A DNA stretch of 64,000 nt from Armatimonadota bacterium (GTDB lineage Bacteria; Armatimonadota; DTGP01; JAKQQT01). Under the pieces are notes generated by a model that saw nothing but the letters and a program-made list of their open reading frames with translations, had not been told where the DNA came from and made no database searches. This document shows, in pieces, positions 1 to 64,000 of the stretch. Location: contig DASXVS010000002.1 of NCBI GenBank assembly GCA_036504095.1, positions 1 to 64,000 of the forward strand. Reading direction: 5' to 3'. Every line of letters starts with the position of its first letter. Within the stretch, counting starts at the first letter, position 1. The position numbers and the translations under genes were made by a program.

Positions 1-135
1 CGTCGGGTCGTGGCTGTGGCTCTGGCTTCCTTCAGACCCCACCTCGCGGTGACGCCCTTGCCGTCGCTTAACGGTTCCGATTCCCTTTACCGTAGAGGAC
101 TTTCACCTCCGAGAACGGGCGCATGCCCGGCGTAC
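1..135 (-). mobile_element. Group II intron, 5' end (domain I), continues off the left edge
   Basis: Read on the minus strand from about 135 leftwards, the sequence begins GTACGCCGGGCATGCG, followed by GGAGGTGAAAGTCCTCTACGG, then GGCAAGGGCGTCACCGCGAG and GGTCTGAAGGAAGC. These are the landmark blocks at the start of many bacterial group II introns: GUGYG-like 5' end, the GGUGAAAGUCC motif, and the GAGGUGG..CUGAAGGAAGC segment of domain I. The third base differs from the GUGYG consensus (GUACG). The intron lies immediately downstream of the T-tract of the terminator at 139-166, a site preference known for class C introns. The reverse transcriptase, domain V and 3' end are outside the window, so class and activity cannot be judged. 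Confidence 0.75.
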
Positions 136-138
136 ATG

Positions 139-166
139 AAAAGGGTGGGGGCCGAAGCCCCCACCC
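139..166 (-). terminator. Intrinsic terminator behind the gene at 198-2825
   Basis: A 10-bp perfect stem (143-152 with 157-166) closes on a TTCG loop on the minus strand and is followed by TTTT (142-139). It lies about 30 bases after the stop codon of the exported protein. The intron 5' end starts three bases after the T-tract. Confidence 0.85.
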
Positions 167-197
167 TCCACATTTTTACCACTGTTCGTGCGGGACT

Positions 198-2825
198 TTA
201 CCGAACGCCGATGAGGTGAACGGTTCCGTCCGGGGAAGTGGCGATCAGGTAGTCCGCGCCAGGGGTCTGGCCTGTGGCGGACATCGGGCCGCGAACCGGG
301 CTCATCACGGCGATCATCTGCTGGTCGTCGCCGTTCAGCGGCTTGCAGGAGAGGATCTCCTTGTTTTCGGTCGCGCGGTAGAGAACGTTGTTCGACGAGA
401 CCGGCATGCTCTGGGATCCGCCCGTGTTGTCCGGGTTGAACAGGCCGGGCAGCGTGTAGCCCATGAAGGAGCCGGCGTTGTCGAACGAGGAGATTCGGCC
501 GTCAGACGTTCCTGCCTGAATCAGGTTGGAGCGCTTTTCGTAGAAGGCGCTCAGCGTCAGCGGGCTCGACAGTTCGAATGGATGACCATCGGATACGCCC
601 GTGGCGACGTTCAGCTTGAGGAGCGTGGTGCCGGTGCCGGTGCCGACGTAGACCGCGTCGCCAACGGTCAGCGGGGAGGTGGTGGTCGGGGTGGCGACGG
701 TACTCTGAATGGACAGGTCGGAGTAGCGCACGGTGAACAGGCCGTCGTTGCTGCCGACGAAGATCAGACCGTTCATCGGTACCGAGGCGGCCGATGTCGA
801 GATGGCGCCGTCGCTCAGTTTGACGGTCAAGGGAGCGGTGAGGGTCGTCGGGATCTTGTAGAGAAGGGTCTGGTTCAGGTCAGAGCGGAACACCGGAACC
901 ACGATAGTGTCGGTAGGTTCGCCGGTGAGGGTCTTGTCCACGACGGCCATGCCGGAGTAGATGTGGGCGTTCGGGTCCAGCTGTACCGAATTAATCAGGG
1001 CGCCCGTCTTGAGGTCGAACGCATAAACTGTTCCGGTGTCGGTGCCCACGTAGAGAGCGTCCTTCAGGACGGCGGAGCGGCCAGGAACCTTGCCGCTCAG
1101 GGTTTTGCCGCCTTCCCAGCCGGGGGCGTCATTGCCGGTGGCGGGGTCAAGGACGAACAAAGTGCTGCCGGAGGCAACAATAGCGCGGCGGGCATCATCA
1201 GTCTGGGTTGCCGCGGTTGCGGAACCTTCGATTGCGGTGCCGAGCAGGCGGCTCTGGATAGGAACGGTGAGGGTTCCGCCGATCAAGCCGCCGTGAAGCG
1301 TGCCGAAACCAACTTGGACCCTGGTGTACTTGCCCGTGAACTTCCCGGGGTTGAACGCGGCGTAGTCCGTGGTGTTGAATGGCGGGACAGAGCTCTCGGC
1401 GCCGGCCTTCGCGTTCAGCACGCCACTCAATTGGGCGTTTGCGGCGGCGTCATAAACGGCCACGATGTTGAACGTGCCGGATTCAACGTTGGCGGTGATG
1501 CCGCCGGAATATGTGATCCGGAACACGCCATCGTACATCACTGTTGTGCCGATGACCGCGGTTGCGGTACCGTCGAGGACCACGGTGTACTTGCTGAGGT
1601 CGCGGTCCAGAAGCGGCGGGGCGCCGACGGCGAGGTATGCGGCAAGCGGACCGCTCGCATGGAACGGGTCGCCCACTTCAGCCTTGTTGACGTCCAGGTT
1701 GCCCGGGGCCTTGCTGTTGATGATCGTACCGTCGGCGATGCTGGCACTGAAGCCGAGAACGCCGCCCTGCAGGGAACCGCTTACGATGCCGGTTGCGGAG
1801 CCGAGGACAGTGGGTTTGTAGGTACCGGTGAAAACTCCCGGGTTGAAGATCGCGTAGTCTGTGTTGTCCCACGGCGTCTGGGTCGTCGCGTTGCCGTTCG
1901 TCGCGATCAACTGCGCCGTGAGCTTCGCTGCCCCTGTGAACGGCTCGTTATAACTCGCCAGGAGACTCAGGCTGCCGGTTTCGATCACCAGGCCGGACGG
2001 GAAGTCAGGGGCTGTATACGTCAGCGTGAACGTGCCGACGTAGGTCACCAGAGTTCCCGTGACGTTCGTCACGGTGGCGTTGAACCCGAGGGTATAGCTG
2101 CTGAGGTCGTTATTGTTCAGCGGCGGGCCGCCAATGGTGTAATAGGAAGCGAGCGGCGCCAATAGCGAGAACGTATCGCCAACTTCTGCGTGCGCCGTAT
2201 CGGTGTTGCCGGGAGCCTTCTGGTTCTGAACGGTGGTGTCCGAGATGCTGGTCGCAAATCCGATGTTGCCCGCGTTCAGGTTGCACGCCAGAGAGCCGTG
2301 GGTGTAGTCACCAGGGGCCGGCTTATAAACGCCGTAGAACCGGCCGGGATTATACAGGGAAAAATCTGTGTTGTTCCACGGAGCAGGAAGCGGCAGCTTC
2401 GCATCCGCGAGCAGAAATCCGGTCAGAACGGCCGACCCGTCCGGCCCGTAGACCGCGCGCACGTCCAGTTCGCCCGTCACAATGGTGAGGGATACGGAAC
2501 CGGTGTACTTGAGAGTGAACGTTCCTTCGTATCGGACCTGGTTGCCGGTCACTTGTGTGGCCGTACCGGTCAAATCCGCGGTGTATTTGTTGAGGTCATT
2601 GTCGTTGATCGCCGGGGCGGCGCCGGACGAGCGATAACTCGTGAACGCTGCACCGGTGACCGTGAAAGTGTCTCCGACTTCCGCCACGTTTACGTTGGTG
2701 TTGCCCGAACCCTTGACGTTAGTAACCGTAGCGTTCGCGACCGTGAAGCCGAACCCATCCGCCCAGGCGCGATTAACGCATAACCCGGTCAGAAGGAGCA
2801 AGGCAGCGGCCCATCTCATCTTCAT
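198..2825 (-). CDS. Exported protein: three ~165-residue repeats plus PQQ-type beta-propeller
   Basis: An 875-residue secreted protein of unknown function. It starts MKMRWAAALLLL, a signal peptide of about 22 residues ending in AWA. The start is set by GGAAG upstream of the ATG at 2825; the reading frame continues upstream without a credible start. Residues of about 23-195, 196-365 and 366-530 are three copies of one module sharing AEVGD, NDNDL or NNNDL, a FTLKYT-type strand, and W-NTD-Y-FNPG-F-G-YK near the end. From about 545 to the end come short blades such as LYVGTDTGTVYAFDLKTG and LIFVGSNDGLF, typical of PQQ/WD-like quinoprotein propellers. It is single-gene, with its own terminator. 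I do not recognise the repeat module. Export and surface or periplasmic location are inferred from the signal peptide. Confidence 0.8.
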   Translation of the reverse strand: MKMRWAAALLLLTGLCVNRAWADGFGFTVANATVTNVKGSGNTNVNVAEVGDTFTVTGAAFTSYRSSGAAPAINDNDLNKYTADLTGTATQVTGNQVRYEGTFTLKYTGSVSLTIVTGELDVRAVYGPDGSAVLTGFLLADAKLPLPAPWNNTDFSLYNPGRFYGVYKPAPGDYTHGSLACNLNAGNIGFATSISDTTVQNQKAPGNTDTAHAEVGDTFSLLAPLASYYTIGGPPLNNNDLSSYTLGFNATVTNVTGTLVTYVGTFTLTYTAPDFPSGLVIETGSLSLLASYNEPFTGAAKLTAQLIATNGNATTQTPWDNTDYAIFNPGVFTGTYKPTVLGSATGIVSGSLQGGVLGFSASIADGTIINSKAPGNLDVNKAEVGDPFHASGPLAAYLAVGAPPLLDRDLSKYTVVLDGTATAVIGTTVMYDGVFRITYSGGITANVESGTFNIVAVYDAAANAQLSGVLNAKAGAESSVPPFNTTDYAAFNPGKFTGKYTRVQVGFGTLHGGLIGGTLTVPIQSRLLGTAIEGSATAATQTDDARRAIVASGSTLFVLDPATGNDAPGWEGGKTLSGKVPGRSAVLKDALYVGTDTGTVYAFDLKTGALINSVQLDPNAHIYSGMAVVDKTLTGEPTDTIVVPVFRSDLNQTLLYKIPTTLTAPLTVKLSDGAISTSAASVPMNGLIFVGSNDGLFTVRYSDLSIQSTVATPTTTSPLTVGDAVYVGTGTGTTLLKLNVATGVSDGHPFELSSPLTLSAFYEKRSNLIQAGTSDGRISSFDNAGSFMGYTLPGLFNPDNTGGSQSMPVSSNNVLYRATENKEILSCKPLNGDDQQMIAVMSPVRGPMSATGQTPGADYLIATSPDGTVHLIGVR

Positions 2826-3416
2826 CGTCTGACTTCCTTTCGAGTGGCTGGTAAGCACCGGGCGCGCCGTCTTGCGCGCCCGCAATCTGAAAGAACACGT
2901 GGACCGCTTCAACCGACATCACGACGGAAGGCAGCCCAACTTGCCGACTATTCCTGCATCGGGAGTTGCGCGCCGCAAACTCAGGGCACGCACTCGCGCA
3001 GCGACCTTATATGCGGAAATCAGAGGGTTGGCGAACGAAAGGGACCCGTCGCATTTTGACCGGCCCGGGATGTCACGACGACGCGCTTCTTTGCACGCCG
3101 AGTGAACACGCAACCTGGAAGGCTGAGTATGATGTCTGTTCGCTCCGTCCCCGGCCGCGAAAGATCGCCGCCGATCCCGCCCGCTATCTTCAGCGTGACT
3201 CCTGCTGCAAAGGTTCCATGTCACGCCGAATGCCATGAGCACACCAGTAATGGTAACGTCTAGCGCCCTGAATGTTCTAATGAAAGCAAAATTTCAGGGA
3301 ACTATTTGCGCTCACGTCCACGCGTCGGTTGCGCCCGGCGCCGTATCCAACAGTTTGACGCGCCGACACCCCGTGTGGTTCTTCCCTTTTCGCACAAACC
3401 CGCCGCAAAATACGGT
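2826..3416. other. Intergenic region between divergent genes (591 bp), no gene seen
   Basis: The gap separates the exported protein (minus) from femX-like (plus). I see no convincing coding sequence or RNA gene. It has a small GC hairpin in the leader of the minus gene (about 2864-2882, arms GGGCGCGC and GCGCGCCC) and a weak hairpin at about 3266-3299 (CCCTGAA and TTTCAGGG). No clear -35/-10 pair was found. Short open frames here have no family resemblance. Confidence 0.6.
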
Positions 3417-4505
3417 ATGCCCTTCAACACACCCACCTGCCGCCTGATCGACGCCTCCGAGCACGACGCCTGGAACGCCTTCGTCGCCGCCGATCACTCC
3501 GGCGACCTTCTCCAGTCAACCGCCTGGGGCGAACTCAAAGCCGCCAGCAGTTGGGAGCCCTCGGTCATCGCCGCGTTTCGCGAATCCCGCATCGTCGGTG
3601 GCATGATGCTGCTCCGCCGCGCCCTTCCGTTGGGCAAAGCGCTGTTCTATGCGCCCCGCGGGCCGGTGTTGGATTGGAACGATGCCGCCGTGGTGAACGC
3701 CGTCGTGTCGACCGCGCGCGAATATGCGATATCGCGCGGCGGCATCGTCGTGAAGGTGGACCCGCCGTTCGAGGACGAATCGGCGGCCGCGACGCTGATC
3801 TCCACGGGCTTCAAGCCGGTTGGTGGTTGCGGCGGGTTTGGAGGCACACAACCACGCTGCGTCATGCAGTTGGACCTCCAGCGACCGCTTGACGACATTA
3901 TCGCTTCCTTCCACCAGAAATGGCGCTACAACATCCGCCTCGCGGCAAAGAAGGGTGTTACGATCCGGATGTCGCAGGATCGCGCCGACCTTCCCACGTT
4001 CTACGCCGTCCTCCGCGAAACGGCCAGGCGCGATGGTTTCCTGGTTCGCTCCCAGGCTTATTTCGAGTCGATGTGGGATGCGCTGGTCCCGCGCGGCTGG
4101 ATGCGCCTGTTCCTGGGCGAGGCCGAAGGCGATACCGTCTGCGGCGCACTGACCTACCTCTTCGGCGACAAGGCCTGGTACACCTACGGCGCCAGCTCGA
4201 ACCTGCACCGCGAGAAAATGCCCAACTACCTTATGCAGTGGGAGATGATCCGCTGGGCACACGAACAAGGCTGCCGGTGGTATGATTTCCGCGGCGTCTC
4301 GTGCACGCCGGACGATCCGGATGACAAGACGGCCGGCTTGAACCGCTTCAAGAGCGGTTTCAACCCGCGTTTCGTCCGGTATATCGGCGAGTTTGACCTC
4401 CCGCTCTCCGGACCGGCTTACTGGGCTTTCACGAAGGCTCTGCCAAAGGCGCGGGCCATGATGAAACGCACCCGCGGCCGCGAATCCGCGGAGGCCCCGG
4501 AATGA
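3417..4505 (+). CDS. FemX/FemAB-type aminoacyltransferase (peptidoglycan cross-bridge)
   Basis: A 362-residue protein of the FemABX family, which transfers an amino acid from aminoacyl-tRNA to the stem peptide of lipid II at the cytoplasmic membrane face. It begins MPFNTPTCRLID, followed by the family-typical LLQSTAWGELK. Mid-protein it has FHQKWRYNIRLAAKKGV, the most recognisable FemAB block, and later YTYGASSNLHREKMPNYLMQ and WYDFRGVS. An upstream in-frame ATG at 3306 would add 37 residues unlike the family. The gene overlaps alr by four bases (ATGA), so the two are probably translated together. Which residue it adds, and to which stem position, cannot be read from sequence. Confidence 0.85.
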   Translation: MPFNTPTCRLIDASEHDAWNAFVAADHSGDLLQSTAWGELKAASSWEPSVIAAFRESRIVGGMMLLRRALPLGKALFYAPRGPVLDWNDAAVVNAVVSTAREYAISRGGIVVKVDPPFEDESAAATLISTGFKPVGGCGGFGGTQPRCVMQLDLQRPLDDIIASFHQKWRYNIRLAAKKGVTIRMSQDRADLPTFYAVLRETARRDGFLVRSQAYFESMWDALVPRGWMRLFLGEAEGDTVCGALTYLFGDKAWYTYGASSNLHREKMPNYLMQWEMIRWAHEQGCRWYDFRGVSCTPDDPDDKTAGLNRFKSGFNPRFVRYIGEFDLPLSGPAYWAFTKALPKARAMMKRTRGRESAEAPE

Positions 4506-5614
4506 GCGCCCTGCCTACCGCGTGGGTCGAGGTCGATACCGACGCGATCCGGCACAACTACCGCGAGATCAAGCGATTCGTGGGGCCGGACGTGGACGTC
4601 ATGGCGGTCATCAAGACCAATGGCTGCGGTCACGGTCTGGAACTCGTCGCCGAAGCCCTCAGGAACGAGGCCGGCTGGTTCGGCGTGAGCACCGTGGAGG
4701 AAGGAATTCGGGCACGCTCCGTCGCTCCGAACAGTCGAATCCTGGTCTTTCACCCGTGCGGCCCGTGGAACGCAGCGGCCTTGGTTGAGCACGACCTCAT
4801 CGCCACAGTGGACTGCGAGACCGGCGCGTCTGCACTTGCCGAGGCCGGCCGCCGGGCCGGCAGACTACCTATGGCGCACCTCAAGATTGACACGGGGATG
4901 AGCAGGTTCGGGGTCCGGGCCGGCGATTTCGAGACGATGCTTCGCGTGATCGCGGTTCCTGGAATCGCCTGGGACGGCGTCTATACGCATCTCTCCATCG
5001 CGGCCGCGCGAGGCAACGGGGCGCGCCTGCACCTGACGGCGTTCGATGCGGCTCTGGCACGCCTTCAGGAAGCGGGCTTTCAACCTCCGGTTGTCCACGC
5101 CCTCAACAGCGCGGGCACCCTGCGGTTCGCCGAACACCGATACAGGCTTGTCCGTTGCGGCACCCTTATCTATGGGCAGTATCAGCCCAACGTTCCCCAT
5201 TCTCTGAACCTGAAGCCCACCTGGACTCTGAAGGCCAGAATCGTTTCCCTGCGTGAATTGCCGGCCGGTACGGGCGTCGGTTACGGCGCCGAGGGCATCA
5301 CCAGGCGTCCCAGCCGCATCGCCACGCTGCCCATCGGATTCGCTGACGGCCCCACCCTGCTCCCGAGAAGTGCATTCGAGCGCGAAAGAGGCGTCCGCGC
5401 CTTGGTGAAGAAAGCCCTGGGGCGGGACCGGATGATGGTGCAGACCGAGCACGGCGCGGCCCCCGTAATAGGCCGGGTAGCTTCTCAATCCATGATGCTG
5501 GACGTCACCGATCTTCCCGTTGTCAAACTCGGCGACGTCGTTGAAGTACCGTCTCGGCGCCTCGTGGTCGGCGAGCACATCCCACGCGTCCCGATCACCG
5601 GAGGAACGGGCTGA
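4502..5614 (+). CDS. alr: Alanine racemase, variant active-site motifs
   Basis: A 370-residue PLP enzyme of fold type III that interconverts L- and D-alanine for peptidoglycan. The PLP-lysine block reads VIKTNGCGHG, where the family usually has VVKANAYGHG; the lysine is kept. HLKIDTGMSRFG is canonical, and the second catalytic tyrosine block is present as GVGYGAEG, followed by LPIGFADG. The C-terminal block is GRVASQSMMLDVTDL rather than GRVCMDQ..VDVTD, so the usual Cys-Met-Asp is absent. Length and order fit Alr. It overlaps the FemX-like gene by four bases. It may be a true Alr or a related amino-acid racemase with another substrate; D-alanine supply is the simplest reading given the wall neighbours. 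Confidence 0.85.
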   Translation: MSALPTAWVEVDTDAIRHNYREIKRFVGPDVDVMAVIKTNGCGHGLELVAEALRNEAGWFGVSTVEEGIRARSVAPNSRILVFHPCGPWNAAALVEHDLIATVDCETGASALAEAGRRAGRLPMAHLKIDTGMSRFGVRAGDFETMLRVIAVPGIAWDGVYTHLSIAAARGNGARLHLTAFDAALARLQEAGFQPPVVHALNSAGTLRFAEHRYRLVRCGTLIYGQYQPNVPHSLNLKPTWTLKARIVSLRELPAGTGVGYGAEGITRRPSRIATLPIGFADGPTLLPRSAFERERGVRALVKKALGRDRMMVQTEHGAAPVIGRVASQSMMLDVTDLPVVKLGDVVEVPSRRLVVGEHIPRVPITGGTG

Positions 5615-5624
5615 CTGCCGCGGC

Positions 5625-7472
5625 CTACCCACCCAGTTCGGCCATCAGGCGCTCCTCGGCGTCTTCGTTGGAAAGGTTGTGTTTCGCCCGCAGGACGGAA
5701 ACGCCCACCACGGGCGGGTATGCCTGGTCAGCCAGCATTCGCGGATGGATGTATTCCATCACTTCATGAAGCAGACGGCATGCCGGCTCGTAGTCCAATC
5801 CGGCGAGGCGCTTGATATACCGCGTGGATCGGTCGATGAGTTTCAGGTTGCTGGGGACGACCCAGACCATCGTGTTGCCCATCACGCGCCCCAACCGCAC
5901 CATCGTGCACGTGCTCAGAGCGTTCAGCATCATCTTGATGCCCGCCCGCGTGACGCCGTCTAGCAGGAGATCGGTCTCAGGCACGGCCAGCGCAACCGCC
6001 GCCGTAAGGTCCGGAACCGATTTCAGCGCGTCTGAAACGACGCTCGCCGGTCCTGCCGCGATGAGGCCGATGGAAGCGCCGGTTTGTTTGGCCGTATGGA
6101 TCTGCGTCCGGAGGAAGCTGCCGGCATCCTTCAGGCCGGACAGTTCACCGGGGGCGGCGATCGCGATGGCGCTGTCACCTGCGTCGAGCTTGCGGTACTG
6201 CAGCCCGTCCAGGCCCACTTTGAACTTCATCAGGTCGTCAAACCCGATTTTATGCACGATGTCGATCGTGCGGTCGGCCATTTCGCCTTCCACCATCGAT
6301 TTGACCTGTTCGTCCGACCAGCCGATGCAGGCCGGGGTGCGTTTCAGGATGTGTTCCCATGCGCGCGGCGTATCCTCGTAGGGCATGAACAAAAATGCCC
6401 ACGATTCGGATGCCAATGTGTCATCGAAGCGGCGGAACGGCGGGGTGCAGTACGTTGGCGAACGTTCCGTCGTGTCGGTGAGCACATCGATTCCGAATCC
6501 GTCGGCGAAGTAGTTGTTCTTGTGGCCGGACCGGTAGACGTCCTCCTCCATCGTCACGAGTTTGGCGAGGCTGTCGCACAGGCCGTCCGAGCACAGCGTC
6601 GCGTGCATCTCCCTCAGTTTCGCCAGGAACACCGACGGGACACCGGCCGAATCCAGCGCGCAGGGGCCGCCCGGCTCGATTTCGGACATGAGGTCCCTAA
6701 CAACCATCTCCAGGACCGTGCAGAGCACTGCGAGTTGTATGGTGGTCGCCTGCATCCGCGTGGAGCCGGTGATGGCCATCGGGCCGGTGGTGAGGTTGAT
6801 CTTCTCGATGCGCGGTTCCTGAATCACCTCTCGGCTGCGCTGAACGTGTTCGCAAAGGATATCATCCGGGTTGTTGTACACGAAGTAGACCTTCGCGCCA
6901 CGATCCAGGGCCTCCCACGCGGTCCCGATGACGAACGATGTCTCGCCGCCTTCCGTGATGGCGAACACGACGTCCCTTTCGGACACGTCGAGGTCCGCTA
7001 ATTGCTGCCGTCCGAACTGGGTGAAGTCTTCAAATCCCTCCACGGATTTGATGAGCGCGAAATCGCCGCCTGCCATCGCCGAAAAGGCACGATCCTCCCA
7101 CTGGGAAGCCACCGCAACCCCGCGCGCCGCCTGTTTCTGCCAGAAATCGCGCCAGATGGAGTTCAACTGGATGCTCAACCTGCCGGTAGAGCCGCACCCG
7201 GTGAAGACGACCTTTCCACCCGCTTTGAGGGCATCGCGCAGTGTGGCCGCAATGCCGTCGAACCGGTCGGAATCCACGAGCGCTTTGTACGTTGCGACGA
7301 CGTCTGCGTCCACGTCGAAGAGCAGGCGCAGAGCCGCGGGGACGCTGGTGGAGGCCGTGTCGCTCAGATGAAGCGTGATGGGGTGAACGGACTCGGTGAC
7401 GAGGTCGCCCAGTTTGAACTGCGGGGCGACCTTTAGAAAGTCAGCGGCGCGCTGATCTGAAATATGAGACAT
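5625..7472 (-). CDS. Double-SIS MurQ/GCKR-like sugar-phosphate-binding protein
   Basis: A 615-residue protein, twice the usual length of MurQ (MurNAc-6-phosphate etherase, about 300). The N-terminal half has GGKVVFTGCGSTGRLSIQ and later INLTTGPMAITGSTRMQATT, matching the SIS phosphosugar-binding and GSTR blocks of MurQ. The C-terminal half has LNALSTCTMVRLGRVMGN and LKLIDRSTRYIKRL, again MurQ-like (NMLSTG..RLGKVYGN..DRA). A tandem SIS layout of this length is known from animal glucokinase regulatory protein, a MurQ relative. The next gene on the same strand is a NamZ-type muramidase, supporting a role with MurNAc or a related sugar phosphate. Whether it is an etherase or a regulator is open. 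Confidence 0.75.
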   Translation of the reverse strand: MSHISDQRAADFLKVAPQFKLGDLVTESVHPITLHLSDTASTSVPAALRLLFDVDADVVATYKALVDSDRFDGIAATLRDALKAGGKVVFTGCGSTGRLSIQLNSIWRDFWQKQAARGVAVASQWEDRAFSAMAGGDFALIKSVEGFEDFTQFGRQQLADLDVSERDVVFAITEGGETSFVIGTAWEALDRGAKVYFVYNNPDDILCEHVQRSREVIQEPRIEKINLTTGPMAITGSTRMQATTIQLAVLCTVLEMVVRDLMSEIEPGGPCALDSAGVPSVFLAKLREMHATLCSDGLCDSLAKLVTMEEDVYRSGHKNNYFADGFGIDVLTDTTERSPTYCTPPFRRFDDTLASESWAFLFMPYEDTPRAWEHILKRTPACIGWSDEQVKSMVEGEMADRTIDIVHKIGFDDLMKFKVGLDGLQYRKLDAGDSAIAIAAPGELSGLKDAGSFLRTQIHTAKQTGASIGLIAAGPASVVSDALKSVPDLTAAVALAVPETDLLLDGVTRAGIKMMLNALSTCTMVRLGRVMGNTMVWVVPSNLKLIDRSTRYIKRLAGLDYEPACRLLHEVMEYIHPRMLADQAYPPVVGVSVLRAKHNLSNEDAEERLMAELGG

Positions 7473-7525
7473 GGGTACTCTTTTCTGGAAAACAGGCTGC
7501 CTGGCTCGGAGCAGCGAAAGGATGG

Positions 7526-8683
7526 CTAGTCGTCGTATAAAAAGACGGAGCGGCGGGCACTGTCGTACTCAGCGAGTTCGGGCTGCCATTCCGCGATGAT
7601 CTCGTCCGGCGCCCTGCCGGCGTCCACATCTTCGCGAAGGCCGGGCCCTCCACCCAGCAGATCGACAAACGGCGGGCGGCCTTCCGTGAATGGAGGCAGC
7701 CACTGGAAATCAGCACGGTACTGTGACTTAAGGGTGCTCAGAAGCTTGACCCCGGTAGCTACGGGCTTGAAGGCCTCGCGGTCCACAACGTGCAGCTGGC
7801 AGCCGTGACACGGCACTCCCTTGTGCTTGCTGCTGTCGGGGATGAAGTGGAGGGCGCGCCATCGCACGCCGGGAATATTCTGCCCGTTCAGTGCGTCCGC
7901 GAGCGCATCGGCGTCAATGTACGGCGCTCCCACGACCTCGAACGGCTTCGTCATCCCGCGCCCTTCGCTCAGCGTCGTACCCTCGATGAAGCACATGCCG
8001 GGATAGGCGCGTACGGTGTCCAGGGTGGGGATATTTGGGGACGGCATCACCCACTGCAGGCCGGTTTCTTCCCAGTGCATGCTCCGCTTCCAGCCCTGCA
8101 TCTTTATGACCGTGAGGTCGCAACTCACACCCAGTGCGTCGCGGTAATAGCGGGCGAGCTCTCCCGTGGTCAGGCCGTGCCGGTTGGCCAGCGGGTGCAT
8201 CCCGACGAAGGAGGTACAGCCAGGCTTTACGATGTTGCCTTCCACCTCGATCCCGCCGAGTGGATTCGGCCTGTCCAGAACGACGATAGGGATCCCGTTC
8301 TCGCCGGCCGCTTCCATGCAGTACGACATCGTATAGAGGAACGTGTAATATCGCGCCCCAACGTCCTGCAGGTCGAAGATCAGGGCATCGACACCCTCGA
8401 GCATCTCTGGAGACGGTTTGCGCGTCGGCCCGTAGAGGCTGAAAACAGGAAGGCCGGTGCGGGGGTCGGCGCCGCTGTTCACATGGGCGCCGGCCGCGGC
8501 GTCACCGCGGACCCCGTGCTCAGGGCCATACAGGGCGACGATGTTCAGTCCCGCCTGTCGCAACGCATCCACTCCGGATTGGAGCGAGCCGGTAACGGCA
8601 CTGTGGTTGGTGATGAGGCCAATCCTGCCCGAAGGCGCTTCGCCGGGGTGGTTTAGGAGATAATCCAGTCCGGTGGTCACCAT
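7526..8683 (-). CDS. DUF1343 / NamZ-type exo-beta-N-acetylmuramidase
   Basis: A 385-residue DUF1343 protein, the family of Bacillus NamZ (YbbC), which releases MurNAc from the non-reducing end of peptidoglycan fragments. Recognisable blocks are GRIGLITNHSAVT near the N terminus, VALYGPEHGVRGDAAAGAHV, FDLQDVGARYYTFLYTM, VLDRPNPLGG and ESRG-like TTLSEGRGMTKPFEVVGAPY. No signal peptide is evident, so it may act on imported sugars or use another export route. It lies just upstream of the MurQ-like gene on the same strand with a 53-base gap, the same pairing seen in the Bacillus MurNAc recycling locus. Confidence 0.85.
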   Translation of the reverse strand: MVTTGLDYLLNHPGEAPSGRIGLITNHSAVTGSLQSGVDALRQAGLNIVALYGPEHGVRGDAAAGAHVNSGADPRTGLPVFSLYGPTRKPSPEMLEGVDALIFDLQDVGARYYTFLYTMSYCMEAAGENGIPIVVLDRPNPLGGIEVEGNIVKPGCTSFVGMHPLANRHGLTTGELARYYRDALGVSCDLTVIKMQGWKRSMHWEETGLQWVMPSPNIPTLDTVRAYPGMCFIEGTTLSEGRGMTKPFEVVGAPYIDADALADALNGQNIPGVRWRALHFIPDSSKHKGVPCHGCQLHVVDREAFKPVATGVKLLSTLKSQYRADFQWLPPFTEGRPPFVDLLGGGPGLREDVDAGRAPDEIIAEWQPELAEYDSARRSVFLYDD

Positions 8684-8937
8684 GGTATTCGTGATTCCTT
8701 GTTCATGCAGGCAGACTGCGATGGCTCACGTGTAGGTTACCACGCGGAGACACGGTTGTCAAAAGGACGAGGCGCAAACGACCGGCCCAAGGCGCAGGGT
8801 ACCGGCATTTGCTCAAACGGTTTCCCTGCCGCCCTTCAATCCGGTAGACTATTAGGAGCAAGGCCGTCGCCCCAGGCGTGGAACCCGCGTGAGGGTGCGC
8901 TGTTGTGTCCGGAGCGGTCGGCGGGAAAGACCGCCTG

Positions 8938-9708
8938 ATGATAGAACTACTCAACGTATGCGTCCGGTATCCGAACGGCGTCGATGCGCTTCGCGGTATT
9001 ACCGTAAGCGTGGATCCGGGCGAATTCGTTTTCCTGGTTGGTCCAACCGGCTCCGGTAAATCGACCTTCCTCAAGCTCCTTTACCGCGAGGAACGGGCGC
9101 TGTCCGGCACGGTGTATGTGGCCGGTGAAAACGTGGAAACCCTGCACAGGCGGGAGATTCCCCGTTTCCGCCGCCATATCGGCGTGGTGTTCCAGGATTT
9201 TCGGCTCCTCCCGTACAAGACCGCCTGGGAAAACGTTGCGTTCGCCCTTCAGGTGACGGGCGCGCGGTCGCGGGATATCAAGGAGCGCGTACCGGCGATC
9301 CTGAATATGGTCGGCCTCAGCGCGAAATCGAAATGCCTGCCGGAGCAGCTTTCGGGCGGCGAACAGCAGCGCGTCTGCATCGCCCGTGCCCTCGTGAACG
9401 CCCCGCCGCTCCTGCTGGCCGATGAACCCACAGGCAACCTCGACCCGGCAACCTCTCTCGAGATATTCAACCTGCTCGATGCCATTCACCGCGCCGGAAC
9501 CACCGTGGTGATCGCCACCCACGACGCGCAGATGGTGGACCGCCTGCAAAAACGCGTCCTGGTCTTCGAGGACGGCCTCGTGACCAGAGACGATCGAACC
9601 GGCGGCTATGAGGCGCTGGACAGCACACTGGCAAACGGCGGCGCCGTGCAGGCCGGGCGCATCGAGGCGGCCGGTGGAGCACTGGCTCCCGGAGGCGCGA
9701 TCGAATGA
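8938..9708 (+). CDS. ftsE: Cell division ATP-binding protein FtsE
   Basis: A 256-residue ABC ATPase that pairs with FtsX at the division site and gates murein hydrolase activation. Walker A is GPTGSGKST (residues 35-43), the signature LSGGEQQR is near 138, and Walker B leads into DEPTGNLDP near 162. Q-loop [20 protein letters not shown] is typical FtsE. I chose the ATG at 8938, behind GGGAAAG, because FtsE proteins begin at this MIELLNV-type segment; a start at 8905 would add 11 residues. The last codon overlaps ftsX by four bases. The glycine- and alanine-rich tail after GGYEALD is longer than usual. Confidence 0.95.
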
Positions 9709-10586
9709 GACTGAACAGCCTCGGTTTTCTGTTGAGCGAAGCGTTCGCCGGGCTGGTTCGCCACCGCCTGATGACGTTGGCCGCGATCAGCACCTCCGCC
9801 ATCTCATTCACCGTAATGGGCTCATTCCTCGCTCTGCTATTTGCGCTGAACGCGATGTCGTCCTCGATGCTTTCCGATCTCGGCGTGGCGGTATACATGA
9901 AGCCGAATACTGATCGGACCGACACCCTCAACACGCGCGAAGCCATCAGCGAGATGCCCGGCGTGGCTTCCGTGATCATCGTCACAAAGGAAGACGCATG
10001 GTCGCGCATCAAACGGGACCTTGGCTCGAACGTGCCTCTCGAAGGCGTGAAGGACAATCCCCTTACCGACGAACTGCACGTTCGCCTCGTAGACGTAGAC
10101 CACGTCGCCGCGGTCTCGCAGGCGGCGGCCAGGTTGAATGGCGTCGACCAGTCCAAGATCATGTCGGATGTGGTCCGTAACGTGCAGGCGACGGTCAAAC
10201 TGCTGAAGCAATTGGGCATCGCCGCGGCATGTCTTCTGATGATCGCCACTCTGGCCGTGATCGCCAACGTGATCCGCCTTACAGTGTTCGCTCGCCGCCG
10301 TGAAATCCACATCATGCAGATGGTCGGCGCAACCAACGGGTTCATCCGACTGCCGTTCCTGTTGGAAGGCATCATCTACGGCGTGGGGGGAGCAGCGGTG
10401 GCCGGAGCTATTGTCTTCCACGGCGGACAGAGCGTTCTCCGCCTGATCCACAGCACGCTGCCGTTCCTTCCGATAAACGATTCCGTGGTCCCGGCGAACG
10501 CGCTGGCGATTGCGCTGATTTCCAGCGGTGCCCTTGTCGGTCTCCTCGGCAGCGCGGCGAGCGTGCGCAAATTCCTGCTCTCCTAG
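9705..10586 (+). CDS. ftsX: Cell division protein FtsX
   Basis: A 293-residue FtsX membrane protein. A short cytoplasmic N terminus leads to TM1 (about 22-48), then an extracytoplasmic domain of about 100 residues (VAVYMKPNTDRT to VRNVQATVK), and three further membrane segments. The family block REIHIMQMVGATNGFIRLPFLLEGIIYG is clear between TM2 and TM3. It overlaps ftsE by four bases and is followed four bases later by an EnvC-like gene, the classical partner that FtsEX controls. Confidence 0.95.
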   Translation: MRLNSLGFLLSEAFAGLVRHRLMTLAAISTSAISFTVMGSFLALLFALNAMSSSMLSDLGVAVYMKPNTDRTDTLNTREAISEMPGVASVIIVTKEDAWSRIKRDLGSNVPLEGVKDNPLTDELHVRLVDVDHVAAVSQAAARLNGVDQSKIMSDVVRNVQATVKLLKQLGIAAACLLMIATLAVIANVIRLTVFARRREIHIMQMVGATNGFIRLPFLLEGIIYGVGGAAVAGAIVFHGGQSVLRLIHSTLPFLPINDSVVPANALAIALISSGALVGLLGSAASVRKFLLS

Positions 10587-10590
10587 CCCT

Positions 10591-11742
10591 ATGAAGCGCC
10601 TTCTCCTACTGCTCTTATGCATGGTGCTGACGATCGGGACGGTCGGGTTCGCAAAGCCGGGGCGCAACGACGCTCGCAAAGCGAAGCGGCGGGCCCTGGC
10701 GGCGAGATTGCATTCCATCAAGGCAAAGAAGATCGCCGTGAAACAACAGCTGCACGCAGCGCAGGTCCGCAAGCGCACCTGGGTAGAGCAGTTGATGGAC
10801 ACCCAGCAGCAGTTGGGTGAAACTAAGGATCGCATCGACACCGCGTCGTCGCGGCTGAGGGCAACCGGACGGGATCTGCGCCGGTCCAAACGCAGCCTCG
10901 ACCGCGTGCGGGCGCGCCTCAAGGAGCGCAACAGACTCCTCACGCAGCGCCTCATTGCCACCCAGCGCTACGGCACCGTGAGTTACGCCGCCGTGTTCTT
11001 CCACTCCACGGACTACTGGGACTTCCTTTCGCGCCGGCGCCTGATGACCAAACTCGTCCAGTATGATGTCCGCCTGGTAAGGGGGATCCGGGAGGACGAG
11101 ACTGCCGTGCTGCAGATCCGCACCCATCTGCTGGCCAAGCAGGCGGAGCAAAAGGAACTGGTAGCCTACCTCGACCAGCAGCGCGTCCTTCGCGAAGGGT
11201 TACGCGAGGCACAGGCAGACCAGGTTCACGAGGCCTCGAAGGATGTTGCCCGTTACGAACAGATGCTGGAAGAACTGGACAGGAACAGCAGCGAAATCGC
11301 ATCGTTCCTCCAGCGCCTCCAGGCGACTCCCGCGGGGCGCGCGCGCATGGCTATACCGTACCGCGGCGGGCTCATGATGCCGGTCCGTGGGCGCATCACC
11401 TCCGGTTTCGGCATGCGGTATCACCCTATCCTTCACCGCTACAAACTGCATACCGGCGTCGATTTCGGCGTGGGAATCGGAACGCCCATCCACGCGGCCG
11501 GCAACGGCGTAGTGGTACACGCCGGCTGGTGGGGCGCCTACGGCAACGCGGTCATCATCGATCACGGCGGCGGCGTAACGACGCTTTATGGGCACATGAG
11601 CGCCGTGAAATGCCATACCGGCGAGGTGGTGCTTCGCGGCCGCGTCATCGGCCTCGTGGGCAGCACCGGCTGGAGCACCGGCCCGCACTGTCACTTCGAA
11701 GTCCGCCGCAACGGCGTGCCTGTGAACCCGTTGGGAGGCTGA
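10591..11742 (+). CDS. EnvC-like murein hydrolase activator (coiled coil + M23/LytM)
   Basis: A 383-residue exported protein with a signal peptide (MKRLLLLLLCMVLTIGTVGFA), a long charged coiled coil (about 25-245), and a C-terminal M23 peptidase domain. The M23 zinc-binding blocks are intact: HTGVDFG (H287, D291) and HCHFEVR (H366, H368). Many EnvC proteins have lost these ligands and only activate amidases, so this one may itself cut peptide cross-links. It follows ftsX by four bases in the same operon, which argues that FtsEX regulates it at the septum. The upstream in-frame ATG at 10528 lies inside ftsX and was rejected. Confidence 0.9.
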   Translation: MKRLLLLLLCMVLTIGTVGFAKPGRNDARKAKRRALAARLHSIKAKKIAVKQQLHAAQVRKRTWVEQLMDTQQQLGETKDRIDTASSRLRATGRDLRRSKRSLDRVRARLKERNRLLTQRLIATQRYGTVSYAAVFFHSTDYWDFLSRRRLMTKLVQYDVRLVRGIREDETAVLQIRTHLLAKQAEQKELVAYLDQQRVLREGLREAQADQVHEASKDVARYEQMLEELDRNSSEIASFLQRLQATPAGRARMAIPYRGGLMMPVRGRITSGFGMRYHPILHRYKLHTGVDFGVGIGTPIHAAGNGVVVHAGWWGAYGNAVIIDHGGGVTTLYGHMSAVKCHTGEVVLRGRVIGLVGSTGWSTGPHCHFEVRRNGVPVNPLGG

Positions 11743-11782
11743 ACGGGCGGTCGCGAACTGACAATTGAAAGAGGGAAACGCG

Positions 11783-12784
11783 ATGTCTGAATCAATGCAT
11801 AACACCATCATCGGTGAAGCGCTGCCGAATATCCCGTGGGAGGACCGGCCGGTCGGTTCGAACGAGGTCTGTTGGCGGTACAGCCGCAACCCCGTTATTC
11901 CACGCAATCTGCTGGCGGACAGCAACAGCATCTTCAACAGCGCAGTGGTTCCGTACAACGGCGAGTTCGCCGGCGTGTTCCGCTGCGACAACACTGCCCG
12001 CGAGATGCGCATCCACGCGGGCCGCAGTCACGACGGCATCAACTGGGACATCGAGCCGGACCCCATCCCGTTCCAGTCCTCAGACCCCGAAATCGGCGTT
12101 GTGGAATATGCCTACGACCCGCGGGTATGCTGGATCGAGGACAGGTACTGGGTCACCTGGTGCAACGGATACCACGGCCCCACCATCGGGGTCGCGTGGA
12201 CCAACGACTTCCATACGTTCCACAAAGTGGAGAACGCCCTGCTGCCCTTCAACCGCAACGGCGTGCTTTTCCCCCGACGCATTAACGGGAAGTACGTGAT
12301 GCTGAGCCGGCCCAGCGACAACGGGCACACCCCTTTCGGCGACATCTTCCTCAGCCAAAGCCCCGACATGGAGCACTGGGGCGGGCACCGTTTCGTGATG
12401 GCAACGACCGGAAAATACCCCTGGCAGAGTACCAAGATCGGCGCCGGCCCCATCCCCATCGAAACGACCGAAGGCTGGCTGATGATCTACCACGGCGTGC
12501 TCACGTCGTGCAACGGCTTCGTGTATTCGTTCGGCGCGGCGCTGTTGGACCTGGATGAGCCATGGAAGGTGATACACCGCACCGCGCCATACATCTTTTC
12601 GCCGCAAGCGCCGTACGAGCTTGCAGGCGACGTCCCCAACGTCACGTTCCCCTGCGCCGCGCTGACCGACGCGCCGACGGGACGCATCGCCATCTACTAC
12701 GGCGCCGCGGACACCGTCACCGGCCTCGCCTTCTGCCAGGTGGACGAACTGATAGGGTTCATCCGGGCGAACCGCATGGGCTGA
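11783..12784 (+). CDS. GH130-family glycoside phosphorylase or hydrolase
   Basis: A 333-residue five-bladed propeller enzyme of family GH130, which includes beta-1,2- and beta-1,4-mannosyl phosphorylases and hydrolases. Typical blocks are RNPVIPRN near the N terminus, [60 protein letters not shown] and the late [21 protein letters not shown]. No signal peptide is seen, so it is probably cytoplasmic and acts on imported manno-oligosaccharides. The start at 11783 has GAGGGAAA upstream; the ATG-like start at 11765 lacks this. The two basic residues that would separate phosphorylase from hydrolase were not assigned. It is downstream of the wall operon but not obviously part of it. Confidence 0.85.
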
Positions 12785-12786
12785 GA

Positions 12787-12912
12787 ACCTAACCCCCGAC
12801 CCCGTTCCCCTATTCGCTCGCTGCGCTCGCAGGGAAGGGGGAGGAAATCTGCTTTCGGCGCCCTTTCCCAACGCGCGCGGCGCGGAAATGGGGAAGGGGC
12901 TGGGGGTTAGGT
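12787..12912. repeat. Long intergenic inverted repeat downstream of the GH130 gene
   Basis: Arms at 12787-12810 (ACCTAACCCCC then GACCCCGTTCCCC) and 12890-12912 (GGGGAAGGGGC then TGGGGGTTAGGT) are complementary with few mismatches. Between them are further short complementary GC segments. It lies between the GH130 gene and priA, so it could end transcription of the former. There is no T-tract, so classical intrinsic termination is not evident. Confidence 0.7.
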
Positions 12913-12935
12913 CTGGGCCGCGCACATAATGACCT

Positions 12936-15524
12936 ATGCGCACGCCTGTTCCACCCGAGCCGCAACCCCTGTACGCCGCCGTCGTTGTGGAGACCGAGAC
13001 CTCCCGCATCCCGCAGCCGTTCACCTATCGCGTCCCGCCTGCGCTCGCCGGCGAGGTCGAGATCGGCGCGTCGGTGCTCGTGCCATTCGCCGGGCGGGAC
13101 TTACTGGGTTACATTATCGGCCTGTCCAACGCCGCGCCGGAAGGCCTGGCTGTCGTAAAGGACGTCATCGAGCGGGTCCGCATAGAGCCGCTATTCGATG
13201 CCGGCCTTATAGACGTCACGGACTGGATTTCCAAGTACTACCACTGCTCGGTCCGCGACGCCTTGCGCCCGTTGATCCCGCGGTTCATGACCAGCAGCCT
13301 CAAGACCATCGTCTCCGTCTCTCCACCGGTTCGAGAGATTCTCGCGTACTCCAAGGTGCTGAACCTCGGCCAGGAGGTCCAGTTGTTCTTCGAGCAGCAG
13401 GGCGAGACGGTGACGAACGTCCTGCAGGGCCTGCCGATGAAAGTGACGCCGAAGCAGAAGCAGGTTATGGAACTGCTGACCGCCAACCTGGACGGCGTGG
13501 AGATGGAGGACCTGAAGGAGCGCCTGAAATCGCAGCGCCTTAGCGACACGTTGAAGAAACTGAAGGATCGCGGCCTGGTGAACGTGGTGAAGAGCGTAGT
13601 GGCGCCGCAGGCCCAGCCCAAACGCCGCAAGGCCTATCGCTTCGTCCGGATGCCGGACGAAGAGGAAGCAAAATCCCTCAATATCACGGCCAAGCAGGCA
13701 AGGGTCCTCGCCGAACTGGAGAGGTTGCGCAAGCTGGACTTCGGGCGCGCAAAGCCCGTGTTGCAGCGCGAAATCCGTTGGCGGCTGGGTGTGAGCATGG
13801 TCCCGATGGATGCGTTGGTGGAGAAGGGCCTGCTGGAGGTCGTCTATGTGGAGGTCCGCCGCGACCCCTGGCCGTCATCCGGAAAAGCTTCGGCGCCTCG
13901 GCAGCTCACCCCGGACCAGGAGAACTCGTACCAGGCCATTTGTTCCAGCGTCGACCGCCGTCGAGGCGAGCGATTCCTCCTGCACGGCGTCACCGCGAGC
14001 GGTAAGACGGAGGTCTATCTCCAGAGTATCCAGACCGCACTGGACGCGCATCAGCAGGCCATCGTTCTGGTGCCGGAGATCTCGCTCACGGCGCAAGTGA
14101 TGGACATCTTCCAGGCGCGTTTCGGCGACCGGGTTGCCGTGCTTCACAGCGCGCTGAGCATCGGTGAGCGATACGACGAGTGGCGCCGCATCCGCAGCGG
14201 CGAGGCGAGCGTCATCGTGGGCGCGCGCTCGGGCGTGTTCGCGCCCGTGCCGAACCCCGGCCTCATCATCCTCGATGAGGAGCACGAGGGCAGCTACAAG
14301 CAGGACCGCGCGCCGCGCTACCACGCGCGGCACGTGGCGGCGAGGCGGGCACGAGTTTCCGGCGCCACGCTGGTCCTGGGCAGCGCCACCCCTTCGGTCG
14401 AGTCGTTCTATCTGGCGGATAAGGGCCGGATGAAGCTGCTGGAAATGCCGACGCGCATCGAAGACCGCCCGATGCCGCCGGTCCACATCATCGACCAGCG
14501 TGAGGAGTTCGCTGTTGGGCGCGGCCTCTTCTCCGGCCGACTCGAGGACGCCATCTGCCGCCGCCTCGCGCACAAGGAGCAGGTAATCCTCTTCCTGAAC
14601 CGCCGCGGCTACAGCTCCAGCATCCTCTGCCGCGATTGCGGGTTCACCGCCAAATGCCCCAATTGCAGCGTGTCGCTGACGTATCACGCGCCAAGCGGGT
14701 CGCGCCGACCCTATCTGCAGTGCCACCACTGCGACCACCACGAGCACGCGCCAACCATCTGCCCGCAATGCAGCGGCACGCGCATCAAGTATTTCGGGCT
14801 GGGCACGGAGCGCATCGAAATCGAGACGCAGAAGATGTTCCCGGACGCCCGCATCCTGCGCCTCGACCGCGATACCACCAGCCGCAAGGACGCCCACCGC
14901 CGCATCCTGACACGGTTCCGCAACGAAGATGCGGACATCCTCATCGGAACGCAGATGGTCGCGAAGGGCCTCGATTTTCCGCGCGTGACGCTGGTCGGGG
15001 TAGTGGCAGCGGACACCGGGCTGAACATGCCGGATTTCCGCGCCGCCGAGCGCTCGTTCCAACTGCTCACGCAGGTCGCCGGCCGCGCCGGCCGCGCCGA
15101 TCTGCCCGGCGAGGTCATCGTCCAGACCTTCAACCCGGACCACTACGCCATCCAGGCCGCCATCAAGCACGATTACCACCAGTTCTACCGCGAGGAGATC
15201 GTATTCCGCGAGGCGCTGAAATACCCGCCGTTTTCGTATCTGGCAAACGTCATCGCCACGACCGACAGCTACGACGGCGCCGGAACGGCAATCGACGCCG
15301 TCGCCGAGGCCGTCCGAACCGTAGCGGACCCCAACGTCGTCCAACTGTTGGGGCCCGTCGCCGCGCCGATCGCGCGGCTCCAGAACCGCCACCGCCGGCA
15401 CCTGCTGTTGAAGGCGCCGGACGCCGCCGTGTTGAGCGCCACACTGGAGGACGCCTTGAATCGCCTGGATGAAAGCGTGCTCGACACCCTGACCGTGGAC
15501 GTGGACCCGCAGAGCCTGTTGTAG
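12936..15524 (+). CDS. priA: Primosomal protein N' (replication restart helicase PriA)
   Basis: An 862-residue superfamily 2 helicase that restarts stalled replication forks. Residues 1-110 form the DNA 3'-end-binding domain (YAAVVVETETSRIPQPFTYRVP). A winged-helix region follows. Walker A is HGVTASGKTEVY (about 350-360) and the DEAH-like box is DEEH (about 446). The zinc-binding insert has CRDC..CPNC near 565-577 and CHHC..CPQC near 596-615. Helicase motifs V and VI are IGTQMVAKGLDFPRVTLV and QVAGRAGR. All parts are intact and the length is normal for the family. The 34-base repeat flanking the toxin-antitoxin pair begins at its stop codon. Confidence 0.96.
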   Translation: MRTPVPPEPQPLYAAVVVETETSRIPQPFTYRVPPALAGEVEIGASVLVPFAGRDLLGYIIGLSNAAPEGLAVVKDVIERVRIEPLFDAGLIDVTDWISKYYHCSVRDALRPLIPRFMTSSLKTIVSVSPPVREILAYSKVLNLGQEVQLFFEQQGETVTNVLQGLPMKVTPKQKQVMELLTANLDGVEMEDLKERLKSQRLSDTLKKLKDRGLVNVVKSVVAPQAQPKRRKAYRFVRMPDEEEAKSLNITAKQARVLAELERLRKLDFGRAKPVLQREIRWRLGVSMVPMDALVEKGLLEVVYVEVRRDPWPSSGKASAPRQLTPDQENSYQAICSSVDRRRGERFLLHGVTASGKTEVYLQSIQTALDAHQQAIVLVPEISLTAQVMDIFQARFGDRVAVLHSALSIGERYDEWRRIRSGEASVIVGARSGVFAPVPNPGLIILDEEHEGSYKQDRAPRYHARHVAARRARVSGATLVLGSATPSVESFYLADKGRMKLLEMPTRIEDRPMPPVHIIDQREEFAVGRGLFSGRLEDAICRRLAHKEQVILFLNRRGYSSSILCRDCGFTAKCPNCSVSLTYHAPSGSRRPYLQCHHCDHHEHAPTICPQCSGTRIKYFGLGTERIEIETQKMFPDARILRLDRDTTSRKDAHRRILTRFRNEDADILIGTQMVAKGLDFPRVTLVGVVAADTGLNMPDFRAAERSFQLLTQVAGRAGRADLPGEVIVQTFNPDHYAIQAAIKHDYHQFYREEIVFREALKYPPFSYLANVIATTDSYDGAGTAIDAVAEAVRTVADPNVVQLLGPVAAPIARLQNRHRRHLLLKAPDAAVLSATLEDALNRLDESVLDTLTVDVDPQSLL

Positions 15525-15557
15525 AACGATGAAGTAGGAACGATGAACGATGAATTC
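15524..15557. repeat. Left inverted repeat flanking the toxin-antitoxin pair
   Basis: The 34 bases contain repeated GAACGATGAA-type words and are the inverse of 16274-16307 at about 29 of 34 positions. The priA stop codon ends at its first base. See the matching right copy. Confidence 0.8.
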
Positions 15558-15567
15558 CCGGACGGAG

Positions 15568-15576
15568 TGGTACAAT
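15568..15576 (+). promoter_or_regulatory. Extended -10 promoter element for the toxin-antitoxin pair
   Basis: TGGTACAAT is close to the extended -10 consensus TGnTATAAT. It lies about 20 bases before the antitoxin start. No good -35 hexamer is visible, as is usual for extended -10 promoters. The same TGG-TATAAT form occurs upstream of the genes at 22846 and 48645. Confidence 0.45.
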
Positions 15577-15595
15577 GTGCGTGGGAGGGACGGCG

Positions 15596-15847
15596 ATGGT
15601 TGAAGCGCTACAGGAATTCGAGGGCACTTGGGAAGAGCTGGCGGAGCACGCCGAGGAATTCAACGGCCGGCGCCTGCGCGTTGTCGTGCTGCCGGAGCCG
15701 GAACCCGCAGGCGAAGGCGACGGGCTCACGATCGAGGAGAAGATCGCGGCCCTCTTCGCGGACGTGCCGGAGTCTGAGTGGGCAAAACTACCACCAGACT
15801 TGACCGATAACCTCGACCACTACATCTACGGCACACCAAAGCATTGA
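15596..15847 (+). CDS. Putative antitoxin of a PIN-domain toxin pair
   Basis: An 83-residue acidic protein beginning MVEALQEFEGTWEELAEHAEEF, a pattern seen in short antitoxin-like proteins encoded just upstream of PIN-domain toxins. GGGAGGG precedes the ATG at 15596. The C-terminal part (LTIEEKIAALFADVPESEW) is helical and probably wraps the toxin. The stop codon overlaps the TTG start of the toxin by four bases, which fits strict co-translation. Function is inferred mainly from position and size. Confidence 0.7.
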   Translation: MVEALQEFEGTWEELAEHAEEFNGRRLRVVVLPEPEPAGEGDGLTIEEKIAALFADVPESEWAKLPPDLTDNLDHYIYGTPKH

Positions 15848-16257
15848 ACACCGTCTTAGCGGATACACTTTATTGGATCGCTGCTAGCCGAGCGTCAGAC
15901 CCCTGGCATCGACCGGCGACGGCAGCCCGTCAGGCGCTTGGAGATGCACAGATCGTGACCACGGAGGAAGTGCTCACGGAATATCTCAATGCTATGTCCG
16001 GCGCGGGCGCCGCCCTTCGTTCGCGGGCAGCGCGAGCCGTCCGTGAGATATACTCCAGCCCGGCAATCCATGTCGTATCACAGTCGCAGCAGACCTTTTC
16101 AGACGGCCTCGACCTCTACGAACGACGTCCTGACAAGTCGTACAGCCTTACGGATTGCATTTCCATGAACGTAATGCGGGCTGAAGGCATCACAGATGTC
16201 TTAACGAATGACCGCCACTTCGCGCAAGAGGGCTTCAACGTCCTGATCGAGAGATAA
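15844..16257 (+). CDS. PIN-domain ribonuclease toxin (VapC-like)
   Basis: A 137-residue PIN-domain protein. The expected acidic residues are present in order: D near the N terminus (VLADTLYW), E in EEVLTEYL, D in SLTDCISM and D in LTNDRHF. VapC-type toxins cut tRNA or rRNA; the target here is unknown. The start is TTG overlapping the antitoxin stop (TTGA). The unit of the two genes is bounded by inverted repeats at 15524-15557 and 16274-16307. Confidence 0.85.
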   Translation: MNTVLADTLYWIAASRASDPWHRPATAARQALGDAQIVTTEEVLTEYLNAMSGAGAALRSRAARAVREIYSSPAIHVVSQSQQTFSDGLDLYERRPDKSYSLTDCISMNVMRAEGITDVLTNDRHFAQEGFNVLIER

Positions 16258-16273
16258 CCTCGCACCCAAATCC

Positions 16274-16307
16274 GCATTCATCGTTCATCGCTCCTCATTC
16301 ATCGTTT
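16274..16307. repeat. Right inverted repeat flanking the toxin-antitoxin pair
   Basis: Contains ATTCATCGTTCATCG and ATTCATCGTTT and pairs with 15524-15557. A CTGTCTCCTGGCTCCTG run follows at 16311-16327, resembling the tandem GTCTCCT tract at 17764-17806. Confidence 0.8.
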
Positions 16308-16331
16308 CCACTGTCTCCTGGCTCCTGATCA

Positions 16332-16745
16332 ATGCCAAAACTAACGCTAGAACTACCGATATACACTTTTCAGATCGACTTCTCCGGCCACGTGAGCAAC
16401 CTGGTCTACGTTCAGTGGCTGGAGGTCTGCCGCCTCACGCTGCTGGAAGCAGCCGGCATTCCGGTCCACAAGGCGGCTATGGACGGTGTGCTGCCGGTGC
16501 TCACCGACACCGTTATCGCGTACAAGGCCCCGCTTTACCTCGGTGACCGGATGTGCGCGGAATTCTGGGTTTCCGAGCTACGGGGTGCTTCCGCGTGGGT
16601 TGATTACCGAATATACAATCAGGGAGGCGTGTTGTGCGCCTCCGCCCGGCAGCGCGGGCTGTGGATTGACGCGGAGACGAAGCACCCCACGCGCATTTCC
16701 GCGGAGCAGCGCGCGCTGTACGCGCCATTCCTCGGCGAAGAGTGA
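16332..16745 (+). CDS. Acyl-CoA thioesterase-like hotdog protein (4HBT/YbgC type)
   Basis: A 137-residue hotdog-fold protein. The N-terminal YTFQIDFSGHVSNLVYVQWLE matches the YbgC/FadM pattern with the catalytic aspartate (D in QIDFSGHV) and the Y-x-x-W-E helix. It likely hydrolyses an acyl-CoA or acyl-ACP thioester in the cytoplasm. The substrate is unknown. The next gene starts six bases after its stop. Confidence 0.8.
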   Translation: MPKLTLELPIYTFQIDFSGHVSNLVYVQWLEVCRLTLLEAAGIPVHKAAMDGVLPVLTDTVIAYKAPLYLGDRMCAEFWVSELRGASAWVDYRIYNQGGVLCASARQRGLWIDAETKHPTRISAEQRALYAPFLGEE

Positions 16746-16751
16746 CCGCTT

Positions 16752-17348
16752 ATGACGCAGAAGATACCGTGTCCCGAATGTGCGGAACTGAACTACGAAT
16801 CGTCACCGGCCTGCTGGAAGTGCGGCGCCACCCTGAAGCGCAGGCCGCCGGTTCCTCCCGCGGCTGAGACCCCGGAGCCGCCGGAACCCCCAACCGCCCC
16901 GTCGCCAACCGAACCTCCAACGCCCCCCGAGCCCCTTCCCGAACCGCCTGGTTGGCCGGGCAACCCCGCCGCAGCGGCGGAACCTGATCCAACCCTTATT
17001 CCCCCACCACCCTCCGATGGCCCTCAGCCCTCAGCCTTCAGCCCTCAGCCCTCTCCAAAGCCCGCCGAACTCGAGGCCGCGGCGCTCAAGGAAAAGGACT
17101 TCGTCACACCGCCGGTGGACGTGGAAGAAAAGCCAGGTTCCCCAGGCGAGTGGCTCGCCTATGCGTGGGCCGGCGTCATGGCGTCCGGGTCGGCGTTCCG
17201 GGAATCGCTGAACGAATACGACGCCCGGCGCGGGCGCAAATCGGGCGGCGTGTCGTCCTACGGGTGCGTGATGATCGTGCTGGTCTGTGCGGCCATCGCG
17301 GTGCTGGCCGGCATCCTCGTGCCATTCCTGACGCGGGCCGCGCGGTAG
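16752..17348 (+). CDS. Zinc-ribbon, proline-rich, C-terminally anchored protein of unknown function
   Basis: A 198-residue protein with an N-terminal zinc ribbon (CPEC..CWKC, residues 6-25), a long low-complexity proline-rich linker, and one C-terminal membrane segment (CVMIVLVCAAIAVLAGILVPFL). No enzyme motif is seen. Bases 17019-17056 of the linker are the CCCTCAG tandem word found in intergenic hairpins near rimM and khpA, here translated as PQPSAFSPQPSP. Role unknown; a tail-anchored protein facing the cytoplasm is the simplest topology. Confidence 0.75.
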   Translation: MTQKIPCPECAELNYESSPACWKCGATLKRRPPVPPAAETPEPPEPPTAPSPTEPPTPPEPLPEPPGWPGNPAAAAEPDPTLIPPPPSDGPQPSAFSPQPSPKPAELEAAALKEKDFVTPPVDVEEKPGSPGEWLAYAWAGVMASGSAFRESLNEYDARRGRKSGGVSSYGCVMIVLVCAAIAVLAGILVPFLTRAAR

Positions 17349-17400
17349 GCCGGGAACGTTCGCTCCGAGCAGGTCGTCTGCTTTCATAAGGAGATCCCAA

Positions 17401-17607
17401 CCCCCTCACGCCGTCGGCGCAGCGGATAAGGGCATCGCGCGCGACCTGTACGGCGGAGGCGGCTGCTACGTTTTCTGCGACGGCCATGTCGAGTTTATGG
17501 CGATCAAGGACAGCGTGGGGTTGGGGAAGGTGGTTCGCACAATAGCGATCACTCCACCGAACTGCTGGGCGGGGGGCAACGTGCACAATCGGTGGAATCC
17601 CCGCTAA
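17401..17607 (+). pseudogene. Remnant of a DUF1559-type prepilin C terminus (H-x-DG motif)
   Basis: The frame ending at the TAA at 17605-17607 reads GGGGCYVFCDGHVEFMAIKD, very like the C-terminal [YF]-x-F-x-DGHV-x-F motif of DUF1559 prepilin-like proteins (H-X9-DG family). There is no start codon, no N-terminal pilin helix, and the upstream frame is short. It is most likely a decayed 3' end. It lies in a 469-base gap that is otherwise filled with repeats. Confidence 0.6.
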
Positions 17608-17636
17608 GCGCGCCACGAACTTGATCTTCGGAAGAT

Positions 17637-17806
17637 GGAGGTTGGATGCCGTCCTGGCGCATCCAACCTCCGACTGTGCCGGGCAGAGCGGCCCGACCTA
17701 CCAAGCTGGAAGTTGGAGAATGGATGTTGGAGGTTGGATGCCTCGACAGAGCATCCAACCTCTCGTCTCCTGTCTCCTGTCTCCTGTCTCCCCTCTCCTG
17801 CTTCCT
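17637..17806. repeat. Cluster of inverted and tandem repeats before the M2/M3 peptidase gene
   Basis: Two hairpins share the same word: 17637-17649 with 17659-17671 (GGAGGTTGGATGC arms) and 17730-17741 with 17751-17762 (GAGGTTGGATGC arms). Between them is one copy of a 47-base dispersed repeat (17680-17726). From 17764 to 17806 follows a tandem tract of GTCTCCT-like 7-base units. The peptidase start is 12 bases further on. Together with the prepilin remnant this accounts for the gap 17349-17817. Confidence 0.8.
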
Positions 17807-17817
17807 ATACTGTCCGT

Positions 17818-19416
17818 ATGACACAAGACACTTCATTCCGCGCCTTCCTCGAAGGCCACCTGAACACCGTGATGCCCCTCGCGAAGGAGCTGAACCTCGT
17901 TTCCTGGGACGCCGCCTGCACCGGATCGCCGGAAGCCGAGGCCAGCCTGGAAAAGCTCGATATCGCCTACCAGACCATCTACGCCGACCCCGCCAACTAC
18001 AAACGCCTGAAAGCGATGGCGGCCGGCCCTTGGGACGATCCGCTGCTTCAGCGCCAGCACAAACTGCTGCTCGATGAGTTCACCGGACTGCAGATCGCCC
18101 CGGAGGACATCGTGGCCCTCGCGGCGCTGGATACGAAGCTCCGCACACTTTTCAACACGCACCGCGGCAGCGTGGGCGGCAAGCCGGTATCCGACAACGA
18201 AATCAAGCAAATCCTGCACGAAAGCGATGACTCCGCGCTGCGAAAGGAAGCGTGGGAGACGAGCAAATCCATCGGCGCCCTGGCCTCGGAAACGATCCTT
18301 GAGGCGGTTTGCCTCCGCAACAAAGTGGCCCGCAAGCTGGGTTACCCGGATTTCTACACGATGCGGATTTCGTTGGACGATCTGGACGTGGAGAGCGTGT
18401 ACACTGTCCTTGGCGAGTTGGAAGCAGCTTCGGACGGTCCGTGGACGCGCGCCAAAGCCACCCTGGACCAGCGGCTGAGCAAGCGGTTCGGCGTGCCGGT
18501 CGACGGCCTCTGCCCGTGGCACTACCAGGACCCGTTCTTCCAGGAAGCGCCGGCCTCGGATGCGGATCTCGACTCGTTTTTCCAGGGCAAGGATCTGGAG
18601 GAAGCCGCGAAGGCCTTCTTCGGCGAAATGGGCCTGCCCGTGGATGCGATCCTCGCCCGCAGCGACCTCTATGAGCGGCCCGGCAAGAATCAGCATGCCT
18701 TCTGCACGGATATCGACAAGCGTGGAGACATCCGCACGCTCTGCAATCTGACTTCCAATGCGCAGAGCATGGGAACCCTGTGCCACGAACTGGGCCACGC
18801 GACCTATGACGACGGCCTGAACAAGGACCTGCCGTGGGTCCTCTCCGGCGCCGCGCACGGCCTGACCACCGAAGGCATCGCGATCCTGATGGAGTATTTC
18901 CCGCGCAAGGGGAAATGGCTGGAGACCTACGTCGGCGCCGATCCGGCCGCCGCCGCGCGGGCTGAAGCGCTTTCAGCGCGCAGTCAGGCCGTCGCCGACC
19001 TCGTAACCGTGCGCTGGTTCCTGGTCATGTGCCACTTCGAGCGAGGGCTGTATGCTAACCCGGATCAGGACGTCAACGCCCTCTGGTGGAACCTGGTGGA
19101 GCGGTTCCAGCGCGTGAAATGCCCCGACGGACGGAATGCGCCGGACTGGGCGGCAAAGATCCACACTGCGCTCTGGCCGGTCTACTACCACCTGTACCCG
19201 CTTGGCGGCGTCGCGGCCAGCATGTGGCGCGCCGTGATGCGCAAATCGTATCCGATGGCGGCGGAAGGCCTGGCCGATCCCGCGTTCGGCGCCTACCTGC
19301 GCGAGGAGGTCTTCGCACCGGGAGCCAGCGTGAACTGGCAGGCCCTGATCGAATGCTCTACCGGTGAACCACTCACCACCCGGCATTGGGCCGAGGAGTG
19401 GGATTCCGCCGTCTAG
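17818..19416 (+). CDS. Zinc metallopeptidase of the M2/M3 superfamily
   Basis: A 532-residue gluzincin peptidase. The zinc motif is HELGH (H323, E324, H327), with the third ligand glutamate in LTTEGIAIL about 28 residues later, the spacing seen in M2 (ACE-like) and M3 peptidases. No signal peptide is seen, so a cytoplasmic oligopeptidase or dipeptidyl carboxypeptidase is likely. The helical N-terminal half and the late YYHLYPLGGVAASMW block also fit this superfamily. The ATG at 17818 is the first after the repeat tract; the frame upstream only translates repeat sequence. Confidence 0.8.
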   Translation: MTQDTSFRAFLEGHLNTVMPLAKELNLVSWDAACTGSPEAEASLEKLDIAYQTIYADPANYKRLKAMAAGPWDDPLLQRQHKLLLDEFTGLQIAPEDIVALAALDTKLRTLFNTHRGSVGGKPVSDNEIKQILHESDDSALRKEAWETSKSIGALASETILEAVCLRNKVARKLGYPDFYTMRISLDDLDVESVYTVLGELEAASDGPWTRAKATLDQRLSKRFGVPVDGLCPWHYQDPFFQEAPASDADLDSFFQGKDLEEAAKAFFGEMGLPVDAILARSDLYERPGKNQHAFCTDIDKRGDIRTLCNLTSNAQSMGTLCHELGHATYDDGLNKDLPWVLSGAAHGLTTEGIAILMEYFPRKGKWLETYVGADPAAAARAEALSARSQAVADLVTVRWFLVMCHFERGLYANPDQDVNALWWNLVERFQRVKCPDGRNAPDWAAKIHTALWPVYYHLYPLGGVAASMWRAVMRKSYPMAAEGLADPAFGAYLREEVFAPGASVNWQALIECSTGEPLTTRHWAEEWDSAV

Positions 19417-19446
19417 GGTCCGGAGGCCAGTGAACAAACCGGAACC

Positions 19447-20013
19447 ATGTTGTTAAAAACGGATAATCCCATCCGCAAGAGCGCAATGGTCTGGGCCGCC
19501 TCGCCGCTGCTCCTGTTCTTTCTGGCTTACCGTGCCCTAGGGCCTGACCCCAGGCATACAGCCACGTCCCTCCCGATGCTGGGCGTCCTGCTCGGCATAC
19601 TTCTGGTAGTCTACGCCGCGCGGTGTGTGCGCCTCCTCCGGATGAGGCGAGAGGATGCGGGCAACTGGGTCGGGTTCCTCTTCCTCTCGCTGTTCGTCCT
19701 GTGCGCCCTGCTGCTCAGTTTCACGACAGTGTACCGGACCGTCGGCCTGTACCCGCCGGCCTCAGACGCCCCGGTGAAGTCGGGGGCAGCCGTTGCGAAA
19801 GCCGACGGTTCCCCCGTCTGCCGGGAACCCGGACCCTGCCTCTACTTCGCCGTTACCACGTGGACAACCGTGGGCTATGGCGACTACACACCGACCCCAG
19901 CAGCCCGAACGTACGCTGCACTGGAAGCCATGATTGGCTATCTCTTCATGGCTTTCTTCATCCCCACCCTGATCCACGCCACGACGACATTCGGGTGTCC
20001 CGAACGGGATTAG
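19447..20013 (+). CDS. Two-pore-helix potassium channel (Ion_trans_2 type)
   Basis: A 188-residue inner-membrane protein with about four membrane segments. The last two flank a pore loop with the potassium selectivity filter TTVGYGD (residues 140-146) followed by YTPTPAARTYAALEAMIGYLFMAFF. Such proteins form tetrameric K+ channels. There is no C-terminal RCK or cyclic-nucleotide domain, so gating is unknown. Two extra N-terminal membrane segments distinguish it from minimal KcsA-like channels. Confidence 0.88.
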   Translation: MLLKTDNPIRKSAMVWAASPLLLFFLAYRALGPDPRHTATSLPMLGVLLGILLVVYAARCVRLLRMRREDAGNWVGFLFLSLFVLCALLLSFTTVYRTVGLYPPASDAPVKSGAAVAKADGSPVCREPGPCLYFAVTTWTTVGYGDYTPTPAARTYAALEAMIGYLFMAFFIPTLIHATTTFGCPERD

Positions 20014-20159
20014 CCCGCTTCAACCGCGAAGCCTCACCATCACGCGGAACTACTAGACCTTCTTTATGATTGCTATAACACGGGTCTATAACCCGTGGCC
20101 ATGCGCCCAACCGGCAAATGGCACAGATTTGCAGCAAGTTCACTCAGAGGAGGTTTGAT

Positions 20160-20429
20160 ATGGCGAGTTATATGCTCGTACGGCATAAGGTTCGAGACTT
20201 CTCGGAATGGAAACCGGGATACGACGCACACCAGCCAAAGCGCCTGGCAGCGGGTCTCACCGACAAGAAACTGCTCCGAAGCGCGGATGATCCGAACGAG
20301 GTTATTCTGCTGTTTGAGGCGGCTGACCTCGACCGCGCGAAGGCCTTTGCGGAATCCGCCGACCTGAAGGAAACCATGCAGAATGTCGGGGTGATTGATA
20401 AACCGGACGTTTACTTCCTCAACGGCTGA
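20160..20429 (+). CDS. Small conserved protein, probable dimeric alpha/beta-barrel
   Basis: An 89-residue protein starting MASYMLVRHKVRDFSEWKPGYD behind a strong AGAGGAGG site. The strand-helix pattern and the xVxDFxxWKxxYD opening resemble small ferredoxin-like dimeric proteins related to antibiotic biosynthesis monooxygenases, but no catalytic residue can be named. It is followed 13 bases later by an NTF2-like protein, probably in one operon. Confidence 0.65.
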   Translation: MASYMLVRHKVRDFSEWKPGYDAHQPKRLAAGLTDKKLLRSADDPNEVILLFEAADLDRAKAFAESADLKETMQNVGVIDKPDVYFLNG

Positions 20430-20442
20430 ACAGGAGATGGGT

Positions 20443-20862
20443 ATGTCAACGGAAGACGAAGTGCGAAATGCGTCCGAGCTGTTCTACGCGGCGTTGAATT
20501 CTATGGTGAATGGGGATGCGACTCCCCTTGCGGGCATTTGGTCTCACAGCGCGAGTGTGTCCGCGATGCATCCCATCGGCGGCCGGCACGTTGGGTGGGA
20601 TCAGGTTCGCGGATCTTTCGAGCAGGTTGGCCGGATCGCTTCTCAGGGGAAGGTTGGCCTGGAAGATCAGATTCTTCAGGTCGCCGGGGATGCGGCCTGG
20701 GAAGTGGGGATTGAGCGCGGTCAAGCCATGATGGCTGGCCACCATGTTGATATCGACCAACGCGTCACGAACATCTATCGCCGCGAAGGCGGGGTGTGGA
20801 AAATCGTCCATCACCACACGGATGTCTCTCCGGCGATGCTGGGTGTTGTCAGCGGCTTGTAG
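20443..20862 (+). CDS. SnoaL/DUF4440-like NTF2-fold protein
   Basis: A 139-residue NTF2-fold protein. Features are the N-terminal helix (VRNASELFYAALNSMVNGD), the IWSHSASVSAMHPIGGRHVGWDQV block and the C-terminal strands ending IYRREGGVWKIVHHHTDVSPAM, typical of calcium/calmodulin kinase association-domain or SnoaL-like families. The ATG at 20443 is preceded by AGGAG with a six-base spacer; the ATG at 20437 would sit directly on that site. Ligand or reaction unknown. Confidence 0.75.
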   Translation: MSTEDEVRNASELFYAALNSMVNGDATPLAGIWSHSASVSAMHPIGGRHVGWDQVRGSFEQVGRIASQGKVGLEDQILQVAGDAAWEVGIERGQAMMAGHHVDIDQRVTNIYRREGGVWKIVHHHTDVSPAMLGVVSGL

Positions 20863-20898
20863 GGGCCGCCCGCGGGCCCGGCCGTGGTAATCATCATT

Positions 20899-20934
20899 CT
20901 GAGTGTGGCGCCTGGTACCAGGCGCCACACTCAG
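20899..20934. terminator. Perfect 36-bp palindrome between convergent genes
   Basis: The sequence CTGAGTGTGGCGCCTG is followed by GTAC and its exact reverse complement. It sits between the NTF2-like gene (plus) and the DUF4838 gene (minus, ending at 21005). A cruciform or a shared terminator hairpin is possible; no T-tract is present on either side. Confidence 0.7.
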
Positions 20935-21004
20935 CCCCGCCGGATGCACCGGTGTCTGTACAGACAACCTGCCGAAGGAGCACTCAGCGCTCATCGTTTC
21001 CCGG

Positions 21005-22750
21005 TCATTCCCCGATGCGTTTCAGGAACTCCGACACCGGTTCCCCCTCGCGGATCTGAGTAATGCCGTACAGCCTGATTTTGGCGGCCAGCGTCTTGCC
21101 AATCGGTTCCGTTGCCCCGGAAGGAACGTAAGTCGCCCCCCGGCGCATGCAGAGCACGTACTCCAACGCGAGGCGCGCGCGGTCCACCTCTTCAAGAACG
21201 GGAGGATTGCCCGCGGCAGATTTCTCCGCGTCGTTGAACAGTCCGATCCCCTTGTCCAGCGTTGCGTCAGCCAGGTACGCGGCGGTCGGTGGGTCGTAAA
21301 TGCGGACTTCCATCTTGCGGTCGGCGCGCGGTCCGGCGTGCAGCAGGTCGAGCCATTCCTTGACCATTGGCGCGGCGGGTCCATAGACGCCATCCAGGTA
21401 TTCCGAAATGAGCGGCTTCGCCTTCAGGGATGGGTTCAACATCAGCTTCGCCGTCAGCCACGCCTTCAGTTCGGCCATCTCTCCACCGCCGCCCGGAGCG
21501 TAGGCGCCTTCATAGAACAGGCCGACGACTCCCGTCTTCTTGAACAGCGGGATATCCGCCGCGAGTTCGTCGAGGTCCGGCAGCGGTTGCAGGTAGTTCG
21601 CAAAGTTGGTGCAGTAGTGCCATACGTAGAGCTGGTCGGTGATCTTCGCCCATGCCTTGAGATTGGCGAGGGCCGACTTGTTCGCGTCGCACCCGTCCAG
21701 CCCGTGTCCGAAACAGGCGCTGATGGGGGCGATCCGGATTCGCACGTTGGCGCGCGGCTTCACCAGTGTGGGCGGCTTTTCCGACCACTGGTAGGCCAGC
21801 GTGTCGATGAGAATGTTGGGATACTCCTTGCCCACCTCCTCGGCCACGTCGTTGACGAACCGGAGTAGCACGCCGCTGGGCGCCCCTTCCTCAGTCTCCA
21901 CCGCCTTGCAGACCGGGCATTGGCAGTTGCCGTCCGTATCGTTCTGGGACACAGAGAAGATGGTAGCCTCGGGGTGCTCGCGGACCCACGTTTTCACCTG
22001 TTCGACCGCGATCTTGAGCACATCCGGGTTCGTCAGGCAAAGCTGCTTGTCCGCGACGCGCTTGCCGCCGATCATACTGAAATACTCGGGGTGGCCAGCG
22101 AAGTACTTGTCCGGCGGGACCAACTGGCTGAACGTGTGCACGAACGGGTAGTAGACCATCCGGCCGCCCTGCGCATCGGTAAGACGCTGGCTGTTGCCGT
22201 TAGTACGGTTGCGCGCCGCCCATGAGGCGTCGAAAGCCTCCGTCCAGAACGGCTCCCGGTACTCAAAGGCCGGCTTCTGGCGGATGTTGAGCGTTGGGAC
22301 GGTGATGGTGGCAGCCTTTGGGACCTTCGTCACGCGCGTGTTGTACCAGCGCACACCCAGAACTTCCTCCAGGAGGGCATAGCAGCCATACAGGGCGCCG
22401 CGCTTGCCGCCGCCGGAGATGACTATGGAGTTCCTCTCCGTGCGGATGCGGAACTCCTCTTCGCCAAGCTTCGAGTCCGCGTAAACGATGATGCTTGCGG
22501 AACGGCGAAGGCTTTCCTGTTCCTTGGGATCGCCTGGCACATTGCCATCGATAATAGTAACCGTGGCGCCGGAGATCTCGTGGATGAACCGCTGGATTTC
22601 CTCCGCGCCGAGGCGCATCGAAGGCGTCCGGTCGGAGGGCAGGGCAATGTAAGCGGCGGGCACGCCGTCCTTCACTATGGTGATCCCCTTCGCCGCGACC
22701 GGCGCGACGGCGAGGCAGACGAACAACTGCAACATCAGCAGGCGTGTCAT
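21005..22750 (-). CDS. Exported DUF4838 (alpha-glucuronidase-like) protein
   Basis: A 581-residue protein with a signal peptide (MTRLLMLQLFVCLAVAPVAA). It matches the DUF4838 layout: an N-terminal glycohydrolase-family-20-like beta domain (LGAEEIQRFIHEISGATVTI, GGGKRGALYGCYALLEEVLGVRW), then the domain with FSVSQNDTDGNCQCPVCKAVE and GLFYEGAYAPGGGGEMAELKAW. DUF4838 proteins are thought to be carbohydrate-active but are little characterised. It is monocistronic. Periplasmic or extracellular polysaccharide breakdown is inference. Confidence 0.8.
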   Translation of the reverse strand: MTRLLMLQLFVCLAVAPVAAKGITIVKDGVPAAYIALPSDRTPSMRLGAEEIQRFIHEISGATVTIIDGNVPGDPKEQESLRRSASIIVYADSKLGEEEFRIRTERNSIVISGGGKRGALYGCYALLEEVLGVRWYNTRVTKVPKAATITVPTLNIRQKPAFEYREPFWTEAFDASWAARNRTNGNSQRLTDAQGGRMVYYPFVHTFSQLVPPDKYFAGHPEYFSMIGGKRVADKQLCLTNPDVLKIAVEQVKTWVREHPEATIFSVSQNDTDGNCQCPVCKAVETEEGAPSGVLLRFVNDVAEEVGKEYPNILIDTLAYQWSEKPPTLVKPRANVRIRIAPISACFGHGLDGCDANKSALANLKAWAKITDQLYVWHYCTNFANYLQPLPDLDELAADIPLFKKTGVVGLFYEGAYAPGGGGEMAELKAWLTAKLMLNPSLKAKPLISEYLDGVYGPAAPMVKEWLDLLHAGPRADRKMEVRIYDPPTAAYLADATLDKGIGLFNDAEKSAAGNPPVLEEVDRARLALEYVLCMRRGATYVPSGATEPIGKTLAAKIRLYGITQIREGEPVSEFLKRIGE

Positions 22751-22795
22751 CGAGCTTATCCCCTTTCGCTTGCGGAACCCGAAACTCTACGAGCG

Positions 22796-22804
22796 TGGTA
22801 TAAT
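22796..22804 (+). promoter_or_regulatory. Extended -10 promoter for the Uma2 gene
   Basis: TGGTATAAT lies 42 bases before the ATG at 22846 and matches the extended -10 consensus exactly. No -35 hexamer at the expected spacing is convincing. Confidence 0.6.
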
Positions 22805-22845
22805 AATGCTATCGGTTGCCAGGGAAGCCCATCAGGAGACCACCG

Positions 22846-23478
22846 ATGATCGAAACAATAGAAAGACCACCCAACCCGGAGATTCCCGAAACGAACGGCG
22901 CCATGCCGGAACGCAGGTTCACGCGCGCGGAATACCACCGCGCGGCGGAGACAGGCGTGTTCGCGCCGGACGAACGTCTTGAACTCCTGTGGGGAAGAGT
23001 GGTGACGAAAATGAGTCCGATGAGCAGCGCCCATGCGATGGGTATTCGCGCGGTTGCGGAAGCACTCGACGAAGCATTCGGAGAGGGCTTTGACATCCGG
23101 CAGCAACTGCCGGCCTTCGCGGGGGAGAAGAGCGAACCCGAGCCGGACATTTGCGTTCTGCCGGGATCGTGGCGGGACTACCCCGCCCATCCCCAGTTGA
23201 ACCGAGCCGTTCTGGTCGTCGAAATCGCGGACACCTCGCTCCGCTTCGACCGAGGAATCAAGGCGGCGCTCTACGCGGAAGCCGGCGTGCGCGATTACTG
23301 GGTGCTGAACCTCACCAACCGTACGCTGGAGGTATTCCGGGACCCGGCCCCCTTGCCGGACACGCCAAGCGGATTCGCCTACCGTACCTGCACAGTGTAT
23401 ACGACAGACCTCACTGTATCCCCACTGGAGCGCCCGGACGCCGTCATCCCCGTGCAGAGCTTGTTCCCCGGCGAGTGA
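22846..23478 (+). CDS. Uma2-family (DUF820) putative endonuclease
   Basis: A 210-residue Uma2/DUF820 protein with a restriction-endonuclease-like core. Characteristic blocks are RFTRAEYHRAAETGVFAPDERLELLWGRV, EPEPDICVLPG (the PD of a PD-(D/E)XK-type site) and VLVVEIADTSLRFDRGIKAALYAEAGVRDYWVLNL (E-x-K-like). AGGAG precedes the ATG at 22846. These proteins are abundant in cyanobacteria and Armatimonadota-like genomes; their role is unsettled. It is a single gene. Confidence 0.88.
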   Translation: MIETIERPPNPEIPETNGAMPERRFTRAEYHRAAETGVFAPDERLELLWGRVVTKMSPMSSAHAMGIRAVAEALDEAFGEGFDIRQQLPAFAGEKSEPEPDICVLPGSWRDYPAHPQLNRAVLVVEIADTSLRFDRGIKAALYAEAGVRDYWVLNLTNRTLEVFRDPAPLPDTPSGFAYRTCTVYTTDLTVSPLERPDAVIPVQSLFPGE

Positions 23479-23542
23479 AGCGGGTGGACGGAGCGATCTG
23501 CCACCGTTGTTCCGACCCGTACGGGCCGGAACCCCCAACAGG

Positions 23543-24259
23543 CTACGCGATCGCGCGGCGGGCGCGTCTCTCAGCAATCTTCGCGCGGATGGCGCCGGCT
23601 ACCCAGACTCCCATAAGCGTCCAGGCGATGTAGATCAGCAGTTCCAGAATGATCATCCAGTCGCCATAGACTACGTATTGGGGGTGTAGCGTGGACGAGG
23701 TCCTTACGCTGAACCCGGACTGCCAACCGTTCCAGATGTGACCCGACCATTCTGAACCGGCGGTCCGGCGTAACATGCCAACCAGCTGCCACGAATCGAA
23801 AGCGCTCAATACCGATGCTACGAGGCCCCCTGCCAGAACAGCCCGCCGTGGGAAAACCGCAGTCACGACGAAACCAGCGATGAGGAAGACGGCCAAGCCG
23901 CCTATCATCATTTCCCCCATAAGCGCGTGCATGACGCCCAAGCGCGGATTGATTGACACGTAGTAGATGCTGTACACCCGCTGCGCGATCAGAAGAAGCG
24001 CCACCGTCCACGCGATCACCTTCATCGGCTGAAGATACGCCAGGCGGAACCGCAGCGCCACACGCCAGGCGGGGCCGAATTCTGCGACGGCCAGGCTTTC
24101 GGCTTCGCTGCGACCCATGCCGTTCGACATGTGAGCCGATGCCCGATCCTGAAGATGCGCTTCAGTTTCGGCGATGATGCGTTCCATTACCTCCGGGCGA
24201 AGGTGCAGCCGGTTACGAAGGTCGGAAACGTAGGAGGCGATGTCGTTCTGTGTTTTCAT
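23543..24259 (-). CDS. Membrane protein with permease-prefix domain, PadR partner
   Basis: A 238-residue protein. Residues 1-75 (MKTQNDIASYVSDLRNRL to GPAWRVALRFR) form a helical permease-prefix (HAAS-type) domain typical of membrane proteins encoded next to PadR regulators. Four to five membrane segments follow, ending in an Arg/Lys-rich tail (RAKIAERRARRAIA). The start ATG overlaps the padR stop by four bases. An upstream extension of the same frame runs through padR and was discarded. Transport substrate, if any, unknown. Confidence 0.8.
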   Translation of the reverse strand: MKTQNDIASYVSDLRNRLHLRPEVMERIIAETEAHLQDRASAHMSNGMGRSEAESLAVAEFGPAWRVALRFRLAYLQPMKVIAWTVALLLIAQRVYSIYYVSINPRLGVMHALMGEMMIGGLAVFLIAGFVVTAVFPRRAVLAGGLVASVLSAFDSWQLVGMLRRTAGSEWSGHIWNGWQSGFSVRTSSTLHPQYVVYGDWMIILELLIYIAWTLMGVWVAGAIRAKIAERRARRAIA

Positions 24260-24579
24260 AGTGCTCCTTGAAGTACGGCGTCCACGCCTTTGGAAAATGT
24301 GCGCCACTCTTGACGCTGTTTCGCCAGCGATTTGTGCCCGGTTGTGGTGACCGAATACACGCGGCGTTTGCGACCGGCCTCGATGGACCAGTCGCTCTCC
24401 AGTAGACCCAGCCGCTCCAGACGGTGCAGAGCCGGGTAGATGGTCCCTTCCTGGAGATCGAACGCCCCGGCGCTCCGCGCGCGAAGCCGCTCGATGATTG
24501 CATAGCCGTGTGCAGGCTGATGCTCGATGGCCGCCAGGATCAACGCGTCCAGGTGACCTTTCAGTGATTCGTTGCTCAT
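24256..24579 (-). CDS. PadR-family transcriptional regulator
   Basis: A 107-residue winged-helix repressor of the PadR family. The diagnostic block HGYAIIERLRARSAGAFDLQEGTIYPALHRLERLGLLESDW is complete, followed by the RRVYSVTTTGHKSL wing. It has only a short C-terminal helix, like the small PadR-s2 type. It overlaps the membrane protein gene, and such pairs are usually autoregulated. A dyad lies in its promoter (24593-24613). Confidence 0.92.
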   Translation of the reverse strand: MSNESLKGHLDALILAAIEHQPAHGYAIIERLRARSAGAFDLQEGTIYPALHRLERLGLLESDWSIEAGRKRRVYSVTTTGHKSLAKQRQEWRTFSKGVDAVLQGAL

Positions 24580-24586
24580 ACCTGAG

Positions 24587-24616
24587 ATTATAACACTTGG
24601 TAACGCTAGGTGTCAA
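24587..24616 (-). promoter_or_regulatory. Promoter and putative PadR operator, leaderless start
   Basis: On the minus strand TTGACA (24616-24611) and TATAAT (24592-24587) are both perfect consensus with an 18-base spacer. The -10 ends only seven bases before the padR ATG, so the transcript should start at or next to the start codon. The spacer is an imperfect dyad, ACACCTAG to CCAAGTGT (24613-24593), a good candidate operator for PadR itself. Confidence 0.75.
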
Positions 24617-24670
24617 GGACTCTCCAACATTATCAAATGCTGCGCTTATGGACCGCACTCAACACAGGTT

Positions 24671-24676
24671 TTGACA
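24671..24676 (+). promoter_or_regulatory. Possible -35 element upstream of ffh
   Basis: TTGACA at this position is a perfect -35 hexamer, but the region 17-18 bases further on (CACAAAAT) is a poor -10. It lies upstream of the ffh leader hairpin. Confidence 0.3.
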
Positions 24677-24717
24677 TGCCCACCCCCCTTTGCCACAAAA
24701 TGGGAAGTTGTGCCAGA

Positions 24718-24782
24718 AAGGGTCTGGGGTATAGGGTCTAGGGTTTAGCGCCCATACCCTAGACCCCATACCCAAGACCCTT
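24718..24782. repeat. Tandem-word hairpin in the ffh leader (CTAGGGT type)
   Basis: Left arm 24718-24748 and right arm 24752-24782 pair over 31 positions with about four mismatches and a three-base loop. Each arm is built from repeats of a GGGTCTAGGGTATA-like word. It ends 12 bases before the GTG start of ffh, leaving little room for a separate ribosome site. Confidence 0.85.
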
Positions 24783-24794
24783 TACCCTAGACCT

Positions 24795-26141
24795 GTGTTC
24801 GAATCATTAACCGAAAAACTGAATGGCGTGTTTGGCAGGCTCCGCGGGCGCGGACGGCTGTCCGAAGACGATGTGAAGGGCGCGCTTCGTGAGGTCAAGT
24901 TGGCATTGTTGGAGGCGGACGTCCACTTCAAGGTCGTGAAGGACTTTATCGAGGCCGTGCGCGTTCGCTGCGTAGGGGCCGAGGTGTTGGAGCGTCTGGG
25001 CGCCGTCGAGACGGTCGTCAAGATCGTCAATGAGGAGTTGACCAGGCTGCTCGCGGGAGACGGCACGAAGCCGTCGGCGCTGCAGTTCGCGCCGAAGGGC
25101 ATCACGGTCTACATGCTGGTCGGCCTTCAGGGCTCCGGCAAGACGACCACGGCGGCCAAGATCGCTGCTATGCTCCGAAAGAAGGAAGCCAGGCGCCCAG
25201 TCCTGGCCGCCTGCGACGTATATCGTCCCGCCGCTATCCAGCAGTTACAGACGCTTGGCAAGAGCCTGAACGTCCCGGTCTTCAGCCTCGGCGACAAGGC
25301 CGATCCGGTGGATATCGCGAAGGCGGCGATAGAGGACGCGAAGGAACGGGGCGCCGACCTCGTGATCCTGGATACCGCAGGCAGATTGCACATCGACGAA
25401 GTGCTCGTGAAAGAGATACAGCGCATTGAAGAGGCTGTCCAGCCAACGGAAATTCTGCTGGTCGTGGATGCGATGACGGGGCAGGACGCCATCAACGTGG
25501 CGCAGCATTTCTCCGAAGCCGTGGGAATCACCGGCCTCGTGATGACGAAAATGGACGGCGATGCGCGCGGCGGCGCGGCCATCAGCATGCGCGCGGTGAC
25601 CGGCGTGCCGATCAAAGTTGCCGGCGTGGGCGAGAAGCTCGATCAGATCGAGGGCTTTTACCCCGACCGCATGGCCGGCCGGATCCTGGGAATGGGCGAC
25701 GTCCTCTCGCTCATCGAGAGGGTCGAATCGGAGATCGATGAAGAGCAGGCGCTCGCGATGGAGAAGAAACTCCGCGAGGCCCGCTTCGATTTTGAGGACT
25801 ACCTGGCGCAGCTTCAACAGGTGAAGCGTTTGGGGCCAATCGAACAGGTACTTGGCATGATACCCGGTCTTGGCGCCAAGATGAAGGACGTGCAAGTGGA
25901 TGAGAAGCAGCTCGTCCGCATTGAGGCCATCATTCAGAGCATGACGCGGCAGGAGCGGCGGCACCCGGACCTGTTGAACGGGAGCCGAAAGCGCCGCATC
26001 GCCATGGGCAGCGGGACGTCCGTTGAAGAAGTGAACCGCCTGCTGAAGCAGTTCACCCAGATGCGGCAGATGATGAAGAGCTTCGCCGGGATGGAGAAGC
26101 AACTCAAAGGGAAGGGCAAACGCCTTTCGAAGAGGGTCTAG
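24795..26141 (+). CDS. ffh: Signal recognition particle protein Ffh (SRP54)
   Basis: A 448-residue SRP GTPase that binds signal sequences and 4.5S RNA. The N domain includes LSEDDVKGALREVKLALLEADVHFKVV, G1 is GLQGSGKTT (110-118), followed by CDVYRPAAIQQL, DTAGRLHIDE and TKMDGDARGG. The M domain follows GLGAKMKDV and ends in RLLKQFTQMRQMMKSF. The start is GTG. The repeat at 26132 begins inside its last codons. Its partner FtsY is encoded at 57611. Confidence 0.97.
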   Translation: MFESLTEKLNGVFGRLRGRGRLSEDDVKGALREVKLALLEADVHFKVVKDFIEAVRVRCVGAEVLERLGAVETVVKIVNEELTRLLAGDGTKPSALQFAPKGITVYMLVGLQGSGKTTTAAKIAAMLRKKEARRPVLAACDVYRPAAIQQLQTLGKSLNVPVFSLGDKADPVDIAKAAIEDAKERGADLVILDTAGRLHIDEVLVKEIQRIEEAVQPTEILLVVDAMTGQDAINVAQHFSEAVGITGLVMTKMDGDARGGAAISMRAVTGVPIKVAGVGEKLDQIEGFYPDRMAGRILGMGDVLSLIERVESEIDEEQALAMEKKLREARFDFEDYLAQLQQVKRLGPIEQVLGMIPGLGAKMKDVQVDEKQLVRIEAIIQSMTRQERRHPDLLNGSRKRRIAMGSGTSVEEVNRLLKQFTQMRQMMKSFAGMEKQLKGKGKRLSKRV

Positions 26142-26234
26142 GGTTGAGGGTATAGGGTCTAATTCGGAAAGTAGCGCGGGCGCCTCGCCCGTATTCCGAA
26201 ACCCTAGCCCCTGAACCCTATACCCTAGACGCTA
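26132..26234. repeat. Tandem-word hairpin between ffh and rpsP, with nested element
   Basis: Left part (about 26135-26160) and right part (about 26203-26234) are built of TCTAGGGTATAGGGT-like words and their complements. The ffh stop codon (26139-26141) is part of the left arm. Nested in the loop is the dispersed AGCGCGGGCGCCTCGCCC element (26173-26197), itself bounded by TTCGGAA and TTCCGAA. The words match those in the hairpin before ffh, so ffh is bracketed by the same word family. Confidence 0.8.
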
Positions 26235-26317
26235 GACACGGTTCGGATCGCCAGGGAAGGTGATCCCAACATATGACTCTCCCGCCCGTCTGGGCGGTGA
26301 CTTAGGAGGAGACACAG

Positions 26318-26602
26318 TTGGTCAAGATTCGCCTTAAGAGGCTGGGCGCCAAAGCGCGCCCGTTCTACCGCATTATCGCCGCGGACAGCAAATCGCCGCG
26401 CGACGGTCGCTTCATCGAAACGCTCGGCACCTACGATCCCCTCACCGATCCCTCGACCATCAAGGTCAAGGTCGATCGCGTGCTGCACTGGATCGGCGTT
26501 GGCGCACAGCCCACTGACGGCGCGAAGAGCGTTCTCCGGACGGCCGGGATCCTGGACGAAAAGGGCAAAGTGAAGCCGGCCCCGCAGGGCGTAACCGAAT
26601 AA
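26318..26602 (+). CDS. rpsP: 30S ribosomal protein S16
   Basis: A 94-residue S16 ([43 protein letters not shown]), a small-subunit assembly protein. The start is TTG behind TAGGAGGAG. Position next to ffh, khpA and rimM is the conserved bacterial order. Length is normal. Confidence 0.97.
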
Positions 26603-26670
26603 GGTTCCGAGTTCCTGGTTCCTAGTTCCGAGATGCGGAACTCGGAACTAGGAGCTCGAAATCCGGAACC
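26603..26670. repeat. Tandem-word hairpin between rpsP and khpA (AGTTCC type)
   Basis: The left arm starts directly after the rpsP stop with GGTTCCGAGTTCC words and the right arm ends GGAACC at 26670, eight bases before the khpA ATG. The core pairing is CTAGTTCCGAG around 26621-26632 with CTCGGAACTAG at 26641-26651. Mismatches occur towards the base. Confidence 0.8.
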
Positions 26671-26677
26671 AAAAACT

Positions 26678-26908
26678 ATGGAAGAACTCGTCGAATATAT
26701 CGTTCGGTCGCTGGTCGATTACCCGGATGAAGTGTCCGTGGAAGCCGTTGAGGGCGACGGCGGCGTGACCTATGAAGTCTCCGTGGCGCAGGGCGACGCG
26801 GGGAAGGTCATCGGCCGTGGCGGCCGCATCATCCAGAGCATCCGCGCGGTTGTGAAAGCTGCCGCCGCAAAGACAGATCAGCGCGCATACGTTGAAGTAG
26901 TCGGATAG
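26678..26908 (+). CDS. khpA: KH-domain RNA-binding protein KhpA
   Basis: A 76-residue single KH domain (MEELVEYIVRSLVDYPDEV; GxxG loop in GKVIGRGGRIIQSIR). KhpA is a conserved RNA chaperone-like protein encoded between rpsP and rimM in many bacteria. The ATG at 26678 fits the family length; the frame upstream to 26633 only translates the repeat. Confidence 0.95.
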   Translation: MEELVEYIVRSLVDYPDEVSVEAVEGDGGVTYEVSVAQGDAGKVIGRGGRIIQSIRAVVKAAAAKTDQRAYVEVVG

Positions 26909-26915
26909 GGCTAAT

Positions 26916-26965
26916 GGACACGGGCTGAGGGCTGAGGAGGGACATCCCCTCCGCCCTCAGCCCGT
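26916..26965. repeat. Tandem-word hairpin between khpA and ylqD (CCCTCAG type)
   Basis: Arms 26916-26930 (ACACGGGCTGAGGGC) and 26951-26965 are exact complements, 15 bp. The loop itself contains more of the GGGCTGAGG word and its complement. It lies eight bases after the khpA stop. Confidence 0.85.
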
Positions 26966-26996
26966 GTTCATCAGCCGTCACAATATGGAGAAATAC

Positions 26997-27398
26997 ATGC
27001 AAGTTAAGCGTCCTGTTACGGTGATCGCCATCGTCACGGAGCAGTTCAAGCAGCAACTCATCAAGGAGATCGAGGAATCCATTGGTCAGGTGGACGCGGG
27101 TGTGCAGGCGCTGGATTCCCAGGCCCGCCGCTACCTCCTTCAGCTTCAGACCGCGGACTTATCCCAGGCATCCGCGTTCCGACGACAGGTGGATGCCGAA
27201 AAGGCGAAGCAGGAGGGCATGAAGACTGAACTTCAGGCGCGCCTGAAGGAAGCCGAAGCCCTCACCCTGGATAGTGAGTTCCCGCGCGGCACCCTCGAAT
27301 CCTACGTTGAGATCCAGACCGGCGATAACCTGATCGAAAAGATCGGCCGCGCCGAAATCATCGTAAAGGATGACGTTGTCATCGAAGTTCGAGGATAA
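26997..27398 (+). CDS. YlqD-family protein
   Basis: A 133-residue YlqD-type protein (MQVKRPVTVIAIVTEQFKQQLIKEIEESI, central charged coiled coil, C-terminal GDNLIEKIGRAEIIVKDDVVIEVRG beta segment). YlqD is encoded in the rpsP-khpA-rimM neighbourhood in Firmicutes and relatives; its function is unknown. The ATG at 26997 has GGAG six bases upstream; the ATG at 26985 contains that site. Confidence 0.85.
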   Translation: MQVKRPVTVIAIVTEQFKQQLIKEIEESIGQVDAGVQALDSQARRYLLQLQTADLSQASAFRRQVDAEKAKQEGMKTELQARLKEAEALTLDSEFPRGTLESYVEIQTGDNLIEKIGRAEIIVKDDVVIEVRG

Positions 27399-27404
27399 GT
27401 CGAA

Positions 27405-27477
27405 GGGCTGAGGGCTGGGGGCCGAAGGCTGAGGTGGAATACCTCGGCCTCAGCCCTCAGCCCTCAGCTCTCAGCCC
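27405..27477. repeat. Tandem-word hairpin in the rimM leader (CCCTCAG type)
   Basis: Left arm 27405-27435 (GGGCTGAGGGCT words) and right arm 27441-27477 (CCTCAGCCCTCAG words) pair imperfectly with a five-base loop. The rimM ATG is four bases after the right arm, so the start region would be masked or the ribosome site lies within the repeat. Same word as the preceding gap. Confidence 0.85.
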
Positions 27478-27481
27478 TACC

Positions 27482-27982
27482 ATGCTGGAATCTGAAGTCG
27501 AAATTGGCCGCATCGTCGGCGTGTTCGGCATTAAAGGCGAGGTTAAACTCGAGCCGTACTCGGACTCGCCGAAACGGTATAGCGCACTCCGCACCGTTAC
27601 CGGTTGCTGGCCGGACGGATCGCGGCGGCCGCTCATCGTGGTGGCGGCTCGTAAACACAAAGTCCACATCCTTCTGCAGATTGAAGGCGTGAACGATGCC
27701 ACCGACGCAGACGGATTGCGCGGTGTGACACTGACGATTCCGCTATCGGAACGGCCCGCCCTCCCGCCGGGACAATACTATGTTTCGGATCTCATCGGTT
27801 TGATGGTCGTCACTACCGCCGGCGATGAGATCGGACCGATTACGGACGTACTCCAAACACCGGCCAACGACGTGTACGTAACCGAACGCGGAATGGTGCC
27901 CGCCGTGAAGGAATACATCAAGGATGTGGACCTCGAGAGGCGCCGCGTCGTGGTGGCTGCCATCACCGGCATGTTCGAATAA
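27482..27982 (+). CDS. rimM: Ribosome maturation factor RimM
   Basis: A 166-residue RimM that helps S19 and 16S head assembly. N-terminal VEIGRIVGVFGIKGEVKLEPYSD is canonical; the C-terminal PRC-barrel has QYYVSDLIGLMVVTTAGDEIGPITDV, and the protein ends AVKEYIKDVDLERRRVVVAAITGMFE. The ATG at 27482 is the correct start; upstream frame is repeat. The usual followers trmD and rplS are absent here. Confidence 0.95.
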   Translation: MLESEVEIGRIVGVFGIKGEVKLEPYSDSPKRYSALRTVTGCWPDGSRRPLIVVAARKHKVHILLQIEGVNDATDADGLRGVTLTIPLSERPALPPGQYYVSDLIGLMVVTTAGDEIGPITDVLQTPANDVYVTERGMVPAVKEYIKDVDLERRRVVVAAITGMFE

Positions 27983-27991
27983 CGGTCGCCG

Positions 27992-28078
27992 GGTCAATGG
28001 GTCATTGACCGTTCACTGCACCGCTGACGCGTCTACCCATTGCACCGGAAGCTTATTGACTCATTTACTCATTTGACC
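27992..28078. repeat. Tandem-word hairpin between rimM and the PepF-like gene
   Basis: GGTCAATGGGTCATTGACC (27992-28010) is a local dyad, and TTGACTCATTTACTCATTTG then ACC (28056-28078) carries the complementary word. Middle segments such as GTGCACCGC and TGCACCGG add weak pairing. Less regular than the other gaps. Confidence 0.6.
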
Positions 28079-28104
28079 ACTTTCGTGGATTGGAGACTGC
28101 ATCC

Positions 28105-30018
28105 ATGACAACGCGCATTGATCGCATCGGTGTGGCCCTGGCGGCCGCCTTGCTGGCGGGCGCATCGCTCGCCCAGACTGCCTTCCAGCCCATCCCCCCG
28201 GAAGACCAGCCCAAATATCGCTTCGATTTCAAGAAGAACTTCTTCCCCAATGACGCCGCCTTTCAGAAGGCCGTGAAACAGCTGGGGACTGACGTTGCGG
28301 AGATCGAGAAATTCAAGGGCAAGGTCACCGACTCGCCCCGGAACCTGTACCGCGCCACGAAACTCAGCGACGATTTTGGCGTGCTGTTCGGCCGTGTGTA
28401 CGTGTATCAGTACCTCCAATACGCCATCAACACGAAAAACACCGGGCCTCGAGACCGCGCCGCCGAACTGGAGACGCGCATCATCCCGCGCCTGGCATTT
28501 CTCGTGACCGAGACTCAGAAACTCACGCCCGCGCAACTGGACAAGTATGTGAAGGCGTATCCGCCTCTGAAGCCGTACAAATACGCGATCTCCGAGGCGC
28601 TCCGCTCAAAGCCGCATACCCTGAGCCTGAAGGAAGAGGAGTTGCTGGGAAAGACTGCCAACCTGATGACCAAATGGCAGGAAGATCAGTATGACCTCCT
28701 GCTGGACCGCTACGCATGGGGGAAGGTCAAGGACACCGATGGCCGGGAACTGGATGTGCGCCAGGACGCCCAGCAGATCGGGAACAGCAAGAGTCGAGAG
28801 GTTCGCAAAGAGGGCTATGAAAAGGGACTGGCCGGGTTCCAGGCGCAGCGCGACCTTTTCGCCTTCGACCTTATCAACCGCGTAACCACGCGCAACAAAC
28901 TCGCCCAGATTCGCGGGTTCAAGAACAACCCGGACAGCCGCTACTTTGACATGCACCTGTCGTACGCCGATGTGGACACGGCGTTCAACCAGATTCTGGA
29001 AAGAGGCGCCCTACGCAAACGGTTGCAGGAAATGCAGCGCGCACGCGTGAAGTCATTCACCGGTTATGACACGGTCCACTCCTACGACATGTCGCTCGTG
29101 CCGCCGGGCGTTGACCGTCCCCGCTTCACCATCGCGAAGGGAACGCAGGAAATCGAGGACTCAACGCGATACCTTGGCAAAGAGTGGAACAACGAGCTTC
29201 ACAAGCTGCTTGATCCGGCAAACGGCCGCCTGGACATCGTCGCCGGTCCGAACCGCGTGCCCGGCGCGTTCACCTATCCCATGCAACGTGGGGAAAGCCC
29301 GTTCTTCTCGTATGGTTATGAAGGCTACCTTCAGGATGTCAGCACGCTGGCCCACGAAAGCGGCCACGCGGTCCATATGAGCCTCATGAACAACGCGGGC
29401 GTGCTGCCGTCGAACATGGGTGGCCCGTCGTACTTCACCGAGAGCTACGCGATCCTCGATGAGATCGTGCTGAGCGACAAACTCTATCGCGAAGAGCAGG
29501 ACCCGGGGCGCAAGGTCTACTACCTCGAACAACTGCTGTCCCAGATGATGTCGTTCTACAGCAACGTTCGCATCGCGGCCATCGAGAAAACGGTCTACGA
29601 GAAGGTCGACAAGGGCCAGGTAAAGACCGCCGACGACCTGGACAAGATAACCCATGACATCGGGGCCAAGGTTTCCATCTGGCACGATCTTGAGCCCGAC
29701 ACCAACGCGCTCTGGGAACAGGTGGAGCATTACTATCGCTCCGGCACCCAGTACGAGAATTACGTGTTCGCCGACCTCCTTGCCCAGACCTACTTCACGA
29801 TGTACCAGAAAGACCCGGCAGGATTCGCGAAGCGTTTCACCGCGCTCGAACGCAACGGCTTCAACGACACGCCCGCGAACCTGCTCAAGAAATTCATGGG
29901 CATCAACATGAGGGACCCCAAGACCTACGCCGCGGTGTTCCAGACGCACGAGAAGTACCTGAACGACCTGGAAGACCTGTACAAGAAGGTTCCCGTCCAG
30001 AAAATGCCGGCCGAATAG
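28105..30018 (+). CDS. Exported M3-family oligoendopeptidase (PepF-like)
   Basis: A 637-residue M3B metallopeptidase. A signal peptide (MTTRIDRIGVALAAALLAGASLA) is unusual, as most PepF proteins are cytoplasmic. The zinc motif is HESGH (417-421) in VSTLAHESGHAVHMSLM, and the third ligand is in FTESYAILDEIV. The block YGYEGYLQDV and the late YYRSGTQYENYVFADLLAQTYFTMY are typical of PepF. It probably cuts short peptides in the periplasm. A clear terminator follows. Confidence 0.9.
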   Translation: MTTRIDRIGVALAAALLAGASLAQTAFQPIPPEDQPKYRFDFKKNFFPNDAAFQKAVKQLGTDVAEIEKFKGKVTDSPRNLYRATKLSDDFGVLFGRVYVYQYLQYAINTKNTGPRDRAAELETRIIPRLAFLVTETQKLTPAQLDKYVKAYPPLKPYKYAISEALRSKPHTLSLKEEELLGKTANLMTKWQEDQYDLLLDRYAWGKVKDTDGRELDVRQDAQQIGNSKSREVRKEGYEKGLAGFQAQRDLFAFDLINRVTTRNKLAQIRGFKNNPDSRYFDMHLSYADVDTAFNQILERGALRKRLQEMQRARVKSFTGYDTVHSYDMSLVPPGVDRPRFTIAKGTQEIEDSTRYLGKEWNNELHKLLDPANGRLDIVAGPNRVPGAFTYPMQRGESPFFSYGYEGYLQDVSTLAHESGHAVHMSLMNNAGVLPSNMGGPSYFTESYAILDEIVLSDKLYREEQDPGRKVYYLEQLLSQMMSFYSNVRIAAIEKTVYEKVDKGQVKTADDLDKITHDIGAKVSIWHDLEPDTNALWEQVEHYYRSGTQYENYVFADLLAQTYFTMYQKDPAGFAKRFTALERNGFNDTPANLLKKFMGINMRDPKTYAAVFQTHEKYLNDLEDLYKKVPVQKMPAE

Positions 30019-30039
30019 GACGCGGCACGCCTGAACCCG

Positions 30040-30074
30040 AACCGGCCCGCTTCCTTACTGGGAGCGGGCCGGTT
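30040..30074. terminator. Hairpin terminator after the PepF-like gene
   Basis: AACCGGCCCGCT (30040-30051) and AGCGGGCCGGTT (30063-30074) form a 12-bp perfect stem with an 11-base loop, followed by TTTGCG. Convergent tatD ends at 30160. Confidence 0.8.
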
Positions 30075-30159
30075 TGCGCCTGTGGTCCGTAGGGGCGGGA
30101 ATGTCGTTTCGCATATACTCACGAATCCTGCCCTCGCTACCTGGGGTGGCGAATCTGAC

Positions 30160-30960
30160 TCACCACTCCCCAAACACCGCGTAGGCGTTTGCCGAGGTGG
30201 CCTCGGCCACGGCTTCTATCGGAAGGCCCTTCGCACCCGCGACGGCATCCGCAACGAGCGCGGTAAAGGCCGGTTCATTGCGCTGGCCACGGTGCGGATG
30301 GGGCGTCATGTAGGGGCAGTCGGTTTCCAGCAGCAATCGGTCCATGGGAATAAAGCTCACCGCTTCGCGGAGGGCTTCCATCTTCTTGAATGTCACCGCG
30401 CCGCCGATGCCCAGGTAACAGCCCAGGTCCAGCCATTTGCGCGCCCAGGTTATGTCGCCAAGGAAGCAGTGCATTAACACGGGGCCTACCCGCCCCTTCC
30501 CGCCGCCCTCCGCGGGACCGTTGTCAGCCAGCGCCGCCTTCAGCACAGCATACACGTCGTCCTCCGCCTCGCGCGTGTGAACCACCACCGGCAAGCCGCA
30601 GGTTGCGGCGAGGCTCGCCTGGCTCTCAAAACACGTCTTCTGTACCGCGCGAGGCGAGAAGTCGTAATGGTAGTCCAGCCCGATCTCTCCGATCGCGCGA
30701 ACCCTTGGACGAGCGGCCAGGGTCTTGAGTTCGTTCAAGTCGGCGTCGGTGAACGATTTCGCATCGTGCGGGTGCACACCGATGGTGGCGACGATGCCGG
30801 GCCAGCGTTCCGCGAGCGACACGGCGGCGCGGCTGGACGGCATGTCGGCTCCGATGGCGATGATGCGCTCCACTCCGGCCTCGATTGACCTTTGCAGGAC
30901 CTGGTCGCGGTCATCATCATACTCGGCTGCCTGGATGTGCGCGTGGGTATCTATCAGCAA
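30160..30960 (-). CDS. TatD-family metal-dependent deoxyribonuclease
   Basis: A 266-residue TatD hydrolase. Metal-binding blocks are LLIDTHAHI at the N terminus, GVHPHDAKSF, IGEIGLDYHYDFSP, VVHTREAEDDVY, HCFLGD and LLETDCPYMTPHPHRGQRNEP. TatD proteins have 3'-5' exonuclease activity. I set the start at the TTG at 30960, behind GGAGGAG, because family members start M-L-I-D-T-H; the frame could extend to a GTG at 31017. Confidence 0.9.
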   Translation of the reverse strand: MLIDTHAHIQAAEYDDDRDQVLQRSIEAGVERIIAIGADMPSSRAAVSLAERWPGIVATIGVHPHDAKSFTDADLNELKTLAARPRVRAIGEIGLDYHYDFSPRAVQKTCFESQASLAATCGLPVVVHTREAEDDVYAVLKAALADNGPAEGGGKGRVGPVLMHCFLGDITWARKWLDLGCYLGIGGAVTFKKMEALREAVSFIPMDRLLLETDCPYMTPHPHRGQRNEPAFTALVADAVAGAKGLPIEAVAEATSANAYAVFGEW

Positions 30961-31037
30961 GGTCCCGTGCTCCTCCGGTACCCGGCGCGATTCGGCGTCG
31001 CTTGCCCGCGTCGGCACTCTCCCGTCATGATAGGCAG

Positions 31038-32024
31038 GTGGACATCTTTCATTCTTACGTAACGCGCGAGATACCTTCGGCCGGGCTGGGCTTGCTCCTC
31101 GCAGCGGGCAGCGTGGAGACCTGGCAAGGCGACGCCCCGCCCCCGCGCGCCGAATTGCTGGAGCGCATGGCCGAGTCCGATGCGCTGCTCTGCCTGCTGG
31201 CGGACTGCATCGACGCCGAGGTCATGGACGCCGCCCCGCGCCTGAAAGTCATCAGTAACTACGCCGTCGGCACCGACAATATCGACGTGGAAGCCGCATC
31301 GGAACGCGGCATTTGCGTCTGCAACACTCCCGGCGTTCTGACGGACGCGACAGCCGATCTCACCTGGGCACTCCTGATGGCGGCCGCGCGCCGCGTTGTG
31401 GAGGGCGACGCCCTCGTCCGCTCCGGCAACTGGATATCGTGGGATCCACAGCTCCTTCTGGGCCAGCCCTTGTCGCAGCGCACGCTGGGAATCGTCGGTC
31501 TGGGGCGCATCGGTTCCGCGGTCGCCAGACGCGCCATTGGATTCGATATGCGAGTGCTCTATACCGCGCGCCATCGCAACGAGGGGGCGGAGCAGCAGAC
31601 CGGCGCCTCTTACACCGATCTGGAAACGCTGCTCCGAGAGAGCGATTTCGTCTCCATCCACTGTCCGCTCACCCCGCAGACCCGGGGGATGATCGGCGCG
31701 CCCCAACTCGCGATGATGAAGCCGACGGCCGTCATTGTGAATACTGGGCGCGGGCCGGTGGTGGACCAGGTGTCGCTGGTTGAAGCGCTGAGGGAACGCC
31801 GACTGTTCTCCGCGGGGTTGGATGTGTACGACGTGGAGCCGCTGCCACCGGAACACCCGATTCTCAAGCTCGAAAACGCCGTACTGCTCCCTCATCTGGG
31901 TTCAGCGGACGTGCCGACACGCCGGAATATGGCGCGGATGGCGGCGGAGGCAATCATCGACGTGATGTCCGGCAAGATGCCCGCACACCTCGTCAATTAC
32001 GACGTCTGGGACCATCGGCGATAG
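31038..32024 (+). CDS. D-isomer-specific 2-hydroxyacid dehydrogenase
   Basis: A 328-residue NAD(P)-dependent dehydrogenase of the glyoxylate/hydroxypyruvate reductase group. The Rossmann block is LGIVGLGRIGSAVARRA, and the catalytic Arg, Glu and His lie in VNTGRGPVVDQ, GLDVYDVEPLPPEHP and LLPHLGSAD. The N-terminal substrate block is ISNYAVGTDNIDVEAA. The start is a GTG at 31038, 77 bases from divergent tatD. The next gene begins two bases after its stop. Substrate not assignable. Confidence 0.9.
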   Translation: MDIFHSYVTREIPSAGLGLLLAAGSVETWQGDAPPPRAELLERMAESDALLCLLADCIDAEVMDAAPRLKVISNYAVGTDNIDVEAASERGICVCNTPGVLTDATADLTWALLMAAARRVVEGDALVRSGNWISWDPQLLLGQPLSQRTLGIVGLGRIGSAVARRAIGFDMRVLYTARHRNEGAEQQTGASYTDLETLLRESDFVSIHCPLTPQTRGMIGAPQLAMMKPTAVIVNTGRGPVVDQVSLVEALRERRLFSAGLDVYDVEPLPPEHPILKLENAVLLPHLGSADVPTRRNMARMAAEAIIDVMSGKMPAHLVNYDVWDHRR

Positions 32025-32026
32025 CG

Positions 32027-32932
32027 ATGAACGTTGAAGAAGGTTTGGCGCGCAACATCGTCGACATTCATGGAGAGACCGGGGCAGAATGGGTCAGCCG
32101 GGTGCCGTCTCTCCTCGCGGAGATTGGCAAGCGCTGGTCGCTCACGTTCAGTGCTCCGTTCCCCAACTTGTCCTACAACTACGTCGCGCCGGTAACGCTT
32201 CCGGACGGCGCACACGCCGTGCTCAAGCTGGGCGTGCCGGACCGGGAACGCCTGGCTGAATTCGCCGCCCTGCCGCACTACGGCCCGGCGATGGTGCGGG
32301 TTCTGGCTTCGGACGCCACCCTCGGAGCGCTGCTCCTGGAACGCCTCGAGCCCGGCGAACCGCTCTCCAGCCTCACGGAGTCGGGAAGGGATGACGACGC
32401 GACCATCATCGCGGCCCACGTGATGCGCGCGCTCTGGCAGCCCGCCCCGGTCGGCCTGACTGTCCCCACCGTGAGCGCCTGGGCCACGGGATTCGCGAAG
32501 CTGCGGGAACGTTACGATGGCGGAACCGGGCCGCTGCCATTGGATTTCGTGGAGCAGGCCGAACGTGATTTCGCCGAACTGATCGCCGCCGAACCTGCCG
32601 TCCTCTTGCACGGCGATCTGCACCACGGGAACGTCCTCTCGGCGGGGCGGTCGCCCTGGATCGCCATCGATCCGAAGGGCCTCGTTGGCCAGCGCGGTTA
32701 CGATGCGGGCAATTTTCTGCGAAGCTACGTCGAAACGCTGGCGAACCCCGCCCGCGCGCTCAAGCGCCGGATGGACATCCTCTCGGACGAACTGGGTATG
32801 GAACGCGAGACGCTTCGGCGCTGGGCCATCGCCCAGGCGGTCCTGTCCGCGTGGTGGAGCATCGAGGACCACGGTGACGGCTGGCAGGGGGCTATCGAGG
32901 TGGCGCGGGTACTCGCGGGGATGGGTGGATGA
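32027..32932 (+). CDS. APH-like kinase (aminoglycoside/hydroxyurea phosphotransferase family)
   Basis: A 301-residue protein kinase-like enzyme related to APH(6)-type streptomycin phosphotransferases. The catalytic loop is LLHGDLHHGNVL and the metal-binding block is WIAIDPKGLVGQRGYDAGNFLR, both intact. Base composition matches the neighbours and there are no mobile-element marks, so it looks native rather than acquired; its real substrate may be an unrelated small molecule. It overlaps the convergent YhhN gene by 41 bases. Confidence 0.85.
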   Translation: MNVEEGLARNIVDIHGETGAEWVSRVPSLLAEIGKRWSLTFSAPFPNLSYNYVAPVTLPDGAHAVLKLGVPDRERLAEFAALPHYGPAMVRVLASDATLGALLLERLEPGEPLSSLTESGRDDDATIIAAHVMRALWQPAPVGLTVPTVSAWATGFAKLRERYDGGTGPLPLDFVEQAERDFAELIAAEPAVLLHGDLHHGNVLSAGRSPWIAIDPKGLVGQRGYDAGNFLRSYVETLANPARALKRRMDILSDELGMERETLRRWAIAQAVLSAWWSIEDHGDGWQGAIEVARVLAGMGG

Positions 32933-33608
32933 ATGGGAACCGCGCCCACGCGGCGATGAGCGCCTGGCCACCCCAGTAGAGCGCCATGATTGCGATGCCC
33001 GGTGCGGAGAAGCCCAGCCTCCACTGGGCGAGCGCTATAAGCGTGTCACTGGCCCCAAACAATACCGCCCCCAGCAAGCCGATCCACGCCAGGGGATGGT
33101 TCGTCGATGGCCACGCCTGCGCGGCGGATCTCCACATCATCGCGCAGATGACCGTCAGGTAGAGCGCCACGGGGAGGGTCATCCCGCCCAGAGCCGGCAG
33201 GATGGCGAAGAAGGCGATCGCGCCCCACACTATGAACGGCGCCGCATACCCGGGCCGGAGACTGCGGTCGGCTTTTATGAAGGCGCTGATATACAAAGCG
33301 TGTGCCAGCATGAAGGCGCCGACGCCGGGAAGGAACCGGCCCAAATCCAGCAAGGCATCACCGACGGCGGAGGCCGCAAGTCCCAGGCATATGAGCGGTG
33401 ATCTTCGCCCGACGATGGCCGCCAGGCACATCACCGGAGTCACCTTCAGCGCAACGCTCCACGTTCCACCGATTCCCGCCACATAAGCCCAACCTGCGCC
33501 GGCCGCGAGCAGCATCAGAAGCAAACGCGGAAACGAGGAAACCGGGAATCTGCGCTTGAGTTTCCCGGTTTCCTGATTCCCCAGTGCCACTACTTCTTTG
33601 CGCACCAT
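32892..33608 (-). CDS. YhhN-family membrane protein (lysoplasmalogenase-like)
   Basis: A YhhN/TMEM86-family protein with about eight membrane segments; some members hydrolyse lysoplasmalogen. Recognisable parts are ALKVTPVMCLAAIV, LICLGLAASAVGDALLDL (the conserved S-x-x-GD-x-x-L), GAFMLAHALYISAF and GAVLFGASDTLIAL. The start is uncertain: the frame opens at 33608 (238 residues), but the first 28 residues translate a hairpin (33537-33573), so an internal start near 33515 (207 residues) is possible. It overlaps ThuA by 19 bases in the longer form. Confidence 0.8.
   Translation of the reverse strand: MVRKEVVALGNQETGKLKRRFPVSSFPRLLLMLLAAGAGWAYVAGIGGTWSVALKVTPVMCLAAIVGRRSPLICLGLAASAVGDALLDLGRFLPGVGAFMLAHALYISAFIKADRSLRPGYAAPFIVWGAIAFFAILPALGGMTLPVALYLTVICAMMWRSAAQAWPSTNHPLAWIGLLGAVLFGASDTLIALAQWRLGFSAPGIAIMALYWGGQALIAAWARFPFIHPSPRVPAPPR
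33537..33573. repeat. Inverted repeat at the start of the YhhN gene
   Basis: GGAAACCGGGAA (33537-33548) and TTCCCGGTTTCC (33562-33573) form a 12-bp perfect stem. Flanks carry GAAACGAGG and CCTGATTCC. It lies between or inside the ends of YhhN and ThuA genes and resembles the other gap hairpins. Confidence 0.75.
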
Positions 33609-34336
33609 TTCACGGCGTTATACAGGATCTTCCGGACGTTCTGGTTGAAGAACGTGGGAACGCTCTCGTGCCCGGGGCGGAAATAAAAGACGCGCCCAAT
33701 GCCTTCGCCCTGGCCAACGCCCTTGCCGGGGCCTGAGGTGAAGTCAGGGTCGATGCCTTTGCCCACCGTCCAGCACGCACCGCTGGGGAAATACTCTCCT
33801 CCGAACGGGAAGTATGACTGCAGGACGACCACTGATGGCGGTGGAACGGCGAATGGCGCCCCGTACATCTCCTCACCGTCCAGCACGAAGTCGTCCACAC
33901 CGGCCGCGATGGGGTGCTTCGGGGCGCAAACGGTGATCTCCTCCACTTCCGGCGGCTCGTTCTCGCGCCATCCGCCCTTCAGATGGCCGGGCGCTTCCAG
34001 AATGGCGCCAAAGGTCTTCGAGTAGTGCGCGGAGTGCAACGCGATGAAGCCCATTCCGTTCTCGCGGACGGCCTTCTTCACGATCGCCACGGTCTCATCG
34101 CTTACCTGCGAATGGCGGACGTGCGCCCACCAGAGGAGGACATCGGTGTCAGCGAGCGCTTCGGCTGTGATGCCCTGGTTCGGGTCATCAAGGTTGGCGG
34201 TCTTGACCACGATTCCGTCTCCGCCGAGTGCGCGAAGGCCTTCGGCCACAGCGCCGCGGATGTTTTCAGGGTAGATCGCCTTAGGCGCGTGGCCGGGGTT
34301 CTCATCCCAGACCAATACGCGAATCTTGTTTGCCAT
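33590..34336 (-). CDS. ThuA-domain protein (trehalose-utilisation type)
   Basis: A 248-residue ThuA-like class I glutamine amidotransferase-fold protein. Key blocks are IRVLVWDENPGHAPKAIYPENI, DVLLWWAHVRHSQV, NGMGFIALHSAHYSKTF, GGWRENEPPEVEEITV and GRVFYFRPGHESVPTF. Family role is sugar metabolism, but the reaction is unresolved. The ATG at 34336 has AGGAG upstream. It is probably co-transcribed with YhhN. Confidence 0.88.
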   Translation of the reverse strand: MANKIRVLVWDENPGHAPKAIYPENIRGAVAEGLRALGGDGIVVKTANLDDPNQGITAEALADTDVLLWWAHVRHSQVSDETVAIVKKAVRENGMGFIALHSAHYSKTFGAILEAPGHLKGGWRENEPPEVEEITVCAPKHPIAAGVDDFVLDGEEMYGAPFAVPPPSVVVLQSYFPFGGEYFPSGACWTVGKGIDPDFTSGPGKGVGQGEGIGRVFYFRPGHESVPTFFNQNVRKILYNAVKWCAKK

Positions 34337-34356
34337 CGTAATCGTTCTCCTCATCT

Positions 34357-34435
34357 AGCGCGGACGCCTCGCCCGCATTTATGAAACTCGGGCACAGAGG
34401 CCCGACCTACCACACTGGACGTTGGAAAACGGAAG
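34357..34435. repeat. Dispersed repeats upstream of the ThuA gene
   Basis: Holds AGCGCGGACGCCTCGCCCGC (34357-34376), the same element as at 26173, 58503 and 62205. It is followed by a 47-base element (34389-34435) that matches 17680-17726 at about 39 of 47 positions, with CCCGACCTACCA fully conserved. Together they fill the gap to guaD. Confidence 0.8.
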
Positions 34436-34480
34436 TGAGACGATGGATTCCGGTGCCAGTCACCCAGCCTCCACCTCTGT

Positions 34481-35818
34481 TCATCCAACCTCCAAGTTCA
34501 AACTTCTCACGTCCAGCTTCCGGCCGCGTACGTAGGCAGCCACCGTCATGCGGTCGTCGCCGCGCCAGACGCACAGCGATAACACTTCGTCCGCATCCAT
34601 CGCCTCCACCGCGGCCTCCGGCGGGGCAACCGCCGACGGATCCACAACCAGTATATCCGCCTCCTTGCCTTCGGCCAGCGAGCCGGCTGTATCCGTAACG
34701 CCCAGCGCCTGCGCCCCGCCGAGCGTCGCGAGGTGGAAAGCGTGGCGCGCGAGCAATGGCGCGACGCCTTTCGTGAGCGCGGACCGCGCGTTCCTCGTCT
34801 CGATGGCGCCGCGCATAACGCGCCACATATTGAGGTCGGGTCCGCCCGCCACATCGGACCCCAGTCCTACGGCAACTCCGGCGGTGCGCAGCGCATCGAG
34901 CGCCATCATCCCGCTCGCAAGATAGAAATTGGAGGTCGGACAGTGCGCCACCCGTGTGCCGGTGACGCCGAGGGTTTCCCGCTCACGGTCGGAGAGATGG
35001 ATAGCGTGCCCCATCACGGTTCGGGGTCCCAGCAGGCCGCAGCGGGCGTAAACGTCGGTGTAGTCCAGCGCATCCGGGAATCGATCTGCGATAGCCTTCA
35101 GTTCATCGATATTCTCGGAAAGGTGCGTTTGAATGCCGGCGTCATACCACGCCGCGATCTCGGCGGCGCCGCGCATCAGCGCCAGGGAGCACGCCACGGC
35201 GAAGCGGGGGCTGACGGCATATCGAATGCGGCCGCCATCCTGTCCATGCCACTTGCGGCACAGTCGGTCGGTCTCCTCGAGGCTCTGGTCGATGACACGG
35301 GTGGGCGCGGTGTCGGAATACGTTTCGTCATCCATCATCACCTTGCCCATGGAGACGCGCAATCCGGCGGCTTCCGCGTGCTGAAAGCACACCTCGGCGC
35401 TGTCTTCCCAGACCGCGAGGTAGATTCCCGCCGTGGTGGTGCCATTGGCGGCCAAATCCCGGAAGAAAAGGGGCGCGAGGGCTTCCGCCTCAGCGGCGCG
35501 GAATCGGCGTTCCATTGGGAAGATGTTGCGGTGAAGCCAGGGAAGGAGGTCGCCCGAACCGGCGCCCGCCGCGGGATACTGCGGCAGGTGCGTGTGGGCG
35601 TCTATGAGGCCGGGCAATACGAGCGCGGGGCGCATGTCGTCGATGCGTACATCGGGGTGGCGCGGCAGGAGAGACGCCGCGTGCCCCACGTCCACGATGC
35701 GCCCGGCGCCGTCCCACAGGACGACGCCGTCGCGCCACTCCTCCAGAGCGCCGTACACCGGCGCGTGGATCATGCGCCCGCGCAGGCCGGTCAATTCGGT
35801 TGTGTCAGTCGGTGACAC
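34481..35818 (-). CDS. Guanine deaminase-like amidohydrolase
   Basis: A 445-residue metal-dependent amidohydrolase of the TRZ/ATZ group. Zinc ligands are in LPGLIDAHTHLPQYP, THLSENIDE, MGHAIHLSD and GLGSDVAGG. LPWLHRNIFPMERRF, YAVSPRFAV and HCPTSNFYLASG are close to guanine deaminase (conversion of guanine to xanthine). Close relatives act on other purines, pterins or SAH, so substrate is probable only. Its start overlaps the radical SAM gene by 14 bases. Confidence 0.8.
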   Translation of the reverse strand: MSPTDTTELTGLRGRMIHAPVYGALEEWRDGVVLWDGAGRIVDVGHAASLLPRHPDVRIDDMRPALVLPGLIDAHTHLPQYPAAGAGSGDLLPWLHRNIFPMERRFRAAEAEALAPLFFRDLAANGTTTAGIYLAVWEDSAEVCFQHAEAAGLRVSMGKVMMDDETYSDTAPTRVIDQSLEETDRLCRKWHGQDGGRIRYAVSPRFAVACSLALMRGAAEIAAWYDAGIQTHLSENIDELKAIADRFPDALDYTDVYARCGLLGPRTVMGHAIHLSDRERETLGVTGTRVAHCPTSNFYLASGMMALDALRTAGVAVGLGSDVAGGPDLNMWRVMRGAIETRNARSALTKGVAPLLARHAFHLATLGGAQALGVTDTAGSLAEGKEADILVVDPSAVAPPEAAVEAMDADEVLSLCVWRGDDRMTVAAYVRGRKLDVRSLNLEVG

Positions 35819-37235
35819 GCACTTTCACCCTGTCTGATCTCTTGTTGGCTTCGCCTCGGCGGACCGTATTCGGAACACCCGATGCGCCACCCAGTAATCT
35901 CTCCAGCGCCGGTAGCAAGGTGGAAACACGCCGCGCCCGGATCAGCAAATCCCATATGGGCTCGCACTTCTTCCAGCCGCCGGCATAGATGGCGTGGCGC
36001 AGTCTATCGGCCCACCGTTCGTGAGCGCCGGCCCCCTTCAGGATAGCGCCCCATCGGTAGAAATCGCGGTACGCCCTCCAGTATCCACGCTCCAATGTGC
36101 CGGCGTCCATTCCCGCCGGCCGAAACACGGCGTGACGGGTATCATACAGGTCCCAATCACGATGCAGGATACGGCCCTGCGCGACCATACGACACCAGGT
36201 CGCGGTGCCCGGGTAAGGAGTCAGGACGTGAAACGTCGCAGTCTCGATTCCCTGCCCAACCGCCCACTCCACAGTGCGGTCGAACACTTCCGCGTCGTCA
36301 TGGTCGAGGCCGAACACGAACGATGCGTTGACCATCACGCCAAGATCGTGCAACCGGCGGACGGCCTCATCATAGTCCCGCTTGAGGTTCTGGTATTTGT
36401 GCTGTTCGCGCAGGTTCTCCGCGTTGAGTGTTTCAAAGCCGACGAACAGGCTTCTGAGGCCGCAGGCGACCGCCTGCTCCAGCAGTCCAGGCTCCAGAAG
36501 GGTCTGCACGGTTCCCGCCGCCTGCCAGACCCGGCCCGCGCCGCGCATGCCCGCGAACAGTGCCGAGGCGAAGCGGCGATCGCCAAACAGGTGGTCGTCC
36601 AGAAAGTACAGATGGCGGCCGGGCAGGCCGGCGATCTCCTCCAACGCCGCATCGACGGCCTGTGTGTAGAACGACCGACCGCCGGCGAAGAACGACTCCT
36701 TGTAGCAGAAATCGCACGTATGCGGACAACCGCGGGATACGACGATGGAGTTGGGCACAAGGTAGAGATTGCGGCGGATGAGGTCGCGCCGGGGCCGCGG
36801 GGCCCCATCCAACGTTCGCACGGTCGACCGGTACACCTTGCCTGGGCGGCCCGCGCGAAAATCGGCCAGGAAGGCCGGCCAGGTATCGTCGCCGGGCCCG
36901 AGGAAGACGGTGTCGGCGTGGCGGGCCGCCTCATCCGGCAGGGAGGTAACGTGCAGGCCACCAAGAGCCACATGGACCCCCTGCGCGCGATAGTGGTCGG
37001 CGATCTCGTACGCGCGCCGGGCGGAAGTGATATAGACCTGGATCGCAACCAGGTCGGGCCTGTCGTTCAGTTCCAGCTTCTCGACATGCTCATCGCAAAT
37101 TTGGATTTCGTCTGCATCATCCAGGTAGGCCGCCAGTGTCGCGAGTCCAAGTGGCGGAAACAGGGAGTATTTGACCGGCCGAAAGAAAGGGCTATGCGCT
37201 TCAGTTAGCGCTGGCAGGATCAGTTTTGCGTGCAA
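35805..37235 (-). CDS. B12-binding-type radical SAM protein
   Basis: A 476-residue protein with an N-terminal cobalamin-binding-like domain (YSLFPPLGLATLAAYL, VALGGLHVTSLPDEAARHADTVFLG) and a radical SAM core with the 4Fe-4S motif C170-x3-C174-x2-C177 (SRGCPHTCDFC). Later blocks FVGFETLNAENL and FHVLTPYPGTATW are typical of the BchE/HpnJ-like group. The DxHxxGxxG cobalamin motif is not evident. Substrate unknown; a hopanoid, lipid or pigment modification would fit the family. Confidence 0.85.
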   Translation of the reverse strand: MHAKLILPALTEAHSPFFRPVKYSLFPPLGLATLAAYLDDADEIQICDEHVEKLELNDRPDLVAIQVYITSARRAYEIADHYRAQGVHVALGGLHVTSLPDEAARHADTVFLGPGDDTWPAFLADFRAGRPGKVYRSTVRTLDGAPRPRRDLIRRNLYLVPNSIVVSRGCPHTCDFCYKESFFAGGRSFYTQAVDAALEEIAGLPGRHLYFLDDHLFGDRRFASALFAGMRGAGRVWQAAGTVQTLLEPGLLEQAVACGLRSLFVGFETLNAENLREQHKYQNLKRDYDEAVRRLHDLGVMVNASFVFGLDHDDAEVFDRTVEWAVGQGIETATFHVLTPYPGTATWCRMVAQGRILHRDWDLYDTRHAVFRPAGMDAGTLERGYWRAYRDFYRWGAILKGAGAHERWADRLRHAIYAGGWKKCEPIWDLLIRARRVSTLLPALERLLGGASGVPNTVRRGEANKRSDRVKVRVTD

Positions 37236-37327
37236 AGGGCGTCTCCCGTGTGAGTGGAGGGCGCTGGGTTGCGCCCTCCACTGAGGAGAACGGGCCGTTT
37301 CGGAACAGTGTCACGCGCGACAGAATG

Positions 37328-38515
37328 CTACAGCACGCGCGCTCCGCCGGAGGCCGATACGGCGTACAGGTGCGGGACCAGGTCGCTTTCCTTTGGCAGA
37401 ACGCTGATCGCTTCCTGGTACAGGCCTGGAACCTCGGCCATGAACTGGGCCAGCGATTCCTTCCGGAGCAGCGTCACGGTGCAGCCGCCAAAGCCGGCCC
37501 CTGTCATGCGACTGCCGAGCACGCCCGGTATGCTCCGTGACGCGGTCACCATCGCCTCGAGGTGCGGTCCGGCGCATTCGTAGTCGGCCACCAGGCTGTC
37601 GTGGCTTGCGTTCATCAGCGCGCCCAGACCTTCATACACGCCCGCCTTCAGGGCCTCTCGAGCCCCGAGAACCCGCGCGTTCTCGGATACCACGTGGCGT
37701 GCCCGGCATCGGATCACATCCGGCAGGTGGGGCTGGTGAATCTGGAACTCATCAAACGTCACGTCCCGCAGGTTCTTCATCCCCGGTATGAACTGCTTGA
37801 GCAGCCGAACGGCTTCTTCGCACTCTTCGACGCGCTTTGCGTAGACCCCCTCCGTCAGGCCGCGATGCTTGCTCGTGTCCGCGACGACCATCGCCAGGCC
37901 GGCCGCATCGGGATCGAAAGGAATGTGCTCGAAGGAGAGGTCGCGGCAATCCAGGAAAAGCGCATGGCCGTCCTGCCCCACCGCCGATATGAACTGGTCC
38001 ATGATGCCGCTGGGAACGCCGATAAACTCGTTTTCCGCCCGCTTGCATATCTGCGCCATCTCCGGGCCCGGAATCACGTGCCCTGAGTTGTGGGCGAGGG
38101 AGAGGCACGCCGCGACTTCCAGGGCGGCGCTGCTGCTGAGCCCGCTGCCGACCGGCACATCGCCTTCCAACGCCACGTCCGCGCCGCGGAGCGGGTAGCC
38201 GGCCTCCTGCATCGCCCACGCCACCCCTTTGATATATTGCGCCCATTTGATGCCACTCTTCTCGATATCGTCCAGCGGAAACGATGCGTCGCCGGGGAAA
38301 TTGGCGGAGTGCAACACGACCGTCTCGTCGGGACGCGATCGCACCGCCATCAGCACGTCGAAGGACAGCGCGCACGGCATCACAAAGCCATCGTTGTAGT
38401 CCGTGTGTTCACCGATGAGGTTGACGCGGCCTGGTGCGCGGGCTATGAAGGCTGGTTCGCCGGAGAAACGCCGCGAAAATGCGGCGGAAACATGAGTCAA
38501 GCGTTCTTCTGTCAT
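37328..38515 (-). CDS. galK: Galactokinase
   Basis: A 395-residue GHMP kinase that phosphorylates galactose at C1. The galactokinase signature GRVNLIGEHTDYNDGFVMP is near the N terminus, the ATP loop is GDVPVGSGLSSSAALEVA, and the C-terminal GHMP motif is RMTGAGFGGCTVTLL. The substrate-binding pattern is fully conserved. No galT, galE or galM is adjacent, so the Leloir pathway must be completed elsewhere. Confidence 0.95.
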   Translation of the reverse strand: MTEERLTHVSAAFSRRFSGEPAFIARAPGRVNLIGEHTDYNDGFVMPCALSFDVLMAVRSRPDETVVLHSANFPGDASFPLDDIEKSGIKWAQYIKGVAWAMQEAGYPLRGADVALEGDVPVGSGLSSSAALEVAACLSLAHNSGHVIPGPEMAQICKRAENEFIGVPSGIMDQFISAVGQDGHALFLDCRDLSFEHIPFDPDAAGLAMVVADTSKHRGLTEGVYAKRVEECEEAVRLLKQFIPGMKNLRDVTFDEFQIHQPHLPDVIRCRARHVVSENARVLGAREALKAGVYEGLGALMNASHDSLVADYECAGPHLEAMVTASRSIPGVLGSRMTGAGFGGCTVTLLRKESLAQFMAEVPGLYQEAISVLPKESDLVPHLYAVSASGGARVL

Positions 38516-38610
38516 GGTTGTCCGTTTGGGTGCAGGGGTCCGAGGACCGGGAGTTCATCAACCATAGGTTAGCGCTAATGAGCGCCGGGTGAAAGGGACG
38601 TGACGGGTTT

Positions 38611-38653
38611 CGGGTGTCAGGTGTCGGGCCTGCCACCCATCACCTGACACCCG
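38611..38653. repeat. Inverted repeat between DinB-1 and galK
   Basis: CGGGTGTCAGGTG (38611-38623) and CACCTGACACCCG (38641-38653) are exact complements, 13 bp, with a 17-base loop that repeats the GGTGTCGGG word. It lies in the 146-base gap between the two minus-strand genes and may end galK transcription. Confidence 0.8.
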
Positions 38654-38661
38654 GCACCCCC

Positions 38662-39135
38662 TCACTCGGGGCCGTAGATATCCGTATAGTAATCCCAGTC
38701 CGGATCCGTGGCGCAGCGGATGAACGCCACCTGACCCGAGTGGTATAAATCCTCCGAGGACAGGGCCGCGACGCCGCTCACCAACGGCATCGACATGCCA
38801 TAAATGGACACCTCGGTGTCGAGCGGCGAACCGCTCCATTTCCCGGTGATGAAATCGCACAATTCGCGATGCGATGCGTCAAGCATCGCGAGCAGCTTGT
38901 CGCGATCGCGCTCGGGCTCCGTGAGGGAATCGTAGTCCGGTTCCTTGCCGGACTGCAGCGATTGCAGCGCCGCCCGGTCATCACAGATCAGGTGCGCGAT
39001 CGTTTCCGTAATGCTCTTGCACTCCTGATAAGGCTTCCAGTCCCATTGATCCGCCTTGAGGCCCTTCAAGTGCTTCAGAAAGGACTGCCGGCTCTTCCGG
39101 AGTCCCTGGACGGCATCGGCAACGGTGTAAGGCAT
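38662..39135 (-). CDS. DinB-superfamily protein (1)
   Basis: A 157-residue DinB/YfiT four-helix protein. The conserved opening VQGLRKSRQSFLKHLKGLKADQWDWKPYQECKSITETIAHLICDD and the later DLYHSGQVAFIRCATDPDWDYY (H-x3-Q) hold two of the expected metal histidines. DinB-like proteins often act as metal-dependent thiol transferases or hydrolases. AGGAGG lies eight bases before the ATG. One of three DinB genes within 2 kb. Confidence 0.85.
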   Translation of the reverse strand: MPYTVADAVQGLRKSRQSFLKHLKGLKADQWDWKPYQECKSITETIAHLICDDRAALQSLQSGKEPDYDSLTEPERDRDKLLAMLDASHRELCDFITGKWSGSPLDTEVSIYGMSMPLVSGVAALSSEDLYHSGQVAFIRCATDPDWDYYTDIYGPE

Positions 39136-39159
39136 AGTTCATACCTCCTGCTCGGATGG

Positions 39160-39216
39160 AACGAGGAAATGGGGAAATGAGGAAACGGTTCCGGGTCATT
39201 TCCCCATTTCCTCGTT
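39160..39216. repeat. Tandem-word hairpin between two DinB genes (GAAATGAG type)
   Basis: Arms 39160-39180 (AACGAGGAAATGGGGAAATG then A) and 39196-39216 are exact complements over 21 bp, with a 15-base loop. The GAGGAAATGGGGAAATGAGG word also forms the 35-bp stem at 56674-56762. Confidence 0.9.
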
Positions 39217-39233
39217 TCGCGATTTCCGTCTTC

Positions 39234-39710
39234 TCAGTGCATTTCCTTGTCGCCGTACAGCGTCTGGATGTAGTTCACCTGGCCCAGGTGATATGTCAGG
39301 TTCCAGAAATGCATGGACATGACCGCCGCCAGGGGCATGTCGAACCCGCCGCCAAACGGCAGGTGAACCATGGTCATGAACTCGGACTCCGGTACGGCGC
39401 GCAGCGCCGCAAACAGCTTAGCGGTGCCTGCCTGGCAGACCTTCTCACACTCGTCGATGGTCTTCCACTGCTGGCGGGCTTCACGGCCCTTCTCCATATC
39501 CCCCGGAGTGATATCCGGAAACTTCCGGTCCGCCACCAGAGGGGTTAGCCAGGAGGGCGCCTGAGCGCATTCCTGCAGGATTCCCAAAGTCGTTCGTCCT
39601 TCGCCCAGTGGGCTCCATTCGAGTTTGTCCGCCGTCGTCGCGCGCGCCGAACGGAAGAGATCCCCCATGGCTTTCTCCGTGGCGCCGATGATATTGTCCT
39701 GGTAACTCAT
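39234..39710 (-). CDS. DinB-superfamily protein (2)
   Basis: A 158-residue DinB-fold protein. Features are the N-terminal helix (NIIGATEKAMGDLFRSARATTADKLEWSPLGEGRTTLGILQECA) and the C-terminal histidine helix MSMHFWNLTYHLGQVNYIQTLYGD with the H-x3-Q pattern. The ATG at 39710 has GGAG with good spacing; the ATG at 39722 is too close to it. It is upstream of DinB-1 on the same strand, with a hairpin between them. Confidence 0.85.
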   Translation of the reverse strand: MSYQDNIIGATEKAMGDLFRSARATTADKLEWSPLGEGRTTLGILQECAQAPSWLTPLVADRKFPDITPGDMEKGREARQQWKTIDECEKVCQAGTAKLFAALRAVPESEFMTMVHLPFGGGFDMPLAAVMSMHFWNLTYHLGQVNYIQTLYGDKEMH

Positions 39711-40181
39711 CAATGTCTCCATATGTGAGCGTTGTCGGTGGGCCGGGAGCGGCGCCGCTCAGATCGCCGGTCCGGACAGCAACAAAGGGCGCCCGTTGAG
39801 GGCGCCACCATCGGAAGCCCATGATAGCACATACGTTCGTGTTTTTTCACCACAGGATGCCGCCGAAATGCACCGCTGATTGCAGGGCGGGGCCTTCTGC
39901 ATCGGCAGAAACCGACGCCTGGCCGACAAATCCGGTTGAATCCGGCTCACATGGAACGGCCCATCGGCGTGCAACCGGCTCCAGCCGGTTTCGTCCCGCA
40001 GCCGTCGGCTTCAGGCGATGCAGAAGTGTGCGATTTCTCTCCACAATCCTGACGAGCGCCACGGTGGCCGCCTTCTTCGGAGCCCGCGGGCAGTCCCCGC
40101 CGTACGCGACGATGTCTACTACAATTCATCGCGCAGCCGGAAGTAATATGAACAGCGATGTCGTTAACACTGTGGAGGTGA
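39711..40181. other. 471-base gap between divergent DinB genes
   Basis: No gene or RNA is recognised. It holds degenerate copies of CCGGTT/CCGGCT words: AACCGGCT and AGCCGGTT (39973-39990) form a compact hairpin, and CCGTCGGCTTCAG follows at about 40002. Similar words (ATCCGGTTGAATCCGG) occur at about 39931. These resemble dispersed GC hairpin repeats rather than coding sequence. Confidence 0.55.
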
Positions 40182-40700
40182 ATGATGCTAGAGGCTTACC
40201 TGAGCGTACTGGAACTGGACTTTTTCGAGGTGACGGAGGCCTTCAGAGGGCTGGCAGACGGGAACGTCTGGAAGCGGCCCGCCGAAGGGCTTCTCTCGGT
40301 GGGAGAACTCGCGGGGCACATCGCATACTGGGAAGCAGCGAGGCTGGCCGGCGAGGGCAAGGAAGGGACGTGGCGGCCAGACCTGACCAAATGCCGGGTG
40401 AGCAGCCCGCTCATCGATGACCGGTTCGCCTATTACCCGATGACGATAGCGGCGCCTCCTTCGGAGGAGCATCTGGCGATGAGCGCGGAGCAGGTCTGCC
40501 GGGAGTTGCTGCGGGTGAACGAGGAAGCGGTCGCGTATTTGCGGGCGCTGAATCCCGATCTGGACAGCCCCGCGCCCGGCTGGCCGCCGGAGTGGACCTA
40601 TGCCCAGACCCTGAAGTATCAGGCGTTTCACGTAGCCTACCACACGGGCCAGATGTACACCGTAAGGCACCTTCTGGGCGAGGAAACGCCGGACAACTGA
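40182..40700 (+). CDS. DinB-superfamily protein (3)
   Basis: A 172-residue DinB-fold protein. Conserved parts are LSVGELAGHIAYWEAARLAGEGKE (first histidine) and YQAFHVAYHTGQMYTVRHLLGEE (H-x3-H-x2-Q pattern). GGAGG lies upstream of two adjacent ATG codons (40182 and 40185), either of which may start. It is divergent from the other two DinB genes and only distantly similar to them. Confidence 0.85.
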   Translation: MMLEAYLSVLELDFFEVTEAFRGLADGNVWKRPAEGLLSVGELAGHIAYWEAARLAGEGKEGTWRPDLTKCRVSSPLIDDRFAYYPMTIAAPPSEEHLAMSAEQVCRELLRVNEEAVAYLRALNPDLDSPAPGWPPEWTYAQTLKYQAFHVAYHTGQMYTVRHLLGEETPDN

Positions 40701-40821
40701 GGGTGCTGCCTTTGTCGATGGATACCCTCCAGTAGTCCGTTCCCGAACCCGGTGCGCACCAGTATCGTGCCCTAGAGCACATCCACTGGGATAGCTCAAG
40801 GGCTGCGCCCCAACTTACGGA

Positions 40822-41517
40822 CTACGCAACAGGTGGAGTTGGCGGGGGATCACATCCCCTGCGGGCCAGGCCTTCGCGAGCCTCACGCGCAGTGATCTCG
40901 TCGGGATCATCCAGGCGTCGCACCAGGGCCTCACGGATCTCCGGCATGTCAAGATCGATCCCTGCCAGTCCCGTTGTCGCCCAATCGCGTACGATGATCT
41001 GTTCGTCCTCCGACAGCTCGATCAAGGTCTGCACGGTCTGGTCGTCATCTAGGCCGCACAGGGCGAACGCCACGGAATATCGCACACTTCCGCTCCAGTG
41101 GTTCTTCAGGGCAACCAGCGGCGGAACCATTCGGGGGTCGGTCTCGAGATCCATTGAATCCATACTGGCTTTGAGATGTCCCAGCCCGATTCCGGCGGAG
41201 TTCAGGACACACGCACGCTTGTCCTTCAGGAGATTGAGCAGGATTTGCAGTCGCTCCTCCAGAAAGGGCAGCTTATCCCATCCGAGTTGACCGAGAACGT
41301 CCGCTGCCAGCGCCCGCTCCGCCGCAACCTTGCTCTGGCTGTATCGCACGGCGACATCGAACACCTCGCGGTTGCCGTGGGCGTGCAGGACACAGAGAAA
41401 GGTCAGGTATTCCTCCACGTCCTTGGTGAGGTTGGCTCGCTGGAACAACTCCGCCACCGGCTGTGGATTCTCGTCCATGAGACGTTGAATCCAGGCAACG
41501 AACTCGGCAGTAGCCAC
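40822..41517 (-). CDS. HEAT-repeat protein
   Basis: A 231-residue helical-repeat protein. Units such as AAERALAADVLGQLGWDKLPFLEERLQILLNLL, WSGSVRYSVAFALCGLDDDQTVQTLIELSED and IIVRDWATTGLAGIDLDMPEIREALVRRLDDPD are HEAT/PBS-lyase-like. No catalytic domain is seen; it is likely a protein-interaction scaffold in the cytoplasm. It follows dcd on the minus strand after 84 bases and could be co-transcribed. Confidence 0.8.
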   Translation of the reverse strand: MATAEFVAWIQRLMDENPQPVAELFQRANLTKDVEEYLTFLCVLHAHGNREVFDVAVRYSQSKVAAERALAADVLGQLGWDKLPFLEERLQILLNLLKDKRACVLNSAGIGLGHLKASMDSMDLETDPRMVPPLVALKNHWSGSVRYSVAFALCGLDDDQTVQTLIELSEDEQIIVRDWATTGLAGIDLDMPEIREALVRRLDDPDEITAREAREGLARRGCDPPPTPPVA

Positions 41518-41601
41518 TTGCCACCTCCATTCTTAACCGCAATCGCCCCTTGGGCCGTCGACCAGGGACCAAGCGGCGGAGATATCGTGACCCAGGCCGC
41601 C

Positions 41602-42195
41602 CTACTCGCTCTCAGCCTTGTCCCGTGTGGGCCGGTCGTTCTGGATGCGGCTGCCGGTGGGGCCGCGCTGGCCCTGGTATTTGCTTTTGCGTGACGGGTG
41701 GCCGTACGGCAGTTCCGACGGGCTGGAGAGACGGGTGAACGAGATCTGGCAGACGCGCATGTTGGGATAGAACGCCACGGGCATTTTGCCCACGTTGCTC
41801 AGTTCCAGCGTGATGTTGCCCTCGAAACCGGGGTCGATGAACCCGGCGGTGGCGTGCACCAGAATCGCCAAGCGGCCGAGGCTGCTGCGTCCGTCCACCT
41901 GGCCGACGATGTTATCCGGGATCTTCACGTATTCCTTGATGCTGCCCAGCACGAACTCGCCGGGGTGCAGCATGAAGACGCCGCCATCGGGGACGTGGAT
42001 AACCTCGGTATAGTCGTCGGTATCGTCCTTGAGCGGGTCAATGAACGCTCTTTGCGCGTGCTTGAACACGCGGAAATCGTTGCCGAGGCGGAGGTCGATG
42101 GATGCGGGCTGGATCTGGACGCAGGGGTCCTCGAGCGGCTCAACGACGATGGTCCCCGCCGCCAGCGCCCCCTTGATGTCTTTATCGGATAGCAT
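41602..42195 (-). CDS. dcd: dCTP deaminase
   Basis: A 197-residue dCTP deaminase that makes dUTP for thymidylate synthesis. Typical blocks are MLSDKDIKGAL, IQPASIDLRLGNDFRVF, LHPGEFVLGSIKEYV, VDGRSSLGRLAILVHATAGFIDPGFEGNITLELSN (catalytic glutamate in FEGNITLE) and RVCQISFTRL. It ends in a basic tail with KYQGQRGPTGSR. The ATG at 42195 is the family start; the frame upstream translates the tandem repeat at 42208-42290. Whether it also has dUTPase activity is not clear. Confidence 0.93.
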   Translation of the reverse strand: MLSDKDIKGALAAGTIVVEPLEDPCVQIQPASIDLRLGNDFRVFKHAQRAFIDPLKDDTDDYTEVIHVPDGGVFMLHPGEFVLGSIKEYVKIPDNIVGQVDGRSSLGRLAILVHATAGFIDPGFEGNITLELSNVGKMPVAFYPNMRVCQISFTRLSSPSELPYGHPSRKSKYQGQRGPTGSRIQNDRPTRDKAESE

Positions 42196-42207
42196 ACTGC
42201 ATTGTAA

Positions 42208-42290
42208 AGCATTCAGCATCCAGCATCCAGCATTCAGGTCCGAAACCTGGATGCTGAATGCTGGATGCTGAATGCTGGATGCTGAATGCT
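42208..42290. repeat. Tandem-word hairpin between dcd and pilQ (ATGCTGA type)
   Basis: Left arm 42208-42239 is made of ATTCAGCATCCAGC words; right arm from 42245 has three tandem copies of a 14-15-base ATGCTGAATGCTGG unit. The arms pair over about 32 bases with two mismatches and a five-base loop. It lies 13 bases before dcd. Confidence 0.9.
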
Positions 42291-42304
42291 GATATCCGCT
42301 GAGG

Positions 42305-43882
42305 TTACTTGGTGTCCGGCACGACGCGCGTGGTGATGAAGAGTGTGACGTCCGAGTGGGTCTTGCTGGTCTGACGGTGCTTGAACAGCTCACCGAAGAT
42401 CGGAATCTTGCTCAGGTATGGCACCGACGTCATCGTCTTGATCTCGTCTTCGCGCATCAGACCGCCGATGGCGACCGTTTCGCCGTCCTTAACCCTGATG
42501 GTCGTGTCAACGCTGCGCTCCGAGATACGGGGCAGGGTCACGTTGCCGTAGGTGTCGAGGGAGACCAGCGACGATACGGTTGGGTGAACTTCCAGCGTGA
42601 TATCACCTTCCGGCGAGATCTTGGGCACAGTAAGAAGCGTGATGCCGACATGCGCCTTTTCGGTCTGATAGGTCAGCTTGGCAGACGCAGAGTCATAGGT
42701 CTGGCTGATGACGTAGGTGATCGTGTCGCCGATGAAGATCCGTGCGGGCCTTCCGTCAACGGCGGCGACCTTGGGGTCAGCCAGCAGGCGGGAGTTCTGC
42801 AGAATCTGTTGGAAGTCCGGGTCGATGCCAACGTTGAACGGCAGGCGGGAGAACTGGCCGAAACTCAGCACGCGGCCAGCGGTAGCGCCCGCGCTTTCGG
42901 ACACGCCCGTCGGTCGCGGCGTGTACTTCAGTCCCAGTTTGAAAGCGTCGTCGTCGTTGAGGTCCATCACGCGTGCGGTGATTTCCACCTGGCGCGGGGC
43001 AACGTCCATTCGTTCCAGGAGGGCTTTGGCCTTGGCCAGGGCGCTGGGATAGCCCGTGAGCAGGAGCGATGTAGGCTCTTCTCCGGCCGTGAACGAGACC
43101 TTGGTGTCGGTTACCGAGGCGCCAGGGGTGAGTACGGCGCCCGAGGATTCCGTCTTCTCGTTTGCCAGCGTCACTTCGGTCGTGGCGTTGCTGCTGCTGC
43201 CGACTTTACCTTCACCGGGCAGGCGTCTGCCGGGTCCCGGGGTAACCATGATGTCCGGTATCAGGCTGGTGAGCGTGCGGGTTGCCTCGAGTATGTTCAG
43301 GTACTTGCAGTCGTAGACGATGGTCTGGCGCTCGCTCTCGCCGCTGCCGGAGGCGCCTTCCATCCGCGAAAGCAGTTCACGGCCCTGTGTCACCTCCTCC
43401 ACGGAACCGGTGAGGGTTACCATGGAGGTCCCCTGCGGCTGCGCCAGCAGGGAAGGTATCATTTTGGTCAGGGTGACCACCGCATCCGCCGGTTTCAGCG
43501 ATGTGAGCGTGTAGATGGAGGTTTCCGACGCGCCGGGGTACATTTCCTTCAAGCGCGCGGGTGAAGCCACCACATAGGTACCGCCGATGCTCTGGTAGCC
43601 CAGCCCGTTCAGGCGGGTTACCATGTCCAGCGCCGACGCCAGGTCGACGCTCTTCAGGGAGACGCTGATCTGCTTGTCCTTGGCCTCCGGTCCGGCGACG
43701 ATGTTGCTGCCGGTCTGGGTGGCGAGGGCCTTCAGTACGTCCACGATGTCCGCGTTGACGAAGTTTACGGTCACGGTGCGACCGGTTTCGGGTGCCGCCA
43801 GTACGCGGGTATGCGGGCCCGAAATGATCAGCGCAACCGCCAGAGCCGCGCCGGCCAGAGTTTTTCGTGTCATTCGATTCAT
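42305..43882 (-). CDS. pilQ: Type IV pilus / type II secretin (PilQ-like)
   Basis: A 525-residue secretin that forms the outer-membrane pore. It has a signal peptide, an STN domain (VTVNFVNADIVDVLKALATQTGSNIVAG), N-domains, and a C-terminal secretin core ending ITLEVHPTVSSLV, LPRISERSVDTTIRVKDGETVAIGGLM and VPYLSKIPIFGELFKHR. It lacks the AMIN domains of proteobacterial PilQ. The ATG at 43882 has GGAG six bases upstream. It is last in the pilMNOPQ run. Confidence 0.92.
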   Translation of the reverse strand: MNRMTRKTLAGAALAVALIISGPHTRVLAAPETGRTVTVNFVNADIVDVLKALATQTGSNIVAGPEAKDKQISVSLKSVDLASALDMVTRLNGLGYQSIGGTYVVASPARLKEMYPGASETSIYTLTSLKPADAVVTLTKMIPSLLAQPQGTSMVTLTGSVEEVTQGRELLSRMEGASGSGESERQTIVYDCKYLNILEATRTLTSLIPDIMVTPGPGRRLPGEGKVGSSSNATTEVTLANEKTESSGAVLTPGASVTDTKVSFTAGEEPTSLLLTGYPSALAKAKALLERMDVAPRQVEITARVMDLNDDDAFKLGLKYTPRPTGVSESAGATAGRVLSFGQFSRLPFNVGIDPDFQQILQNSRLLADPKVAAVDGRPARIFIGDTITYVISQTYDSASAKLTYQTEKAHVGITLLTVPKISPEGDITLEVHPTVSSLVSLDTYGNVTLPRISERSVDTTIRVKDGETVAIGGLMREDEIKTMTSVPYLSKIPIFGELFKHRQTSKTHSDVTLFITTRVVPDTK

Positions 43883-43972
43883 TGCCATCTCCGATTCCAG
43901 GGATACGGTCAGGGTCTTCGGTATTCGGTCAAGGGCTGGGCGAGCCGGCCCCCGTCGCGTTATTCCGATGTC

Positions 43973-44662
43973 CTATTTCTTTGCCGGCGTCGCGGCCGGG
44001 GTTTCTCCATCGAGACGAAGTGTCTTCTTCTCTCCGCCGCCTTCCAGGACCACGGTGGTTTCCTGAATCGCCACAAGGCGGAATTTGGGATCGAGTATGT
44101 CGCCTACTCTCGCGATGCGGCGGCTGCCGTCGAAGTGCTTCAGCACTGCCACATCCGGATTGCCCTGCACGACGCCGGACAGCACGTACGGCATCGGGGG
44201 CGCAACCGGCGCCGCGGCCACCAGTGTTCCCGGTTTGGTCACCAGCGGCGATGGCGCAGTGACGGGGGTCGGGGTCCCAAATGAATGCAGCATCGGGTTG
44301 ACCGTGGGCAGAGGCGTCATGTTCGGCAGTTCGGTCACCAGCACGGGCTTCGAAGTCGTTCCCGCCGGCGATGCGGACGGCGCACCGGTCTCAGCCAGTT
44401 TGACGGTCTGGACGAAGGGATCCCTGTCGCCCAGCGGCACCTCCACGATTCGCTGCTTCTCAAGGGACATGACCGGGCCCACCGCCGCCGCCACGGCCGG
44501 AGCGGCCTGCGCTACTACCGGAGCCGGCGGCGCCTTGGGCGGGGGAGCCGCCACCGTCGTCGTCTGGATTCGCCAGAGGAAGAATCCCAGGCACAGCGGC
44601 AACGATGCGAGGGCGATCATCTTCTTCTTGCGTTCTCTTGTTTCTCGTTCTAGACTATCCAT
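43973..44662 (-). CDS. PilP-like inner-membrane lipoprotein/GspC-type protein
   Basis: A 229-residue protein with one N-terminal membrane segment (KKKMIALASLPLCLGFFLW), a Pro/Ala-rich linker, and a C-terminal HR-like beta domain (YVLSGVVQGNPDVAVLKHFDGSRRIARVGDILDPKFRLVAI). The block GDRDPFVQTVKL and the position between pilO and pilQ are those of PilP. It would link the PilNO dimers to the secretin. Sequence similarity is weak, so the call is mostly structural and positional. Confidence 0.75.
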   Translation of the reverse strand: MDSLERETRERKKKMIALASLPLCLGFFLWRIQTTTVAAPPPKAPPAPVVAQAAPAVAAAVGPVMSLEKQRIVEVPLGDRDPFVQTVKLAETGAPSASPAGTTSKPVLVTELPNMTPLPTVNPMLHSFGTPTPVTAPSPLVTKPGTLVAAAPVAPPMPYVLSGVVQGNPDVAVLKHFDGSRRIARVGDILDPKFRLVAIQETTVVLEGGGEKKTLRLDGETPAATPAKK

Positions 44663-44683
44663 CGTCTTTTCCCTCTCGTTGTG

Positions 44684-45400
44684 CTATCCACGGGCAACCG
44701 CTTTGGAGGCGGCCATGCCCTGGCCTTCGGCCACTTTGGCTCCGGAGGTCGCTGCCGGTGCGGGCGTTGGGGCCCCGGCCACGCTTGCGCCAGGCGCCGC
44801 GGGCGTCGCTGCTGGTGAAGGCGGCAGAACGAAGGCCGTAAGCGAGAGCGCTGCCGTAAGCGATGGCGACTGGCTGGTCTTCGGGCCCGCCGCCGGTTGC
44901 AGTTTGATGCTGCTGAGCGCGAGGATCTTGCGGAATCTGGTCAGATTCTTCAGGAACTTCTGCACCGTGCCATAGCTGCCGGTAACGTTCATTTCGAACT
45001 GATATTGAGTGGTTCCGCCGGCGCTTGCCGCGGGTGCGGCGCCCGTTGGAGCCGCGGCTGTCTTCGGGCGGAACTCCAGGATTTTCACGCCGCTGCTAAC
45101 CGCTGTCTTCTCAATGTCGCCCAGGAGCGTCGGGATGTACTGCGGTTGCGGCAGGCCCTTCTCCAGGAACTGAACCTGAGCCTGCATATTCCCGTACTGC
45201 GCCTGAAGAGCGGGCAAGCCGGCGCTGACGGTGCGGACGTTGTTCAGCGCGGTTTCCTTGCCGGCCAGCGTCTGTTCCATAGCGGCCTTCTTGTTGTGAA
45301 CGCTCATCACCAGGCCGGCGCAGACGATTGTCTGCACGCCAAGCACGATGCCGAGTACACTCAGGGTACGCTTGTCCAGGCGGCTTCGTTTATTTGCCAT
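44684..45400 (-). CDS. pilO: Type IV pilus assembly protein PilO
   Basis: A 238-residue inner-membrane protein: short N terminus, one TM (VLGIVLGVQTIVCAGLVMSV), coiled coil, then a ferredoxin-like periplasmic domain (YIPTLLGDIEKTAVSSGVKILEFRP, QFEMNVTGSYGTVQKFLKNLTRFRKILALSSIKLQP). An Ala/Pro-rich tail follows. It overlaps pilN by 11 bases. PilN and PilO form the heterodimer that aligns the pilus machinery. Confidence 0.88.
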   Translation of the reverse strand: MANKRSRLDKRTLSVLGIVLGVQTIVCAGLVMSVHNKKAAMEQTLAGKETALNNVRTVSAGLPALQAQYGNMQAQVQFLEKGLPQPQYIPTLLGDIEKTAVSSGVKILEFRPKTAAAPTGAAPAASAGGTTQYQFEMNVTGSYGTVQKFLKNLTRFRKILALSSIKLQPAAGPKTSQSPSLTAALSLTAFVLPPSPAATPAAPGASVAGAPTPAPAATSGAKVAEGQGMAASKAVARG

Positions 45401-45953
45401 CGGTCGCTCCCTCCAGCGGTACGAGTGCGCCGGCCATCTCGAAGTTTACGAGCTTGTCCTTGCTGCTGGCCTGCGTATAATGCAGTTCCACGCTCTGCAC
45501 GTATGGTTTTCCGTTCAGGTGCAGCATCGCTTCGCCCACCGACTTCTGCGAGATCGTTTGACCGGTGACGATGAAGCTGTCCGCGGGCTGCGCCTGTGTA
45601 GCGAAGGATGTGAGCCACGCCTTCGCCGGCAAACTGGCTCCCACTTCCTGGAGAACCGCGCGCCAGCGATTGGTGGAGTTCTGCGCAGCGAGCAGGGTGG
45701 CAACCCGGGGCTGCACCGCGGCCATGTCCGCCTGCAATTGCTCCACCTTCGCAACGGTGGTTTGCAGCATCGCCGTCTGGGCATCCACGTCCCGGATGCG
45801 GCTGCGGGTGGTCTGGATCGAGAACGTCATGAAAACCACGCCCATGACCGTCAGCGCGCCCACCGCGAACATGCAACGTGCAAGTACTCCGCGTATGAAC
45901 TCCAGTTTTCGCCGCTCCGCGCGCCGCGCGGCGATCAGGTTGATCAATAACAT
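45390..45953 (-). CDS. pilN: Type IV pilus assembly protein PilN
   Basis: A 187-residue PilN. The conserved N-terminal MLLINLIAARRAERRK (the INLLP-like motif that docks into PilM) precedes one TM (CMFAVGALTVMGVVFMTF), a coiled coil, and a periplasmic ferredoxin-like domain (KAWLTSFATQAQPADSFIVTGQTISQKSVGEAMLHL). The ATG at 45953 has GAGGAG upstream and gives the family start; a frame to 45995 is an extension. Confidence 0.9.
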   Translation of the reverse strand: MLLINLIAARRAERRKLEFIRGVLARCMFAVGALTVMGVVFMTFSIQTTRSRIRDVDAQTAMLQTTVAKVEQLQADMAAVQPRVATLLAAQNSTNRWRAVLQEVGASLPAKAWLTSFATQAQPADSFIVTGQTISQKSVGEAMLHLNGKPYVQSVELHYTQASSKDKLVNFEMAGALVPLEGATDGK

Positions 45954-45999
45954 CTCAGGCTCCTCAAGGCGATTGACCGCCAGGGTGGGCAACACGCCC

Positions 46000-47217
46000 T
46001 CATCGTGCGGTCGCGGCGGGTTCTTTCGCCGCCTTCGAATTCGACTTCAGTTTGGGAAGGCCCTGATTGGAGGCCTTGGTTCGCGGCGTCGCGGCAACAT
46101 ACCGGCGCGCCACTATCTCGCGAAGCGCCAACCCGGCGGCAAGCACCATGGAGGCGGCGTCCGCGGAAAGGAGATTGGCGCGCGCTTCGTCCAGGTTTAC
46201 AAAGCGCTGATGGAATACGTCCGCCATTTCGACCGGCATATCCAGGATGGAATGCAGGTAAGTATCCAGGCCCTTCAGTTTTCCAGTGCCCCCGCTGATG
46301 ATCAGCCGATGGACCAGGCCTTCCTGGCCCCCCTCGGGGAACTGGCTCTGGTAGAAGTTGATGGACCGGCGAATCTCCTTGACCACCTCTTCGAGCAGGG
46401 GCACCACGGCGCCGGCCACTTTGTCTGTCCGCAGCAGGCTGCGGTCTGCAGTGGCCTGAGTGACGTCCATGGACATTTTGATCCGCTCGGCTTCATCCGT
46501 GTCGCAACCCAGCGCCTGGGTGATCGCGCTTGTGATTGCATTCCCGGCGGTGCCGATGGTGCGGGTGAAGACGCTGCGGCCGTTCTTGACGATGTTCACG
46601 TCCGTATAGGACGCGCCGCTGTCAACGATCGCGATGGTTTCATGGAAAAGCTCCGGGTTCGGAGCCGTGTCGATGAGTGCGCGCATCGTGGCGAAAGAGC
46701 CGATGTCCAGAGCGAGTGGCTCGAGCCCCGCCGCTTCCATCGCGTTCACATAGCCGTCCACCAGCGCTCGGGGCGCCGCGACCAGCATCACGTTCATTTC
46801 CGTGGGAAGCAGCCCCGCGTCGTCCGGCAGGATCTGGAACTCCACGACGGAGTCCTCGATGGGGAACGACACGTATTTCTTTGCTTCCCAGGCGATGGTC
46901 TTGCGGAGCACGGCTTCAGGAAGCCTGCCCATCTTGATCTGGCGCACGATGACCGCCGGGCCCGACAACGCGCCCACAGCGCCGACCGTCTCAATGCCGG
47001 TCCCGTCCAAAAGTCCGCGTATGGCCGCCGCCGTCGCCGCGACGTCCATGACGCCGGACTCCGTGACTGCGCCGGGCGGTGTGGGCGCGATGCCCACCAG
47101 GCCCAATTCCACGCCGCGGCGTGTTTCCGTAATCTCCGCAACTTTGATCGAGTGCGTGCCAATATCCACGCCCAGGGTCTTGTTGCTCTTCTTTGTTCCG
47201 AACAGAGAAATCTCCAT
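46000..47217 (-). CDS. pilM: Type IV pilus assembly ATPase-fold protein PilM
   Basis: A 405-residue actin-like cytoplasmic protein. Nucleotide-binding blocks are LGVDIGTHSIKVAEI near the N terminus, IAIVDSGASYTDVNIVKNG and ISGGTGKLKGLDTYL. It recruits PilN to the cytoplasmic face. The ATG at 47217 fits the family; the frame upstream is not conserved. It heads the pilM-N-O-P-Q run and likely carries the operon promoter upstream (47218-47410). The extension and retraction motors are not in this window. Confidence 0.92.
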   Translation of the reverse strand: MEISLFGTKKSNKTLGVDIGTHSIKVAEITETRRGVELGLVGIAPTPPGAVTESGVMDVAATAAAIRGLLDGTGIETVGAVGALSGPAVIVRQIKMGRLPEAVLRKTIAWEAKKYVSFPIEDSVVEFQILPDDAGLLPTEMNVMLVAAPRALVDGYVNAMEAAGLEPLALDIGSFATMRALIDTAPNPELFHETIAIVDSGASYTDVNIVKNGRSVFTRTIGTAGNAITSAITQALGCDTDEAERIKMSMDVTQATADRSLLRTDKVAGAVVPLLEEVVKEIRRSINFYQSQFPEGGQEGLVHRLIISGGTGKLKGLDTYLHSILDMPVEMADVFHQRFVNLDEARANLLSADAASMVLAAGLALREIVARRYVAATPRTKASNQGLPKLKSNSKAAKEPAATAR

Positions 47218-47411
47218 TGCCGCCTCACTTAGGGGGTCCGAGATCCGGGTTCCCGCGCCCGACACAATTGATTCAGCGCCGCAGACGCCGGCCCCGGATA
47301 CCAATCCGGATTGCACATCACTTATGCCATGCACCGCATCGGATTTGGGACTACAAAGTTTAACCGCCATCCCGAGGGCCCGTGGGCCTTCTCACCGATG
47401 CAGGCCAAAAA

Positions 47412-47449
47412 GAGGCCGGGAGGCATCGCTGTCGATGCCTCCCGGCCTC
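47412..47449 (-). terminator. Terminator for the SGNH hydrolase gene
   Basis: A 17-bp perfect stem (47412-47428 with 47433-47449, arm GAGGCCGGGAGGCATCG) and CTGT loop is followed on the minus strand by TTTTT. It lies 43 bases after the stop of the SGNH gene and upstream of pilM. Confidence 0.92.
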
Positions 47450-47491
47450 CTGCGCAGCCTTTTAAGGCTGGAGCATTCAATTATGCGGCGG

Positions 47492-48319
47492 TCACTTCGC
47501 CGGCGCTTTGCGAGCGCCCTGCCACCCGATCGGATGAGGGTTTGTGGTGGGGGCGGGGCGGAGCCTGATGGGCCGCCGGCCCGCGCGGGACGTTAAGCTC
47601 GCACAGACGGTTTCCGGGATTTTGGCGGCCACCACGCGGCGGAAAAGGATAGCGTGACCCGCGTTATTCGGGTGCGTGCCGTCGCTGGAATACGCCGGCA
47701 ACAGGCTTCCATCCGGCGTTCCGTAACCGGACATGAAGTCAAGGGCGTTCGCGCCGAAGGTTCGGTTGATAAAGGCCCTCAGTTGCGCCATCTGGGCGCG
47801 CTTGTCGGCGGTGAGGTTCCGGGGCTGCGGCGTGGACACCCAAAGGGGGATTCGCGCAACCCTCGCCGCGGTGGCGATGGTCTCGAAATTGTGGTACGCC
47901 TCTTCCAGCGAATAACCGCTCGCAATGTCGTTCGAAGGGAGGCTGAGGATGATGGCGTTGGGCTTGAGCGCTATGGCGGAGGTGATGTTATGGGCGGGAT
48001 CCGGGGCCGGCCGGTTGGCGCGGGGCACTCTGCCGGTCGGCAGCACCTGATACGTCGTGTACCCGCTCACCGCCAGGTCTATGACCTTGTTGGCGGGGCT
48101 TATGCTCTGAAGGTAGGAATTGTACTGATTGACCCAGGACATGGACACCGGGGCCGCCCCCGCGCCGGCAGCGGTGGAAGACCCCAGCACGACCACCGTG
48201 AAATGGGTCCGGCAGTCATTGTAAGCGGAGGTGTTGCGAGCATTGGGCGCCATGGGCGGAGCGGCATGGGCCGCCGCCACGACGGCGAACGCAACCGCGA
48301 TCAGCAATCTGCGAATCAT
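47492..48319 (-). CDS. Exported SGNH/GDSL-type hydrolase
   Basis: A 275-residue secreted esterase-like protein with a signal peptide (MIRRLLIAVAFAVVAAAHA). SGNH blocks are block I VVVLGSSTAAGAG (serine nucleophile), block III LPSNDIASGY (Asn) and block V SSDGTHPNNAGH (Asp, His). It could remove acyl groups from glycans or lipids. The tail (RAGRRPIRLRPAPTTNPHPIGWQGARKAPAK) is basic and disordered. Confidence 0.85.
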   Translation of the reverse strand: MIRRLLIAVAFAVVAAAHAAPPMAPNARNTSAYNDCRTHFTVVVLGSSTAAGAGAAPVSMSWVNQYNSYLQSISPANKVIDLAVSGYTTYQVLPTGRVPRANRPAPDPAHNITSAIALKPNAIILSLPSNDIASGYSLEEAYHNFETIATAARVARIPLWVSTPQPRNLTADKRAQMAQLRAFINRTFGANALDFMSGYGTPDGSLLPAYSSDGTHPNNAGHAILFRRVVAAKIPETVCASLTSRAGRRPIRLRPAPTTNPHPIGWQGARKAPAK

Positions 48320-48354
48320 AGGGGGACACTCCTCTTCTTTGCCGTGCCGCTTTG

Positions 48355-48645
48355 TCAGCGGACACGCCGGATAGAGACCCTGGCGGTTCCCCTCCGGACA
48401 AACCCCAGTTGATGCGCCACGTCGCGGCTGACATCAATCTCACGCCCTGGGACGAAGGGGCCATAGTCGCGGCAGACCGCGTGAACGGTGCGGCCGCCAT
48501 AGGAAATCGCGAAGGTGTGCCCCCGCCATTCGCGGTGGCGCGACGCAAACGAGGAACGCGACGGAGCGTCGTAGAACGACGCCTTGACGCTTCGAGCCTG
48601 GGCAGCGCTCGAAACAAGCGCCAGTAACAACAGAATCCACTTCAT
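48355..48645 (-). CDS. Small exported RlpA-like double-psi beta-barrel protein
   Basis: A 96-residue protein with a signal peptide (MKWILLLLALVSSAAQA) and a single DPBB domain: VKASFYDAPSRSSFASRH, GRTVHAVCRDYGPFVPGREIDVSRDVAHQLGF. The Asp-x-Gly-Pro-Phe and GR-x-IDxS blocks are typical of RlpA or barwin-like domains, which cut or bind peptidoglycan. It lacks the SPOR domain of septal RlpA. It is preceded by a good extended -10. Confidence 0.82.
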   Translation of the reverse strand: MKWILLLLALVSSAAQARSVKASFYDAPSRSSFASRHREWRGHTFAISYGGRTVHAVCRDYGPFVPGREIDVSRDVAHQLGFVRRGTARVSIRRVR

Positions 48646-48741
48646 AAGCAACAGAATTAGGGGTTGGCGCCTTGCGACACGCAAGACGGAATCGAGAGGC
48701 TGATTGCCTGGCGACGAGGCAATTCCCCTGCCCTTCCCTTT

Positions 48742-48750
48742 ATTATACCA
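48742..48750 (-). promoter_or_regulatory. Extended -10 promoter for the RlpA-like gene
   Basis: On the minus strand TGGTATAAT (48750-48742) exactly matches the extended -10 consensus. The gene start is about 97 bases downstream, leaving a long leader with GGGAAGGGCAGGGG. Confidence 0.6.
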
Positions 48751-48774
48751 CACTACGCCCGAGACCGAAACGAA

Positions 48775-48798
48775 GAGGCCGCCCGGGCGGGCGGCCTC
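48775..48798 (-). terminator. Hairpin after the gene at 48824-49393
   Basis: GAGGCCGCCC and GGGCGGCCTC form a 10-bp stem with a GGGC loop. On the minus strand TTCGTTTCGG follows, a weak T-tract. Confidence 0.75.
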
Positions 48799-48823
48799 CA
48801 GGATTCCAGACAGCGGTTGTCCG

Positions 48824-49393
48824 CTAGTTCTTGCGCCCACCTGCCTGCGGAACTTCCAGGATGACGCCGCGGGCATCGACGTTCACATCAGTGTACGCGC
48901 CGGTGCTGTCCTGCACGAAAACCCCGTGGAAAACCGCCCGAAGACGGGCCTGCGCCACTCCGACGCCCCCAAAGCGGCCCTCGATGACGCCTGTCAGATC
49001 GCCGAAGTTCTCGTTGACGGCTGTCATCGGTCCGGTGATGAACTTCCTCGTGTTCGGGGCAAACATCGTAATCACGCCGTCCGTGAGCCCGTCGCCGTTC
49101 TTATTCAGCACCGTCTGCGTGCGCAATTCCACTTCGACGGGGATGATGATGGGCGATACCGCAGCGTCCGCACTGGTCACGATGAGGATCGTGCTGCCCT
49201 TGTAGAGGCCGGTTGAAGTCACATCGTCCAGTGTTTTTGTGGAGATCTGCTTCAGGGTGAAGGAGAACGCCGTGACCTTGGAGATCACGGGAGCCGGCAT
49301 GGTTGAGGGCTTCTTGCAGTTTGCCTGTGCAAATGAAGCGGTTCCGATGGTGGCCGCAGCCACGGTAAGGGCGATTGAGCGTAACAGTTTCAC
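48824..49393 (-). CDS. Exported protein of unknown function
   Basis: A 189-residue protein starting at a GTG behind GGAGG, with a signal peptide (about VKLLRSIALTVAAATIGTASFA). The mature part is beta-rich, with LNKNGDGLTDGVITMF resembling a single calcium-binding loop, and ends in basic residues. No family is recognised. It has its own hairpin terminator. Confidence 0.7.
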   Translation of the reverse strand: MKLLRSIALTVAAATIGTASFAQANCKKPSTMPAPVISKVTAFSFTLKQISTKTLDDVTSTGLYKGSTILIVTSADAAVSPIIIPVEVELRTQTVLNKNGDGLTDGVITMFAPNTRKFITGPMTAVNENFGDLTGVIEGRFGGVGVAQARLRAVFHGVFVQDSTGAYTDVNVDARGVILEVPQAGGRKN

Positions 49394-49603
49394 GAGCTTG
49401 CCTCCTCTGTCCTCATGCTGCGGCGGTGGACGCAGATCGAGATGATTGGCCCCCGATTGGAGCTGTTCCACTCAGATTATGTCGCCATTCCATTCCCGGC
49501 GCCATCGTTGAGAAGCCGGATAAGTGTGCGAACCAAATTGGTTGGAGCACCCGACCTACGCTTCCCTGAACGCCCCGGCCGCCTGTTTCCCGGCGCTGCG
49601 GAT

Positions 49604-50410
49604 TCAGCTTCCGGGAAGCAGTGCCTCGGCGTTCGAGGACCGGGCGGGCAAGAGGATGCCGGCATCCGCGCGAAGGCGCTCCAGCATAAGGTCCCGCATT
49701 TCGGCGGCGTTCACCAAGCGGCAGACCGCGTCGCCCACCGTGCCGATGCGCTGGATTCCGCATTCCGTCATCTCGCCGTCGAGCCGCATAAAATCGCGCT
49801 GTTCGCCCCAACGGTGGAAACGACCCGGCAGTTCGTGCACCTGCCCTTCGGAATCCGTGATACGCATCATTCCGCTTCCCGGAAGCATGTGATACGGCAC
49901 GTCCGCCAGTTCCTCGACCATATGGATGCTGGTGTTGGATTCGTGGTCGCACCCCAGCAGCAGGATCTTACCCCCGGCCGTGCAGAGCTTGTCGTAGGGG
50001 CTCCCAGGGCCGCACGGCGTGGCGCAGAACTCGTGCCCGTCAGTGAACCACGCAGCGCGCGCGCCGATGGCGGTAACGGAATGCGTGGGCTGAAGGCTCC
50101 GAAGCGCCCCCCGAAATTGGCGGGCGGCCTCCGGGACGGCGCCGATGTTCAGGGTGGGCGATGTCCGAACATCGAATACCGGCGGGTGTTCCGGCGAGAT
50201 ACCCGGGTGCCCGGTGTGCGCCGGGAACAGGGCTGTGCCCTGCGGCCCAACCGCTTCCACCAGCGCGCGCACCACGGTCTCCGCTCCGCCTTCCACGTAC
50301 CCGATACGCGATAGCGAAGCGTGCGTGAGCACGGAATCGCCGGGCATGATGCCGAGGTTGCGGAGATCGGTTATCAACCGCTCAAGCGGCACAGTCTGTT
50401 TCGATTGCAT
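49604..50410 (-). CDS. AAC(3)-family N-acetyltransferase-like protein
   Basis: A 268-residue protein of the aminoglycoside 3-N-acetyltransferase fold. Family blocks are GIMPGDSVLTHASLSRIGYVEGGAETVVRAL, RGALRSLQPTHSVTAIGARA (catalytic His in PTHS), TPCGPGSPYDKL and GKILLLGCDHESNTSIHMVEE. Composition is like the neighbours, with no mobile-element marks, so it is probably a native enzyme; antibiotic resistance is not implied. Confidence 0.88.
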   Translation of the reverse strand: MQSKQTVPLERLITDLRNLGIMPGDSVLTHASLSRIGYVEGGAETVVRALVEAVGPQGTALFPAHTGHPGISPEHPPVFDVRTSPTLNIGAVPEAARQFRGALRSLQPTHSVTAIGARAAWFTDGHEFCATPCGPGSPYDKLCTAGGKILLLGCDHESNTSIHMVEELADVPYHMLPGSGMMRITDSEGQVHELPGRFHRWGEQRDFMRLDGEMTECGIQRIGTVGDAVCRLVNAAEMRDLMLERLRADAGILLPARSSNAEALLPGS

Positions 50411-50567
50411 ACGAGAATGGTAGCGCCGTGGGCATTCGGCATCCAGTATCTGGCATAAAGGTGCGAATGGCAGACGCCCATTAGCGAATATACAACCGCA
50501 AGGGGCCCATTTTCTTGGTGCAGATATTGGTTAGTCTTCCGGCAATCAATCCGTTCACCATGGGGGC

Positions 50568-53500
50568 ATGAAAACCACCACGTTGTTCCTGTTGGGCGCG
50601 CTGTGTGTCGTCCCCGCTCGCGCCGCCGTTTGCCATAGTGATTCCGTTCGTGTTGATGCCGTGGGTGGCAGAATCCGCGTTTCGGTGAAGAGTGGAAAGG
50701 GGTGGCTGCCGGTCCTGGAGTCGGCCGCGTCTCGCGGCGGGGCGCGGATCAACACGCTGGAGTACACTTCGGCCGACGTGACCGTCCCGATGGTGTCTAT
50801 CTCGCGGCGACTCCCCGATGACGGCGCCGTTTACACTCACCTTCGGCCGGAAGGCAACCGCCTTCACGTTGAGACGACCGTCAATCTCAACCCCAACGGC
50901 CCGACGGATGTGGAGGCATTCGACGCCGGGTGGAATTTCCTGGGCGGAAAGCCGGACGCCACCTGGACGCCGAACCTGACGCCCAACCCGGACGAGGTCA
51001 TCGGCAGGCACGTTTTCCGCAGCCCCGCGGTGGTGGTCCAGCGCGGCAGGCTGGCGGCCGTCCTGCTGCCGCAACTGGATGGTGACCTGGGCGCTGTACC
51101 GCTGCCCCCAACCCTGGGCCTGGACGTGCGGGACCCGAAGGGCGCGCGCCTCGATTTCGACCTGCAGGAGCACAACGTGGTGCGCCACGTGTTCTGGCGG
51201 CACGAGACGGGTAAAACAACGCGCCACAGCGGCACGCGGGAGTTCCACTACTCGTACGACATCCTTCTGACCGCCAATGCCGAGCCCCGCCGGGCGTACC
51301 GCATGGCCACGCGATGGTGGGACCGGTTGATGACCGCCGATAATGTGCGCGCGCAATCCGTTCCGTGGGCACGTTACGCGGCGACGGGCATCGATCAATA
51401 TATGCTGCCGGTCATCTGGCGCCAGGGGGTAATGGACGGCGAAGTGGTGGGCGGGGCGACGATGAACTCCTGGGGCTATGCGAACGCGACGTGGTTCCAG
51501 TGCTGGTTCAATGACCTGCGTTCCGCGTACGGCACGTACCTGTGGGGGAAGCGCCTACAGCGTCCGGATCTGGTTGAGAAAGCCCGGCAGACCCGCCAGT
51601 TGCTGCTCCACAGCCCGCAGAAAGACGGGCTCTTCCCGGTGATCTACGATTGGGACAGCGCAACATGGCACCAGTTCACCGCCGGCGGCGGGCCGGATAT
51701 CTGCCACGTGGTGGACTGCGCTTGGGCCGCCTACTGGCTGCTGATGTGGGACCAGGACCTGGAGACGGACCCGGCCTCAATTGCCTTCGCTCGGCGGTTT
51801 GGCGACTACCTCGTGGCGAACCAAAAACCTGACGGCAACTTGCCGGCCTACGTCACGATGGCCACCATGCAGCCGACCACTCACCTCGCCGAAGGCGCCG
51901 AGTCGGCCGGGTGCGGCATGTTCCTGGCATTCCTGGGACGCGTGACGCACGAAGCGAAGTACACGGAGGCCGCGCGAAGGGTGGCGGCGTATGTGCGGCG
52001 GGACATCATACCGCGCAACAAGTGGTTCGACTATGAGACGTTCTACAGCTGCAGCGGCAAGCCCGAGACCTTCTACGACAGCATCACCGATCAGAACCCG
52101 CAGAACAATTTGAGCATCCATTGGGCCGCCGAGATGTTCCGCCAGTTGTACCTCGCCGGCCATAAGCCCGCCGATCTCAAGGAGGGCGAGGCGCTGATGG
52201 ACTACCTGAACCTATATCAGCAGTGCTGGTCGCCGCCCTGGATGACGTTCGAGGGCTACGGGGGCTATGGTGTCCAGAACACGGACGCAGAGTGGAACGA
52301 CGCACGCCAGGCGCAGTTCGCCTGCACGAACCTCGACTATTATGCGCTGACGGGGAAGGCGGCCTACCTGAATCGCGGAATCGCGGGCCTGCGCGCCGGG
52401 TTCGCGACGACGTATATGCCCGAGAACGCCCTCATCTCCCCGCTGGCCTACACCAAGAAACCAACCGGCCACGCCGATGAGAACTATGGCCACGGGGGGG
52501 TGAACGGGCCCGCCGGCCCCACCTCGTGGGACTGGGGAACGGGCAGCGCGCTGGCGAGTGTAGCCTACGCTCGGCAGAAATACGGCGACGTGTGGGTGGA
52601 CTGGAACACGAAGCAGGCGTTCGGCATCGATGGCGTTTCGGCAAGGCTCTCGGAAGATTTCCCTCAGATCACGCAACCGGGCGGGACGCATCCGAAGCTG
52701 ATCATCGGGTCCGGCGTCCGGACCGTTTCGCCAGTCGTCGTGAAGGGCAAGGGCAAGCCACGCGCGGACGTGCTGATAAATGGGAAGCCGGTGAAACTGA
52801 ACGCGTACCAATGGAAGAACGGCTTCACGGTGACACCGGCCGTCGGTGCGGTGGTCCACCACCTTGCGCCGGTATCTCTGACGGCGGACAACGCCGTCAT
52901 CCGCTACGAGGTATGGCCGCTGAAGGGCGCCAAACCGCGCCGGGTCGTCTCGTCCGTCTCGCCGGGACATATCGGGCTGACCGCGAAGGTGACCAAAGTC
53001 GCGGACGGCACGTTTGAGGCGCGTTGGGATGCGGCCTCGTTCAAGCCGAGTACCCAGACGCTGACGTACCAGTTCAACGACGACAACGGCCGCGTGCTGG
53101 GGCCGTTCCGCGTGCCGGTGGTGCGGTTCGGCCAGGAGACGCCGCTGTGGAGCGATGATTTCGCGGGACCGGCGGCCCTCGGGCAGGTTGGCATGGACCC
53201 GGGACCGGACTGGACCGTCCTCAAGCCGGCGCCCGGACCAACTCTCTCTGTGAGTATGGGCCTCCGCCTGACCATACCGGCAACCCAGGCCTATGACCTC
53301 TGGAACAACGCATGGGACGGGCCGAGGGTGATGCGAAAGGCGCCGGAAGGCGATTGGTCGTACACCGTCACGATGGAGGTCCCGGGCATCCGAGGCGACG
53401 GGCAGGCGGGGCTGGCGGTCGGGCTAGGGTCCGGGGCCTACGCCATGTTCGGTCCGTTCCAGGGGACATCCATAGCGCTGGAGGCCAGCGGGCGCAACGG

Positions 53501-53729
53501 CATGGGGTCGATTCCGCTACCGGCGCCTGGGACGAAGATCGAGCTGAGGGCGAGGCGGGCCGGCGACACGCTGTGGTTCGACTGCCGGCCGGACGGCGGG
53601 CGGTGGTCGGTCGCCGTGCCGCTGCGGGTTGAGGCTGCGCCCGGCGAGGTAGGCCTGTTCGCGAAGACGTGGCAGGCGATACCTTTGAGCGTTACGTTCA
53701 ACCGGGCGGCGATGGCAAAGCTCGACTGA
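50568..53729 (+). CDS. Large exported (alpha/alpha)6-barrel carbohydrate-active protein
   Basis: A 1053-residue secreted protein with a signal peptide (MKTTTLFLLGALCVVPARA). Residues of about 30-220 are beta-rich; about 270-700 look like an (alpha/alpha)6-barrel (repeated helices with LLHSPQKDGLFPVIYDWDSATWHQF, ADICHVVDCAWAAYW-like, QKPDGNLPAYVTMATMQPTTHLAEGAESAG). The last 190 residues (LWSDDFAGPAALG, WSYTVTMEVPGIRGDGQAGLAVGLG, DTLWFDCRPDGGRWS) resemble a concanavalin/DUF1349-like module. It is likely a polysaccharide-degrading enzyme, possibly related to GH127-like proteins. Exact family and substrate are not assigned. Confidence 0.75.
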   Translation: MKTTTLFLLGALCVVPARAAVCHSDSVRVDAVGGRIRVSVKSGKGWLPVLESAASRGGARINTLEYTSADVTVPMVSISRRLPDDGAVYTHLRPEGNRLHVETTVNLNPNGPTDVEAFDAGWNFLGGKPDATWTPNLTPNPDEVIGRHVFRSPAVVVQRGRLAAVLLPQLDGDLGAVPLPPTLGLDVRDPKGARLDFDLQEHNVVRHVFWRHETGKTTRHSGTREFHYSYDILLTANAEPRRAYRMATRWWDRLMTADNVRAQSVPWARYAATGIDQYMLPVIWRQGVMDGEVVGGATMNSWGYANATWFQCWFNDLRSAYGTYLWGKRLQRPDLVEKARQTRQLLLHSPQKDGLFPVIYDWDSATWHQFTAGGGPDICHVVDCAWAAYWLLMWDQDLETDPASIAFARRFGDYLVANQKPDGNLPAYVTMATMQPTTHLAEGAESAGCGMFLAFLGRVTHEAKYTEAARRVAAYVRRDIIPRNKWFDYETFYSCSGKPETFYDSITDQNPQNNLSIHWAAEMFRQLYLAGHKPADLKEGEALMDYLNLYQQCWSPPWMTFEGYGGYGVQNTDAEWNDARQAQFACTNLDYYALTGKAAYLNRGIAGLRAGFATTYMPENALISPLAYTKKPTGHADENYGHGGVNGPAGPTSWDWGTGSALASVAYARQKYGDVWVDWNTKQAFGIDGVSARLSEDFPQITQPGGTHPKLIIGSGVRTVSPVVVKGKGKPRADVLINGKPVKLNAYQWKNGFTVTPAVGAVVHHLAPVSLTADNAVIRYEVWPLKGAKPRRVVSSVSPGHIGLTAKVTKVADGTFEARWDAASFKPSTQTLTYQFNDDNGRVLGPFRVPVVRFGQETPLWSDDFAGPAALGQVGMDPGPDWTVLKPAPGPTLSVSMGLRLTIPATQAYDLWNNAWDGPRVMRKAPEGDWSYTVTMEVPGIRGDGQAGLAVGLGSGAYAMFGPFQGTSIALEASGRNGMGSIPLPAPGTKIELRARRAGDTLWFDCRPDGGRWSVAVPLRVEAAPGEVGLFAKTWQAIPLSVTFNRAAMAKLD

Positions 53730-53860
53730 ACCGTCGAGTCCGGCACTCAGGCCAGTGCGGACTTGGCACGGTGGGCGCCCATTGTGTGTGTATGCTAACA
53801 TAGCAGCCATGGGTGCGGCCCGCACGGACCGCTTATGCCCCCACCGGAGGGAGGTATGCG

Positions 53861-55018
53861 ATGTGCAGTCGTTTCTTTCCGCAGCCTTGGACCGTCGTGC
53901 CGGTGCTGCTACTTGGCATCATTCCTATACGGATCGAGGCCCAGACGCCTCAATGGAAACGCGTCTCGTTGACCGGCCCGCGCTCGCGGGACGGGTCCGC
54001 AATGGCCTACGACATCGCGCGAGGCCGTACCGTCCTTTTCGGCGGTCACTATTATGACACCGCCCACCGCTATCTTAGTGATACGTGGGAGTGGGACGGC
54101 ACGACTTGGACGCAGGTAGCTTCCACTGGCCCCCCCGCGCGGTCCGATCTGGCGATGGCGTACGATAGCGCGAGGCATAAGGTGGTCTTGTATGGCGGGT
54201 CTTTCTACGATACCGCAAATCGCTACCTGAATGACACTTGGGAATGGGACGGCTCAGTGTGGAAACAGGTTGCTGTGACCGGTCCCGGCCAGCGTGCAGA
54301 GCACTCGATGGCGTACCACCCCGGCCGGGGCAAGGTGATCCTGTTTTCTGGAACATCAGCCAGTGCTTCCCAACTGGCAGACACCTGGGAATTCAATGGG
54401 ACTGCCTGGGCGCAGCTGCCCCCGACCGGTCCATCCGCACGCCTGAGGAGCGCGATGGTGTACGACTCCATAAGGGGGCGTTTGGTCGTTTTCGGAGGAT
54501 ACCATTACTCCACGGCTTGGACCGACCTGGACGATACCTGGGAATGGGCGCCGGCCAGCGGGTGGACTGCAAAATACCCCAGCTCATCGCCCCCCGCCCG
54601 CAAGGCGCATGCGATGGTGTATGACTCGGCGCGCGGAAAGACTGTTCTATACGGCGGCAGCGCCTCGACCTCGCTTCTGGGTGATACGTGGGAATATGAC
54701 GGCACAACCTGGACCGAAGTAAACGTCACCGGCCCGTATCAACGCCACGGCCACGCCATGGCATTTGATTCGGCGCGGCAGACTGTGGTGCTTTTCGGAC
54801 CGGGAAACGACACGTGGGAGTACAGCGTGGTGGTCGCGCCATACACGCTGACGGATGTGCAACAAGCCATCCGCGCGGCCGGCGGCAAGATCGCTCTGAC
54901 CGCGGAACTCAAGGCGCGACTGAACCTTGTCACAACCGGCGCCTCCGCGACACGGGTGGATCTGGCCGATGCCGAGCGCATCGCGCGCAAGGTGACCGGG
55001 CTGGAACCGAATCCCTGA
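53861..55018 (+). CDS. Exported Kelch-repeat protein with dockerin-like tail
   Basis: A 385-residue protein with a signal peptide (MCSRFFPQPWTVVPVLLLGIIPIRIEA). Six Kelch-like blades repeat the pattern MAYDSARHKVVLYGG..NDTWEWDG..W (about residues 35-325), forming a propeller. The last 60 residues (LTDVQQAIRAAGGKIALTAE then RVDLADAERIARKVTGLEP) look like a dockerin-type module with a degenerate calcium loop, similar to the tail of the protein at 62316. GGAGGGAGG precedes the ATG at 53861. Confidence 0.85.
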   Translation: MCSRFFPQPWTVVPVLLLGIIPIRIEAQTPQWKRVSLTGPRSRDGSAMAYDIARGRTVLFGGHYYDTAHRYLSDTWEWDGTTWTQVASTGPPARSDLAMAYDSARHKVVLYGGSFYDTANRYLNDTWEWDGSVWKQVAVTGPGQRAEHSMAYHPGRGKVILFSGTSASASQLADTWEFNGTAWAQLPPTGPSARLRSAMVYDSIRGRLVVFGGYHYSTAWTDLDDTWEWAPASGWTAKYPSSSPPARKAHAMVYDSARGKTVLYGGSASTSLLGDTWEYDGTTWTEVNVTGPYQRHGHAMAFDSARQTVVLFGPGNDTWEYSVVVAPYTLTDVQQAIRAAGGKIALTAELKARLNLVTTGASATRVDLADAERIARKVTGLEPNP

Positions 55019-55196
55019 CTTTTCCAAACAGACTCGCAGCGGGCTCGGGTCGCCCCGCATTGTGTTGCACCTCTATGCCGCCGGCTTCACAGCGGAGGAC
55101 GCGGCGAGCATAGACTGAGGGCGTAACGGCCGGCACGATAACCAAACGTTCAGGCTGCGGGCGCCTGTCCGCGCCACACTGCGAGGAGCGAAAAAC

Positions 55197-56681
55197 ATGG
55201 ACAAGTCGAATTCGGTTGACCTTGAGGCGATTGCGCGTCAGGCGATGTTGGAGCGCGGATTCCGCACCGATTTTCCCCAGAAGGTGACGAACGAGACGGA
55301 GCGCGCCGCCGAACCGGATTTCAGCGCCGTCTCCGTGAAGGACCTTACCGGACTCCTCTGGTCGTCCATCGACAACGATGACTCGCGCGATCTGGACCAG
55401 ATCGAATACGTAGACCTGAGCGATCCGAAGCGGCCGCGCCTCTACGTCGCGATAGCCAACGTGAACCATTTTGTGCCGATCGGCTCCGCCACCGATGATG
55501 CGGCAAAGCAGAACACCACCTCCATATACACCGGAGTGCTTACTTTTCCGATGCTGCCGGAGCGCCTGTCCACCGATCTGAGTTCGCTCAACGAGGATGC
55601 AAAACGCCTCGCAGTGGTCATCGAGATGGAGATTCAGGGCGACGCGGTCGCCCGTTCCACCGTCTACCCCGCGGTCGTCCAGAACAAGGCCCAACTCACG
55701 TACACGGGCGTTGCGACGTTTCTGGAGGCCCGGACCGGAGCGATTTCGCCGGTGACGGAGGGGGTGCTGTCGAAGATCAATGCGAACCCCGCGCTTGCGG
55801 ATCAGCTCCGCGCTCAGGACGGCATCGCGCAAGCGCTTCGCGAAGCGCGCTTCGCCGCCGGCGCACTGGATTTCCAGACGCCGGAACTGCGGCCCATCCT
55901 GAACCCCGACGGCAGCATCGAACTGTCCGGCCACGAGCAGAACCACGCCACCGAGCTCATCGAGGAGTTCATGATCGCGTCAAACAAATCCGTTGCGGCG
56001 TACCTGGAATCGAAAGGCCTGCCGTGCATCCAGCGCGTGGTGCAGACCCCCAAGAACTGGCCGCGCATCGTAGCGCTCGCCGACCAGCACGGCTGGAACC
56101 TGCCCGCGGCCCCCGATGGAGAGGCATTGCAGGCGTTCCTCGCCGATCAGAGGAAGAAAGACCCCGACCGGTTTCCGGACCTTTCGCTGGCGGTCATCAA
56201 ACTGCTGGGGCGCGGCGAGTATGTGGTAAAGGCTCCCGGCGAATCCGGAGTCGGGCATTTCGGCATCGGCGCCGCGAACTACCTCCACGGCAGCGCGGCA
56301 AACAGGCGGTATCCGGACCTTGGTGACCAGCGGATCCTCCTGGCGTCATTCGCCGGAAAGGGCGCCCCCTATTCGGCCGGCCAGCTGGAATCCCTCGCCG
56401 GATGGTGCACACAACGCGAAGGGGACGCCAAAAAGGTGGAGCGCCAGGTCCACAAGAGCATCGCGGCCGTCGCGCTCGCCCCGCGCATCGGCGAGGTTTT
56501 CCCGGGTTTCATCACCGGCGCATCGGACAAGGGTGTGTACGTACGAATCGCCAACCCGCCCGTGGAAGGCCGCGTTGAGGGCAAGGGCGGCGGCCTGGAG
56601 GTGGGGCATAAAGTCCGCGTTCGACTGACCCACACCGATCCGTACCGGGGTTACATCGACTTCGAAGTAGTGGACCGGTGA
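55197..56681 (+). CDS. RNB-domain ribonuclease (RNase II/R family) with S1 domain
   Basis: A 494-residue 3'-5' exoribonuclease-like protein. The RNB active site is [17 protein letters not shown], with the four aspartates intact, followed by [29 protein letters not shown] and [18 protein letters not shown]. The C-terminal [25 protein letters not shown] is an S1 domain. It lacks the N-terminal cold-shock domains of RNase R, so it is short. Its stop codon lies in the hairpin at 56674. Confidence 0.9.
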
Positions 56682-56762
56682 ACAGGAGATAGGGAAATGA
56701 GGAAATGGTGAGCATTAACCCGTTTCCCCATTTCCTCATTTCCCTATCTCCTGTTCACCGGT
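56674..56762. repeat. 35-bp perfect stem between convergent genes (GAAATGAG type)
   Basis: Arms 56674-56708 and 56728-56762 are exact complements over 35 bases with a 19-base loop. The left arm begins ACCGGTGAACAGG and includes the RNB stop codon; the right arm ends four bases before the stop of the convergent gene. The GAGGAAATG word is shared with 39160-39216. It can act as a bidirectional terminator. Confidence 0.93.
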
Positions 56763-56766
56763 GTCC

Positions 56767-57426
56767 CTATCTGGGCGCAGGCGGGGGAGGCGTCTTGGCC
56801 AGTAGGTCCTTGAGTTTGTCCCTCTGCGCGGGCGTGAGCACCCCGAGGATGCTTTCGCGCAGCGCCTTCTCGATAGCCTGCAGTTTCACGCGCTTGTCGG
56901 CGGGTCCCATATTGGACTCGCGGACGATCTTAACCTTGGCCTCGGCGTCCATGATGAAGCCTCGGATCTGGGACCGCTGGGCAGGCGCCAGGCCCAATTG
57001 CCCTAGAAGTGCCCTGATGCGGGCGAGCATTCGCCCTGGGCCGACCATGCCACCGGCGGCCATCAGGCGGCGGGCCCTGGCCTTCTGCTCCGGAGTCAGG
57101 ATGCCCATAATGCTTTCGCGCAGCGCCTTAACGATCGCCTGCATCTCCGTGCGCCTCTGGACCGGCGTCAGGCTGGTATTGTCGCGGACGGTTTTCGCCT
57201 TGGCCTGTGCATCACTGAGAAAGCCCTTTACCTGCCCCTTCTGTGCCTCTGTAAGGTTCAGTTGGCTTAGCACAAACGCCAGCCTGCCGAGCAACGGGTT
57301 GCGCAGAATGGGCCCGCCGCCCACAATCGGGCGCTGCGGAGTGCCCTGGGAATGCGCGGGAACCGCGCACCCAACTGCAAGGAACCCCGCCGCGCCTGCG
57401 GCCAGCATCCACTTCGATATTGCCAT
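56767..57426 (-). CDS. Exported Spy/CpxP-like protein, two repeats
   Basis: A 219-residue protein with a signal peptide (MAISKWMLAAGAAGFLAVGC), possibly a lipoprotein if the AVGC site is used. Two helical repeats match each other: LNLTEAQKGQVKGFLSDAQAKAKTVRDNTSLTP..LTPEQKARARR and LGLAPAQRSQIRGFIMDAEAKVKIVRESNMGP..LTPAQRDKLKD. The LT-x-x-Q helices resemble periplasmic Spy/CpxP chaperones. A Pro-rich tail ends the protein. Role in envelope stress is inferred. Confidence 0.82.
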   Translation of the reverse strand: MAISKWMLAAGAAGFLAVGCAVPAHSQGTPQRPIVGGGPILRNPLLGRLAFVLSQLNLTEAQKGQVKGFLSDAQAKAKTVRDNTSLTPVQRRTEMQAIVKALRESIMGILTPEQKARARRLMAAGGMVGPGRMLARIRALLGQLGLAPAQRSQIRGFIMDAEAKVKIVRESNMGPADKRVKLQAIEKALRESILGVLTPAQRDKLKDLLAKTPPPPAPR

Positions 57427-57610
57427 CGGTATCTCCTTTCACGGGCGTATCTTCGCCCCTTCCGCAACTAAGACGGAGCATGCCTGGTTGGGGTCGCGCG
57501 ACGCTTGAAAATTGAGAGTTGAAGCCTGAGAATTGGGATTCGGGTCTCAATCCTCAATTCCCGGTTCTCGAGTCTGCTTTCTGCCCCATAATGGAACAGG
57601 AGGTTCGATA

Positions 57611-58588
57611 GTGCTCAAATGGTTCAACAAAGTCGCCCAGGTCCTTCTGGCGCGACCGGAAATAGACGCGGAGTTGTGGGAAGAACTGGAAGAGGCCCTC
57701 ATCGGAGGGGACGTTTCCGCCGCGCTGGCAACGCGCATGCTCACCGATCTGGAGCGCCGCTGCCTCACGGAGCTCTGGCCTGACCGCACAGCGCTTCTCG
57801 GCGCGTTTCGCGAGGAGGTCGCCAAACTCCTTGCGGACGATCGCCCCGGATTGGCCTTCGCCTCCGACGGTCCCTCGGTCTACCTCCTGGTTGGAGTGAA
57901 CGGCACCGGGAAGACGACCAGCGCCGCGAAACTCGCGTGGGACCTGAAGAAGCAGGGCAAAAGCGTGCTGTTGGCCGCCGCGGACACGTTCCGGGCCGCC
58001 GCCATCGACCAGCTCGATGTGTGGGCGCAGCGGGCAGGCGTTGACATAGTGAAGCATCAGCCTGACTCCGATCCCGGGGCCGTTGTCTTCGACGCCATCG
58101 TCGCTGCCCGCGCTCGCGGCACGGATGTGGTTATCGCGGACACAGCCGGCCGTCTGCACAACAAGGCGAACCTGATGCAGGAACTGGCCAAGATCGGCCG
58201 CGTGACGAGCAAGGCGCTGGGGCGTCCGGCGGACGAGACGCTGCTCGTACTGGACGCTACCACCGGGCAGAACGCCATCAGCCAGGCTAAGCTTTTCGGC
58301 GAAGCCACCCCGCTCACCGGCGTGATCCTGACAAAAATGGACGGCACCGCGAAAGGCGGAGTCGTGCTGACGTTGGCCGAGGAGATGAAACTCCCGGTGA
58401 AGTTCATCGGCATGGGGGAGAAGATCTCGGACCTGATGCCGTTCGACCCCGCGGATTTCGCCGATGCGTTGTTCAGATCGGACGAGGAGGCGGGCGCACC
58501 CAGTCGCGCGGGCGTCTCGCCCGCGGCTCCCGCGGAATCAGAAGCGGAGCCTGAAGCGACAGGCTGGCGGCGCTTCTTCCGACGCTGA
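57611..58588 (+). CDS. ftsY: SRP receptor FtsY (NG domain only)
   Basis: A 325-residue SRP receptor GTPase. The N domain (LWEELEEALIGGDVSAALATRML) leads to G1 GVNGTGKTT (95-103), AADTFRAAAIDQL, DTAGRLHNKANLMQEL and TKMDGTAKGG. It lacks the acidic membrane-targeting A domain of E. coli FtsY. The start is GTG behind AGGAGG. Near the C terminus residues 298-307 (SRAGVSPAAP) translate a copy of the dispersed GC element. Confidence 0.96.
   Translation: MLKWFNKVAQVLLARPEIDAELWEELEEALIGGDVSAALATRMLTDLERRCLTELWPDRTALLGAFREEVAKLLADDRPGLAFASDGPSVYLLVGVNGTGKTTSAAKLAWDLKKQGKSVLLAAADTFRAAAIDQLDVWAQRAGVDIVKHQPDSDPGAVVFDAIVAARARGTDVVIADTAGRLHNKANLMQELAKIGRVTSKALGRPADETLLVLDATTGQNAISQAKLFGEATPLTGVILTKMDGTAKGGVVLTLAEEMKLPVKFIGMGEKISDLMPFDPADFADALFRSDEEAGAPSRAGVSPAAPAESEAEPEATGWRRFFRR
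58503..58530. repeat. Dispersed GC hairpin element inside ftsY
   Basis: GCGCGGGCGTCTCGCCCGC (58506-58524) is the element found in gaps at 26173, 34357 and 62205. It is in frame in the poorly conserved C-terminal tail of FtsY. Confidence 0.75.
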
Positions 58589-58603
58589 GAGGATGGTCTC
58601 GCC

Positions 58604-59443
58604 ATGCGGCTCATCGAGTTGAAAACTGGTATCGCAGTTTTGTGCACCGCGCTGACCACGTTCACCGCGACGGCCGAGCCTCCGCGTGCCGCGCGATCGG
58701 TGCACCTGCTCTACCCAGCGCCCGAGGTTACGGCGTTCTATCTGGAACTGACCGTCCAGAAATCGGTTCCCGGCAGCTACTTCATGGCTTGCGGCTTCTC
58801 CCACGGGTACTTCGGCATCCAGGAACAGAGCAGTGGGAAGAAGGTCGTGATCTTCTCGGTGTGGGATCCTTCGAAGGGTGATGACGCGAACGCCGTACCG
58901 CTGGAACAGCGCGTGGAGATTCCTTTCAATGCGGACGATGTGGTCGTAAGGCGTTTCGGGGGGGAAGGAACCGGCGGCCAGAGTTTCTATGAATTTGACT
59001 GGAAGCCGGGCGAGGTCTACCGGTTCATGGTCCGATCCACGGTCACCGGGAAAAAGACGGCCTTCGCCGCCTATTTCCGAGCACCGGGATCGAAGGCGTG
59101 GAAGCACCTCGCCACGTTCCGGACCTCGACCGGCGGCGACAACCTCACGGGCCTTTACTCGTTCATCGAGGATTTCCGCCGGGACACTAAAAGCGCTAAC
59201 GAGACTCGGCGGGCCGCGTTTGGCAATGGCTGGGTACAGATCACCGGAGGCAAGTGGCAGCCGCTCACAAAAGCGGTTTTCTCGGCGTCCGGGAGCGAAT
59301 GGGAGGCCCGGGACGCGATTTGCGCCGGGGTCGCGTCCGGCCGCTTCTACCTTCAAACCGGCGGAAACACGGTAATGGCATCGCCGATCGGAACGCAGTT
59401 CAACCTGCCACCTGCAAAGCGAGCCCCATCAGGCCTCGAGTAA
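58604..59443 (+). CDS. Exported DUF3472-family protein
   Basis: A 279-residue secreted protein with a signal peptide (to about residue 24, ATAEP). The block SVPGSYFMACGFSHGYFGIQEQSSGKKVVIFSVWD and later GGEGTGGQSFYEFDWKPGEVYRFMV with LTGLYSFIEDFRRD are typical of DUF3472. Family function is unknown; a carbohydrate-binding beta-sandwich is plausible. It starts 15 bases after ftsY. Confidence 0.82.
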   Translation: MRLIELKTGIAVLCTALTTFTATAEPPRAARSVHLLYPAPEVTAFYLELTVQKSVPGSYFMACGFSHGYFGIQEQSSGKKVVIFSVWDPSKGDDANAVPLEQRVEIPFNADDVVVRRFGGEGTGGQSFYEFDWKPGEVYRFMVRSTVTGKKTAFAAYFRAPGSKAWKHLATFRTSTGGDNLTGLYSFIEDFRRDTKSANETRRAAFGNGWVQITGGKWQPLTKAVFSASGSEWEARDAICAGVASGRFYLQTGGNTVMASPIGTQFNLPPAKRAPSGLE

Positions 59444-59491
59444 GACACGAAGACACGAGGAATCATGTCTTCGTGTCTTTGTGTCTTTATG
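59442..59491. repeat. Tandem-word hairpin between convergent genes (GACACGAA type)
   Basis: Left part AAGACACGAAGACACGA and right part TGTCTTCGTGTCTTTGTG then TCTT pair around a seven-base loop. It begins within the stop codon of the DUF3472 gene and ends seven bases before the prepilin gene, and probably terminates both. Confidence 0.85.
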
Positions 59492-59497
59492 GTTAGT

Positions 59498-59989
59498 CTA
59501 CTGCAACGGGGGAGAAATGGATGACACGCTTGCGTCGACCTCCATCCGTATAATCCCGCTCTGGTCCACGTAGAAACTGCGGTCGCCGGAGTTGCCCTGC
59601 ATGGATGCAGTCGCGGTGAAGGCGTAAGTATTCACGCCGGGGACTCCGTTCACCATGAAATCGTAACCGCTCTTCGATCCATTGGCAACCGTTTCATCCA
59701 CCAGTCCGGCCGCGCGCAATCGTTGAAGCGAAGGGGCGTAACAGGGCGGATTCTGACGGGGGCGGTAGAGTTCCTGCGCGTCCGACAACTGGCGCAGGCA
59801 CGCCACGGCGCTTGTCTCGTCCGCCGCCTTTCGCGAAACCTTGATGCTCGGGAGCGCCATGGCGGCGAGCACCATGATTGTCTCGATGACGATCAGCAGT
59901 TCGATGAGGGTGAACGCCAGCGAACGCTTGCGCGACCTTGTCCGCCGACGCGGATCAGCGCACACCCGGGCCTTGCTTGTTCTGTCCAT
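59498..59989 (-). CDS. Type IV prepilin-like protein
   Basis: A 163-residue pseudopilin. After a basic leader (RRRTRSRKRSLA) the class III signal helix is FTLIELLIVIETIMVLAAMALP, with Ala rather than Gly before the cleavage point. The short head domain ends in SGIIRMEVDASVSS. AGGAAGG precedes the ATG at 59989. It may be a minor pilin used by the Pil machinery at 42-47 kb, although it is far from it. Confidence 0.85.
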   Translation of the reverse strand: MDRTSKARVCADPRRRTRSRKRSLAFTLIELLIVIETIMVLAAMALPSIKVSRKAADETSAVACLRQLSDAQELYRPRQNPPCYAPSLQRLRAAGLVDETVANGSKSGYDFMVNGVPGVNTYAFTATASMQGNSGDRSFYVDQSGIIRMEVDASVSSISPPLQ

Positions 59990-60218
59990 ACGCCTTCCTG
60001 CCTCCCACGCAGTCCGTCCCAGCGCGGCTGTTTCGCCGCGCGCGTTATCCATAACCCTTGTTCCACATCCGGCAGGGTGGATTTCACCATGGAATTGGAT
60101 AAACGATTAAGAAGTGTCGAGGCGGAACGGCCGCGAGGTCGGCGCCTGCTCCCAACTGACGTTCGCCGCCAGGGGTTGGGACACGCGAAAGCCGCCAGAA
60201 TCTGCAAGGAGTGCAATC

Positions 60219-61061
60219 GTGAATAAAGGCATCAGCCGCTGGAGCATACCGGCGGAAATCCCTCTCGAAGAAGCCATGCGGCAAGCCAGAGAAGCCGGCT
60301 TCGAGGGGTTGGAACTCTCGTTCGACGCTGCCGGGGACCTCGATTTTACCACCACACAGGCGCAGGCCGAGGCCGTCCGCTCGCTCGCGGACAGGGTAGG
60401 CATCGGCATCGCCGGACTGGCGACCGGATACCACTGGGAGCACCCGCTCACGAGCGGCGACCCATCGAAGCGCACCGCCGGCATCAGTGCAGTGGACAAG
60501 ATGCTGGACATCGCCAAATGGATCGGTGTCGACGCGATCCTCGTTGTGCCCGGCGCCGTGGACGTGTTTTTCCTGCCCGGCAGCGAGGTAGTCCCCTACG
60601 ATGTCGCATACCAGCTCAGCAAGGACGCCATCGGCGGGTTGGTGAAAAAGGCCGAAGCGAACAAAGTGGCCATCGGCCTTGAAAACGTCTGGAACAAGTT
60701 CCTGCTGAGCCCGCTGGAACTCCGCGATTTCATCGACTCCTTCGGCAGCGAGTACGTGGGTTCGTGGTTTGACGTGGGCAACGTGCTCAACACCGGCTAC
60801 CCGGAACACTGGATTCCCATCCTCGGCAAGCGTATCAAGCGCGTCCATGTGAAGGATTTCAAGACCGCCATCGGCAATGCCAACGGCTTCTGCGACCTCG
60901 GTGAGGGAGACGTGAACTGGCCCGCCGTGACGGCCGCGCTGAATGCCATCGGGTACGATGGTTGGGTAACGGCCGAGATGATCCCGACGTATTCCGTCTT
61001 CCCCGCCGGAACGGTCTACGCCGCCTCGATGGGCCTCGATTACATATTGGGTAGGCGGTAA
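60219..61061 (+). CDS. Sugar phosphate isomerase/epimerase (AP-endonuclease-2-like TIM barrel)
   Basis: A 280-residue TIM-barrel protein of the xylose isomerase-like group. Metal and substrate blocks are GFEGLELSFD, GLENVWNKFLLSPLELRDFIDS, VGSWFDVGNVLNTG, RIKRVHVKDFK and VTAEMIPTYS. The start is a GTG behind AAGGAG. It is followed by a Gfo/Idh/MocA dehydrogenase; such pairs act in inositol or keto-sugar catabolism. The exact sugar is unknown. Confidence 0.88.
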   Translation: MNKGISRWSIPAEIPLEEAMRQAREAGFEGLELSFDAAGDLDFTTTQAQAEAVRSLADRVGIGIAGLATGYHWEHPLTSGDPSKRTAGISAVDKMLDIAKWIGVDAILVVPGAVDVFFLPGSEVVPYDVAYQLSKDAIGGLVKKAEANKVAIGLENVWNKFLLSPLELRDFIDSFGSEYVGSWFDVGNVLNTGYPEHWIPILGKRIKRVHVKDFKTAIGNANGFCDLGEGDVNWPAVTAALNAIGYDGWVTAEMIPTYSVFPAGTVYAASMGLDYILGRR

Positions 61062-61070
61062 TCAGAAGAC

Positions 61071-61134
61071 AGTAGTCCGGGGCGACGTTCCACTTCCCAC
61101 CTACTGCCTACTGAATGCTGTCTACTGACTACTT
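61071..61134. repeat. Tandem-word inverted repeat between isomerase and dehydrogenase
   Basis: AGACAGTAGTC (about 61069-61079) faces CTACTGCCTACTG and CTGTCTACTGACTAC (about 61101-61134). The ACTACTG word is repeated. It is less perfect than the others. Confidence 0.55.
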
Positions 61135-61144
61135 GGAGACAAAC

Positions 61145-62185
61145 ATGAATGATTCAACACTGAGAGTGGGGCTTGTGGGTTCGGGGTTCATGGGCCGGCT
61201 GCATGCGAACTGCTGGGAAGCCCTGCCGGGCGCGAAATTGGTGGCCGTGGCCGATCCCACCCCTGAAAGCCGCGACAAATGCCCGGGCAAGCCGGCGCAG
61301 TTTACCCACTGGCAGGACCTCCTCGCCGGCGCGGATGTGGACATAGTGGACGTCTGCACGCCCACGCCCTGGCACGGTGAAGCCGCCATGGGCGCGCTCG
61401 CCGCCGGCAAGAACGTACTGTGCGAAAAGCCGATGGCTCTCAACACCGCCGAAGCGACTGCCATGGCGCGGGCCGGTAAAGCGGCGGGGACGTGCTTCAT
61501 GGTCGCACACGTCATCCGTTTCTGGCCCGAATACGCCCTCCTGAAGGAGATCGTCACTTCCGGCAAGTATGGCGCGCTGAAATCGTTCACGTGCCTGCGG
61601 CGCATGGCGGTTCCGATGTACAACTGGGACATGTGGACGCACGACGAAAAGCGGGCCGGCGGAATCCCGTTCGAAGGCCATATCCACGACGTTGACTACG
61701 TCCGCTACCTGATGGGCGACCCCACGACGGTCTATGCGGTCGGAGTGCGCGACCACACCGGCATCGGCCAGATGTGGACGTCCTACACCTTCGCGAACAA
61801 CAGCCGCGCTGTCGCGGAGGGGAGTTGGGGCTACGAACCCACCTACCCGTTCCAGCACGGGTTCGTCGCCGTGATGGAAGGCGGCGTGGTGGACTACGGC
61901 CTCGGCCGCGAGAAGCCGATGCTCCTCTACACACCGGACGCAGATCCCGAGGAGATCAAGCCGGAGCCGGTGTCGGTCGGTACCGCGGACGAGGGCGGCA
62001 ACATCAGCGACCTCGGCGGCTACTACAAGGAAATAGAGTACTACGCCGGCTGCGTTCGCGCGGGAAAACAGCCGACCATCACCACGCCGTGGGATGCGCG
62101 TGAGACGGTGCGGCTGCTGGAAGCGCAGATTCAGAGCGCGAAGACCGGCCAGTTCGTACCCTTCGCGCCCGAAGCCGAAGCGTGA
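61145..62185 (+). CDS. Gfo/Idh/MocA-family oxidoreductase
   Basis: A 346-residue NAD(P)-dependent sugar dehydrogenase. The Rossmann block is VGLVGSGFMGRLHANCW, then DVCTPTPWHGEAAMGALAAGKNVLCEKPMAL (catalytic Lys in EKP), MVAHVIRFWPEYALLKEIV and GGIPFEGHIHDVDYVRYLMG (catalytic His). GGAG precedes the ATG at 61145; the earlier ATG at 61115 is in the repeat. Likely partner of the isomerase just upstream. Confidence 0.93.
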   Translation: MNDSTLRVGLVGSGFMGRLHANCWEALPGAKLVAVADPTPESRDKCPGKPAQFTHWQDLLAGADVDIVDVCTPTPWHGEAAMGALAAGKNVLCEKPMALNTAEATAMARAGKAAGTCFMVAHVIRFWPEYALLKEIVTSGKYGALKSFTCLRRMAVPMYNWDMWTHDEKRAGGIPFEGHIHDVDYVRYLMGDPTTVYAVGVRDHTGIGQMWTSYTFANNSRAVAEGSWGYEPTYPFQHGFVAVMEGGVVDYGLGREKPMLLYTPDADPEEIKPEPVSVGTADEGGNISDLGGYYKEIEYYAGCVRAGKQPTITTPWDARETVRLLEAQIQSAKTGQFVPFAPEAEA

Positions 62186-62204
62186 TCCCCACGGCCTACT
62201 AATC

Positions 62205-62258
62205 AGCGCGGGCGCCCCGCCCGCATCCCCGGTGGAATAAGGCGGGGCGCCCGCGTCG
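62205..62258. repeat. Inverted pair of the dispersed GC element between convergent genes
   Basis: AGCGCGGGCGCCCCGCCCGC (62205-62224) faces GGCGGGGCGCCCGCG (62241-62255). The two copies can form a long stem, and each can fold alone. It sits between the convergent dehydrogenase and propeller genes and may terminate both. Confidence 0.8.
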
Positions 62259-62315
62259 CATGGTTGGGAACGATGACTTTCCGGACCCGTTCCGGCGTTC
62301 ATCGTCCCGCCTCTG

Positions 62316-63875
62316 TCACGAGATATGGAACGTCGCGCTCCGCGCGGCATCCGAGGAGCCGCGGTCCGGCAGAGCCATCGTGTAGAACGCGTCGGCCACG
62401 GTGCCGGACCCGGTGTAGTCGATGCGAACGCCCACAACGAGGTTCCCCTTCGGATCGGTGTCAAGGCATACCGGGAGCACCGGCGTCGGGCCGGTCGCAC
62501 CCACGACAACGCCCGTAACAAGGGGCGCCGGGATGGTTTGAGTGACCGTTCCGGCCTTCGACGGCAGCCGCACCAGCTTGACGGCGTCTGCCAGAGTGAT
62601 CCGCAGGTCGCCATCGGCGTCCATGGCGACGAACGCGGGATCGGCGGTAGAGGTTGGGCCCTCGGCGAGCCCGCTGGCGATGCGCAGCACGGAGGCGGCG
62701 ATACTTGGGCTCGTCGGGAGCGGCACTGTACTCACGCGCGCGATGTAGTTGGCGCTGGCCGCCGAGTTGGCGCCGCCGTTCTGCGGCACCCACAGCGAGT
62801 TGGCGTCCGCGAAAGCGAGGCTGCGCCCCCTTCCGAGCAGCGTGTTCAGCGCCTCATCATTGGCGGCGAAATCCGGATCCAGATACCACTCAACCGTGTT
62901 ACCGTTGGCCGGGTTCGGGCCGTAGATGAACTTGTTCAAATGGCGCCCCACTCCCGGCGTGGCGCTGCCGACGATGTAGATCGTCTTCTCGTCCGCTGTG
63001 ACGAGGAGCCCATCGATGCGCGTGCCGGCCAAGTTTGAGCCGTCGAACAATTTCACAGGCGGATTCACGGTGTCTCCCAGCGTGCCCAGGAGAACATCGT
63101 TCGGAACGGGCGAGTAGTCCGCTAGATACACCTTCGCGGTGGGACCGAGCCCGAATACCTGGAAACCCCGCGTGTAGAACGCGCCGTCGCCGGAGAGATC
63201 GACCAACCCGGTGTAGGCGGCGTCCTGAGTCCAGGTGGGTTTGCCAGGCGTGGCGCCGGCCTTCGGCGTGAAGTGGCGGATATTATCCGTGTTCTGCTCA
63301 GACGCGAAGAGCGTGCCATCCGAGCCCACCCATATGCCCACGTAGGCATAGGGGTCCGCCAGGTCCTGTGCGACAATCTGCAGGAATGTCCCGTCCGCGC
63401 TCAGTTCATCCACAACGTGGGCCGCAGCGAAATCGCCGATGTACAGGTGGCCGTACGACAGTGTCCCAGGGACCTTGCCCACGTGAAACCCATACCCGGT
63501 CTGCGTGCCTGCCGGAAGGGTGGTCACCGGCGTGATCAGGTCATACGCGGTATGCGGCGCCGCGGCCACCGTAACCGTGAACACGTAGTCGCCGGGAGCC
63601 AACCCGCTGGGAGTGAAAGAAACGTCGTGGGAGCCCTTAGCGAGTTGGGCGCCCGAAAGGGGGATGGTAGCAAGCGCGGTGTCCGGCGCGGCGACCGTGC
63701 CCACGACGATATTGCCAGAATCCGCGCGCTCGTTGAGCAGGTAGTGGAGGCTGTACGCCGGCCCGGCGCCGGTGGCGACCACATCAGAGGCGTAAATCGC
63801 CGCGCGAACGCCGGCGCAGCTAACCAGCAATCCGAGGGTGGACAGCCAGAAACCCGCTTGTCTAAACACTTTCAT
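62316..63875 (-). CDS. Exported NHL/propeller-like protein with dockerin-like segment
   Basis: A 519-residue secreted protein with a signal peptide (ending VRA at about residue 25). Residues 40-115 form a beta-sandwich (APGDYVFTVTVAAAP). About 150-390 is a propeller-like region (GYGHLYIGDF-like, IWVGSDGTLFASEQNTDNIRHF, KVYLADYSPVPNDVL, LAFADANSLWVPQNGG). Near 430-450, AMDADGDLRITLADAVKLVR is a dockerin-type calcium-loop motif. A final beta domain follows. AAAGGAG precedes the ATG. Function unknown; extracellular or surface-bound. Confidence 0.8.
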   Translation of the reverse strand: MKVFRQAGFWLSTLGLLVSCAGVRAAIYASDVVATGAGPAYSLHYLLNERADSGNIVVGTVAAPDTALATIPLSGAQLAKGSHDVSFTPSGLAPGDYVFTVTVAAAPHTAYDLITPVTTLPAGTQTGYGFHVGKVPGTLSYGHLYIGDFAAAHVVDELSADGTFLQIVAQDLADPYAYVGIWVGSDGTLFASEQNTDNIRHFTPKAGATPGKPTWTQDAAYTGLVDLSGDGAFYTRGFQVFGLGPTAKVYLADYSPVPNDVLLGTLGDTVNPPVKLFDGSNLAGTRIDGLLVTADEKTIYIVGSATPGVGRHLNKFIYGPNPANGNTVEWYLDPDFAANDEALNTLLGRGRSLAFADANSLWVPQNGGANSAASANYIARVSTVPLPTSPSIAASVLRIASGLAEGPTSTADPAFVAMDADGDLRITLADAVKLVRLPSKAGTVTQTIPAPLVTGVVVGATGPTPVLPVCLDTDPKGNLVVGVRIDYTGSGTVADAFYTMALPDRGSSDAARSATFHIS

Positions 63876-63914
63876 GTGTCGCTCCTTTTGAAATTACCAG
63901 GACGTGCGGGAATA

Positions 63915-63934
63915 CCGGGGGACCGTCCCCCCGG
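63915..63934 (-). promoter_or_regulatory. Short GC hairpin in the leader of the propeller gene
   Basis: CCGGGGGAC and GTCCCCCCGG form a tight stem about 40 bases upstream of the start. It might attenuate or stabilise the mRNA. Nothing else is recognised in 63876-64000. Confidence 0.4.
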
Positions 63935-64000
63935 GTGCCCCACGCGCGACTAACCCCGGCCGCCGTCGTGCCTGTCCCGCGCCAACGGGGTCGGTTCGGC

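Follow-up and report, generated by a model that had tools for sequence, protein, structure and literature searches.

The predicted toxin-antitoxin (TA) pair that lies downstream of priA in the 64,000-nucleotide stretch of Armatimonadota DNA analyzed here (the window) is best explained, at a probability of roughly 60%, as a passenger that occupies the loop of a mobile palindrome of the S23/IVS type. The S23 element, with its arms of heptad repeats, is the larger finding. S23 is the 23S-rRNA-intervening-sequence protein (PF05635, an Avd-like four-helix bundle), and its gene accompanies short-period inverted arms. At named loci from many phyla, the gene lies between such arms in 60 of 80 cases, compared with 4 of 421 shifted controls, and comparison with shuffled sequence for named genomes gives 57/75 versus 1/225. 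The repeat from which the arms are built differs at nearly every locus. In the host genome, six of the eight S23 genes have arms scoring at least 15, one scores 14.5, and one (C19) has arms at background only (11). Among relatives, inverted short-period arms flank 23 of 29 S23 genes; no strong arms were found at loci L143, L145, L147, and L151, or at L138 and L139, which are at contig ends, and at L152 the control scores high. Six of seven plasmid S23 genes have arms, and the seventh scores 14.5. From arm to arm the elements measure 438–499 nt in the host, with a median of 477 in the named set. We found no link of S23 genes outside rRNA to heptad arms in open-access papers.

Cyanobacterial plasmids provide the evidence for movement, as near-identical plasmids have empty sites where others contain arms and S23 gene together. 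In Trichormus and Scytonema plasmids, compared with four plasmids that are 97%–98% alike, the S23 unit is inserted and GTAAT is duplicated; in Nostoc ATCC 53789, compared with C052, it is inserted and TTCTA is duplicated; and PCC 7003 has an inserted unit relative to PCC 7002. A clear 5-bp target duplication is seen at two S23 plasmid sites. The overlap is only 3 bp at the L373 insertion and there is none at L357, and thus the 5-bp duplication is not general. At the two sites with clear duplication the unit entered DNA without any hairpin, so the S23 copies there did not arise by insertion into a hairpin.

Compared with these S23/IVS-type elements, the copy after priA has the short-period inverted arms, and its loop contains no S23 (PF05635) gene, but a PIN toxin and an antitoxin-like ORF instead; we therefore call it a TA-carrying relative and not an S23 element (Table 1). 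The inverted copies reported around the two genes in the preliminary description (15524–15557 and the reverse complement of 16274–16307) are confirmed, with 29 of 34 positions identical. Both arms consist of degenerate tandem 7-bp repeats (GAACGAT). Their ungapped score is 23.5; when the entire window was shuffled 20 times with a second-order Markov model, the best inverted pair (gap ≤900) scored 13.5–17.5. The left copy does adjoin the priA stop codon as described, and the C-terminus of priA ends as in relatives, indicating that the hairpin abuts the gene without altering it. No heptad hairpin was found 3' of priA in the 11 relatives read, in which the priA–thioesterase gap is also absent as far as examined; no same-genus genome was found for this comparison, and the same-family genome has a priA fragment only. 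A search for plasmid homologues of the TA locus returned none.

Table 1. Coordinates of the TA-carrying copy, its neighbors, and examples of gene-less hairpins in the window
Feature	Position	Strand	Remarks
priA, left neighbor	12936..15524	+	C-terminus position as in relatives
Left arm	15525..15555	+	Degenerate GAACGAT heptads; starts one base past the priA stop TAG (15522–15524)
Left loop remnant, TCCCGGAC...	15556..15574	+	Like loop start of same-class gene-less hairpins
Antitoxin-like ORF, 90 aa	15575..15847	+	Homologues 5' of toxin in 7/7 closest loci
PIN-domain (VapC-like) toxin ORF, 137 aa	15844..16257	+	TTG start; overlaps antitoxin stop; PF01850
Right loop remnant, ...AAATCCGC	16258..16275	+	Like loop end of same-class gene-less hairpins
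Right arm	16276..16306	-	28/31 complementary to left arm; pairs with it in RNA minimum-energy fold of 15515–16320
Thioesterase, right neighbor	16332..16745	+	PF13279
Gene-less heptad hairpin, AGGGTCT class	24717..24783	.	Matches the host's own S23 best
Gene-less heptad hairpin, AGGGCTG class	27404..27478	.	A foreign S23 matches best, by one point (18 vs 17)
Gene-less hairpin, 8-bp units, GGAAATGA class	39160..39216	.	
Gene-less heptad hairpin, AGCATYC class	42208..42276	.	
Gene-less hairpin, 8-bp units	56674..56762		

On sequence grounds, the genes between the arms are a predicted VapBC-like TA pair. An antitoxin-like homologue is located directly 5' of the toxin in all seven closest loci, so the label "pair", already used in the preliminary description, is right. 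As in type II VapBC systems, a small antitoxin precedes an overlapping PIN-domain toxin; unlike in those systems, the antitoxin-like ORF lies outside the curated families (no match in Pfam, NCBIfam, or PADLOC) and the toxin falls under the NCBIfam VapC cut-offs. The toxin matches PF01850 above the Pfam cut-off (E = 3.5e-7), and its acidic positions are conserved in an alignment of eight sequences. Inverted arms occur at none of the seven closest homologous TA pairs and at one of 19 PIN homologues taken from relatives, and none of the 12 other host PIN genes lies between short-period arms. The arms in turn are much more common than the pair, with 26 near-matches to the 31-nt arm (none for the reversed control) and 64 + 47 matches to its 19-nt core. 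Given homologous pairs without arms and arms commoner than the pair, the two observations that the preliminary description had named as telling against its inference, we reject a cassette that is private to this pair and has the arms as its ends.

Heptad hairpins of several classes are scattered over the host genome, GAACGAT being one of them. An intact GAACGAT-class hairpin with 31-bp arms and a 12-nt loop is found at C41:41936–42009. Some gene-less hairpins of this class have CCGGA...TCCGG loops, a loop type seen in no more than about half of the printed gene-less hairpins. The alternative proposal of the preliminary description, that a single hairpin was split by insertion of the pair, is partly supported: intact hairpins with arms of the same class and length exist, and the flanks of the TA pair resemble the two halves of their loops, although this likeness is short. 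A survey of 777 kb of non-N host DNA yielded only five periodic wide pairs (gap >150), namely two S23 elements, the window TA pair, one apparent TA remnant, and one that is ambiguous. Besides the window pair, the G000 wide pair L280 has contents that resemble a TA remnant. The wide pairs L278 and L237 were considered as split hairpins and rejected, being partly separate arrays.

The repeats suggest a link between the hairpins and S23. Among 105 S23 arm sets, the TA arms are best matched by the host's own element at C46:45376 (26, versus 15 for the best foreign set). In counts that exclude period-6 rows and also the two S23 elements, the best S23 arm match is the host's own for 24 of 50 gene-less hairpins (3.8 expected) in the first of three genomes, and for 2 of 8 (0.3 expected) and 4 of 11 (0.7 expected) in the other two. 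For several gene-less classes, such as GTTCCGA, no S23 partner was found in the host. In small samples of 40 kb each (27 kb for one), gene-less hairpin density shows no clear dependence on S23 presence (2/10 S23-positive and 1/10 S23-negative genomes).

These observations are consistent with a large family of elements in which two arms of ~30 nt, made of degenerate tandem repeats of 7 bp (in some cases 8 bp), enclose a short loop; the full-length form would hold an S23/IVP gene in that loop and total ~440–500 bp. Arms and gene would insert together at new sites, at times with a 5-bp duplication, as seen on plasmids, and the gene-less copies scattered in the genome are probably derivatives. The copy after priA would then carry a VapBC-like pair in place of S23; its anatomy suggests that the pair most likely inserted into a gene-less copy and split its loop, half of which remains on each side. 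Such a passenger may maintain itself by addiction, and the arms are predicted to fold in RNA around the pair, where they may be processed like a 23S rRNA intervening sequence. S23 would be the factor moving or maintaining the hairpins. The "partner acting on the repeats" postulated in the preliminary description thus has a candidate, whose action on the TA copy we infer. Y1_Tnp (RAYT-family) proteins, and not S23, could also be the mover; the host has seven Y1_Tnp matches, none of them near the places of the 31-nt arm by coordinates.

We think it unlikely that the TA pair and its arms are instead a mobile cassette, with an S23 protein from elsewhere (e.g., C46:45376) or a RAYT acting in trans on the heptad arms. 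A same-class S23 element is present within the host genome, S23 units move together with their arms, the VapBC pair of the only same-family genome is also within inverted arms (three nested pairs, plus a further ORF), and L280 contains what resembles a TA remnant, all of which would fit. However, the window pair with arms exists in one copy only, its closest paralogue in the host is distant (37%), its closest homologues lack arms, and no target duplication is visible around it.

It is improbable, in our view, that the arms are a regulatory hairpin of the TA transcript (an RNase III site, terminator, or stability element) selected in place, with no mobility involved. The predicted fold of the 806-nt RNA does have the arms paired (z = -3.4), the intact hairpin at C41 has a very stable fold (z = -10.5), S23 genes are co-directional with the upstream gene in 43 of 53 cases, and the Coxiella IVS is processed in vitro by RNase III, according to the available portion of the published account (PMC4990558); but dispersal of the same arms as gene-less hairpins, and the homologous TA pairs without arms, argue against it. 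Chance landing of two independent dispersed repeats on either side of the pair would benefit from how common the repeats are, and some wide pairs (L278, L237) are indeed pieces of separate arrays. We give it a slim prospect, since the TA arms agree in length and register (28/31) like intact single hairpins, both lie within 19 nt of the pair, and periodic wide pairs are so few in the host DNA surveyed.

The reading of the TA pair as a passenger in an S23/IVS-type element has parallels in known systems. In the sections of the Coxiella burnetii report available (PMC4990558), the 23S rRNA IVS is described as an ORF in the loop of a 28 bp inverted-repeat stem (428–444 nt in total) in which tandem heptads, GACAGAT, immediately precede the S23 ORF; it is termed selfish, and the origin and function of such sequences and of the S23 protein are called unclear. 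The gene-bearing loop on a long inverted-repeat stem, the heptads, and the total length are all similar here, whereas our elements lie between or within protein genes, have locus-specific arms, and in the window carry a TA pair, not S23. REP/REPIN–RAYT systems (REPtrons) likewise have a gene flanked by palindromes and dispersed gene-less palindromes of the same class, one class per gene copy, as far as the accessible text goes (PMC6006769). In contrast, the arms here consist of tandem 7-bp units, the gene encodes S23 rather than a HuH transposase, and arms and gene insert as a unit, which REPtrons, by the same partial source, appear not to do; the GT[AG]G foot of REPtrons is not consistent at the base of the GAACGAT hairpins printed. 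The heptameric repeats of Xanthomonas, Nostoc, and Beggiatoaceae also form 7-bp arrays between genes, some of them paired in inverted orientation in Xanthomonas, but each lineage has a single consensus heptad and most arrays are direct; neither S23 nor a TA pair is linked to them in the available parts of these papers (PMC4692102, PMC4679880). Acinetobacter pdif (XerC/XerD) modules resemble the TA copy in having adaptive genes bounded by ~28-bp inverted sites, yet these sites, in the portion available (PMC6449649), have a fixed recombination-site sequence, while the repeat-array arms here vary from locus to locus.

Should it hold generally that S23 genes lie within heptad palindromes, and that these insert as whole units and duplicate a short stretch of the target, they would constitute a widespread mobile element without a recognized transposase. 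Such an element would explain where many intergenic heptad hairpins come from and would give the Avd-like fold a home that can be tested. Judging by the TA pair found in the loop, the element may also carry other small genes. We offer only tentatively, as something that may well prove too broad, the view that S23/IVP genes are bacteria-wide mobile palindromes, in which S23, alone or with host enzymes, would insert a hairpin built from short tandem repeats of its own making, gene-less copies would follow in trans, and small selfish genes such as TA pairs could take possession of the loop and travel as cargo, with the intervening sequences of rRNA as the special case of an element that landed in a 23S helix. 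At one site (G020), four relatives each have their own different hairpin, so that the order of arrival is not readable from this site alone. Palindromes nested within hairpin loops are recurrent.

The inverted repeats that the preliminary description placed around a toxin-antitoxin (TA) pair after priA are real, agreeing at 29 of 34 positions and, within the core arms (15525-15555 and 16276-16306), at 28 of 31. Their score as an inverted pair is 23.5, against a best pair of 13.5–17.5 in each of 20 shuffled windows. The enclosed genes are a pair, as proposed there: an antitoxin-like ORF is followed by a PIN toxin. A homologue of the antitoxin lies upstream of the toxin in all seven of the closest homologous loci, and the antitoxin-like ORF itself has no match in Pfam, NCBIfam or PADLOC. 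Both arms are degenerate 7-bp tandem arrays (GAACGAT class). Further inverted arrays in the window have other units, and 7-periodic runs number 10, versus 0, 0, 2, 0 and 0 in five shuffles.

These arms recur throughout the host genome (G000). Allowing two mismatches, a 19-nt arm core matches at 64+47 places (reversed control, 0); allowing three, the 31-nt left arm occurs at 26 places, including one exact second copy (control, 0). For the AGCATYC core, which belongs to a different class, the matches number 118+62. Intact GAACGAT-class hairpins, such as C41:41936-42009 (31-nt arms, 12-nt loop, fold z −10.5), show what the window element looks like without a gene. A host sample of 777 kb of non-N DNA held 47 periodic palindromes with gaps of at most 150, a few of them of other kinds, and five wider ones. 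AGCATYC arrays are also repeated in a single orientation (C25:86604-89500 and C8:2972-3270, spaced ~85–105 bp in C8 and part of C25), and GAACGAT arms stand four times in direct orientation, 43–66 bp apart, at C46:49228-49410 (L084).

Wide inverted pairs of the host sample include two genes for the 23S rRNA intervening sequence protein (S23, PF05635). We then tested all eight host S23 genes for a gene-bracketing pair: six score at least 15 (16 to 28), one scores 14.5, and one 11, which is background. Bracketing scores of the 12 other host PIN genes are 9 to 13.5. Of the 119 ORFs no longer than 900 bp that the first host sample provided, six reach 15, and four of these are S23 genes or the window pair. 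The pattern extends to relatives in the phylum (23 of 29 S23 loci reach 15, counting L152, which has high controls; two misses are contig ends) and to the 80 top-ranking S23 loci from a collection of named genomes (60/80 reach 15, versus 4/421 shifted controls). With full flanks, 57 of 75 named loci reach 15, compared with 1 of 225 shuffled flanks, and the best period among the 57 is 7 in 49 and 8 in six. The arm unit is locus-specific (58 distinct units among 64 S23 loci scoring at least 14). Six of seven plasmid copies reach 15 and the other scores 14.5. Where neighbors of the named loci could be called, the upstream gene was co-directional in 43 of 53 cases and both neighbors in 32.

S23 units (arms plus gene) interrupt a conjugative-plasmid operon in Trichormus variabilis ATCC 29413 (L355) and Scytonema NIES-4073 (L363); at that place four related plasmids (L360, L361, L362, L369), with flanks 97%–98% alike, lack repeats and leave a gap of 13 bp. 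The empty site contains a single GTAAT, and the filled one has it on each side. In Nostoc C052 (L364), the left arm is present there and the gene is truncated. TTCTA is likewise duplicated in Nostoc ATCC 53789 (L359) against C052 L370, the empty C052 sites (L370, L372) lacking repeats; at this site in Nostoc N6 (L371) a nested palindrome interrupts the unit. A second ATCC 53789 unit (L373) has an overlap of only 3 bp and again empty sites without repeats. For the CRISPR-operon unit of PCC 7003 (L353), the empty site in PCC 7002 (L367) also lacks a repeat. Compared with the L357 unit, L374 has no repeat, and no duplication is seen; at the L356 site, L365 carries arms of the same class but no S23, and L366 has no hairpin; and at the L358 site, L375 has a different palindrome. 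The left array of the L358 unit is expanded to ~230 bp. Within the window's phylum, a unit lies inside a coding gene of G004 that is plain in G043 (72%). At the G020 site, each of four same-genus relatives has a different hairpin, and in one of the four, G101, the same outer arms enclose another hairpin. We infer that S23 is the mover of the units; the host also has seven Y1_Tnp matches. In G002, priA (L342:1495-4206) seems to contain a repeat-like insert that keeps the reading frame (SLGRW..., NDPTTQRP...) and is perhaps an intragenic palindrome.

Locations of S23 units in CRISPR operons and of 8-bp-unit palindromes
Feature	Location	Context
S23 unit in CRISPR operon, PCC 7003	L353:2983-3339	between cas10 and cmr3
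S23 unit in CRISPR operon, Anabaena sp. 90	L358:2483-2851	between cas6 and cas4
8-bp-unit palindromes (GGAAATGA, CACAAAGA)	window 56674-56762, 39160-39216; L089:9332	

Each gene-less palindrome was compared with 105 S23 arm sets and its best match recorded. The host's own S23 arms won for 24 of 50 G000 palindromes (3.8 expected by share); the 50 include the TA hairpin, and two wins are weak non-heptad palindromes. Own arms also won 2 of 8 in G019 (0.3 expected) and 4 of 11 in G005 (0.7). The rows of this comparison are non-independent. The TA hairpin arms are best matched by the host S23 element C46:45376 (26; the highest score of a foreign arm is 15). In small samples, hairpin density showed no correspondence with the presence of S23. 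The CACAAAGA/CACAGAGA kind of 8-bp-unit palindrome is also repeated in G000, G019 and G005, where no S23 partner for it was found.

The TA pair occupies the loop of the window copy, and the end of priA is unaltered. Next to the arms lie TCCCGGAC (left) and AAATCCGC (right); GCCGGACCCGG and TTCGGAATCCGG are examples of the loops seen in several gene-less GAACGAT-class hairpins. Palindromes nested inside hairpin loops are recurrent, and in the only same-family genome (G001, L044:349-2351) a VapBC pair, together with an ORF of 207 aa, is enclosed by three inverted repeats nested in one another, of which the outermost consists of GGTGTCA heptads. These observations favor the view that the TA pair entered a gene-less hairpin at its loop. 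AGCATCC arms enclose another ORF, at L280:8868-9363, which has no Pfam match; its start resembles a PIN protein and its remainder an antitoxin, and it is possibly a TA remnant. At L278:7152-7678, a HicA-type toxin (PF07927, E 1.3e-7) and a small upstream ORF adjoin AGGGCTG arrays.
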